From Pricia antarctica (GTDB lineage Bacteria; Bacteroidota; Bacteroidia; Flavobacteriales; Flavobacteriaceae), in NCBI GenBank assembly GCA_011050085.1, contig DRGL01000020.1:1-38854 (forward strand): a stretch of DNA of 38,854 nucleotides. Direction: 5' to 3'. Positions 1 to 38,854 of the stretch are shown piece by piece. The position numbers were made by a program, and so were the translations under genes. Every line of letters starts with the position of its first letter. Position 1 is the stretch's first letter. The notes below the pieces were generated by a model. That model did no database searches. It was given only the letters and a program-made list of their open reading frames with translations, and was not told the DNA's origin.

Positions 1-2
1 AG

Positions 3-24
3 ACCTGCCTGCCGGCAGGCAGGT
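3..24. repeat. 22-bp perfect palindrome, copy 1
   Basis: A perfect inverted repeat built on half-site CCTGCCTGCC, flanked by one more A/T pair. It is GC-rich in an AT-rich genome and would fold as a strong hairpin. It sits inside the anticodon loop of the tRNA-like sequence. It resembles REP-type dispersed palindromes. Confidence 0.9.
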
Positions 25-65
25 TTCGGCTCTGAGGGTTGGGGGTTTGAATCCCTCCGCGGTCA
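24..65 (+). pseudogene. tRNA-Arg(UCG)-like 3' half, copy 1
   Basis: Positions 24-30 can be an anticodon loop TTTCGGC, giving anticodon TCG. Positions 31-35 are the 3' side of the anticodon stem. A five-pair T stem (41-45 with 53-57) closes a TTTGAAT loop, and 58-64 CGCGGTC could be the 3' acceptor strand with A65 as discriminator. The 5' half would lie before base 1, so I cannot tell whether this copy is a functional tRNA. In copy 2 the 5' half is visible and does not pair. Confidence 0.55.
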
Positions 66-67
66 CA

Positions 68-96
68 AAGGATCTTGCATCGCAAGGTCCTTTTTT
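68..96 (+). terminator. Hairpin terminator, repeat copy 1
   Basis: An 11-bp stem (68-78 with 82-92, one G-T pair) with a three-base ATC loop is followed by a run of T. It lies directly after the tRNA-like 3' half, as expected for a tRNA terminator, and before the GIY-YIG start at 108. Confidence 0.75.
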
Positions 97-107
97 ATTT
101 TCGGACT

Positions 108-347
108 ATGTTCTATGTTTATGTACTTTTGAGCGAGAAAGACGGTAGGCTCTATAAGGGCATCACGGGAGATATCGTAAAGAGGGTGAAACAACATAAT
201 CTGGGGCAGAACAGGTCGACAAGGGCATTTGGACCATGGAAGCTTGTCCATCGGGAAGAATTCGCCACTAGGCCCGAGGCAAGGTCCAGGGAGAAATTTT
301 TCAAATCGGGAGGCGGTAGGGAGTTCCTAAAGAATAAACTGGGTTGA
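108..347 (+). CDS. Small GIY-YIG nuclease-domain protein, copy 1
   Basis: This 79-residue protein is almost entirely one GIY-YIG domain of the small UPF0213/YhbQ type. The YVYVL strand stands for the GIY motif and LYKGIT for YIG. KRVKQHN holds the usual helix arginine, and the SREKFFK segment supplies the conserved glutamate region. An upstream in-frame ATG at 75 is possible but lies inside the terminator hairpin, so I place the start at 108. The family cuts or binds DNA through a single metal site. The duplicated setting beside palindromes and tRNA fragments suggests a mobile-element role rather than housekeeping repair. That role is inference. Confidence 0.85.
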   Translation: MFYVYVLLSEKDGRLYKGITGDIVKRVKQHNLGQNRSTRAFGPWKLVHREEFATRPEARSREKFFKSGGGREFLKNKLG

Positions 348-355
348 TATAAATG

Positions 356-439
356 TACGGCTGGATAGCGCATCAGACCTGCCTGCCGGCAGGCAGGTTT
401 CGGCTCTGAGGGTTGGGGGTTTGAATCCCTCCGCGGTCA
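356..439 (+). pseudogene. tRNA-Arg(UCG)-like sequence split by the palindrome, copy 2
   Basis: A 5' remnant (356-377) contains a GGATAGCGCA D-arm-like stretch and TCAGA (373-377). After it comes the palindrome, then TTTCGGC (398-404) and TCTGA (405-409). Leaving out the 20 bases at 378-397 gives a perfect five-pair anticodon stem with a seven-base loop and anticodon TCG. The T arm and 3' acceptor strand (CGCGGTC, 432-438) look intact. The 5' acceptor strand and part of the D stem are missing or changed, so this copy should not make a functional tRNA. Confidence 0.6.
377..398. repeat. 22-bp perfect palindrome, copy 2
   Basis: Identical to copy 1. It lies between the 5' and 3' sides of the anticodon stem of the tRNA-like sequence, at the border of the two tandem units. 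Confidence 0.9.
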
Positions 440-441
440 CA

Positions 442-470
442 AAGGATCTTGCATCGCAAGGTCCTTTTTT
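442..470 (+). terminator. Hairpin terminator, repeat copy 2
   Basis: Same 11-bp stem, ATC loop and T run as at 68-96, shifted by 374 bases. It lies between the tRNA-like 3' half and the second GIY-YIG gene. Confidence 0.75.
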
Positions 471-481
471 ATTTTCGGATT

Positions 482-721
482 ATGTTCTATGTTTATGTGC
501 TTCGTAGCGAGAAAGACGGTAGGCTCTATAAGGGCATCACGGGAGATATCGTTAAGAGGGTGAAACAACATAATCTGGGGCAGAACAGGTCGACAAGGGC
601 ATTTGGACCATGGAAGCTTGTCCATCGAGAAGAATTCGCCACTAGGCCCGAGGCAAGGTCCAGGGAGAAATTTTTCAAATCGGGAGGCGGTAGGGAGTTG
701 CTAAAGAATAAACTGGGTTGA
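482..721 (+). CDS. Small GIY-YIG nuclease-domain protein, copy 2
   Basis: A 79-residue duplicate of the gene at 108-347. It keeps the YVYVL and LYKGIT core motifs and the SREKFFK region. I see two coding differences from copy 1: Leu to Arg after YVYVL, and Phe to Leu near the C-terminus. Both copies are open and undamaged, so the duplication is recent, being corrected by gene conversion, or under selection. Start chosen downstream of the terminator hairpin, as for copy 1. Confidence 0.85.
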   Translation: MFYVYVLRSEKDGRLYKGITGDIVKRVKQHNLGQNRSTRAFGPWKLVHREEFATRPEARSREKFFKSGGGRELLKNKLG

Positions 722-729
722 TATAAATG

Positions 730-813
730 TACGGCTGGATAGCGCATCAGACCTGCCTGCCGGCTGGCAGGTTTCGGCTCTGAGGGTTGGTGGTTTGAAT
801 CCTGTTGAGGTCA
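730..813 (+). pseudogene. tRNA-Arg-like sequence split by the palindrome, copy 3 (degenerate)
   Basis: The 5' remnant and the anticodon stem match copy 2, but the T arm has changed: GGTGG faces CCTGT, which no longer pairs well, and the acceptor reads TGAGGTC instead of CGCGGTC. No GIY-YIG gene follows. This copy marks the decayed downstream end of the array. Confidence 0.5.
751..772. repeat. 22-bp palindrome, copy 3 (one mismatch)
   Basis: Same element as at 3-24 and 377-398, with one A to T change in the second half-site (CTGGCAGG), which breaks one pair of the stem. Confidence 0.85.
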
Positions 814-827
814 CTATTAACATCGAG

Positions 828-854
828 CCACTTCCAAAAGATGTGGTTTTTTTT
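828..854 (+). terminator. Possible terminator after the tRNA/GIY-YIG array
   Basis: CCAC (828-831) pairs with GTGG (843-846), with further TC/GA pairs across a T-T mismatch, and is followed by eight T. The stem is short, so strength is uncertain. Confidence 0.4.
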
Positions 855-1447
855 CTAAAAATTCAATCTGAAAACTGAGAACTTTTGAGTTGAACGAATA
901 GGATAGATGATACGTTCGATTTGTTATTTATGAACAAATAGCTTTAAGCTTATATTAGTCTACAGTTTTACCTAGAAGTCTTTCTTTACGTTACCCTTTA
1001 TTTTTTATAATTACCTCCTAAACGTCTAACTGGAAGCATATTCAATATTGATTGCGTAATAGCTATAACCAAATAATTATTGGAAGTATTCTTAAAATTG
1101 TGGGAGTATGCCGTAATCCACTTAGATGTAATTATATCCTGATGTGTTATTCACTCCCTCCGCTTTAAGCAAATTTAGTTGCATTTTAACAAAAATAATC
1201 AAGTGCCTAATGAAGGCTAAAAATCCTGCGGTGGACAGCGATTCCCTTTAAAAATGAGATATCAGTAAAATTCTCCTAATTATGTAGTCTTTTTCTATTC
1301 TTTTCAAGAAAGTAAGATATTTTATAGAATTAAAAAAGGACTGATACCAAAAGCATATAAGTCCCTTATTGAAATGTCTTCGATTTTTCTATTCATAAGC
1401 TCTTTACAGCATTTATGCACTCTCGGGAGAAAAATAGAAATAAACCG
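855..1447. other. Gene-poor intergenic stretch
   Basis: AT-rich sequence of about 590 bases. I see no convincing ORF, RNA gene, repeat or strong hairpin in it. Confidence 0.5.
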
Positions 1448-1591
1448 TTACGAAGGTTTTATATGAACTCCGGTTTTTTCAGAAGCGATATCAAGATTAT
1501 CGCCTTCTTTTGTTACAGGTTTAACCTTCTCAGATGGCATTTGATTTTTTGCGCCATCCGGTTTTTTTGAACTACTCATATTGTCTGCCAT
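1448..1591 (-). CDS. Possible small hydrophilic protein, 47 aa
   Basis: An ATG at 1591 opens a 47-residue frame ending in TAA at 1448. The start reads MADNMSSSKKPDG and the end TGVHIKPS. The peptide is rich in Lys, Ser and Asp, with no TM segment and no cysteine. Codon use looks ordinary for the window, and an open frame of this length is rare in such AT-rich sequence. I do not recognise a family. It is divergent from the gene at 1697, about 105 bases away, so the two may share a promoter region. It may be a chance frame. Confidence 0.4.
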   Translation of the reverse strand: MADNMSSSKKPDGAKNQMPSEKVKPVTKEGDNLDIASEKTGVHIKPS

Positions 1592-1696
1592 AACTAAAAA
1601 TTTTGAATTTTATATTCTATATTAGTCAAATAGATGCAATAAAGCAAATTTGTATACTCATTTAGAGGATTGTATGCGAAACTGATTATTAAACTG

Positions 1697-3769
1697 ATGA
1701 ATCTTAACCAGTTTTTAAATGAATGTCAAGAAAAAGGTGTTCTAAAATACCTATCTATATATATTGTTTCAAGTTGGGTTTTCCTGCAAGTCGTATCAGT
1801 AATTTCTGACCCTTTAAAACTTCCAAAAGCTACCATTACCTATTCCCTATTGTTCTTATTGATCGGCCTTCCATTTTATATCTTTCTCTTGTGGAAATAT
1901 CAGATTAAACCATTAAATAAGAAAGCAGTTTCCGAATTATCGCATGAAGAAGATTTAGGTAGCGCATCATCAAAATCTGCCATCGAACTTAATCCTGATA
2001 ATGAATCTTTTGTGACGGCAAAAAGCTTTAATAAAAGCTTTCAGAAAATATACTTTATAGTTTTAGGCATTATTGGTATAATCGCAATTTCAGTTGCCGG
2101 TTTAATTATTAATACAGCCATAACTACAAGTGAGAATCTGAAGGTTTCAAATGCCTTTTTGGAAACCAAGGCAAGTGATAAAATCGCGATATTAACATTT
2201 GACAATAACACCGCTGATGAAAAATATGACATTGTTGGTAAGATGGCCGTTGATTGGATTATGCACGGAATTACTGAAAATAGATTGGCCCAAGTAATTT
2301 CGCCGAAAATTATAGATGACTATTCCAAAGTATTAAAGGCCTCAATGCTTCCTTCCGCTAACGATAGTGTGGTAACGAATTACCTAAAGCCTTCCAAAAT
2401 TATTATGGGAGATTTTTATTTAAAGGGCGACCGTTTACTATTACAGTCTTCGATAACCGATGCAAATATGGACCGGACACTTATTGCTTTCAAACCCATT
2501 GATTGCGATGCCAAATCTCCTTTAGAGTGTATCGAGGCTTTGAAACAACGTATCTTAGGCTTTTTGGTTACGGAGTCTAAACCTTTAGATAATCTTCAAG
2601 AATCCCCGCCTAATTTTGAGGCTTACCAAAACCTCCTATTAGCCAAAAATAATTATGATAACAACGATGAATACCTTCGTTATGTAAATGCCGCAATAGC
2701 TGCAGATAACAATTATTATGAGGCTAAGGTTAACCGTTTGGCCCACTACTATAATTTGGGTGAATACCGGGTTGCCGACTCATTGCTCAAAGTACTGTCG
2801 AAAGAGACTAGTACCAACGAGAGACAACTAAATAATCTCAAAATTTATCAAGCCCTTCTTCAAGGTAACAATAGAAATATTTACCGCTATTTAAAAAAAG
2901 AATACGCAATAAATCCCTTCGACTTGGAAACCAACTCAAGTTTCATGACCGTAGCCAAACAATTTGTGAATCGGCCTGAAGATGTTGGAAAGATTTACGA
3001 TGAAATTTCGATGAAGGGGATGGATGTGATAGATTGTGAATATTGTTCATATAGATATCTCATTAAGGCACTCGCCGATATTCAGTTGGGAAAGTTAGAT
3101 TCGGCGATTACGTTAGTCAAGCCATTTGCCAAAACAAAGGGAAAGGAAAGATTGAAAGAGGTTTTGCTAAAGGCTTATGTACAATCCGGTAAATCAGCTA
3201 AGGCCGTAAAGAGTTTACTGGTCAATTTCAATCATGTGGTTAGTAAGGATGCCTGGCGTAGGTTGATGCTATCCACTGGTAAGGAATACCTGCTAAAAAA
3301 CAAACCTGATTTAGCAAAATATTATTGGAATCAACTGATTACCTCTTTTCCACAAGCTGCCTCAACTGGAGAAGATTTACAGTTGCTTGCTCACGCCTTT
3401 TTCTATGATGAAAAGTATACCCAAGCCATAACAAATTATGAAAAATTATTAGTTATAGATTCCATCGGAAAGACGGAAAGTTACGCCAATCTAGCAATAG
3501 CCTATCAAAAAATCAAAAAGCCAAATAGAGCCGAATCGGTACTACAAAAACTTCAAAATAAAAGGGGCAACTACGACTATGGCAATGTCGACTATGCCCT
3601 AGCTAGATACCACGCTGCACTTTCCGACGATAAAGAGGCTATAGACTACCTATATAGAGCGGTAGCTTCTGGCAAAAGATATAATCTAGATGCCTATCAA
3701 AATGAAATTCTTTTCAAGCCTTATCTAGCAAGTGATGATTTTGAAAAGATAATGAGTTTTTGGAAATAA
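1697..3769 (+). CDS. Membrane protein with FlgO/TolB-like domain and TPR repeats
   Basis: The 690-residue protein starts FLNECQEKGVLKYLSIY and continues into a first TM (about 17-37), the N-terminal hydrophobic module seen in many TPR signalling proteins and adenylate-cyclase-like proteins. A second TM lies at about 48-66 and a third at about 118-139. Next comes a FlgO-like domain (about 161-290, opening DKIAILTFDNNTADEKYD), followed by TPR-like helical repeats to the end. The three TMs should leave the FlgO and TPR parts on one side of the inner membrane. An in-frame ATG at 1670 would add nine residues; I prefer 1697 because the conserved module begins there. It lies 92 bases before the caspase gene on the same strand, so co-expression is likely. 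Function unknown; a sensor or scaffold role is inference. Confidence 0.8.
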   Translation: MNLNQFLNECQEKGVLKYLSIYIVSSWVFLQVVSVISDPLKLPKATITYSLLFLLIGLPFYIFLLWKYQIKPLNKKAVSELSHEEDLGSASSKSAIELNPDNESFVTAKSFNKSFQKIYFIVLGIIGIIAISVAGLIINTAITTSENLKVSNAFLETKASDKIAILTFDNNTADEKYDIVGKMAVDWIMHGITENRLAQVISPKIIDDYSKVLKASMLPSANDSVVTNYLKPSKIIMGDFYLKGDRLLLQSSITDANMDRTLIAFKPIDCDAKSPLECIEALKQRILGFLVTESKPLDNLQESPPNFEAYQNLLLAKNNYDNNDEYLRYVNAAIAADNNYYEAKVNRLAHYYNLGEYRVADSLLKVLSKETSTNERQLNNLKIYQALLQGNNRNIYRYLKKEYAINPFDLETNSSFMTVAKQFVNRPEDVGKIYDEISMKGMDVIDCEYCSYRYLIKALADIQLGKLDSAITLVKPFAKTKGKERLKEVLLKAYVQSGKSAKAVKSLLVNFNHVVSKDAWRRLMLSTGKEYLLKNKPDLAKYYWNQLITSFPQAASTGEDLQLLAHAFFYDEKYTQAITNYEKLLVIDSIGKTESYANLAIAYQKIKKPNRAESVLQKLQNKRGNYDYGNVDYALARYHAALSDDKEAIDYLYRAVASGKRYNLDAYQNEILFKPYLASDDFEKIMSFWK

Positions 3770-3861
3770 AAGTCCATTGCTTTTGGAAGAGCTAAAGAAT
3801 TACGTTCTTGATTCAGAATAACTTCACAGTAAGCTATAGTTGATTTAATACATCGAAAATT

Positions 3862-5247
3862 ATGAACGACCGTAAAAATATGTACGCATTGATTATAGGC
3901 GTTGGAGATGACTTACCTTACACTATAGAGGACGCTAGTAAGATTCGAAATACATTGGTAGACCCAAATCTAATTGGCTATCCTGAAGAAAATGTTATTT
4001 TACTTACGGATAAAGCAGCCACAAGGCAGGGCATATTTGATGCCTTTGATCTGTTACAAAAGAAAACGGACGAAAATTCATCGGTGTTATTGTATTATTC
4101 GGGGCATGGCGGTAAATATGAGGACAAACATAAATTCTTTCTTCAACCGTATGGTATGACTGCGGAAAATTATAAAGATACATGGGTAAAGGCCGAAGAG
4201 CTCACTGAAAAAATTAATGCGTTAAAATCTAATAAATTGGTATTTCTATTAGATTGTTGCCACGCTGAGGGAATGACTCAAGAAGGGCTGAACAATATGC
4301 AGGGTCTAGCGCAAAAATTGAACGATACGGGCGGCATGTGGGTCATCTCGGCTTGTCAAGACGATCAAAAATCATGGAGACTTCCCCACCAAGCCAACAG
4401 CTTGTTTACCGAATGTGTATTGGAAGTACTGGCGGGTAGACACAAATTCCCTTTTATAGACCCTAATGTCACCATAACAGATGTGGTAGAATATATTTTT
4501 GAGGAGGTTCCAAAAAGGGCGTCCGCATCTAAAGATAAGTATGGAAATCAAATCGAACAGACCCCGTTCGCTAAATTTCAGATGTCTGAAAATGTTGTCT
4601 TGAGCACTTTTCCGAAGAATATTGAGACACATGAAGCCATTATCAAGAACTTGGAACCCAGGTTGGATGCTTTAGATGAACGTAATCTACTTAGATTATT
4701 AAGTGCTATGGAAGCTGTAGGTCGAACCGATGAGGCTATAGTGATTTTAGAAAATCATGATAGAACCCAAGCGGATGCCGATTTATTAAATGCCCTCGGT
4801 GATCTATACAAAGGCAAATATATAAATAGTAACGAAGAGCATTTTGGTCAGGCCGCCCTGAAGTGTCATGAGCATGGCTTGGAATTAGCTGTCAGTGACG
4901 AAGATGACGAACAGATATATTTAAATGCCATAAACTTGGCATTTTTGTATCTGATGTTAGATCTTAATAAAAAGCAGATGCGGGCTTATGCCCAGCAGGC
5001 GTTCGATGTTGCCGATTCCTATTTTTACCCTAGCGTTGAAAAATCCGGAACCATGGGTGAAGCTCTGATCTATCTAAATCAATTGGATAAGGCGAAAATA
5101 TATTATGTAAAGGTTTCGGAAGAAGGAGGAATTCGTTCAAAAATGAAGATATACACCGATGCTCAAAAAGCATTCTCAATTTTATATAATGATAATCCAA
5201 ACGACGATTTCTTACTTTTCTTGAAAGAAAAGTTGCTGTCTTCGTAG
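3862..5247 (+). CDS. Caspase-like (C14) protease with C-terminal TPR region
   Basis: This 461-residue soluble protein opens with a caspase fold: ALIIGVGDD (9-17), then the catalytic histidine in YYSGHGG (His82), and LLDCCHAEG with the catalytic cysteine (probably Cys133, matching the DSCHSG site of metacaspases). The protease domain covers about 1-250. Residues about 270-460 are TPR-like helices, which commonly bind partner proteins. There is no signal peptide or TM, so it acts in the cytosol. Prokaryotic caspase homologues are Arg/Lys- or other-specific proteases, and several take part in regulated cell death. The neighbours are three membrane proteins of unknown function, which makes a membrane target or regulator plausible. 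The substrate is unknown. Confidence 0.85.
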   Translation: MNDRKNMYALIIGVGDDLPYTIEDASKIRNTLVDPNLIGYPEENVILLTDKAATRQGIFDAFDLLQKKTDENSSVLLYYSGHGGKYEDKHKFFLQPYGMTAENYKDTWVKAEELTEKINALKSNKLVFLLDCCHAEGMTQEGLNNMQGLAQKLNDTGGMWVISACQDDQKSWRLPHQANSLFTECVLEVLAGRHKFPFIDPNVTITDVVEYIFEEVPKRASASKDKYGNQIEQTPFAKFQMSENVVLSTFPKNIETHEAIIKNLEPRLDALDERNLLRLLSAMEAVGRTDEAIVILENHDRTQADADLLNALGDLYKGKYINSNEEHFGQAALKCHEHGLELAVSDEDDEQIYLNAINLAFLYLMLDLNKKQMRAYAQQAFDVADSYFYPSVEKSGTMGEALIYLNQLDKAKIYYVKVSEEGGIRSKMKIYTDAQKAFSILYNDNPNDDFLLFLKEKLLSS

Positions 5248-5515
5248 AGGTATAAATATAAATTGTAATCTATGTTATGAAAAAATAGTTTTATCGAGTG
5301 AAAAATCAATCATTATGTTAAAAAATTAGATTTAATAATAGTTCAATCAAAATTAATTACTACTTTCATTAAGGATTTTGCCAACCAGCCAAATCTTCAA
5401 GACCTAAATTATCTCCCCCGATTAGTTTATTTTCTAAGCCCGAATACTATCGATTTGTGATTTTTACTTCAGTGTAAAATTTCAATACTTCGTATCGTAT
5501 GTAAATATCTTATTT

Positions 5516-5944
5516 ATGGAACATACTGCATTGACCCAAGAGCAACTAATTCCCTTGCAAGATATTAAAGAGGGAATTCAGTTGTATAAAAAGGAAATGG
5601 AATCCCAAATCAGGGCAGCCAAAATAAATACAGGTATTGGTATAGGTATAGCCTTGCTTATGCTGGTTTTTTTTGTATTACAGCCTGAATTATTGAGAAA
5701 ATTTACGGAACAAATAAAAGAGCTCACTGCGAATATGGACATCATGGGTATTGCTGTTGGGGAAGGTCTTCCCATGATTTTCGGTCTGAAATCACTGAAC
5801 AGCTCCAAAGAAAAAAAGAAAAGGTTGGATGGAATCAGGGTCTTTGAGAAGAGGGTTGCAAGAATGGAAGAAGGTATAGTACCGAATAGCCAAGAACACA
5901 TTCTTGCACTGGAAGAGGATTTTGAGCTTTATGCCGTTATCTAA
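5516..5944 (+). CDS. Small membrane protein with two hydrophobic segments
   Basis: A 142-residue protein I do not recognise. An amphipathic N-terminal helix (about 10-36) leads into a clear TM (about 38-58, IGIGIALLMLVFFVL). A second, weaker hydrophobic segment (about 74-92) is rich in Gly and Ile. A Lys/Arg-rich tail (SSKEKKKRLDG and onward) ends the protein, likely cytosolic. It ends 16 bases before the next gene, so these two form an operon. A 268-base gap separates it from the caspase gene. Size and topology would suit a small effector or anchor, but nothing in the sequence proves this. Confidence 0.7.
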   Translation: MEHTALTQEQLIPLQDIKEGIQLYKKEMESQIRAAKINTGIGIGIALLMLVFFVLQPELLRKFTEQIKELTANMDIMGIAVGEGLPMIFGLKSLNSSKEKKKRLDGIRVFEKRVARMEEGIVPNSQEHILALEEDFELYAVI

Positions 5945-5960
5945 AATTTAAACCACTACC

Positions 5961-6599
5961 ATGAGCAACATTCGTGAAAAAATCGAAGAAGTAAAAAAGG
6001 CGGCTAAAAAAAGCCGACGTATCAATAACATCCTTTGGTTTTTTGTGGTTGGTCTCGTAGGTCTGGCATTTTATCTGGCCTACATCGCCAGCTTGGCAAC
6101 TGAAAGAGCCATTGAACAAGAGCAAATCGCATTGTATACGGCCACTAGAAACGATTCACTGATGACTGTAGCGGTTGATTCCAAACAGAAAATATTGGCT
6201 GTTATAGAGGAAGCGGATTCCGACCTGTGGGAACAAGCGAAAAAGGCAAATTCGGTAGATTCTTATTCGTTTTACCTGAAAGTTACTGAAGGCAAAAAGC
6301 GGAATGAGGAAGTAAAGAAAGCTATAAATGAACTTTTTGATGATGAAGGTTACGTTCAGCTTGTCGATTCGAATGGGCGTACAAAGTTTTTTGAAGAAAA
6401 AGTGAAATCCGATTTAGGTGATTTTTATGTCGCGTTGCAGGATAGAAACGTCAATACAGGCGTCATAGGTCATTCCGACTTTCCCAGAGCAGGGGATAAA
6501 AGAGGCTTTAGTATAAAAAAAGGCCAAGCGGTCAAGGTGCTTCAGGAGTTTCAAAGTGGAAATTCCCTTTGGGCCAAAATTGGTTTTAAGAATAGGTAG
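5961..6599 (+). CDS. Single-TM protein with C-terminal SH3-like domain
   Basis: A 212-residue protein. A basic N-terminus (KKAAKKSRR) precedes one TM (about 22-45). Residues about 88-125 contain WEQAKKANSVDSYSFYLK, then a Gly and KAINEL. This W-A-S-Y-YL-G-A-L pattern is common in proteins that accompany caspase-like peptidases and TPR proteins. The C-terminal 40 residues (KGQAVKVLQ to LWAKIGF) look like a bacterial SH3 domain. The protein is probably anchored in the inner membrane with the large part outside the cytosol, though topology is uncertain. It is in one operon with the 142-aa gene. The shared pattern supports a link to the caspase gene, but function is unknown. Confidence 0.7.
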   Translation: MSNIREKIEEVKKAAKKSRRINNILWFFVVGLVGLAFYLAYIASLATERAIEQEQIALYTATRNDSLMTVAVDSKQKILAVIEEADSDLWEQAKKANSVDSYSFYLKVTEGKKRNEEVKKAINELFDDEGYVQLVDSNGRTKFFEEKVKSDLGDFYVALQDRNVNTGVIGHSDFPRAGDKRGFSIKKGQAVKVLQEFQSGNSLWAKIGFKNR

Positions 6600-6918
6600 C
6601 GGCTAAAGAGATTATTACGATTGAGGTATTCCTAAACCATTAACCTCATTTTAAATAAGAATTTCTCCTAATTTTCTGTTTCAAACTATTTTAAATCGGT
6701 ATGTAGCTGAGAAAGCATTTTATAGTGTATTTCAGGTTTGCGGTTGATACTATTTGAAAGTAATTCAGTCAACACGAGAAGCAGTTGTAGTAGAAGTAGA
6801 GTTACATTTCTAATTTGATTTTTTTAAACCAGAGCTTTCTTACTCATTTTGAAGCTGCCTATTAGCATCTTTCCTGACAGTTATTTTTAGTTTCTTATCT
6901 GTTCTCTTTGTAAAAAAT
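6600..6918. other. Intergenic region between convergent genes
   Basis: About 320 AT-rich bases between the end of the SH3-like gene and the end of sbcC. A weak stem (TGAGGT near 6623 with ACCTCA near 6645, long loop) could be a poor terminator. I see no gene here. Confidence 0.45.
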
Positions 6919-9900
6919 TTAGACCACTTTTAACGAACTATAACCTTGTCCATTTCGTTGCAGCTGAATCTGGGTAGCGATTCGTTCTTTGAGAGAATCT
7001 ACGTGACTGATAATACCAATAGTTTTTGAGGATTCGGATTGTAATTTTTCAAGGGTATCCAAGGTTTGATCCAAAGTTTCAGGGTCGAGCGTACCGAAAC
7101 CTTCATCGATAAAGAGACTATTTATTTCGACGTTGTTCGATGCTAGATCCGAAAGTGCGAGGGCCATAGAAAGGCTAAGCAAAAAGGTTTCTCCGCCAGA
7201 GAGTGTTCTGACAGACCTGCGCTGTGATCCCATATGGTCATCAAGAACGATTAGGCCATCATCTTCTTCATCGCTTGGGGTATCAAGCCGATAGCGATCG
7301 CTAAGGTCTGCCAAGCGTATATTGGCAAGTATAACGAGGTGTCGTAATGTAAGGTCTTGGGCAAAATCATTAAATCGTTTACCTTGGGCATCACCGATAA
7401 GCTCATTGAGCAATTTCCATCGCTTTAATTGCTTTTCTTCAGCGGAGATATGTTGCTTTAATATGGCGATTTTTTCAGTTTTGATAGTATGGTTGGTGAG
7501 TACGCGCTCAAATTCGTTTCGTTCTTCGCGTATCACCTCTAATTCATTTCTTTTAGTTTCGAAACGATTTTGCAATTGCGTTTTTGGCTCATGAACTTCT
7601 AGTTTTTCAGCAGCTGCTAATTGTGTGTTCAATAGTTTTAAGGTCGTATCTGATTGGGTAAGTGCGTTACTTATTGCAGACTTTTCAGACTGAAGTCGGT
7701 AAAGGGTTTGTTCGTCCAATAGTGATTTGTACGCTTCAGATATTTCATTGAAGCCCTTTAAACTATCAGAATGATATAAGTGTTTTTCTAGGGATTGATT
7801 TTCTTTCCACTTCGATTGCGCTTCTGCTCTTGCCTCAGAAAGGCGATTGTCTATATGGTGTTTTTCTTTTTTTAGTTCCGTCCAATGGGTGAGAAGTTCT
7901 TGGCTATCTGAATTTATATTGGTTCCATCGTATTTTTTCAATAATTCTGTTCTGATTTCTTTACCCTGATTGGTTATAATATCCAGTTTTTCCAAATTGG
8001 GAAGTAGGGCATTATATTGTGAAATAATCCTCTTTTCAGCTTCTAAATTATCGATTGCGTCAAGCTTTTTTTGACAGTTATGTGTGAAATTTTCCCAGTT
8101 AGCATCTGATGGGAAGGGTAGTCCCTCGGATAATTTTCTCTCCTGTTCCATCAGATTTTTAATTTCCTCTGAAACAGATGCTATTCTTGATACGATGGTT
8201 TGGTTACTTTGGTTCAAAATTGTTATTTCGGATTTCTTTGAAAGAAACACGTCGTTCCATTGTTTGAATTGCTTTTGTAATGTATTTAATTCATGTCCCT
8301 TAGTATGGTTTGATGGGAGATGGGTAGCAAACGGATGTTCAAGACTACCGCATAAGGGGCAAGGTTCATCTTTTTTTAATTTGGTCCTGTGTTCATCCAA
8401 GCTTGCGCGTAAGCTTTCGATTTCAAGTGACTTTTGCAGCGCATTTGCTTCTGCGTTGAACCTTTTTGCCTTAGCTTCGGCAAGTTCCATTTCGCTTGGT
8501 AGTGCTTTTAGTTGTTGTTCTACTTGTTCTAGCTCAGTCGTATATTGTACCAGGTTTTTTTGTTCTTGTTTGAGGGCTATATCCTTTTTTTCAAGCTGTT
8601 GTGAGCGGCTCAGTTTTTCTTTCAAACCTTCTCGAAAAGAAATTATGTTAGCATTAGGACCAATACCCGATACCTTCAACAAGTCACTCAGTTTTTTCTC
8701 CGATTCCGAATGTAGTCTTTTTAAATTTCCGTAATTATCGGATTTCGGGCGATAGGTAAAATCGGTTTCCCTCGCTTGTTCCATGATTAGGGACTTTAAA
8801 CTAGAATATTCTTTTTCCTTATCTCCGACTTTCTTTTGAAGTTCCCTAACGATTTCGCAGAAGCCATTGATATCGGCTTCCACGTTAAAAGATTTAGTTT
8901 CTATGCCAATGAAACGGGCCACTCGCTTCAAAAGGTTATCTATGGCTTTCTTGTTCTCTTCCTTGTTTATAGAAAGGATTGTACATTGCTTTTCAAGGTC
9001 GATGTAACGGTCACGAACTGTTGACCATTTACGGAGTTCATCGGCGACGGGGCGTATTTTTTCGTGATTGTTCAAGTCTGCGCCAGATTTTTCCAAAAAC
9101 ACGTCCATTTTTTTCGTATTCAACAATTGTCTTTCGGCCTCCGCTGTAATTTCTCTTCTTATTTTATCTAGGGATTCCTTAAGTGCTATGTCTGTTTCCA
9201 GTTTTTTAATAAGAGTCTCATACGTTGTTATATCCTCTTTCTTTGTTTTGAATTTATCGGCATACGCAACGTAAACAGCATCTTCGAGCAGTTCTTTTTG
9301 ATGGGTCCGAATCTCATTTTGTTGGTTCTCGATGTTACGGCCTTCACTCTTGAAGCGTTCATAAGCCTTTCTCCCCAACTCCCTGTAAATGCCCGTACCC
9401 GTAATTTTTTCCAATAAAGCGCCCCGTTCATCTTTTTTGGCCTTTAGAAACTGGGCGAATTCTCCTTGAGCCAATAGTACCGATTTTATGAACTGATCGT
9501 AATTAAGGCCGATAAGCTTTTCATTGTGTGCGGCTACCCGTGACCTTTTTATGTCTAGAATAGTTCCGGCCTCATCGGCGATTTCCATTTCGTAGTCGCG
9601 TAGTTGATGTTTTTTGTTGGTGGAGATGGACCAACTTGATGTAAATATGCCAGCTTTGCAATGGTATCTAACACTGGCGGAGGCATCCTTTTGATTTCTT
9701 GTCAGAAGGGCACCCTTCGCCAATATTTCCTTTTTTGAAATCTTGCCAAGCCGTGGCACTTGATTGAAGAGCGCTAGCGATATGACATCGAGTAAGGTGC
9801 TTTTTCCGCTACCTGTAGGTCCGGTTATAGCGAATAAAGGACTGGTGTCAAATGGAGCCTGGGTGAAATCGATTTGATGGGTTCCTTTTAGGGAATTGAT

Positions 9901-9930
9901 ATTCTTAAAATGGATACTCAAAATTTTCAT
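6919..9930 (-). CDS. sbcC: Exonuclease SbcC, SMC/Rad50-like ATPase subunit
   Basis: A 1003-residue protein, close to the E. coli length. The Walker A motif GPTGSGKST is at 37-45. Long coiled-coil arms flank a zinc hook CPLC at 524-527. The ABC signature LSGGETFLLS begins at about 910 and Walker B (SLFIDEGFGTLD) lies at about 938-949. With SbcD it forms the SbcCD (Mre11-Rad50 type) nuclease, which opens DNA hairpins and cuts palindromes and protein-blocked ends. The gene is 64 bases downstream of sbcD and is the last gene of a likely cphA-sbcD-sbcC transcript. Its palindrome-cutting activity is of interest given the palindrome array at 1-772. Confidence 0.97.
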   Translation of the reverse strand: MKILSIHFKNINSLKGTHQIDFTQAPFDTSPLFAITGPTGSGKSTLLDVISLALFNQVPRLGKISKKEILAKGALLTRNQKDASASVRYHCKAGIFTSSWSISTNKKHQLRDYEMEIADEAGTILDIKRSRVAAHNEKLIGLNYDQFIKSVLLAQGEFAQFLKAKKDERGALLEKITGTGIYRELGRKAYERFKSEGRNIENQQNEIRTHQKELLEDAVYVAYADKFKTKKEDITTYETLIKKLETDIALKESLDKIRREITAEAERQLLNTKKMDVFLEKSGADLNNHEKIRPVADELRKWSTVRDRYIDLEKQCTILSINKEENKKAIDNLLKRVARFIGIETKSFNVEADINGFCEIVRELQKKVGDKEKEYSSLKSLIMEQARETDFTYRPKSDNYGNLKRLHSESEKKLSDLLKVSGIGPNANIISFREGLKEKLSRSQQLEKKDIALKQEQKNLVQYTTELEQVEQQLKALPSEMELAEAKAKRFNAEANALQKSLEIESLRASLDEHRTKLKKDEPCPLCGSLEHPFATHLPSNHTKGHELNTLQKQFKQWNDVFLSKKSEITILNQSNQTIVSRIASVSEEIKNLMEQERKLSEGLPFPSDANWENFTHNCQKKLDAIDNLEAEKRIISQYNALLPNLEKLDIITNQGKEIRTELLKKYDGTNINSDSQELLTHWTELKKEKHHIDNRLSEARAEAQSKWKENQSLEKHLYHSDSLKGFNEISEAYKSLLDEQTLYRLQSEKSAISNALTQSDTTLKLLNTQLAAAEKLEVHEPKTQLQNRFETKRNELEVIREERNEFERVLTNHTIKTEKIAILKQHISAEEKQLKRWKLLNELIGDAQGKRFNDFAQDLTLRHLVILANIRLADLSDRYRLDTPSDEEDDGLIVLDDHMGSQRRSVRTLSGGETFLLSLSMALALSDLASNNVEINSLFIDEGFGTLDPETLDQTLDTLEKLQSESSKTIGIISHVDSLKERIATQIQLQRNGQGYSSLKVV

Positions 9931-9994
9931 AAACTATTGACTAGTATAATTGATTTGGAGACGTGCTGAAAATAGTTGTCTGACCGATGGTAAT

Positions 9995-11206
9995 TTATTC
10001 AGCGGCATGTACCTCGTTCAGAATTTCTTCAAAAGCGGACAAGAGATTTTGCCGCGTTTCGAAATCATATTCGTGGTCTACAATTTTTTTAAGAAAGACT
10101 TCCTTCGGCCGCACATCTTCTAATTTCTCGCTGCTATCATAGTGCTGACCTAATTTTTTTTGCACATTGGAGAATATTGTTCTGTGCTTGACGACTTCAT
10201 ACCCCGTTTTTTTAAAATCGGATACTAGGCTATCAAACCGAAGCATTTTCTCGCCATCGTAAACCTCTTCCTGTAGTTCCAATTCTATAAGGGTAGGTAA
10301 GGAATTATGTTGCGGTAGTGCTTTTAACCTATCGCCAAGACTATCCAGATTTCCCCTAATCTTCAGTAATTTTCGAAAAGAGGGTATAGCGATGCTTTCA
10401 GGGATAAATGATAGTTCGGTATTCAAGAAAAGGATACGTTTTTCGTCGGACTGTTCACTAAAGGATAGCGGAATTGGTGAACCACTATAATAGGTAGGCA
10501 CTTTAGCATTGACCTGCTGCGGTTTGTGTATATGGCCTAAGGCAACGTAATCAAATCCTTCCCCGAACTGATGCGCATCAAAAGCGGCTTGGTTTCCAAT
10601 TTGAATATCGCGCTCACTTTCGGAAGTCTCCATGCCTGCTGCAAACAAATGACCCATCGCAACGGTCGGTAAATTTGGGTATTGCGCTGCACATAGGTTG
10701 GCGGCAGTCCGAAAGACTGTCTCGATTCCTTCCCGAGTAGCGGCCAAGCGATCTTCATAGGTGTCACCAGCGTTCGCCGTACGCAAATCGGAATCTCTTA
10801 AAAAGGGAATGGCAGCTACTATTAGCTCAATATTTCCAGCATTATTAGTAATTGGAACAAGTATTTCTTCCACCGAATCGGGCATTCCTCCAATGACAGA
10901 AATATCAAGTTCGCCTAGAATTTCTTTTGGCGCATTGAGCATAGTTACCGAATCGTGATTTCCTCCGGTAAGTATGATTTTACAGTTTAAATTCCGCAAT
11001 TTTAGAAGTGCCCGATAGTATTGTGACCGAGCTTCGGATGAGGGATTGGCCAAATCAAAGATATCCCCGGAAACCAACAGCAGACCAACTTCTAGAAAAG
11101 TTATTTTTTCAGCCAGCCAATCCACAAAGCGGTCAAAATCGACGAACAGATCGTGTTTGTGCAATTTCTTTCCAATATGCCAATCAGCTGTATGAATGAT
11201 TTTCAT
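9995..11206 (-). CDS. sbcD: Exonuclease SbcD, Mre11-like nuclease subunit
   Basis: A 403-residue calcineurin-like phosphoesterase. The metal-binding motifs are in order: HTADWHIGK (5-13), VSGDIFD, GGNHDSV, GHLFA and ALGHIHKPQ. These match the five phosphodiesterase motifs of Mre11/SbcD. It is the manganese-dependent nuclease of the SbcCD complex, cutting double-strand ends and hairpins. The start lies 9 bases after the cphA stop, so the two genes are translated from one message. Length is normal (E. coli SbcD about 400). No sign of damage. Confidence 0.96.
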   Translation of the reverse strand: MKIIHTADWHIGKKLHKHDLFVDFDRFVDWLAEKITFLEVGLLLVSGDIFDLANPSSEARSQYYRALLKLRNLNCKIILTGGNHDSVTMLNAPKEILGELDISVIGGMPDSVEEILVPITNNAGNIELIVAAIPFLRDSDLRTANAGDTYEDRLAATREGIETVFRTAANLCAAQYPNLPTVAMGHLFAAGMETSESERDIQIGNQAAFDAHQFGEGFDYVALGHIHKPQQVNAKVPTYYSGSPIPLSFSEQSDEKRILFLNTELSFIPESIAIPSFRKLLKIRGNLDSLGDRLKALPQHNSLPTLIELELQEEVYDGEKMLRFDSLVSDFKKTGYEVVKHRTIFSNVQKKLGQHYDSSEKLEDVRPKEVFLKKIVDHEYDFETRQNLLSAFEEILNEVHAAE

Positions 11207-11215
11207 TGTAAATAC

Positions 11216-13855
11216 TTAGTTATCGGCCATAAGCGAAGCTCCTTTTTGTTCCTGTTCCTTAAGGTCTTCGACTAGTGCCAAGGCCTCGGATACCACGTCG
11301 CTACATAACACAATTAAGGCCCCTTTTGGCGCAGTTTTCATGGCATGGTAAATAGCTTCTTTTTCAGAGGGTATGACCGTTGTTTTTATATTGGGATTTT
11401 TGGCAGTGATGCCATCTTTGACCATCTTGATTAACTCTTCCTCTGATTTTCCACGTAAATGTTTGTCTTGACGGATGATAATCTCATCGAACATTTCAGC
11501 GGCTATGCTACCTATCTCGTTATTGTCTTCTTCGCGCCTATCGCCAATACCGGCAACAATACCCAATTTATGGGTAGCTTCCATTTGATCTGTGAATTTT
11601 TGTAATGCGCGCATACCGGATGCATTGTGGGCGTAGTCGAGTAGAATTTGGAATTTTTCGAATTTGAATAGATTGAGTCGCCCAGGAGTTTGGGATGCCG
11701 AGGGAATGAAGGTTTCGAGACCGGCTTTCATATCTTCGATCGTGATGTTTTTGATGTTACAGGCAATGATGGCGGGGAGTATATTCTGTATCATGAATTT
11801 CGCCTTTCCGCCATAGGTCAACGGTATATTTTCAGCCTTCATGATTCGCATCTTCCAAGCGCCGCGGCAAAGTGTAACGTATCCGTTTTCATAGACTGCG
11901 GTAATGCCGCCCTCTTGTTGTAATTCTATAATTCTTGGATTATTCTCGTCCATAGAAAACAGCGCAACGTTGCATTCCAGGCCTTTACGCATATCATAGA
12001 CCAAATCGTCATCCGCATTTAAAATGGCATATCCGTCAGGTAATACCGTTTCGGGAATTACACCTTTTACCTGGGCCAATTGTTCGACCGTATGAATCCC
12101 TTTTAGTCCTAAATGGTCTCCAGAAACATTGGTGACAATACCGATATCGCATTTTGAAAAGGCAAGTCCGGCTCGCAAAAGTCCACCCCTTGCACATTCG
12201 AGTACCGCAAAGTTTACTGTCGGGTCGCGCAAGACGAATTCGGTACTTTGAGGACCTGTACAATCCCCTTTCATCAACAATCGATTCTTTATGTAGACAC
12301 CGTCGCTAGTGGTGTAGCCGACGCGGTAGCCAGACATCTTGGCCATATGTGCTATAAGTCTTGTAGTGGTCGTTTTTCCGTTAGTACCCGTGATAGCAAC
12401 AATCGGAATTCGCCCTTTATCGTTTTGGGTCGGGAACAGTTTATCTACAACCGGAGCCGCCACATTTCTTGGCAAACCCTCGGTCGGGGCCAAATGCATG
12501 CGGAAACCGGGGCCTGCATTCACTTCAAGTACGGCACCACCAGTTTCCGATAAAGGCTTGCTGATATCGCTGGTCATGATATCGATACCCGCAATATCTA
12601 AATCTATAATTTTCGAAATTCGTTCGGCCATCGCTACATTGGCAGGGTGAACAATGTCTGTGACGTCTTCTGCAGTTCCACCCGTACTTAGATTTGCGGT
12701 ATCTTTTAAAATCAGTTTTTCGTTTTTTGGCAACACTGATTTCAAAGTATAGCCGGCATCTTCTATGATGGTATTGGTAAGGTCGTTGACCGTAATTATG
12801 GTAAGTTCCTTTTCATGGCCGTAACCACGTCGGGGGTCCCTGTTCTTATCGGCAATTAAATGCTCGATAGTCGATTCACCATCGCCTACTACATGCGCGG
12901 GAGAGCGTAGTGCTGCAGCGACTAAAGTGTTATTAATGACCAGCAGTCGATAGTCTTGACCGGTAATATAGGTTTCTACTATAACACTGTTCGATACTTC
13001 CTTTGCCGCACGAAAAGCTTTTAGGGCCTCGTCATACGAATTGATGTCGACCGAAATTCCGCGGCCATGGTTACCGTCGATAGGTTTTATGACCAAGGGA
13101 AATCCGATGTAATCGCAGGCTGTCTTTAAGCTTTCTTCCTTGGAGATTATATCACCTCGTGGTACTTCTACCTCAGCTTGCTCCAACAAGTGTTTGGTAT
13201 CTTCTTTATCGCAGGCTAGTTCTACGCCGATACTGCTTGTTTCGCTAGTAACAGTAGCCTGAATACGTTTCTGGTTCGCCCCGTAACCAAGTTGGCACAG
13301 TGAATATTTATTAAGGCGCAACCAAGGAATACCTCTTCGCTCTGCTTCCTCGACAATGGAACCGGTACTGGGCCCTAAACGTTCGGCCTCCCTGAGCTCT
13401 CGCATTCGCTGTAGGTCGGGATCTATATCGTATTCCTTTCCAGCGATTAACGCTTCACAAATATCTACGGCAGCTTTTGCCGCATATCGACCTGCATTTT
13501 CTTCGATATATGAAAAGACAACGCTATACACACCTTCTTCCCCATAGCCCCGGGTTCGGCCGAAACCGGTATCCATACCTGCCAAGGTTTGAATTTCTAG
13601 GGCAACATGTTCAACTACATGTCCCATCCAAGTGCCTTCTTCGACTCTCATGAAAAATCCACCAGCACAACCTTCCGAACAGCGATGTTCGTACATTCCG
13701 GGAAACATGGCTTTCAGCCGATCTGCAAAACCGTTTACTTCATTAGTGGGAAAATCTTCCATGGCTTCTAGGTCCAAGACCATCACAATCAATTTCTCTC
13801 GGTGTACCGACCAATAGTTCGGGCCACGCATGGCATTTATTTCCCTAATATTCAT
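11216..13855 (-). CDS. cphA: Cyanophycin synthetase CphA
   Basis: An 879-residue enzyme, the usual CphA1 length. The N-terminal part (about 1-160) is the CphA-specific domain. The middle is an ATP-grasp domain (about 210-480; GNHGRGISVDI and EVNAGPGFRMH). The C-terminal part is a Mur-ligase-like domain with P-loop AITGTNGKTTTTR (about 495) and the Mur-type LLDYAHNASG segment. It adds Asp to the backbone and Arg to each side chain, building the multi-L-arginyl-poly-L-aspartate reserve polymer. It is the first gene of a likely operon with sbcD and sbcC, and is divergent from cphB with 99 bases between the two start codons. Confidence 0.97.
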   Translation of the reverse strand: MNIREINAMRGPNYWSVHREKLIVMVLDLEAMEDFPTNEVNGFADRLKAMFPGMYEHRCSEGCAGGFFMRVEEGTWMGHVVEHVALEIQTLAGMDTGFGRTRGYGEEGVYSVVFSYIEENAGRYAAKAAVDICEALIAGKEYDIDPDLQRMRELREAERLGPSTGSIVEEAERRGIPWLRLNKYSLCQLGYGANQKRIQATVTSETSSIGVELACDKEDTKHLLEQAEVEVPRGDIISKEESLKTACDYIGFPLVIKPIDGNHGRGISVDINSYDEALKAFRAAKEVSNSVIVETYITGQDYRLLVINNTLVAAALRSPAHVVGDGESTIEHLIADKNRDPRRGYGHEKELTIITVNDLTNTIIEDAGYTLKSVLPKNEKLILKDTANLSTGGTAEDVTDIVHPANVAMAERISKIIDLDIAGIDIMTSDISKPLSETGGAVLEVNAGPGFRMHLAPTEGLPRNVAAPVVDKLFPTQNDKGRIPIVAITGTNGKTTTTRLIAHMAKMSGYRVGYTTSDGVYIKNRLLMKGDCTGPQSTEFVLRDPTVNFAVLECARGGLLRAGLAFSKCDIGIVTNVSGDHLGLKGIHTVEQLAQVKGVIPETVLPDGYAILNADDDLVYDMRKGLECNVALFSMDENNPRIIELQQEGGITAVYENGYVTLCRGAWKMRIMKAENIPLTYGGKAKFMIQNILPAIIACNIKNITIEDMKAGLETFIPSASQTPGRLNLFKFEKFQILLDYAHNASGMRALQKFTDQMEATHKLGIVAGIGDRREEDNNEIGSIAAEMFDEIIIRQDKHLRGKSEEELIKMVKDGITAKNPNIKTTVIPSEKEAIYHAMKTAPKGALIVLCSDVVSEALALVEDLKEQEQKGASLMADN

Positions 13856-13926
13856 AGCTGTCTTTTAGATTGCGGTTTCTGTCCGTAAAAGCTGGAAGAT
13901 ATGACAATTTTCCGGGAACAGAAACG

Positions 13927-13934
13927 TATTTTTG
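13927..13934 (+). promoter_or_regulatory. Possible -7 box for cphB
   Basis: TATTTTTG fits the Bacteroidota -7 consensus TAnnTTTG and lies 20 bases before the chosen cphB start. I do not see a clear TTG -33 element at the usual distance, so this is tentative. Confidence 0.35.
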
Positions 13935-13954
13935 TGCTGCAAAACAAAAATTTC

Positions 13955-14818
13955 ATGAGTGTAAAAGGAATTTTAATTCCCATTGGCGGCAATGAGGATA
14001 AGGGTATCGATACTCAAGAGGATTACCTTTTGGAATTCGTGCAAGAAAGTATATTGGCCCGTGTAGTAAAAGAAAGTGGTGGTAAAGATGCCTTAATCGT
14101 AGTTGTCCCGACCGCTTCGCGAATTCCCGATGAAGTGGGCAGAAACTATATACAAGCTTTCGGAAAAATAGGATGTACCAACGTTCAAATCATGGATATC
14201 CGAAAGCGCGAGCAATCAGAAGATCCAATAAATATAGCCTTGGTCGAAAAAGCGGACTGTGTGATGTTTTCCGGTGGAAATCAGTCGAATATCACAAGAA
14301 AAATAGGAAATACTACAATCCATCGCATATTAACGAATCGCTATATAAACGATAATTTTGTCATTGCCGGAACAAGTGCCGGCGCTATGTGCATGTCGGG
14401 TGAAATGATTACTGGAGGCAGCAGTAAAGAATCGTTTATTAAGGGCGCTGTAGGTATGGCTAAAGGGATGGATTTTATTTCAAAACTCATTATTGATTCC
14501 CATTTTATTACTAGGGGAAGGTTCGGTAGATTGGCGGAAGCGATCGCCCGCTACCCCCACCTGTTGGGAGTTGGACTTGCTGAAGATACCGGCATGGTCA
14601 TAAAAAATTGTAATACGTTCGAAATTATCGGTTCCGGGATGGTCATATTGTTCGACCCCACCAAAATAAGGCATAATAATGAAAAGCATCTGAAAGTAGG
14701 TATGCCCATGTCAATCTCTAATCTTAAGACCCATATTTTAGCTAATGGAGATCGATTCAACATCAAAAAACGAAAGCTGAAGGTAGTACCATCCAATAAA
14801 TCCTTTATCGTGGAATGA
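13955..14818 (+). CDS. cphB: Cyanophycinase CphB
   Basis: A 287-residue serine exopeptidase of family S51. The nucleophile is Ser141 in the motif GTSAGAM. VMFSGGNQ (about 103-110) and the His in IDSHFITRGR are other family signatures. It releases beta-Asp-Arg dipeptides from cyanophycin. There is no signal peptide, so it works on intracellular polymer. An upstream in-frame ATG at 13901 exists, but that stretch overlaps the probable promoter, and MSVKGILIPIGG is the expected family start. The gene is divergent from cphA and convergent with iaaA, which takes its product. Confidence 0.95.
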   Translation: MSVKGILIPIGGNEDKGIDTQEDYLLEFVQESILARVVKESGGKDALIVVVPTASRIPDEVGRNYIQAFGKIGCTNVQIMDIRKREQSEDPINIALVEKADCVMFSGGNQSNITRKIGNTTIHRILTNRYINDNFVIAGTSAGAMCMSGEMITGGSSKESFIKGAVGMAKGMDFISKLIIDSHFITRGRFGRLAEAIARYPHLLGVGLAEDTGMVIKNCNTFEIIGSGMVILFDPTKIRHNNEKHLKVGMPMSISNLKTHILANGDRFNIKKRKLKVVPSNKSFIVE

Positions 14819-14901
14819 GCAATTGCCGTATTTAAATCTTAGGTTGGTTGAAGTGCTATATGGAAAAATTGTTGAGTAACGGAGACCATTGCAACTTCAA
14901 T

Positions 14902-15837
14902 TCAATCCCCATATATGGAAATAATCTTTTTGCCCAGGGAAGAATTACTACCTCGATACATTCCCTCGGTGTTGAACGGCATGGCAATATTTCCGTCGGT
15001 ATCAACAGCAATTAGACCACCGTCACCTCCGATATCCAGTAATCGCTTATGGATTACTTCCGATGTTGCTTCGATTAGCGATAGGCCTTTATACTCCATT
15101 AGACACGAAACATCGTAAGCTACCACTGCTTTTATAAAGAATTCACCGCTTCCTGTACAACTTACTGCACAGGTCTTATTGTTCGCATAATTACCAACCC
15201 CAATCATGGGGCTGTCGCCCACTCTTCCGAATCGTTTATTGGTCATTCCTCCTGTTGAGGTCGCGGCGGCAAGGTTACCGTGTTGGTCACAGGCAACTGC
15301 GCCGACCGTACCGAATTTGGAATCTTTTTTGGAAGAATGGTCTAGTTGAAAACTATCGGTGCCTTTAATTTCTTGCCATTGCCGATATCGAAATTCATCA
15401 TAAAAATAAGATGCATCCTCTACACTATAATGCAGGCTTTCGGCAAATTTCATTGCGCCCTCACCGGCCAGAAAAATATGGTCGCTTTTTTCCATGACAT
15501 CCCTGGCCAGTGCAATGGGATTTTTAATGCCTTGAATCAGGCTTACCGCACCGGCATCCAAGGTTTTTCCGTTCATTATGGCCGCATCCATTTCGTGGGA
15601 ACCCTCAGCGGTAAAAACGCTGCCTTTACCAGCATTAAAAAGTGGAGAATCTTCTAGAATTGAAACGGCTTTTTCTACCGCATCAACTGCCGTGGCACCC
15701 TCTTTCAAGAGTGTATAGCCGCTATCAAGTGCAAGTTCAAGGGCTTTTTTATAGGCTGATTCTTTTTCTGCGGTCATTTGGCCTTTAACCAATGTGCCGG
15801 CTCCACCGTGTATTGCCAAAGAAAAGGCTTGTGTCAT
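14902..15837 (-). CDS. iaaA: Isoaspartyl peptidase / type III L-asparaginase (Ntn hydrolase)
   Basis: A 311-residue N-terminal-nucleophile hydrolase. IHGGAGT at the N-terminus and FNAGKGSVFT are family motifs. Autocleavage before Thr177 in FGTVGAVA would expose the catalytic threonine. GRVGDSPMIG and the TGSGEFF stretch complete the active site. The enzyme splits beta-aspartyl dipeptides, here most likely the beta-Asp-Arg made by CphB, to free Asp and Arg. The lack of a signal peptide supports cytosolic action on CphB product. It is convergent with cphB, with about 80 bases between stops. Plain asparagine or isoaspartyl repair activity is also possible. Confidence 0.93.
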   Translation of the reverse strand: MTQAFSLAIHGGAGTLVKGQMTAEKESAYKKALELALDSGYTLLKEGATAVDAVEKAVSILEDSPLFNAGKGSVFTAEGSHEMDAAIMNGKTLDAGAVSLIQGIKNPIALARDVMEKSDHIFLAGEGAMKFAESLHYSVEDASYFYDEFRYRQWQEIKGTDSFQLDHSSKKDSKFGTVGAVACDQHGNLAAATSTGGMTNKRFGRVGDSPMIGVGNYANNKTCAVSCTGSGEFFIKAVVAYDVSCLMEYKGLSLIEATSEVIHKRLLDIGGDGGLIAVDTDGNIAMPFNTEGMYRGSNSSLGKKIISIYGD

Positions 15838-15941
15838 ATGTTTTTTAAGTTCAAAATTGATAGTAGTTTCCGCCTTCTTTTTTTTCTATGGTAGATACCT
15901 TTACAATTTCAAGATTTTATCATGAACCAGTCTTTATGCTA

Positions 15942-16925
15942 TTAAGCTTCTACCGTTTTTGGTCGCGCATGTAATATGGCGTTCATTATAATCTTCGCAT
16001 GAATTCTTGAATTCTCTATAAACCATTTATGGGTCTCCATACCGCCACAAATAACACCGGCTAGATACAGACCGGTTACATTGGTTTCCATAGTTTCGGG
16101 ATTGTATTGCGGAAGTTTTTTTTCATCATCCGAAAGCGCAATACCTAACTTTATAAGAAAGTCAAAATTAGGTTTGTATCCCGTGAGGGCGAGTACGAAA
16201 TCATTTTCCAAAACAACCGTTCCTTCTGGTGTATCGATGAAAATTTCGGTTTCCGTAATCTCTTTTACGGTGGAATTGTAAAAGGCTTTGATACTTCCTT
16301 CTTCGATACGATTGATAATATCGGGCCGCACCCAGTATTTTACACGTTGCCCTACTTCAGGTCCGCGAATGATTAGGGAGACTTCCGCCCCCTTTCGCCA
16401 ACATTCCAGTGCAGCGTCAATGGCAGAATTACTGGCCCCAACGACCGCCAGCTTTTGGCTCGCGTAGAAATGCGGATCGTCATAGTAATGCGATAGTTTC
16501 GATAGTTTCTCCCCGGGCACTTCCATTTTGTTTGGAAGATCATAAAAACCGGTGGAAACGATTACGTTAGAAGCAGTATACGTGCCTTTATCGGAAGTGA
16601 CGATAAATTTTCCATCGCGCTGTTCAACATTGCCCACTTTTTCAAAAAGTTGGATATTTAATTGGTTCGAAGTAACAATTCTTCGATAATATTCCAATGC
16701 TTCATTTCGCTTTGGTTTGGCTTCATTGCTTATAAAGGGTATCTCATCAATTTCCAGTTTCTCGGATGAAGAAAAGAATTGCATGTTTACCGGATAGTGA
16801 AAAAGTGAGTTCACTATCGGTCCTTTTTCTATGATAACGTAGCTTAATTCCTTGTTTTTCGCTTCCAGTCCGCAGGCGATGCCTATAGGCCCTCCACCGA
16901 CTATAATTATATCAAAATGCTTCAT
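15942..16925 (-). CDS. ypdA: YpdA-like FAD/NAD(P)-dependent oxidoreductase (putative bacillithiol disulfide reductase)
   Basis: A 327-residue two-dinucleotide-binding flavoprotein. The FAD Rossmann motif GGGPIGIACG is at 10-19 and the NAD(P) motif VGASNSAIDAAL at about 163-174. It lacks the CxxC redox pair of thioredoxin reductases, as YpdA proteins do. Named members reduce oxidised bacillithiol in Firmicutes, and many Bacteroidota carry homologues. I cannot confirm that this organism makes bacillithiol, since no bshABC gene is in the window. The start overlaps the rpe stop by 14 bases, so the two are translationally coupled. Confidence 0.85.
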   Translation of the reverse strand: MKHFDIIIVGGGPIGIACGLEAKNKELSYVIIEKGPIVNSLFHYPVNMQFFSSSEKLEIDEIPFISNEAKPKRNEALEYYRRIVTSNQLNIQLFEKVGNVEQRDGKFIVTSDKGTYTASNVIVSTGFYDLPNKMEVPGEKLSKLSHYYDDPHFYASQKLAVVGASNSAIDAALECWRKGAEVSLIIRGPEVGQRVKYWVRPDIINRIEEGSIKAFYNSTVKEITETEIFIDTPEGTVVLENDFVLALTGYKPNFDFLIKLGIALSDDEKKLPQYNPETMETNVTGLYLAGVICGGMETHKWFIENSRIHAKIIMNAILHARPKTVEA

Positions 16926-17583
16926 TGTCCGTGCTTTCTTTGAGTTCTTTTATAGTCTCTGTAGGGTCATCGCTCTTGAAAATAAAACTACCGGATACCA
17001 GCACATCGGCACCGGCCTTGACCAATCTATGGGCATTTTCCGTTGTAACTCCGCCATCGATTTCAATCAACGCCTTTGATTTTCGGTTGGTTATCAGTTC
17101 TTTCAGCGCCCTTACTTTTTCGTACGTATTTTCTATAAAAGATTGGCCACCAAAACCGGGATTTACGCTCATTACCAAAACCACATCGATATCCTTTATA
17201 ACATCTTCCAAAAGTAAAATATTGGTATGTGGATTTAATGCCACTCCTGCTTTCATTCCTTCCGCTTTAATGGCCTGTAAAGTTCTGTGCAAATGGGTGC
17301 ACGCTTCATAGTGAACGGTAAGTATAGACGCACCCAGTTCTGCAAAAGTCTTAATGTATCGGTCGGGATCAACAATCATCAAATGCACATCTAGGGGTTT
17401 TGTGGCGTACTTGGCAATCGTTTTAACCACCGGCATTCCGTATGAAATATTAGGTACGAAAAGACCATCCATTATGTCTATATGATGCCAAGAAGCTTCG
17501 CTTTCATTCACCATTTCTATATCGCTCTGAAGATTGCCAAAATCGGCGGCGAGTAGGGAAGGGGCTATTTTAGTTTCACTCAT
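16912..17583 (-). CDS. rpe: Ribulose-phosphate 3-epimerase
   Basis: A 223-residue TIM barrel, the normal length. APSLLAADFG at the N-terminus, HHIDIMDGLFVPN with the metal-binding His and Asp, DVHLMI, VNPGFGGQ and IDGGV are the family signatures. The enzyme interconverts ribulose 5-phosphate and xylulose 5-phosphate in the pentose phosphate pathway. It is the first gene of a two-gene operon with ypdA. Since that pathway supplies NADPH, pairing with a NADPH-dependent reductase is sensible, but that link is inference. Confidence 0.97.
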   Translation of the reverse strand: MSETKIAPSLLAADFGNLQSDIEMVNESEASWHHIDIMDGLFVPNISYGMPVVKTIAKYATKPLDVHLMIVDPDRYIKTFAELGASILTVHYEACTHLHRTLQAIKAEGMKAGVALNPHTNILLLEDVIKDIDVVLVMSVNPGFGGQSFIENTYEKVRALKELITNRKSKALIEIDGGVTTENAHRLVKAGADVLVSGSFIFKSDDPTETIKELKESTDNEAF

Positions 17584-17604
17584 AAATTCATTCTAATTAC
17601 CTTG

Positions 17605-17612
17605 CAAAGGTA
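17605..17612 (-). promoter_or_regulatory. Probable -7 box for rpe-ypdA
   Basis: Read on the minus strand the sequence is TACCTTTG, an exact TAnnTTTG match, 21 bases before the rpe start. A possible but off-spaced TTG lies about 26 bases further upstream. Confidence 0.45.
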
Positions 17613-17771
17613 AGTAATCGCAGGCGTTTAGAATGTTCCAAGGAAATCTAAATGCCAATTATTCCAACGAGATGGCGTATTCTATAAATGATTGTTAAAG
17701 ATTATATATCAGAATATTGATATTGTATATTAAATTTTGAAACAGCGGCACAGCCTAAAAACTCTTTTTAT

Positions 17772-19607
17772 TTGGACAACAACGATACTAAAAATCACCT
17801 TCAACATCATTTAGATGATCTAAAGCCAGGCGGAAGAACAAGTATGAAGCTTCCTAAAGGCGGATTTCTATTTTTGGAGCATGATGTACCCTATATTATG
17901 GTATACCGAAAACAGAAAAAGGACAAAAGAACCTTGCGTTTGGCCAAAACTGCGGTTTCCTACCTCATTTTGGGAAGCGAATCCGAAACGGCTATTCATG
18001 ATTTTTTGGTGGAACTCCTAAATAAAATGGCGCAACGGTTCCGCACTTTTCTGATACTTGAAATTCGTGAGGGGGCTATGGATACTACGGAATTTAATAT
18101 TTCAAGCCCTTTTCAAAAACTATCTCCTACGCTGACCGCATTGGCTAATGGTCTTAAAAAGATAGAGGCACGCTATGGTGCCGAACTTTCTGCTAAAATT
18201 TCAGATGACAATAATAAAGTTATGGGTGAGACCGCCCGGCTTTTTAACGTTAATAATCTAAGATCTATTGGCGGTACTTGGATCGGAATCGAAGTACCGC
18301 CGGCCTATCGCGATGGAGAAGGCACAGAATTTCCAGTGTATTTCAGAAAATTCAGAACCGAATTTGCCAAGACTGTACAAGAGGCTCTTTTCGAATTTAT
18401 ACGCGTGCAAACTACTTCTAAAATCGCCAGTTATCATGCGTTGGGTAAAAGGGAAATTCATAAGGAAGTACTTAAGATAGACAAGAAAATTGCAGAAGTT
18501 CAAAACAGTTATTCCTTTCTATTGCTGGTCGCACCCATTAATATATCCGAATTAAAAAAGCGCTATTTTGATAAAGGATTCAAAGATATAGGCACGTATC
18601 ATTACCGCCTTTTGCCTATCGATCCAGATATTCTGAAACGGAAATTGTACAATCTCGATATCCATGAAATCGACGATCCGGCTTTGGCTTACATATATGA
18701 TGAGATACGTGAAGAGATCGATCATGAGCTTACGATGCTAAAGGAAAGAGGCTCGCAGAATTTTTTCTATAGTGGTATCCGAATGTACGGATCGGTCTCC
18801 AATGAACTCCTCGAGGAAGCCAAGGCTATTTTGGATAATATATCAGAAGAACCGACAGCGCTTCGACAACCGGTGATGAATGCCCACGATTTCGAAAGTT
18901 TGGCAGCCAAGGAGTTCGATTATTTCAGAAAGATGGCACCAGATTATAAAAGTAAGGTCCATATTCGAAAAGATGTAAATATCATGATGGTGGCCCAAGG
19001 TGAACTGTATCTTCCGGCAGATTATACGCTTACCGCAATGGAAGCCCAGGCTTTGATACAGCACGAAATAGGTACCCACGCTTTGACCTATTATAACGGC
19101 TCGCGACAACCATTGAGGCAAATGGCGGGCGGTTTGGCTGGCTATGACGCACTTCAAGAGGGTATTGCAGTTTTGGCCGAATACCTCGCCGGTGCCCTTG
19201 GTGCGAATCGGCTCCGTACGTTAGCGGGTAGGGTAGTAGCTGGTGACGCTTTGATTAAAGGTGCCAGTTTTGACGATATGTTCGGACTGTTACACACCGA
19301 TTATGGTTTTTCGAAAGACCGATCTTTTGACATCACTTCGCGTATGTTTCAAGGAGGAGGATTTTTAAAGGATATCGTCTATCTAAAGGGGTTGATCGAA
19401 TTGCGTAGTTATCTTTCGAATGGGGGTACGTTGGAACCCTTGCTCGCTGGAAAATTTGCCCTAAAGCATTTGGCAACGGTACAAGCTTTGACCAAACGTG
19501 GCCTGCTATACCCCCCGAAAATTAAACCTCGTTATTTGTTGAACGCTTCGTGCAATTCTAAACTTGAGGAATTTAAAAAGGGGATGCCACTCTATCAAAT
19601 GATTTGA
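17772..19607 (+). CDS. DUF1704 / QEGLA-motif zinc carboxypeptidase-like protein
   Basis: A 611-residue protein of the family labelled flavohemoglobin expression-modulating QEGLA motif protein (DUF1704). The zinc site is HEIGTH at 431-436 (HExxxH), with the third ligand probably Glu463 in QEGIA. Eukaryotic relatives (MATCAP) are tyrosine carboxypeptidases acting on tubulin tails. The bacterial substrate is unknown, and the flavohemoglobin label is historical. I start at a TTG (17772) because no ATG occurs before residue 25. An ATG start there (MKLPKGGFLF) would also keep the domain. It heads a plus-strand trio with an ATP-grasp ligase and a zinc deacylase. Confidence 0.85.
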   Translation: MDNNDTKNHLQHHLDDLKPGGRTSMKLPKGGFLFLEHDVPYIMVYRKQKKDKRTLRLAKTAVSYLILGSESETAIHDFLVELLNKMAQRFRTFLILEIREGAMDTTEFNISSPFQKLSPTLTALANGLKKIEARYGAELSAKISDDNNKVMGETARLFNVNNLRSIGGTWIGIEVPPAYRDGEGTEFPVYFRKFRTEFAKTVQEALFEFIRVQTTSKIASYHALGKREIHKEVLKIDKKIAEVQNSYSFLLLVAPINISELKKRYFDKGFKDIGTYHYRLLPIDPDILKRKLYNLDIHEIDDPALAYIYDEIREEIDHELTMLKERGSQNFFYSGIRMYGSVSNELLEEAKAILDNISEEPTALRQPVMNAHDFESLAAKEFDYFRKMAPDYKSKVHIRKDVNIMMVAQGELYLPADYTLTAMEAQALIQHEIGTHALTYYNGSRQPLRQMAGGLAGYDALQEGIAVLAEYLAGALGANRLRTLAGRVVAGDALIKGASFDDMFGLLHTDYGFSKDRSFDITSRMFQGGGFLKDIVYLKGLIELRSYLSNGGTLEPLLAGKFALKHLATVQALTKRGLLYPPKIKPRYLLNASCNSKLEEFKKGMPLYQMI

Positions 19608-19794
19608 TAAGATTTTCACTAAATTTTTTGACCTGAGCGACAGTTTCTAGTTTGGGCTTACATCATTTTCTTCTTTTTTATGCTAGCAATCAAACTTTCC
19701 GAAAATTCTATAAAGCAAAAAAAACTACGTAATGAGGTTATCGATATACGTTTTTATTAATAATCTACACGTTCAACGCTAAAGCACCCAGGAG

Positions 19795-20847
19795 ATGAAA
19801 ATTTGTTTTGTAATCAGTGATTTAAATAAAGAATATGCCGGCACTACGGTCGTAATGATTAAAAAGGCTTTCGAACGGGGTCACGAAACCTTTGTTATGG
19901 AAGTAGGGGGCTTCAATTTTGTACATGGATCTGCTGTAGATATCCGCTCCAAAAAAGTACCGAAATCATTGAAATATAATACGGCCAACGATTTTTTGAG
20001 CCAATTAAAAAGCGATACAGTCAAGTGGAAAACCTTCTCTTCCGATGAGCTCGATGTGCTATTTGTCAGGAATAATCCTACTGAAGAACCTATGAACCGA
20101 CATTGGGCCGAGCACTCCGGACTTGCATTCGCCAGGGCGATTCAGCAACAAGGCGTACTGGTATTGAACGATGCCAATGCTATGGCACATTCATTTATCG
20201 ATAAAATGTATTTTGAGGAACTGCCGATTGATATTAAACCCAAAAGCGTCATTACCCGCGACAAGCAGGTAATTCTTGACTTTTGGAAAGCATCCAAAAA
20301 AAATATAGTATTAAAACCTTTAGAGGGTTCGGGCGGACAAAGTATCTATCTTATGGGAAAAGATAAGCCCAATTTTGAACAAATTGTGAACTCATTACTT
20401 GATAAGGGTTATGTTATTGCCCAAGAATTTTTACCCGGAGTAAGCAAGGGCGATGTTCGCGTGCTGCTTATGAATGGAAAGATTTTAGAGAAAGACGGTG
20501 AACTAGGGCTTATACGCCGTGTAAATTCCGATAAGGATGAGTTCAGGAGTAATTTAGCTTTGGGGGGAAGAGCCGAAAAAGCGGAACTTACTCCTGAAAT
20601 TGAACGCATAGTAGCATTGACCGGCCCGAAGTTAATACGAGATGGTTTTTTCTTCGTAGGTCTTGACGTGGTCGATGACAAACTTATTGAAATCAATTGT
20701 ATGAGTCCCGGTGGATTGGCTTATACCGAAGAAATTGGTCTACCTGATTTTACAGATACGGTTATAGAATCTATTGAACGTAAAATCGAGTATAAAAAAT
20801 TGAACAAAAATGAACTTAGCAATACCGAATTGGCAACAATGGAGTAG
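19795..20847 (+). CDS. Glutathione-synthetase-like ATP-grasp ligase
   Basis: A 350-residue GshB-like protein. The N-terminal domain starts MKICFVISDLN. The ATP-grasp core includes LKPLEGSGGQSIYL (the glycine-rich loop), VLVLNDANAM and EINCMSPGG (metal-binding Glu and Asn near the end). Family members join a carboxylate to an amine using ATP. It may make glutathione, but no gshA is nearby, and its partners (a DUF1704 peptidase and an AstE/AspA deacylase) point rather to another peptide-like product. It lies 187 bases after the first and 52 bases before the third gene of the trio. Confidence 0.85.
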   Translation: MKICFVISDLNKEYAGTTVVMIKKAFERGHETFVMEVGGFNFVHGSAVDIRSKKVPKSLKYNTANDFLSQLKSDTVKWKTFSSDELDVLFVRNNPTEEPMNRHWAEHSGLAFARAIQQQGVLVLNDANAMAHSFIDKMYFEELPIDIKPKSVITRDKQVILDFWKASKKNIVLKPLEGSGGQSIYLMGKDKPNFEQIVNSLLDKGYVIAQEFLPGVSKGDVRVLLMNGKILEKDGELGLIRRVNSDKDEFRSNLALGGRAEKAELTPEIERIVALTGPKLIRDGFFFVGLDVVDDKLIEINCMSPGGLAYTEEIGLPDFTDTVIESIERKIEYKKLNKNELSNTELATME

Positions 20848-20899
20848 ATAAAACAATTCAAATTTCTACAGTAGGCATACATTAAAAAACATTCATATT

Positions 20900-21814
20900 T
20901 TGAATCAGAAGGATAAAAGAGTTATAGGCACATACGAAACTGGAAACGAGGGTCCGCTTCTTTTAGTTTCTGCTGGAATTCATGGTAATGAACCTAGTGG
21001 GGTTATTGCTTTACAAAAAGTGTTTACGAAATTAGAGGAAGAAAAACCTGAAATTTCGGGAAAGATTATCGGGGTATACGGTAATAAGGCCGCCTTAGCG
21101 AAAAAGGTGCGTTACATCGACGAAGACCTGAACCGAACTTGGACCGAAAAGAACGTTAATTCCAAAAAAACGGATACTAGCGAAAAGGACGAAATGTTCG
21201 ATATTATTGAGATTGTCAAGAAAAATACGTCAGCGGTGGATACCTCATATTTTTTGGATTGCCATACAACTTCTTCAGATAGTCTGCCTTACATTTCAGT
21301 GCAAGAAGTCGGTAATAATGATGCTTGGGCCCATCGTTTTCCTGTGTATATTATTCGTGGTTTTTCAGATATCGTTTCCGGCTGTATTGATCATTATTTA
21401 AGCCGTATAGGCATTACGGGCTTTGTTTTTGAGGGTGGACAACACGAAAGTAAAGATGCCATTGCGTATCACGAAGGAATGATTTGGCTAGCTTTGAAGC
21501 ATGCCTGTAATCTTGATTTGGAAAATCTTACGACGTATCCAAAGGCAGTGCTAAAGGTCGAAAGGCAAAAGGAACATCAAAAAACATTTGAAATAGTTCA
21601 TAGGCATAGTCTTGAAGATGGCGACAAATTTGAAATGGAAGGAGGTTATGAAAATTTTCAAGCTATTAAAAAAGGGGAGTTTTTAGCCACGCATAATGGT
21701 AAAAGGATTTTGAGTAGCTGGGATTCTTTTATATTTATGCCCCTCTATCAAGTACAGGGCAACGATGGATTTTTTGTAGTTGATGAAGTGGATGAAAAAA
21801 TTAGTAGCAGCTAA
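20900..21814 (+). CDS. Succinylglutamate desuccinylase/aspartoacylase family zinc hydrolase
   Basis: A 304-residue M14-like zinc amidohydrolase. The zinc ligands His28 and Glu31 are in GIHGNEPSG and His122 is in LDCHTTS. EDLNRTW carries the substrate-binding Asn-Arg pair, and FEGGQHES supplies the likely catalytic glutamate. Such enzymes remove an acyl or aminoacyl group from an amino acid. The start is TTG at 20900, because no ATG precedes the conserved core; the trio's first gene also seems to use TTG. No arginine catabolism genes (astA-D) are nearby, so AstE function is unlikely. The substrate is unknown. Confidence 0.85.
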   Translation: MNQKDKRVIGTYETGNEGPLLLVSAGIHGNEPSGVIALQKVFTKLEEEKPEISGKIIGVYGNKAALAKKVRYIDEDLNRTWTEKNVNSKKTDTSEKDEMFDIIEIVKKNTSAVDTSYFLDCHTTSSDSLPYISVQEVGNNDAWAHRFPVYIIRGFSDIVSGCIDHYLSRIGITGFVFEGGQHESKDAIAYHEGMIWLALKHACNLDLENLTTYPKAVLKVERQKEHQKTFEIVHRHSLEDGDKFEMEGGYENFQAIKKGEFLATHNGKRILSSWDSFIFMPLYQVQGNDGFFVVDEVDEKISSS

Positions 21815-21990
21815 CAGATTGTGGTAATAGAATGAATTAGATATTTTTTTGATGGCTTTTATCTAAAAATCCAAACCTCATGACCTAGAAACTAATGTTT
21901 TTTATCTAATTTATTAGTAGTATTCTGGAAGCTAGAGAGTTTCTCAGTAACTTCTCCCAGATTATGTTTTCTTCAAACTTAACTTAAAGG

Positions 21991-22461
21991 TCAATGTTCA
22001 GGTACGTGATTCGATAATCTTCGTAAACCCTCATAAACTGCGATACCTACGGCATTCGCTAGATTCAAACTGCGAATATGTTCGCTGTACATAGGAATCT
22101 TATATAATTTGGTAACATTCTTATCCGTTATAGTTTCCGCAAGTCCAAAAGATTCCTTTCCAAAAACTAGAAAAAGATTTTCTTCGTAGTCAATTGACCA
22201 ATAGTTTTGTTGAGCTCGACTCGAAAAAAAGACCATTTTTTCATCCCGATGTTTGGCGAAAAATGCTTCGCTATCCTCATAAATTGAAACGGATAAATGT
22301 TGCCAGTAATCCAATCCTGCGCGTTTTAGACGCTTGTCGCTTAACTCAAAGCCAAATGGTTTTATAAGATGTAAATGTGATCCGGTCGCTAAGGCCAAAC
22401 GTCCAATATTTCCAGTATTGTTAGGTATTTCAGGTTCGATGAGTACGATATTGAATGCCAT
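21991..22461 (-). CDS. trmL: tRNA (cytidine/uridine-34 2'-O)-methyltransferase TrmL
   Basis: A 156-residue SPOUT methyltransferase, normal length. IEPEIPNNTGNIGR (about 7-20) and HLIKPFGFEL are the family's N-terminal motifs. FGKESFGL and IPMYSEHIRSLNLANAVGIAVYE form the knotted SAM site. It methylates the ribose of base 34 in tRNA-Leu isoacceptors. The start codon overlaps the stop of the VF530-type gene by one base (TAATG), which implies translational coupling. Confidence 0.95.
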   Translation of the reverse strand: MAFNIVLIEPEIPNNTGNIGRLALATGSHLHLIKPFGFELSDKRLKRAGLDYWQHLSVSIYEDSEAFFAKHRDEKMVFFSSRAQQNYWSIDYEENLFLVFGKESFGLAETITDKNVTKLYKIPMYSEHIRSLNLANAVGIAVYEGLRRLSNHVPEH

Positions 22462-22691
22462 TACTTTTTAATGGATTTTAAGTATAATTTTTCTACTTTT
22501 TCTCTGGCCCAAGGTGTTTTCCTTAAAAATTTTAAAGATGATTTTATAGAGGGATTGCTTTTGAAACAATTGATATTAATGCAATCGGCGAGTTCCTCCC
22601 ACGTATATTTTTGAGAAAGAATTTCTAGAATATACGCCAGTTTTACACCATGTAACGGATTGTTGGGTTGGTTTTGTAAATCATTTTCCAT
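22461..22691 (-). CDS. VF530-family small DNA-binding-like protein
   Basis: A 76-residue protein of the VF530 (DUF2132) family. [32 protein letters not shown] and [16 protein letters not shown] are the family's core motifs. The structure of the Vibrio fischeri member suggested DNA binding, but no function has been shown as far as I know. I choose the ATG at 22691 since the conserved part begins soon after; an upstream ATG at 22745 would add 18 poorly supported residues. It is cotranscribed with trmL. Confidence 0.85.
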
Positions 22692-22783
22692 AGGTATTAT
22701 AAAAATAGTTAAAGTGGTATTTGGTTTGGGGTGGAGTCTGGTCAAGATTAAAAAGGTATATGAAACCCATATATAAAATCAAA

Positions 22784-22808
22784 AAACTCCGGTAATCAGC
22801 CGGAGTTT
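22784..22808 (-). terminator. Rho-independent terminator of rpoD
   Basis: A nine-pair stem (22784-22792 with 22800-22808, arms AAACTCCGG/CCGGAGTTT) with a seven-base loop. On the minus strand it is followed by TTT then a T-rich tail. It lies about 130 bases after the rpoD stop and before the VF530-type gene. Confidence 0.8.
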
Positions 22809-22935
22809 ATTCATCAATCAAAAAACGAACAGTCATGATAAACTGTTGTTAACCTAAAATTACAATTAATATGCCAAATCACCAATTTAAGGATACTTTA
22901 ACTACTAGTAATTGTAACGTAATGCCAAGTTATTT

Positions 22936-23799
22936 TTAACCCAAATACGTTTTTAGTATTTTACTTCTCGAGGTATGTTTTAAGCGGCGGATTGCTTTTT
23001 CTTTAATCTGACGCACACGCTCACGGGTTAGATCGAAAGTTTCACCGATTTCTTCCAAGGTCATTGAATGCTGTCCCGCAAGTCCGAAATACAGACGTAC
23101 GACGTCAGCTTCCCTTGGAGTCAAGGTTTCTAATGAACGTTCGATTTCCACTCGCAATGATTCCTGTAGAAGTTCTCTATCGGGGTTCGGGGATTCACCA
23201 CTGCGAAGTACATCGTATAGGTTTGAATCTTCGCCATCGATAAGTGGTGCATCCATCGATACGTGTCGACCTGAATTCTTTAAGGATTGCTTTACGTCTT
23301 CAACCGTCATATCCAGTTCCTTGGCAATTTCTTCAGGGGATGGCATACGTTCATGTGCTTGCTCTAAAAATGCAAAGGTTTTGTTGATTTTATTGATAGA
23401 ACCGATTTTGTTCAAAGGCAAACGCACGATACGCGACTGCTCGGCCAAAGCCTGTAAAATAGATTGGCGAATCCACCAAACGGCGTATGATATAAATTTG
23501 AATCCGCGGGTTTCATCAAAACGTTGTGCCGCTTTGATTAATCCGAGATTGCCCTCATTAATTAAATCGGGCAGGGTAAGACCTTGATTCTGATATTGCT
23601 TAGCAACAGATACAACAAAACGAAGGTTTGCTTTGGTCAGTTTTTCAAGAGCGATTTGGTCGCCTTTCTTGATACGCTGTGCCAATTCGACTTCTTCGTC
23701 AGCAGTAATCAAATCAACTTTACCTATTTCCTGTAAGTATTTGTCCAATGATGCGGTCTCCCTATTGGTGACCTGTTTGGTAATCTTTAACTGTCTCAT
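22936..23799 (-). CDS. rpoD: Primary sigma factor RpoD/SigA
   Basis: A 287-residue sigma-70 protein of the short Bacteroidota type without region 1.1. Region 1.2 is at [20 protein letters not shown]. Region 2 includes [19 protein letters not shown], the [11 protein letters not shown] segment and [13 protein letters not shown]. Region 3 follows, and region 4 holds the helix-turn-helix ([20 protein letters not shown]) near the C-terminus. It directs RNA polymerase to the TAnnTTTG-type promoters seen in this window. It is monocistronic, with its own terminator. Confidence 0.96.
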
Positions 23800-24102
23800 C
23801 GCTAATTATCCTTTTCTAGTTAAGCTTCGATAAACCCGTTTAAATTCCAATTAAAACGTGCTCTTCGCATAAGCTGCATATACTTATACGTAAAAAAGTT
23901 CAAAATGTTACAATTGGGTTGAAAAAATTGAATTTAATGGATGAAATGCATGGCTATAATCGTTTCAACCGTATTAAAGGCGGTAATTAATTTGGAAAAA
24001 TTCCATCCTACCCTCAAAATAGTGAATAGACTTAATCGAGTAACAATTTAGTTACTTTGAGAAACGATTTTATCCTTTCATTATGCTTTTGTTGTACTAA
24101 AA
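23800..24102. other. Upstream region of rpoD, no gene seen
   Basis: About 300 AT-rich bases between the rpoD start and the IS left end. It should hold the rpoD promoter, but I find no clean TAnnTTTG box and no further gene. Confidence 0.5.
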
Positions 24103-24115
24103 TTTGTATATCCGT
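24103..24115 (+). repeat. IS left terminal inverted repeat
   Basis: TTTGTATATCCGT, the exact inverse of the right end at 25093-25105. Confidence 0.75.
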
Positions 24116-25033
24116 TTAATGTCCACTTGCCGTGATGCTCGCTATCACTAGCCTATCGAATATTCTTTCCCCGAAATACCTTCTGTTGAACTTGTAAACG
24201 AACTTGTTCAGGTACAGTTGAAGGTATTTGGCCTTGATCTTATAGTAGGTCCCGACAAAGTTCCGTTTGGCTTTGCTTATCGCGATATGTACCCATTTAA
24301 GGGTTTCCTTTATCGTGCGTCCGTCGGACTTTTCGCTTATATGTATGTCGACATAGTCGGCGATATTTACGTACGAGGTGCTCTTGTCCTTAAAGACGAT
24401 GGACTCTTCGTTATCGATCACTTTTTGGAGCGTCCGGTCGGTGCCCTGCATCCTATGATCAGTCAGGACCTTGGCCTTGAATTATCGGCACTGCCGCTGC
24501 ACCTTTCCCGTATCGATGTCCTCAAGGACGGTGCTCTCGGCCATGAACATTACATTGGCCTTCGTCTTGCTGCCGCGGCCATTTTTCTGTGTCGCATGGT
24601 CCTTCGCCGGGGCCTCTATCGTGAAATATCCCTCTTCCGCCTCGATCATCCCTTCCAGGGTGTAGCGGTCGTCCCTTTGGCCCATCGCCTTGCGGAGTTT
24701 GTGGACCATGGCCCATACGGGCTCGTAGCGCTTCAGCCCCAGCTGGCGCTGGATTTCTTTGCTCGAGAACCTTTTCTTGGTCGTGCTAAAGAGGAATATG
24801 GTCCTGTACCAGATCATGAAGCACAGTTTGGAACTCTCCATTATGGTGCCGCTGCGCAACGATATCCTTGCCTTGCAGGACCTGCACTGGTAGCTCCATT
24901 TGTTCCGGAGCCAATAGTGGTCGGTGCCCTGGCACCGATGGCAGGTCACGCCCTCTTTGTCGCGTTGCGCCTTGAAGTGTAATCGGCAACTTTTTTCGTC
25001 GGTAAAGTGCACCCCGAAAGAAAATATATCCAT
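24116..25033 (-). pseudogene. IS1595-family transposase with in-frame stop
   Basis: A 305-codon frame broken by TAA at codon 184 (24482-24484). Before it are a zinc ribbon (CHRC about 32-35, CRSC about 50-53) and the start of the DDE domain. After it the same frame continues as FKAKVLTDH, then KDKSTSYVNI, LKWVHIAISK and YLNKFVYKFNRR, all family motifs. It is a nonsense mutation, not a frameshift. The first catalytic block reads IEAEEGYF where the family usually has D-E, so the first Asp may be a Glu. Its stop codon lies in the left terminal repeat. Confidence 0.85.
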
Positions 25034-25092
25034 TTTTCAACTACTTTTGGTTCAATGAAATATACGGATATCCACCCGAATTAGGGATTTAT

Positions 25093-25105
25093 ACGGATAT
25101 ACAAA
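25093..25105 (-). repeat. IS right terminal inverted repeat
   Basis: Reverse complement of the left end at 24103-24115. A -7-like box for the next gene starts three bases outside it. Confidence 0.75.
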
Positions 25106-25107
25106 AT

Positions 25108-25115
25108 TACATTTG
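25108..25115 (+). promoter_or_regulatory. Possible -7 box of the lipoprotein toxin-like gene, at the IS edge
   Basis: TACATTTG fits TAnnTTTG exactly and lies 29 bases before the ATG at 25145. Any -33 element would have to lie inside the IS right end. Confidence 0.4.
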
Positions 25116-25144
25116 ACAATTATTAACTAAACAAATAAATCGTT

Positions 25145-26611
25145 ATGAAAGCACAATTTTACATTCGTTTTATTTTTTTATTTTCTCTAATAGTACTGTT
25201 CGGTTGTCAAGAAGAGGATGATTTGGACACTGAACCCCAAAATTCTAAAGCCTCTGAAATTAATGAACAAGATTTGCCAAAAGACTATTCTAAGTCAACG
25301 GCCGCTCTGAACGAAATGCAAAGCGACACTCGGTTGGGAACTATTGTGCAAGAATTGTTTGGAGAGAAGAACTTCAATGATGGTATGACAAAAATGTCAA
25401 AAAAGAATAAATTGAAAATTGACACTACTTCAGTATTGAAAATTGAACATGACGGAAACACTACATTTACACTTCAGGCACATCGCAATGAAGAAGTCGA
25501 TAGTTTGTTTTACAATGTTGTACTGAACATTTATGCAGATGGCAGTACCGAAATTTTTGGGCTGACCTACAAAATGATTGAACTTCTTGAAGATGGTAGT
25601 TTTATCTATGATGGGCCTTTAAACGCTTTTCCTGTCAAAAGTGAAGATTTGAGCGCTAAAATGAATTGTTTTCAAGTTATCATGGATGTTTGTGGCTATG
25701 GTGGTACTTACCATAGTGCGGGCCCTAACTGTACACCTTCATATCTTCGGCCCGATGTTCAAACCATATGTGTTTATGAAGGCCCAGGTAACGTTCGGAA
25801 TCAGCCTAATAATCATCCTAAAAACAACGGGCAAGGAACTTATACGGGGGGTGGTAGCAATAATTCGCGGACCTCTCCTGTAAATAATAATGATGATCCT
25901 GATGATTATATCCGTAAAAAGGTTAATGAATTTGATGTCAAAGTGGGTTTAACACAGTTGCAGAAAGATTATTTAATTCTTAATAAGAAAATCGGCTTAA
26001 TTAGAGATTTAGAGATCTTTTTAATAGAAAATAGCAGTAGTTCAGATAGTAAAGCTTTTGTCAGAAACTTAATTGAAAGTATCAGGATTAACAACTATAC
26101 CACATTATACAGAAACAAGATTTTTCTTCAAGATCCATATGATGTTTGGGGGACGTTGAGTCAAAAGGAAAAAGATTTGATAAAATCATTTCCAATCGAT
26201 GCCTATAATATCTTTAAAAATAGGCCTATTGCGGAACAGGCTACTAGAATGAAATTTGGAAGGAATGGCCTGAATGATAAGTCTGACGCTTTTAGGCACG
26301 CCTATTTTAATGCGTTAAATGCCAGGAGTGTTGGGAAATATGATGCAAAACTATTTTCGGATGCCCATGAAAGCGAGGTGCCAAATCAATTGTTGAAAGA
26401 AAAAGAAATGGACTTATTTAATAATAATGTCGGGCATAGCTTTGCAACTGGCTTTCCAAATATAAGTAACCCAAATTTGGCCAATGAAGTATACAAAAAA
26501 ATCACTGATGGTAGTTTGCGTTATTTGAGTCCAATAAATTCCTCCGACTCTAACTTTAGAACAACACATGGTATCACGACCACGACAAAATTAATACCAA
26601 CAAACAGATAA
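25145..26611 (+). CDS. Lipoprotein with C-terminal toxin-like domain (DUF6973-like)
   Basis: A 488-residue exported protein. A signal peptide ends in the lipobox LFGC with Cys21, followed by an acidic QEEDD stretch. The N-terminal half is a Bacteroidota-specific region of unknown fold. A four-cysteine segment (CFQVIMDVCGYGG through NCTP to TICVY, about 175-215) and an Asn/Gly/Pro-rich linker (about 217-250) follow. The C-terminal part (about 350-440) has DAFRHAYFNAL (381-391), DAHE (406-409) and MDLFNNNVGHSFA (422-434). This DAFRHA, AHE, MDL-NN-G pattern is that of DUF6973-type domains found at the ends of predicted polymorphic toxins. A small lipoprotein gene follows after 10 bases. Toxin activity is inference; no biochemistry is known to me. 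Confidence 0.75.
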   Translation: MKAQFYIRFIFLFSLIVLFGCQEEDDLDTEPQNSKASEINEQDLPKDYSKSTAALNEMQSDTRLGTIVQELFGEKNFNDGMTKMSKKNKLKIDTTSVLKIEHDGNTTFTLQAHRNEEVDSLFYNVVLNIYADGSTEIFGLTYKMIELLEDGSFIYDGPLNAFPVKSEDLSAKMNCFQVIMDVCGYGGTYHSAGPNCTPSYLRPDVQTICVYEGPGNVRNQPNNHPKNNGQGTYTGGGSNNSRTSPVNNNDDPDDYIRKKVNEFDVKVGLTQLQKDYLILNKKIGLIRDLEIFLIENSSSSDSKAFVRNLIESIRINNYTTLYRNKIFLQDPYDVWGTLSQKEKDLIKSFPIDAYNIFKNRPIAEQATRMKFGRNGLNDKSDAFRHAYFNALNARSVGKYDAKLFSDAHESEVPNQLLKEKEMDLFNNNVGHSFATGFPNISNPNLANEVYKKITDGSLRYLSPINSSDSNFRTTHGITTTTKLIPTNR

Positions 26612-26621
26612 CATTTTAAAT

Positions 26622-26987
26622 ATGAAATTATATATACTACTTCTAATTCTTCTTTTTTTTACTGCATGCTCAAAACTTGGCTCTGATTTCGAAATAACTA
26701 ATAAAAGACTTACTTCAATTGATTCGGTAGTACTATCAAATGGTTTTAATAACACAGTTATTTATAATTTGAAACCTAATGAAAATTATAAAGCCTTTCT
26801 TGATTTTGAAAAGGAAAAGGATACTGTGATTAGCGATGGGTCATATAGCATCCAAGTATATCAAAATAAAGACAAGGAACAAATTTTAAACTTTGGCTAT
26901 TATTCAAATGGTTCACCATCATCATCTTTAAGGTTTAAGTTGGTAATAGAAAATGATACTATATCAGTTAATGAGTCTTGGGATTAA
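26622..26987 (+). CDS. Small lipoprotein, candidate immunity protein
   Basis: A 121-residue protein with a signal peptide and lipobox FTAC (Cys16). The mature part is mostly beta-strand-like, with no family I recognise. It starts 10 bases after the toxin-like gene, on the same strand, and shares the same export route, so it would meet the toxin domain at the membrane. This is the expected arrangement for an immunity protein, but the call rests on position and size only. Confidence 0.65.
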   Translation: MKLYILLLILLFFTACSKLGSDFEITNKRLTSIDSVVLSNGFNNTVIYNLKPNENYKAFLDFEKEKDTVISDGSYSIQVYQNKDKEQILNFGYYSNGSPSSSLRFKLVIENDTISVNESWD

Positions 26988-27026
26988 ACTTCAAAAAGTA
27001 AAATACGATTACAAGTCGATAAATAG

Positions 27027-27056
27027 AGAAGCCTCAACTATTAAGTTGAGGCTTCT
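27027..27056. terminator. Bidirectional terminator between convergent genes
   Basis: A 13-pair perfect stem (27027-27039 with 27044-27056) with an ATTA loop, followed by TTTGTTTATT on the plus strand. It serves the lipoprotein pair (plus). On the minus strand the following bases CTATTTAT are less T-rich, but it may also end pnp. Confidence 0.85.
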
Positions 27057-27084
27057 TTGTTTATTAATTCCTAAGCTGACCAAT

Positions 27085-29334
27085 TTAATCACGTCTTGGC
27101 GGCTTGCGATCGCGGCTATCCCGACTTCCACCACGGCGGTCATCTTTGCCACCACTACGGCTTCGGTCGTTGCCGCGGTCGTTGCTGCGAGGCGGACGTT
27201 CAGAATAACCCTCGGGCTTATCCATAAGCACTTTACGTGATACCCTGTCTTTTCGAGTACGTTTGTCTATACCCATGTATTTGACATCGAACACATCGCC
27301 CATGCTCAACACATCAGATACATTTTCAGTACGTTCCCAAGCAATTTCGGATACGTGCAACAAAATCTCATTGCCTGGAGCATCTTGATATTCGACTACA
27401 GCGCCGAAATCTAACATCTTGATAACTTTGACCTCATAGACGCTGCCTTCTTTAGGCTTGAACATCAAAGATTCGATTCTAGCTAGTACCGCATCGATTC
27501 CGCTTTGATCGGTTCCTAAAATTTCCACTATACCTTCTTCAGTAACCGAATCTTCGTTAATGACGATTGTAGTTTTGGTTTCTTTCTGTAGTTCTTGAAT
27601 TACTTTTCCACCAGGACCGATTAAGGCGCCGATAAATTCGTTCGGAATTACAGTAGTCACCATTTTCGGTGCATGTGCTTTTACATCTGCATTAGGTGCT
27701 GCGATGGTATCCGTAAGTTTTTCAAGGATATGCAAACGGCCTGCTTGTGCCTGCTTCAATGCTTTGACCAAGATTTCGTAGGATAGTCCCTTAACCTTGA
27801 TATCCATTTGACATGCTGTAATACCGTCAGCAGTACCGGTCACTTTAAAGTCCATATCACCTAAATGATCTTCGTCTCCCAAGATGTCGGACAAAACAGC
27901 ATATTTTCCAGAATCACCATCGGAAATCAATCCCATTGCAATACCTGAAACAGGTTTTTTTAACTGCACCCCAGCATCCATAAGTGCCATTGTTCCTGAA
28001 CATACAGTAGCCATTGAAGAAGACCCGTTACTTTCCAATACTTCGGAAACTACACGAACTGTATAGGGGCAATCTGCGGGAATCATTCCTTTCAAAGCAC
28101 GTTGTGCCAAGTTACCATGACCTACTTCCCTTCGCGAAGTACCACGAATTGGTCGTGCTTCACCGGTACAGAATGGTGGAAAGTTATAATGTAAATAAAA
28201 AGTTTCTTCACCTTCGTAAGAGGGCATATCGATTTTGTTCGCTTCTCGAGAAGTACCTAAAGTTACGGTAGCCAAGGCTTGAGTTTCCCCTCTCGTGAAA
28301 ATAGCGGAACCATGCGTAGATGGTAAATAATCAACCTCGCACCAAATAGGGCGAATCTCGTCAGTTTTTCTACCGTCTAAACGAAGTCCCTCGTTGAGCG
28401 TTAAATCCCGAACCGCTGCTTTTTCAGCTTTGCGATAGTATTCGGATATCAAATCGCCCTTTTCTGCCAATTCCTCTTCGGAATAGGTAGCTTTAATATC
28501 ATCTTTAATTTCTGCGAATGCCGCGCCTCTCTCGTGTTTCGCAGAACCTGCTTTTGCAACAGCGTACACTTTATCGTAAGCGAGGTCGTGAATCTTTTTA
28601 GCCAGTTCTTCATCTTGTGGCTTTTGTTCGTACTCGCGAACCTCTTTTTTTCCAAAGGCTTCGGCAAGTCTCAATTGCGCGTCAATCTGTTTTTTAATGG
28701 CTTCATGGGCGAATTTTATGGCTTCCACCATTTCCTCTTCGGAAATTTCGTCCATTTCACCTTCCACCATCATGACAGAATCAGCTGAGGCACCGATAAT
28801 CATATCGACATCGCTCTCTTCCAATTGTGCGCGGCTTGGGTTGATGATAAATTCACCGTTAACTCTACCTACACGAGCCTCGGAAATTGCACATTCAAAA
28901 GGAAAATCAGACAGTTGAATAGCTGCAGACGCAGCCAATCCGGCCATTGCGTCAGGCATAACGTCTTCATCATGAGACATCAATTGAATCATCACCTGCG
29001 TTTCGGCACTATAATCCTTAGGGAAAAGTGGACGCAAAACACGATCTACAAGTCGCATGGTCAATACCTCACCATCGCTAGGTCGGGCTTCTCTTTTGAA
29101 GAATCCACCAGGATAACGTCCTGAAGCCGCAAACTTTTCACGGTAATCTACCGTTAACGGTAGAAAGGGTAAATCTTTTTGTTCGTAGTTGGATACGACT
29201 GTACACAGCAGCATACATTTGCCGGATTGCACGACAACCGACCCGTGGGCCTGCTTCGCCAATTTACCGGTCTCGATAGAAATTTCTCTACCGTCGCCGA
29301 GGTCGATGACCTCTTTAAATACTTTTGGAATCAT
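27085..29334 (-). CDS. pnp: Polynucleotide phosphorylase
   Basis: A 749-residue protein: two RNase PH domains (about 1-230 and 320-540) with a helical linker, a KH domain ([19 protein letters not shown]) and an S1 domain (about 620-700, [20 protein letters not shown]). The C-terminal tail is rich in Arg, Asp, Gly and Ser and is probably unstructured RNA-binding sequence, making the protein longer than the 711-residue E. coli enzyme. It degrades RNA from the 3' end by phosphorolysis. I start at the ATG at 29334 ([15 protein letters not shown]), the standard family start. It follows rpsO as in many bacteria, but a terminator hairpin lies between them. Confidence 0.97.
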
Positions 29335-29350
29335 ACTTGTGAATTTGTTT

Positions 29351-29365
29351 CCGACTTTTAGTCGG
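29351..29365 (-). promoter_or_regulatory. Small hairpin in the pnp leader
   Basis: A six-pair stem (CCGACT/AGTCGG) with a three-base loop, 16 bases before the pnp ATG. pnp leaders in other bacteria are processed and autoregulated; a role here is only a guess. Confidence 0.3.
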
Positions 29366-29486
29366 GATTTGTTAAACAATGGTCCTTTGTCATAGCAATG
29401 CAGTGCATGTTTACGACGATTTGTTGTGTTGTGCCGACCAATGAAAAACCGTGTGTCTTCTTACTACACACAATATGTTATAAAAC

Positions 29487-29517
29487 AGTAAGGGCTGAAA
29501 TTTTTTCAGCCCTTACT
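29487..29517 (-). terminator. Terminator or attenuator between rpsO and pnp
   Basis: A 14-pair perfect stem (29487-29500 with 29504-29517) with a three-base loop. On the minus strand it is followed by GTTTTAT. It lies 30 bases after the rpsO stop and would limit read-through into pnp. Confidence 0.8.
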
Positions 29518-29546
29518 TTATTTGTTTGGACAGAAAATGCTCTGTC

Positions 29547-29816
29547 TTACTTTCTGATGTTCAGTTCTTTAATTAGTTCACGATAGCGAACAACATCTTT
29601 TTTCTTCAAATAATCGAGAAGACTACGTCGCTTACCCACCAATTTTACTAGTGATCGTTCGGTGTTAAAATCTTTTCGATTGTTTTTCAAATGCCCCGTA
29701 AGGTGATTGATACGATGAGTGAAAAGAGCAACTTGCCCTTCGGTAGAACCTGTGTTCTCCGCTTTCCCGCCATGCTTTGTAAAGATGTCGGCTTTTACTT
29801 CCTTGCTTAAATACAT
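29547..29816 (-). CDS. rpsO: 30S ribosomal protein S15
   Basis: An 89-residue protein, the exact family length. The N-terminus has the substitution-rich MYLSKEVKADIF. The core motifs TGSTEGQVALFTHRINHLTGHLK, HNRSLVKLVGKRRSLLDYLKKKD-type helix and ending RYRELIKELNIRK are diagnostic (here the middle reads FNTERSLVKLVGKRR). It binds 16S rRNA helix 22 early in assembly of the small subunit platform. Confidence 0.97.
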   Translation of the reverse strand: MYLSKEVKADIFTKHGGKAENTGSTEGQVALFTHRINHLTGHLKNNRKDFNTERSLVKLVGKRRSLLDYLKKKDVVRYRELIKELNIRK

Positions 29817-29847
29817 GCCAATATTATTTTAAATGATTTTTATGTAT

Positions 29848-29867
29848 GCTGCCGATTTTCGGACAGC
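29848..29867 (-). promoter_or_regulatory. Hairpin in the rpsO leader, possible S15 operator
   Basis: Read on the minus strand: GCTG, a bulged T, CCGA, loop AAA, TCGG, CAGC. It begins close to the predicted transcript start and ends about 31 bases before the rpsO ATG. S15 represses its own mRNA through leader structures in several phyla, which suggests this role, but I cannot show rRNA mimicry. Confidence 0.4.
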
Positions 29868-29870
29868 GTG

Positions 29871-29878
29871 CAAATATA
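29871..29878 (-). promoter_or_regulatory. Probable -7 box of rpsO
   Basis: TATATTTG on the minus strand, an exact TAnnTTTG match, 55 bases before the rpsO ATG. A clear TTG -33 box is not visible. Confidence 0.5.
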
Positions 29879-29956
29879 AGATTATTTTGTAAGTTGCTGT
29901 GATTGAAGGGCATTATTTTAAGAGAGAAAGTACTGTGATTAAGTACCGCGGTAGCA

Positions 29957-30454
29957 TCAAAAAGCACAGGCTTCTGGCAGGGGCTCCAGTTTTTCAAGGT
30001 TCTTGGCAAAATCAGCTTCCAATTCCTTGGGCCGGAAACCTTTTGCAACGGAGCCCGTTTGCGCCTTGACAGCATAGCCAGAATTATTCATGTGCATACG
30101 AATGTACACTTCCTGGTCTTCTGAGATTTCTACGTTTTCCCCAACTCGGGTAAACGGCTGTTCCGTCACATGGCTATGGTCTAAAATTCTCCGAAAAACA
30201 AGGTTACCTTCTAAATCCACCACTTCCCACCAATCGGCGTATTGGTCACAACCTGTATCCGGACTTTCGATGGTCACCTGGAAGGTATATGCATTTTCAG
30301 CACCTGAAACTTCGATGTTGGCAACTTGTTTAATGCCCTGAAGTATATCTGCAGCCGTATTTTCCGCAGTCATCTTGTCTTTATCCGTTGAACAGTTCAC
30401 AAAGAAAAAAAGCGATGAAAATAAAATAATAACGACACGTAGAATATAAGACAT
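29957..30454 (-). CDS. Putative lipoprotein, 165 aa
   Basis: The signal peptide runs MSYILRVVIILFSSLFFFVN and ends at Cys21, a lipobox of the FVNC type. The mature part contains TFQVTIESPDTGCDQYADWWEV and a RRILDHSHVTEQPF stretch, which look like a beta-sandwich domain with one further disulfide-capable Cys pair (DTGC and PEACAF). I do not recognise the family. I start at the ATG at 30454, since the upstream ATG at 30505 would place extra residues before the signal peptide. The gene stands alone between the accD terminator and the rpsO promoter. Confidence 0.75.
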   Translation of the reverse strand: MSYILRVVIILFSSLFFFVNCSTDKDKMTAENTAADILQGIKQVANIEVSGAENAYTFQVTIESPDTGCDQYADWWEVVDLEGNLVFRRILDHSHVTEQPFTRVGENVEISEDQEVYIRMHMNNSGYAVKAQTGSVAKGFRPKELEADFAKNLEKLEPLPEACAF

Positions 30455-30472
30455 GAGGGAAAATAAAGTTAT

Positions 30473-30520
30473 ACAAAAATTTGGTGCCGAACGATGCTTA
30501 TACAAGCTTCATTCGGCACC
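30473..30520 (-). terminator. Terminator of the accD transcript
   Basis: Stem GGTGCCGAA/TTCGGCACC (30483-30491 with 30512-30520), extended inward with a few mismatches, followed on the minus strand by AAATTTTTG. It lies about 95 bases after the accD stop. Confidence 0.75.
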
Positions 30521-30616
30521 CCTATTTGAGGATGTATTTCAGATTATAATTTTATGAAACAACAATTGGTTTGAAATCCATATTCTATTGAAAGCGATAA
30601 TAATTAAATGATACAT

Positions 30617-31477
30617 CTAGGTTCTAACCGGATTGTTTTCGATTAAATCTATATAAAGATTAATCTTCTTCTTTAAGTCCCTTCGATGAACGATAAAATC
30701 TAAAAAGCCATGTTCTAAAACGAATTCAGCCTTTTGAAATCCATCCGGAAGCTCTTTGCCTGTAGCCTCTTTCACAACCCTTGGTCCCGCAAAACCAATG
30801 AGGGCTCCCGGTTCGGAAATATTGATATCCCCAAGCATCGCATAGGATGCGGTAGTACCTCCGGTCGTAGGATCGGTACACAAAGAGATGTAGGGCAACT
30901 TCGCCTCTGCCAACTGGGCGAGTTTTGCAGCTGTTTTTGCCAATTGCATCAAAGAGAGGGCTGCTTCCATCATTCGCGCTCCCCCTGATTTCGAAATCAT
31001 TATAAATGGGATTTTCTTTTTGATGGAATAGTCAATGGCCCTTGCAATTTTTTCACCCACTACACTACCCATAGATCCAGCGATAAAACTGAAATCCATA
31101 CAAGCAATAACAACATCTTTACCTAAAGATTTGCCTACAGCAGTACGTACGGCATCATTGAGGCCCGTTTTTTTCTGAGCTGCTTTTAAGCGGTCGGAAT
31201 ACTTTTTAGTGTCCTCGAACTTTAAGGGGTCTTTCGAGGTCAATTTCGGGTCAAGCTCCTTGAATAGGTTATCATCAAAAAGGATTTCAAAATAATGCTT
31301 GCTTCCTATCTGTACATGATAATCGTCTTCCGGACTGACATAATGGTTCTTAGCCAATACCTCAGACTCTACAATCTTACCGGTGGGCGATTTATACCAT
31401 AGACCTTTAGGAGTATCTTTTTTCTCCTCGGTAGCCGTTTGAATTCCCTTTTCCTTTCTTTTGAACCAAGCCGTCAT
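30617..31477 (-). CDS. accD: Acetyl-CoA carboxylase carboxyltransferase subunit beta
   Basis: A 286-residue crotonase-fold subunit. KDAVRTAVG-like [34 protein letters not shown] and [17 protein letters not shown] are the CoA and biotin site motifs. With AccA it transfers CO2 from biotin to acetyl-CoA, the first step of fatty acid synthesis. The N-terminal zinc finger has lost its cysteines: LWYKSPTGK and YVSPEDDYH have Ser or other residues where E. coli has CxxC pairs. I believe this is usual in Flavobacteriia. I start at ATG 31477 ([11 protein letters not shown]), not at the upstream TTG. Confidence 0.96.
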
Positions 31478-31535
31478 GTTTTCCAAATTTAGGTTACTGC
31501 GCGTGAATGAACGTAAACCGTTTCAAAAGTTATAA

Positions 31536-32612
31536 TTATAGGGTGTTCACGTTGTTCAAATCCTCAAAAGCTTTTTTCAAACGCTCGATAAAGGTTTTTT
31601 CGCCTTCACGCAACCAAACCCTAGGGTCATAGAATTTTTTGTTAGGCTCATCGGCTCCTTTTGGGTTTCCAATTTGCGCCTGTAAGTACTCTTTTTTGTC
31701 TTGTACATAATCCCGAACACCAGCAAGAAAAGCATACTGTAAATCGGTATCAATGTTCATTTTAATAACGCCGTAGCTAATGCCCTCCCGTATTTCCTCA
31801 ACGGTTGAACCAGAACCACCGTGAAAAACAAAATCTATATGGTTGTGACCGACACCATATTTCTCGGAGATATAATCCTGAGAATTTTTTAATATTTTAG
31901 GGGTCAGTTTTACGTTCCCTGGCTTATAAACACCATGAACATTACCAAAAGCAGCAGCTATGGTAAAACGCGGACTCACTTTTGAAAGTTCTTCGTAAGC
32001 GTATGCGACCTCTTCGGGTTGGGTATATAGTTTTGAATCATCAACATCACTATTATCGACACCATCTTCTTCACCGCCCGTAATACCCAATTCAATTTCA
32101 AGGGTCATGTTCATTTTCGCCATACGAGCTAAATAGCCTTTACAGATTTCGATATTCTCTTCAAGTGGCTCTTCCGATAGATCGATCATATGTGAACTGA
32201 ACAAAGATTTACCGGTTTCCTCGAAGTGTTTTTCACTGGCATCAAGCATTCCATCAATCCATGGTAGTAATTTTTTCGCACAGTGGTCGGTATGAAGAAT
32301 AACCGTGGCACCATAGGCTTCGGCTAGTTGATGAACGTGCTTCGCACCTGCAACAGCACCAAGAACTGCAGCCTTTTGACCTTCGTTGGATAATCCTTTA
32401 CCAGCGTTAAACTGTGCACCTCCGTTGGAAAATTGAACCATTACCGGCGCCTTTAAGCTTGCAGCGGTCTCCAAGACTCCGTTAATAGTGTCGGAACCGA
32501 TTACGTTTACAGCCGGAAGGGCAAAGCCTTTTTCTTTGGCATATTTAAATATTTCTTGTACTTCGTCGCCAGTGGCAACGCCAGGTTTGATGTTATGGGC
32601 CGTGTTCATCAT
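31536..32612 (-). CDS. fbaA: Class II fructose-bisphosphate aldolase
   Basis: A 358-residue zinc-dependent aldolase, like E. coli FbaA (359). Signatures are LHTDHCAKK (zinc and catalytic Asp), EIELGITGGEEDG, AAFGNVHGVYKPG and DFVFHGGSGST. It splits fructose 1,6-bisphosphate in glycolysis and makes it in gluconeogenesis. Two adjacent ATG codons (32612 and 32609) can serve as start; the frame upstream of them looks untranslated. It lies 58 bases upstream of accD on the same strand, so co-transcription is possible. Confidence 0.96.
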   Translation of the reverse strand: MMNTAHNIKPGVATGDEVQEIFKYAKEKGFALPAVNVIGSDTINGVLETAASLKAPVMVQFSNGGAQFNAGKGLSNEGQKAAVLGAVAGAKHVHQLAEAYGATVILHTDHCAKKLLPWIDGMLDASEKHFEETGKSLFSSHMIDLSEEPLEENIEICKGYLARMAKMNMTLEIELGITGGEEDGVDNSDVDDSKLYTQPEEVAYAYEELSKVSPRFTIAAAFGNVHGVYKPGNVKLTPKILKNSQDYISEKYGVGHNHIDFVFHGGSGSTVEEIREGISYGVIKMNIDTDLQYAFLAGVRDYVQDKKEYLQAQIGNPKGADEPNKKFYDPRVWLREGEKTFIERLKKAFEDLNNVNTL

Positions 32613-32644
32613 ATTAATAGTGTTTGTTTCATTATTTAGTGGCA

Positions 32645-32652
32645 CAAAAGTA
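32645..32652 (-). promoter_or_regulatory. Probable -7 box of fbaA
   Basis: TACTTTTG on the minus strand, an exact TAnnTTTG match, 33 bases before the ATG. Confidence 0.45.
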
Positions 32653-33044
32653 ATAAAATAATGCAATTGCAGGGGGGTAGCAGAACTTCAAGTTCGAATA
32701 ATATTATAAACAAAAGCTGCTTCGGCCATTTAAATCGATATATTAAGTTGAAGTTAATCGGCTATAAATAAGCAACTGGATTTAGAATTAACTTTTGCTA
32801 ATCGAATTATTGTTAGTTTCTAATCCACTGAAAACTTCTAGTGGCGAGTCCACTTTCTTTACAATTCCTGAACACCCGGTTTTAAAAGTTCAAAAAGAAC
32901 GGAACCAAAATTTAGAAATGGCAGCGTAGCAGTAAATTTTATGGCGTTCGGGTTTCTATAAAGTGAATTTCAATAATAATTGATAGAGATCAAGAATGAA
33001 AATCGCAATTCATTCTTCTTACTGTATGCGGATTTGGTTTAAGC
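32653..33044. other. Intergenic region between fbaA and tamL
   Basis: About 390 AT-rich bases. A weak stem (AAGAATGAA-like arms near 32992-33018) follows tamL and might be a poor terminator. I see no gene. Confidence 0.45.
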
Positions 33045-35639
33045 TTAGAATGGATAATTTATACCTACTTGTAACACGGCGTTTTTAATATTGTAGTCCG
33101 CAAACCATCTATTCGATATGTCGTTTGCGGGGTTGTACGTCTTAAATCCTAAATCGGCACGAAGTACAAAATAAGTGAAGTCATAGCGTAGGCCGAAACC
33201 AGTGCCTAGGGCGATATCTTCTAGGGATTTAAAGCCATTGAAAGTAGCTTCCGGATCTTCGACATTATCGAAAACGTTCCAAATATTTCCTGCATCGGCG
33301 AAAAAGGCACCTTTGAGGTTGCCGAATAAGGGAAATCGATATTCAAGGCTTAGGCTCAATTTTAAATTGGCCTCGTTAAAGTCATTTAGGGCATCTGTTC
33401 GCCCCGGACCCAATGAATAGGGCGACCATGCGCGAATATCATTTGCCCCCCCTGCAAAATAGCTTCGAACAAAGGGTATATTGTTCGAATTGCCGTAAGG
33501 TACCGCGATGCCGAAAAAAGATCTGAATGCCAGCACGTTGTTACGCGAGACACTCCAATATTTTATGTAATCGATTTCAGTCTTTAAATATTGACTGTAG
33601 GGTACGTTGAAAATGAGGTTGTCACCATTTTCGTTTTCATCGAACGGAATGATGGCGGATATTGCGGAAAGGAAATTACCGGCACTTTCGAACCGAAAAC
33701 GCAATTGGTAAAACCTATTATCGGTAAGTCCGGTACGACTGGTATAATTCAAGGTGTAATTACTAGCGAAAATAAGGTTGTTTTCGGTTAGTCGCCGCCT
33801 TCTTTCCTCTATACGGCTGACGGCGTCAAAATCTTCGGATGACGTCGATATGACGCGATTGAGTACGGATTCGGTAAAACCTTTAGTCCCCGTTGGAATA
33901 ATTAATTGAGGATTCTCCGCGGATACCCTAGGCTCAAAAAAATCGGTCAGCAAAGGATTATCCTGATATGTATCGGCAATAGCGTCGAGTTGCGAAAACG
34001 AATTGCCGTAAACGTTGAAAAAACGTTCCGTATTCACATTTCTGACAAATTGTAGATTAATCAACTCGATGTTATGTTTTAGGTGTTCAGATGGTACCCA
34101 ATTATAGCCCAATACCGTATTAAAAGCCTGTTTGTCTAGTCCGATATTTTTTTGAAAACTGCTTCCAAGTGAAATTCTCGTGTGCGGAAGGGTATAGCTA
34201 GGTATTATTTTGTTGGTGTCAAAAAAAGGAAACCAGATACTGGGTATATCTAAATTGGCGTCTGCCCCGAATTCCTGTATGTTAAAAAAGCGATTGTCGG
34301 TTATACTGCGGTCGCTTGAATTACCAATGCTCATTCGCCCGGTAATACTAAGGTTTTCGGCACCGCCAAATAGGTTTCTCGCTTGTAACGATGGGTTGAC
34401 CGCAAGACCTACCTGTTGAATGTTGGAGCGGGTCAGTTCAAAAGACATTCCAAGTGAATATCTCGGTTTTGTAGCCAAATAGATATTGGTGTCAAGAGTC
34501 GCATTTTCTTCATTGGCCTCCTGTGCAATGGTCGGATATTTAAAAACGCCAAGATTGGTAATCTGGCGGTAAGTACGGGTGCGGTCGATATCGCGGTACA
34601 CACTATCCTGTCTAAAAAAAACAGCGTTGGCCAAGGTTTTTTGGTTGAATCGTAATTTGTTCCTATAGAAAATAGTATAATCTCCGTATCGGACGAATTT
34701 TTGGTCACGATCACGATCGTCGAAAAGGTAATCCGTATAAATATTTATCCGATTGAAGCGGTACACTTTGTACTCGGCCGAAGTAATGGCGCTATCACCA
34801 CGCCTTTTGAAATCTTCAATATTCAGTTCTATGTTCATTTTTTGATCATCGGCCAATTTGGTAGTGTCAGTGGCGATATCAAACGAAATGGAACTTTCCT
34901 GAAAATTATAAATCCCTGTATTACGAAATATTGTACTCAAGCGTTCCCTTTCTAATGCAAATTTCGATAGCTCGAACCGTTCGCCCGCTTTGACAAACGA
35001 GCCTTCACTATTCAGGCCGTAAATAGAGTCGATGGCTTTTGAAGCAATCCGTCTCGATACTGAATCTAAAGTAAAAGGGTCGCCTAGCTCAACTTTATAA
35101 TCCACTTCGGCCCTTCGTTTTTCTTGAATTGTATCGATTTCGAATGTTGTGTTGGCATTGAAATAGCCCTTGCTGCCATAGTAGGCCTTCATGCGCTCAA
35201 GGGTTCGGCGGGTCTTTGCAGTATCAAGTATAACCGGTTCTTCACCAGTCTTTTTAAGCCATTCGTTGATGCCGCTTACCAAGAAGGATTCGCCCAAACG
35301 GTCGACCTGTTTTTTCGATAGGAGGCTTATGAGCCGTTGCTCTCTATTTTCCTTTCGGTAAAGCCAACTCTGGTACGAAGAATCCGGATTCTTTTTTGCC
35401 AAATTGTAAAGGTTCAAGCGCAGTGGATATCCTAAAATCGTACGGTTCGGATCTTGAAGGATAAGGCTTGCCACATCGGCATCCTTTATTTCGACGCTAT
35501 CCATATAAATGGTATTTTCTTTCAGTAAAAGCTGATTTTCACCGACCCTTTTTAGCGTATTACAGGCGTTAAGCACCACAACTAGAAATAATAAACTTAT
35601 TTTAGCGGTGTTTTTAGGAATGCGTGACAATAGGCCCAT
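33045..35639 (-). CDS. tamL: TamL-type outer membrane lipoprotein, BamA/TamA superfamily
   Basis: An 864-residue Omp85 protein. The N-terminal signal ends at Cys26 (VLNAC), a lipobox not found in BamA. POTRA-like domains follow (about 60-300), then a C-terminal 16-strand barrel (about 400-864) that ends in Phe (VGINYPF). AGGANDIRAWSPYSLGPG is the conserved barrel motif corresponding to the RGF/WRG region. In Bacteroidota TamL works with TamB in envelope biogenesis. An upstream TTG would add three residues; I take the ATG at 35639. The neighbouring RNA methyltransferase gene is divergent. Confidence 0.9.
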   Translation of the reverse strand: MGLLSRIPKNTAKISLLFLVVVLNACNTLKRVGENQLLLKENTIYMDSVEIKDADVASLILQDPNRTILGYPLRLNLYNLAKKNPDSSYQSWLYRKENREQRLISLLSKKQVDRLGESFLVSGINEWLKKTGEEPVILDTAKTRRTLERMKAYYGSKGYFNANTTFEIDTIQEKRRAEVDYKVELGDPFTLDSVSRRIASKAIDSIYGLNSEGSFVKAGERFELSKFALERERLSTIFRNTGIYNFQESSISFDIATDTTKLADDQKMNIELNIEDFKRRGDSAITSAEYKVYRFNRINIYTDYLFDDRDRDQKFVRYGDYTIFYRNKLRFNQKTLANAVFFRQDSVYRDIDRTRTYRQITNLGVFKYPTIAQEANEENATLDTNIYLATKPRYSLGMSFELTRSNIQQVGLAVNPSLQARNLFGGAENLSITGRMSIGNSSDRSITDNRFFNIQEFGADANLDIPSIWFPFFDTNKIIPSYTLPHTRISLGSSFQKNIGLDKQAFNTVLGYNWVPSEHLKHNIELINLQFVRNVNTERFFNVYGNSFSQLDAIADTYQDNPLLTDFFEPRVSAENPQLIIPTGTKGFTESVLNRVISTSSEDFDAVSRIEERRRRLTENNLIFASNYTLNYTSRTGLTDNRFYQLRFRFESAGNFLSAISAIIPFDENENGDNLIFNVPYSQYLKTEIDYIKYWSVSRNNVLAFRSFFGIAVPYGNSNNIPFVRSYFAGGANDIRAWSPYSLGPGRTDALNDFNEANLKLSLSLEYRFPLFGNLKGAFFADAGNIWNVFDNVEDPEATFNGFKSLEDIALGTGFGLRYDFTYFVLRADLGFKTYNPANDISNRWFADYNIKNAVLQVGINYPF

Positions 35640-35892
35640 AGCCACCAAAAATACATTGAAATCGTTTACTATTTGAGGGATTGGGATACGAATTCTACGA
35701 ATTATAACATTTTTTTAAGGACGGCTAAGAATGAAGTGATAGGGGTTTAGTTATCAGATAATTAGTAATCAAGGCAATGTGTTTTAAGCCAGCTGATTTA
35801 ATCTCAAAAAATTTGGGTTGCCCGATAATTGATATGAAAGGTCTTACATAATAGGAGGATGCTATAATTGGATATCTCAAGACAGATAGTGT

Positions 35893-36612
35893 ATGATAAC
35901 TACAAAGCAAATAAAACTTATAAAAAGCTTACAGCAAAAGAAGTTTCGGAACCAGCACGGACTTTTCGTCGTCGAGGGCATAAAGATGGTTCGCGAATTG
36001 CTTGAGTCCAATTTTAAGGTAAATAGTGTATACACTACAGACGTCTCTGTCGTAGATTATTATGATGGACCGATCGAATTGGTCACTGCAGATGAACTAC
36101 GGAAGATGAGTGGCCTTTCGAACCCAAATACGATTCTTGGAGTCTTCGAAATCGCAAAAGTTGAAAAACCGGATGTTACTGATTGGATATTAGCGGTAGA
36201 TACCCTTCGCGATCCTGGAAATTTGGGAACGATTATTCGATTGTGTGATTGGTTCGGTATCAAATACGTAGTTTGTTCCTCCACTACGGTAGACTGTTAT
36301 AATCCGAAAACCTTACAGGCCACAATGGGTTCAATAGCTAGGGTGAAAGTAGGCTATACTGATTTAACCGCATACTTAAAAAAGACGGAGCTACCCATTT
36401 ACGGTGCGTTTATGAACGGTGAATCCATCCGAGACGCTAAACTACCGAAAAAAGGCATACTGGTCATGGGTAATGAGGCTAACGGTATTTCTACCGAAGT
36501 ACAACATTTAATTTCTAGCAAAATCAGTATTCCGCAGTACGGTGAACAAACTGCTGAAAGTTTGAACGTGGCATCGGCAACGGCAATTTTACTCAACGAA
36601 ATTAGAAGATAG
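35893..36612 (+). CDS. TrmH/SpoU-family RNA 2'-O-methyltransferase
   Basis: A 239-residue SPOUT enzyme. The N-terminal substrate-binding domain (KIKSLQ-like IKLIKSLQQKKFRNQHGLFVVEG) is followed by the SpoU domain: DTLRDPGNLGTIIRLCDWFG, MGNEANGIS and IPQYGEQTAESLNVASATAILL, the three knot motifs. It transfers a methyl group from SAM to a ribose in rRNA or tRNA. The exact target cannot be read from sequence. Length and motifs are normal. Confidence 0.93.
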   Translation: MITTKQIKLIKSLQQKKFRNQHGLFVVEGIKMVRELLESNFKVNSVYTTDVSVVDYYDGPIELVTADELRKMSGLSNPNTILGVFEIAKVEKPDVTDWILAVDTLRDPGNLGTIIRLCDWFGIKYVVCSSTTVDCYNPKTLQATMGSIARVKVGYTDLTAYLKKTELPIYGAFMNGESIRDAKLPKKGILVMGNEANGISTEVQHLISSKISIPQYGEQTAESLNVASATAILLNEIRR

Positions 36613-36661
36613 TAGTAAAGTACAATTATACTAGAAGTTAAATTCAGATCTCGTTTTGTCT

Positions 36662-37168
36662 ATGAAAATCCTAAAAAAATCTCTACTATTTTTAATACTT
36701 CCTCTTTTAGCATTTGCAACGGCACATAAATTCTACGTCAGTGTTACCAGCGTTAACTATTCGGAAAAGGACTCAGCATTGCAAATAACTTCGCGAATAT
36801 TTATAGATGATTTCGAAACTGTTTTGCAAGAGCGATATGGCTTTGAGGCCCAATTAGCTACCGCTAAAGAGTCGAAAGAAGCAGATAGCTATATAGAAAA
36901 GTATCTTCGGACTAAAGTTAAGGTGGAAATCAATGGGGCAAACGCATCCTTTGATTTTATAGGCAAAACTTATGATGACGATGTGATGGTGTGTTATATC
37001 GAAGTGCCCAATGTCGATTTGGCACACGTGACATCCATTCAAATAGAGAATGAAGTACTAACGGATATCTTCGACGAGCAGCAGAATATATTGCACTTTA
37101 AAATTGAAGGACATAAGAAAAGTTTCGTCCTTATAAAATCGGATACTAAAGCTATGTTAAATTTGTAA
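36662..37168 (+). CDS. DUF6702-like exported protein
   Basis: A 168-residue protein with an N-terminal signal peptide (KKSLLFLILPLLAFATA, about 5-22) directly followed by HKFYVSVTSVNYSEKDSAL. HKFYVSVT after the signal and SRIFIDDFE are the pattern of the DUF6702 family, common in Flavobacteriia. Function is unknown. The start is ATG at 36662; a TTG two codons upstream is less likely. It precedes the M1 peptidase gene by 65 bases, an arrangement that suggests co-expression at the envelope. Confidence 0.8.
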   Translation: MKILKKSLLFLILPLLAFATAHKFYVSVTSVNYSEKDSALQITSRIFIDDFETVLQERYGFEAQLATAKESKEADSYIEKYLRTKVKVEINGANASFDFIGKTYDDDVMVCYIEVPNVDLAHVTSIQIENEVLTDIFDEQQNILHFKIEGHKKSFVLIKSDTKAMLNL

Positions 37169-37233
37169 CAATAGATTATTTAATCCTTAGAAAACTTTAT
37201 TTTTCACAAATTCACAACAAATTATTTCTTTAA

Positions 37234-38854
37234 ATGAAGTCACTACACTATTCCCTTGCTTCTTTGTTATTTATGTTTGCGGCCGTACTAACAGGTCAAG
37301 AGCAACCAAGCGGTGAAAGGGCACCAGGGCATTACAACCAAAATAAATTTAAACAGCTTTACGAAGAATTCAGCACACCGAATAGCTATCGATCCGCTTC
37401 CGGCGCGCCAGGGCCCGCTTACTATCAGCAGCAGGCAGATTATAAAATGGATGTAGAGCTTGACGATGCCAACGCTCGGATAGCTGGGGAAGAGACTATT
37501 ACCTACACGAACAATTCACCGGACGATTTGGAATATCTATGGGTACAACTAGATCAAAATATACGTGCCAAAACCTCAAAAGCTCCATTGCATAATGCTA
37601 ACGGAGTGGCACCTGCAGAAGAACCCGATGCCTTCGCTAAAAAGTTTCTCAAAGAACCTTTCGATGGCGGCTTCAATATAGATTTTGTGAAAGATGCGAG
37701 TGGTAATCCATTACCTTTTACCATAAATATGACCATGATGCGCATTGATCTGCCCGAGTCATTAAAAAGCGGGGACCAAGTTTCATTTTCCATAAAATGG
37801 AATTATAATATTCCTGACCATACTATAGATAGGGCGCGTTCAGGCTTTGAATATTTCCCGGAGGATGGTAACCGTGCTTATGTTATCGCGCAGTTTTTTC
37901 CAAGAATGGCGGTGTATAGTGATGTGGAAGGCTGGCAAAATCACCAATTCTGGGGTAGTGGTGAGTTCGCGCTGCCGTTCGGTGATTACGAAGTGAATAT
38001 TACGGTGCCCGCCGACCATGTTCTAGATGGTACAGGAGAATTGCAAAATAGGGAGGCCGTTTTTTCAAAAGAGATGATGGCCCGCTATGAAAAAGCAAAA
38101 AAATCATACGATAAACCCGTACTTATCGTTACCCAAAAAGAAGCCGAAAAAGCCGAGAAAAATATTTCCAAAGAAACAAAAACTTGGAAGTTCAAAGCGG
38201 AGAATGTTAGGGATTATGCTTTCGCTACCTCTCGAAAATGGATATGGGATATGCAAGCGGTCAAAATGGGAGACCGCGACGTGATGGCAGTTTCGATGTA
38301 TCCTAAAGAAGGTAATCCGCTTTGGGAAGAATATTCTACAAAAGCTGTTGCGCATACATTGAAATCCTATTCCTCACACACTTTTGAGTATCCTTATCAC
38401 AAGGCTATTTCGGTTCATGCCAAAAACCAAGGTATGGAATATCCTATGATATGTTGGAATTATGGCCGACCTAATGAAGACGGCTCATATTCTGACCGAG
38501 TGAAGTATGGTATGATAAGCGTTATCATTCATGAAGTAGGTCATAACTATTTTCCGATGATCGTAAATTCCGATGAACGCCAATGGGGATGGATGGATGA
38601 AGGACTTAATACGTTCATGCAATATATGGCAGAGCAAGAATTCGGCGACGCTTTTCCCGAGGCAATCGCCCCCAATGATAAATATCCTTCTAGAAGGGGA
38701 GACCCATCTAAAATCGTTCCTTATATGTCTGGGGATCAGAATTACATCGCCCCGATTATGTCAAACCCGGAGAATGTGTATCAACTGGGTCCAAATGCCT
38801 ATGGTAAACCGGCGACCGCTTTGAATATTTTGAGGGAAACCGTTATGGGCAGGG
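37234..38854 (+). CDS. M1-family zinc aminopeptidase, 3' end outside the window
   Basis: The first 540 codons of a longer gene, open to the window edge. A signal peptide (about 1-21, SLASLLFMFAAVLTG) is followed by the M1 N-terminal beta domain. The catalytic zinc motif is HEVGH followed by 18 residues and Glu (WMDEGLNTF), the exact M1 spacing. The preceding GAMEN-type exopeptidase motif appears as the segment QGMEYPMICW. The protein is exported and probably trims peptides in the periplasm or at the surface. The C-terminal part is not visible, so any sorting domain is unknown. Confidence 0.92.
   Translation, partial: MKSLHYSLASLLFMFAAVLTGQEQPSGERAPGHYNQNKFKQLYEEFSTPNSYRSASGAPGPAYYQQQADYKMDVELDDANARIAGEETITYTNNSPDDLEYLWVQLDQNIRAKTSKAPLHNANGVAPAEEPDAFAKKFLKEPFDGGFNIDFVKDASGNPLPFTINMTMMRIDLPESLKSGDQVSFSIKWNYNIPDHTIDRARSGFEYFPEDGNRAYVIAQFFPRMAVYSDVEGWQNHQFWGSGEFALPFGDYEVNITVPADHVLDGTGELQNREAVFSKEMMARYEKAKKSYDKPVLIVTQKEAEKAEKNISKETKTWKFKAENVRDYAFATSRKWIWDMQAVKMGDRDVMAVSMYPKEGNPLWEEYSTKAVAHTLKSYSSHTFEYPYHKAISVHAKNQGMEYPMICWNYGRPNEDGSYSDRVKYGMISVIIHEVGHNYFPMIVNSDERQWGWMDEGLNTFMQYMAEQEFGDAFPEAIAPNDKYPSRRGDPSKIVPYMSGDQNYIAPIMSNPENVYQLGPNAYGKPATALNILRETVMGR

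Follow-up and report, generated by a model that had tools for sequence, protein, structure and literature searches.

The tandem array that opens a 38,854-nt stretch of Pricia antarctica DNA (the whole stretch analysed, referred to as the window) is probably a chain of homing-type modules, in which a catalytic-domain-only GIY-YIG nuclease would split a tRNA gene and bring the piece that rebuilds it. This reading is based on the anatomy of the units, a further, partial copy of the target tRNA, hairpins at recurring coordinates, relatives with a single tRNA at the site, the grouping of nuclease clades by target, and purifying selection; from these we infer cutting, movement and a role for the hairpin.

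Architecture of the array

The window begins at base 1 of contig C20, so the array opens at the contig start. Sequence self-comparison revealed direct repeats at a 374-bp spacing (1–300 and 375–674 were 98% identical), and the 5′ end of the window holds two 374-bp units and a partial third, the latter a 66-nt repeat copy at 749–814 with 89% identity to the other copies. The end of contig C18 carries the same array and has an exact 58-nt overlap with C20. At least three distinct units were distinguished, with 8 differences per 374 bp between the window units and 7 per 350 bp between each of them and the C18 unit; unit 1 was 98% identical to unit 2 and also to the C18 unit. The features were assigned as follows.

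1..374, + strand: unit 1, with hairpin, tRNA-Arg 3′ half, terminator-like hairpin, GIY-YIG gene and tRNA-Arg 5′-side fragment (374-bp direct repeat)
4..23, no strand: 20-bp palindrome CCTGCCTGCCGGCAGGCAGG inserted between tRNA nt 32 and 33, where the anticodon stem meets its loop (position measured in L081, which is the array's C18 part)
24..66, + strand: tRNA-Arg(UCG) 3′ half, nt 33 to the end, loop TTTCGGC at 24–30 and anticodon at 26–28 (letters identical to the 3′ half of the intact C18 tRNA)
68..97, + strand: terminator-like hairpin, by eye resembling the one after the single tRNA in genome G001 (sequence)
108..347, + strand: GIY-YIG nuclease gene 1, ATG at 108, 79 aa; the ORF as listed starts with TTG at 75 and has 90 aa (ORF, Pfam)
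355..377, + strand: tRNA-Arg 5′-side fragment, a D-arm remnant and the 5′ strand of the anticodon stem, running into the next palindrome (sequence, comparison with the C18 tRNA)
375..748, + strand: unit 2, anatomy as in unit 1 (direct repeat, ORFs)
378..397, no strand: second palindrome, identical to the first (sequence, repeat comparison)
398..440, + strand: second copy of the tRNA-Arg(UCG) 3′ half (sequence, comparison with the C18 tRNA)
442..471, + strand: second copy of the terminator-like hairpin (sequence)
482..721, + strand: GIY-YIG nuclease gene 2, ATG at 482, 79 aa (ORF, Pfam, alignment, AlphaFold model)
729..751, + strand: tRNA-Arg 5′-side fragment preceding the third palindrome (sequence)
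752..771, no strand: third palindrome, one mismatch (sequence, repeat comparison)
772..814, + strand: diverged last tRNA-Arg 3′ half, then another terminator-like hairpin (89% over 66 nt)

The first-pass annotation had described tandem 374-bp units, each with a palindrome, a tRNA piece, a terminator and an intact GIY-YIG gene, and this was confirmed, two intact GIY-YIG ORFs being matched by Pfam (E 1.9e-13 and 7.8e-14). The 22-bp palindrome ACCTGCCTGCCGGCAGGCAGGT, said to be perfect in each unit, is so at 3–24 and 377–398 and carries one mismatch in the third copy (751–772). No tRNA gene was found in the window by ARAGORN, because the copies there are broken ones without the 5′ acceptor strand. 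The suggestion to look upstream of base 1 for the full tRNA proved fruitful, as an intact tRNA-Arg(UCG) lies upstream of the array on C18 (L018:1620–1694). When the 20 bases of CCTGCCTGCCGGCAGGCAGG are skipped, the window arm matches the anticodon arm of this tRNA, and the earlier tRNA-Arg(UCG) reading was therefore right. The placement of the palindrome in a tRNA anticodon arm holds for the displaced, broken copies, but the working tRNA stands intact beside them. The 3′ half at 772..814 may be the displaced end of the resident gene. As a separate observation, the tRNAs are too alike for a foreign origin of the restoring piece to be told; the final 3′ half of the array has diverged.

The nuclease is a catalytic domain under purifying selection

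The Pfam GIY-YIG domain spans residues 12–78 of the 90-aa ORF, and Y4, Y15, G17, R25 and E61 are among the invariant columns in an alignment of 48 rows. The AlphaFold model of gene 2 (residues 2–79, pLDDT 95.9) forms a single compact domain. GIY-YIG homing endonucleases usually carry an additional DNA-binding region for site specificity; neither the Pfam span nor the AlphaFold model left such a region beyond the GIY-YIG domain in the 79-aa protein. The window nuclease is thus predicted to be a catalytic-domain-only enzyme, without the modules by which known GIY-YIG homing enzymes bind DNA. Its closest sequence and fold matches were in the UPF0213/SLX1 branch (1zg2, 1ywl, 7cq2), and relatives were also found in Patescibacteria.

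Among 14 hand-picked pairs, dS was saturated in 5, and dN/dS was 0.05–0.27 in the 9 with unsaturated dS, indicating purifying selection on the nuclease gene. Unit 2 and the C18 unit differed by 2 synonymous and 4 non-synonymous changes, and counts between the window units were small. The window enzyme had no tblastn match at E≤1e-5 in 50,697 phage and 72,556 plasmid records. With zero matches in these collections and 6 relatives in viral contigs, a phage or plasmid vehicle was set aside.

The nuclease gene is linked to many tRNA species

In the family sample of 110 loci among the matches listed, 30 picked by program and 80 by hand, with arrays counted once and weaker matches left out, a tRNA was located within 300 bp of the nuclease gene in 90 loci, on the same strand in 90 of 90, as compared with 45 of 10,000 random 230-bp intervals. 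The tRNA was upstream in 20 of these loci and downstream or overlapping in 70. Similar linkage was observed in the phylum sample (17/24) and among new loci in 15 genomes that carry first-sample loci (9/16; 14 of the 30 loci in that sample repeated first-sample ones). The 110-, 24- and 16-locus samples lean to tRNA-linked loci because profile A1 was built from tRNA-linked members. In the first sample, obtained with one protein query and not built on that profile, 15 of 32 loci had a same-strand tRNA within 300 bp, and a hand count added one at 406 bp. Of the 20 family loci without a tRNA within 300 bp, 18 had none in the examined stretch, and some of the 20 are tRNA 3′ ends or insertions in protein genes. 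Rfam gave three matches in all for 18 loci without an ARAGORN tRNA and the window: a ribosomal leader in the window, a tmRNA about 255 bp upstream of the nuclease gene and on its strand at L186, and a tRNA at L093 whose sequence is a hairpin-bearing tRNA-Arg half. None was an intron match at the gathering score, and a group I intron was rejected on this ground and on the 20-bp size of the insert in the tRNA loop. A tRNA-targeting integrative element with a tyrosine or serine integrase was likewise rejected, the 374-bp unit being too short and its sole Pfam-matched ORF being the GIY-YIG gene. The link of the nuclease to many tRNA species, in distantly related bacteria, is general.

At 58 of 92 loci, part of the same tRNA was present a second time (ungapped score ≥16), vs. 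0 of 920 controls with tRNAs for a different amino acid; the 92-locus tests exclude the 18 loci that have no tRNA. The partial copy was weak (score under 14) at 29 loci, 9 of them of the tRNA-Asn kind, which bears little trace of insertion. On the nuclease tree, target labels changed 16 times vs. 53–65 times in 200 shuffles (93 rows), and 30 vs. 73–86 times in a larger set (118 rows); the shuffle test omitted L046, which duplicates the L079 locus. By this tree, nuclease clades follow the target tRNA, with one tRNA species kept over many genera.

Hairpins recur at tRNA stem borders

A hairpin was cleanly inserted in the partial tRNA copy, that is, with left and right coordinates within 3 nt, at 28 of the 92 loci vs. 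3 of 460 controls, and the insertion points were mostly 22/23 or 32/33, which are stem borders. By the same criteria, 64 of the 92 tRNA-linked loci had no clean hairpin insertion. A hairpin-type pattern, drafted after the hairpins had been seen, matched 65 times in GIY-YIG regions (47/110 loci) and 0 times in a 400-kb control drawn from 20 family genomes. The association of the hairpin with GIY-YIG regions is therefore not due to chance.

The earlier linking of palindrome and GIY-YIG gene was upheld in part. In the window genome, the 20-mer was found at nine places (≤2 mismatches). At five of these, no GIY-YIG gene was found nearby and no tRNA in the surrounding 3 kb, and two of the five are inside one transposase ORF; yet hairpin and nuclease co-occur across genomes, imperfectly, the hairpin also occurring without the nuclease.

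Occupied and unoccupied sites in relatives

G001 and G002, of the same genus as the window genome, keep the YqeY–tRNA-Arg locus with one intact tRNA, no array and no nuclease match; the first-pass annotation had proposed a check for relatives lacking the units, and the array is not conserved identically in all relatives. Uninterrupted single-tRNA sites were also found in congeners without a nuclease match, namely G030 for L083, G025 for L104 and G292 for L096. Occupied and unoccupied alleles thus exist at the same sites, and hairpin, tRNA piece and GIY-YIG gene form a recurrent tRNA-linked unit, present or absent at orthologous sites. In the pairs G222/G030 and G144/G292, upstream homology extends into the tRNA, and the shared stretch recurs at the intact copy.

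Proposed mechanism and alternatives

The proposed module, about 300–370 bp long, would have three parts: a GIY-YIG gene of about 79 aa encoding the catalytic domain only, a GC-rich hairpin marking the split, and the portion of the target tRNA gene that the split displaces. It would sit at a fixed tRNA stem border, 22/23 in the D arm or 32/33 in the anticodon arm. The hairpin lies at one junction, which would leave the displaced host half dead; at the other junction, the module-borne piece and the remaining host half would form a complete rebuilt tRNA. Two layouts result. In layout A, tRNA nt 1–22, the hairpin and tRNA nt 23 to about 28–35 are followed by the GIY-YIG gene and the intact tRNA; in its mirror, layout B, to which the window belongs, the intact tRNA is followed by a terminator, the GIY-YIG gene, and then a tRNA fragment, the hairpin and the tRNA 3′ half. 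The nuclease may cut a tRNA gene that has no module, exactly where the hairpin would lie or close to it, with the module inserted by repair from an occupied copy, and tandem arrays may arise from further breaks in the rebuilt tRNA and recombination between units. The hairpin could be a junction mark, an immunity device or a structure recognised by the enzyme. The rebuilt tRNA should remain cuttable, and a simple homing model must account for that.

An unlikely competitor of homing is transposition, in which an SLX1-like structure-specific nuclease would recognise the hairpin and tRNA-gene stem-loops in single-stranded or cruciform DNA and, as a minimal insertion element, move units bounded by hairpins; hairpins found dispersed would be its non-autonomous copies. 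The UPF0213 proteins and SLX1 as nearest solved relatives and the hairpins at stem borders favour it, as does the co-occurrence of hairpin and nuclease: of the 21 genomes that have six or more hairpins, 17 also have the nuclease (E≤1e-18), vs. 76 of the other 278, a comparison that ignores phylogeny and counts hairpins inside nuclease loci. In a related group, inverted repeats flank the nuclease gene, which lies inside protein genes or at their start, also consistent with transposition; among 15 such loci, partly analysed, the repeats were 12–17 bp in eight and 6–9 bp in seven, where the finder may have missed true ends. Against it, clades keep one tRNA species over many genera, which suits sequence-specific homing.

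Passive tandem duplication is improbable. It would place the nuclease gene beside a tRNA by chance, with duplication by host recombination and hairpins from something else. Tandem nuclease copies ≤500 bp apart are indeed common (17/110 loci), and host recombination between tRNA pieces can produce them. However, this does not explain why many tRNA species across several phyla are linked to the nuclease, nor the same-strand placement, the single-tRNA sites in congeners or the recurring hairpin coordinate, and the spacer ahead of the rebuilt tRNA in G144 does not match the native upstream sequence.

Marginally less probable still is a domesticated function, by which a host nuclease gene co-transcribed with the tRNA would serve tRNA maturation, dosage or repair, the displaced copies being by-products. 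Purifying selection, the tRNA-Asn kind and the median spacing of 14 bp from the nuclease gene to the tRNA at the 70 downstream or overlapping loci, which suggests co-transcription, are in its favour. Its opponents are the patchy presence of the nuclease (at least 174 of 299 family genomes at E≤1e-12, and none in G030, G025 and G292), the many unrelated tRNA species and the arrays of near-identical copies.

Least credible of all, and very improbable, is that a Y1 (RAYT/IS200-like) transposase moves the hairpins as REP-type repeats with no relation to the GIY-YIG gene: small dispersed palindromes do look like REPs and the window genome has a Y1_Tnp gene, but Y1_Tnp was found in only 5 of 12 hairpin-rich genomes searched and not in G140 (38 hairpins), G219, G285, G163, G144, G093 or G106, of which 7 of 7 have the GIY-YIG gene. 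The unit itself was rejected as a RAYT/REP element, since it encodes GIY-YIG only and no Y1 HUH transposase.

Relation to known systems

In the literature searched, mostly without subscription journals and preprints, none of the top-ranked titles concerned a bacterial unit of GIY-YIG gene, hairpin and tRNA, no paper containing the palindrome or its peptide was found, and none of the papers retrieved combined GIY-YIG with a REP term. The homing-type module resembles mobile ORFs of fungal mitochondria that carry carboxy-terminal duplications, described in Allomyces atp6 and Glomus atp6, atp9, cox2 and nad3 (PMC3630166). Those likewise combine an endonuclease ORF (GIY-YIG in Glomus atp9) with a copy of the host-gene end, so that the gene is rebuilt and the native end displaced. 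By sequence comparison, the tRNA gene here also appears rebuilt beside an endonuclease ORF with the displaced piece left behind, as expected of a mobile ORF with gene-end duplication. In contrast to the fungal ORFs in mitochondrial protein genes, the units described here concern bacterial chromosomes, tRNA genes, a dead-junction hairpin, tandem arrays and an apparently catalytic-domain-only enzyme.

SegB of T-even phages is a free-standing GIY-YIG homing endonuclease of tRNA regions; it too adjoins tRNA genes, cuts within them and drives tandem amplification of a tRNA and segB unit (PMC13096335). SegB is phage-borne, and the consulted part of that source mentions no rebuilt split tRNA or hairpin, whereas the window enzyme matched no phage record. 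REP/RAYT systems resemble the array in having palindromes scattered in the genome and beside the enzyme gene, but their enzyme is a Y1 HUH transposase and not GIY-YIG (PMC2817692, in the part consulted). SLX1, which with UPF0213 is closest to the window nuclease in sequence and fold, is a recombination nuclease with a partner protein, and no mobile unit is described for it in the portion consulted (PMC7017083).

More tentatively, and with the balance somewhat against it, the modules could represent a new class of minimal mobile DNA of about 270–370 bp in Bacteroidota and Patescibacteria, in which a catalytic-domain-only GIY-YIG nuclease and hairpin or inverted-repeat ends would be the whole mobility module. 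Its targets would be tRNA genes, which survive through the repair piece it carries, and conserved coding motifs in protein genes; the CCTGCCTGCCGGCAGGCAGG hairpins found dispersed would be its non-autonomous relatives.

If the homing-type reading is true, widespread bacterial selfish elements enter tRNA genes and persist there without intron or integrase, because they supply the lost tRNA piece, as a bacterial counterpart of the fungal mitochondrial mobile ORFs. It would also explain why these genomes contain broken tRNA copies, GC-rich hairpins and many small GIY-YIG genes without a known role, and would offer a minimal nuclease whose target choice is directly testable clade by clade.

The E. 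coli tyrT locus, to our knowledge with no GIY-YIG gene and no hairpin insertion, has 178-bp tandem repeats that contain tRNA-Tyr 3′ ends and a small ORF, as in the window array.

Organization of the array in the window and on contig C18

The draft genome that holds the window comprises 5.48 Mb in 84 contigs, and the window, contig C20, begins mid-way through a tandem array of a 374-bp unit. The end of another contig, C18, carries the same array, and because it overlaps the window exactly over 58 nt, the two contigs are taken to adjoin.

Features of the array
window 1-374, unit 1
window 375-748, unit 2
window 749-814, last partial copy of the unit
C18:14253-14327, intact tRNA-Arg(UCG)

In each unit, a tRNA-Arg(UCG)-like sequence is interrupted by a 20-bp palindrome between its nt 32 and 33; the 3′ half of this tRNA precedes a terminator-like hairpin, a GIY-YIG ORF of 79 aa and a tRNA 5′-side fragment that runs on into the palindrome of the next unit. 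The upstream end of the array lies on C18 and comprises, in order, a YqeY-like gene (family name checked on the copy in the congener G001), a broken tRNA-Arg 5′ half bearing a shorter palindrome, the intact tRNA-Arg(UCG), a terminator and a further GIY-YIG unit. When a 465-base query was searched against the own genome, no further intact tRNA-Arg(UCG) was found among the 30 matches listed. Elsewhere in the window, an S15-Flavobacteria ribosomal protein leader (RF03161) was matched by Rfam at 29814-29878 on the minus strand.

The first-pass annotation had proposed a possible small mobile element with its palindrome inside a tRNA-Arg(UCG)-like sequence. Its arithmetic, by which skipping palindrome bases restores a tRNA-Arg, was correct, and the placement holds for the displaced copies, but the working tRNA on C18 is free of the palindrome. 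The array is genuine and part of a wide pattern.

Nuclease genes lie next to tRNA genes in many genomes

With one protein query, 32 relatives were found in public genomes, from hosts including Bacteroidota, Patescibacteria, Omnitrophota and Verrucomicrobia. In this sample, which is free of profile bias whereas the later ones are biased by the profile, a same-strand tRNA lay within 300 bp of the nuclease gene in 15 cases and at 406 bp in a sixteenth. At many of the 18 tRNA-linked loci inspected, the linked tRNA recurred as a broken copy that held a GC-rich hairpin. A protein profile (A1) built from 17 tRNA-linked members matched 174 of 299 same-family genomes at E ≤ 1e-12 and 109 of 296 phylum genomes at E ≤ 1e-15. 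A tRNA was found within 300 bp at 90 of the 110 family loci examined among the matches listed, vs. 45 of 10,000 random intervals (400 kb, 20 of the family's genomes); it was on the nuclease strand at all 90 and upstream at 20, and at the other 70 it either lay downstream of the nuclease gene or overlapped it. Further samples gave 17/24 and, for new loci, 9/16. The neighboring tRNAs were those for Arg, Met, Ala, Asn, Asp, Leu, Ser, Val, Cys, Ile, Thr, Pro, Gln, Glu, Phe and His, and tmRNA may be a further target, as at L186:1501-2372 a small GIY-YIG gene follows a tmRNA gene in the same orientation after ~255 bp. In the window's genome, tRNA-Phe has a small GIY-YIG gene 47 bp downstream of it, the second in this genome and a divergent one (L009:1380-1737).

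Displaced tRNA copies carry hairpins at recurring positions

At 58 of 92 tRNA-linked family loci, the neighboring tRNA was accompanied by a second, partial copy of itself with an ungapped score of at least 16; when tRNAs for a different amino acid served as controls, none of 920 trials gave such a copy. A GC-rich hairpin, counted as inserted if the left and right tRNA coordinates agreed within 3 nt, interrupted the partial copy at 28 of the 92 loci, vs. 3 of 460 control trials. The hairpins numbered 37: 24 at 22|23 (tRNA-Arg, -Ala and -Met), 7 at 31-32 (tRNA-Arg-UCG, laid out as in the window) and 6 at 8, 9 or 24. Both main positions are stem borders, one at the 3′ edge of the D loop and the other at the 5′ edge of the anticodon loop. 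At most tRNA-Asn loci the partial copy was weak, which counts against a uniform picture. In one stretch (L167:1498-4261), eight tandem GIY-YIG genes spaced 353-371 bp apart occur together with short hairpins of the GGCGGAC type and with tRNA 3′ ends; a complete tRNA was not found there.

Occupied and single-tRNA sites in relatives

The genus was compared over four genomes, the window's own included. G001 and G002 share the YqeY – tRNA-Arg(UCG) locus, where each has just one tRNA, and no nuclease match was found within the surrounding 3 kb; G003 (79% complete) gave no match. G001 has one weaker profile match at another place (E 5.7e-14). In G002, a serine recombinase gene (Pfam Resolvase, Recombinase; L078:1-1554) extends to the tRNA 3′ end, so that an element of an unrelated kind seems to use tRNA-Arg(UCG) as well.

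Three further congeneric pairs, G222 vs. G030 (tRNA-Met), and G219 vs. G025 and G144 vs. G292 (both tRNA-Arg), showed one tRNA and no nuclease match in the second genome at the place matching its partner's nuclease locus. In G144, the upstream flank leads into tRNA nt 1-22, a hairpin and then tRNA nt 23-35; the nuclease gene comes next, and a short spacer of unrelated sequence separates it from a complete tRNA. In G292, the tRNA comes directly after the flank. These layouts indicate that the occupied site differs by an insertion in which the tRNA's first part is doubled, and that the rebuilt tRNA is without the upstream sequence native to it.

Proposed homing and its precedents

How the units are built, what they duplicate, which coordinates recur and where they are present or absent can be read directly from the genomes compared, and from all of these we infer homing. 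The nuclease would cut the unoccupied tRNA gene at the hairpin site, the occupied copy would serve as the repair template, and tandem growth would follow through further cuts and recombination. For such cutting and amplification, the portion of PMC13096335 consulted offers a precedent in SegB of phage T6, a tested case of a GIY-YIG enzyme that cuts tRNA genes and amplifies a tRNA plus nuclease unit. For a unit bringing the displaced gene end, fungal mitochondrial mobile ORFs are a precedent, as an excerpt of PMC3630166 describes endonuclease units carrying along the gene end that they displace. Because it would work like these known gene-restoring homing modules, the present unit is grouped with them, and it is possibly a minimal mobile element in a class of its own. 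In groundwater Patescibacteria, a GIY-YIG domain protein is listed, in the section consulted, among genes predicted as donated to other bacteria (PMC12455944). The searched text of the 2006 GIY-YIG superfamily survey (PMC1564403) contained none of the terms palindrom, COG2827, YhbQ and Bacteroid.

The AlphaFold model of the window protein had a mean pLDDT of 95.9, and no separate DNA-binding domain was seen in it. The closest solved structures were the UPF0213 protein BH0048, SLX1 and the I-TevI catalytic domain, none at Foldseek E ≤ 0.001. Among NCBIfam hits with E no higher than 0.01, the model for group I intron endonucleases matched 11 of 17 members, the best at 3.9e-6. The window nuclease had no match in phage or plasmid records, and six relatives were found in viral contigs.

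The palindrome beyond the unit

With up to 2 mismatches, the 20-mer occurs at nine places in the window's genome, four in the array and five elsewhere. Two of these five, of the CCTGCCTGCCGGCAGGCAGG type, lie within a single ORF that has a transposase domain (Pfam DUF772; L004:960-1733, contig C50), where they are translated as ACRQAG or LPAGR. Three more lie in similar flanks on C82, C53 and C27 (L019, L025 and L032, near position 1501), and no adjoining GIY-YIG gene or tRNA was found. Among 299 genomes, at least one near-exact copy was present in 56 of 93 with the nuclease (E ≤ 1e-18) vs. 28 of 206 without, and the nuclease was present in 17 of 21 genomes with at least six copies vs. 76 of 278 others, counts that take in copies inside units and ignore phylogeny. 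A Y1 transposase was found in five of 12 hairpin-rich genomes searched, so that a RAYT fails to account for the hairpins of the remaining seven.

Inverted-repeat loci in protein genes

At 15 loci without tRNA, the nuclease gene as read lies between inverted repeats (e.g., ACCCCGTTAGAAAT and ACCTGTGAAATA), within protein genes or at their start. In 13 cases the ends given by the repeat finder look right, and there the elements measure 272-299 bp; on our reading the insertions are in conserved coding motifs.

Inverted-repeat loci (nuclease gene plus about 100 bp on each side for all but L230)
L112, L120, L123, L135, L139, L146, L152, L156, L230, L231, L232, L238, L243, L245, L249
L230:1468-1737, minus strand, nuclease ORF

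At L230, a tyrosine recombinase (Pfam Phage_integrase) is cleanly split, with ...QELLGHKNV in the left flank and KTTMIYTHV... in the right. At L146, an epimerase gene (Pfam Epimerase, the match being established for this locus) has a broken start before the element and an intact one after it, and the remaining epimerase-like cases resemble it; epimerase genes and tRNAs share the same logic. By eye, L112, L120 and L249 involve four-helix-bundle-like ORFs.

On the nuclease protein tree (93 family rows; an alignment of only 77 columns, with many forks unresolved and the labels of close relatives not independent), the target label changed 16 times, vs. 53-65 times in 200 shuffles, and target choice is inherited. 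The dN/dS values were 0.05-0.27 in nine of 14 hand-picked homologue pairs, those with dS not saturated.
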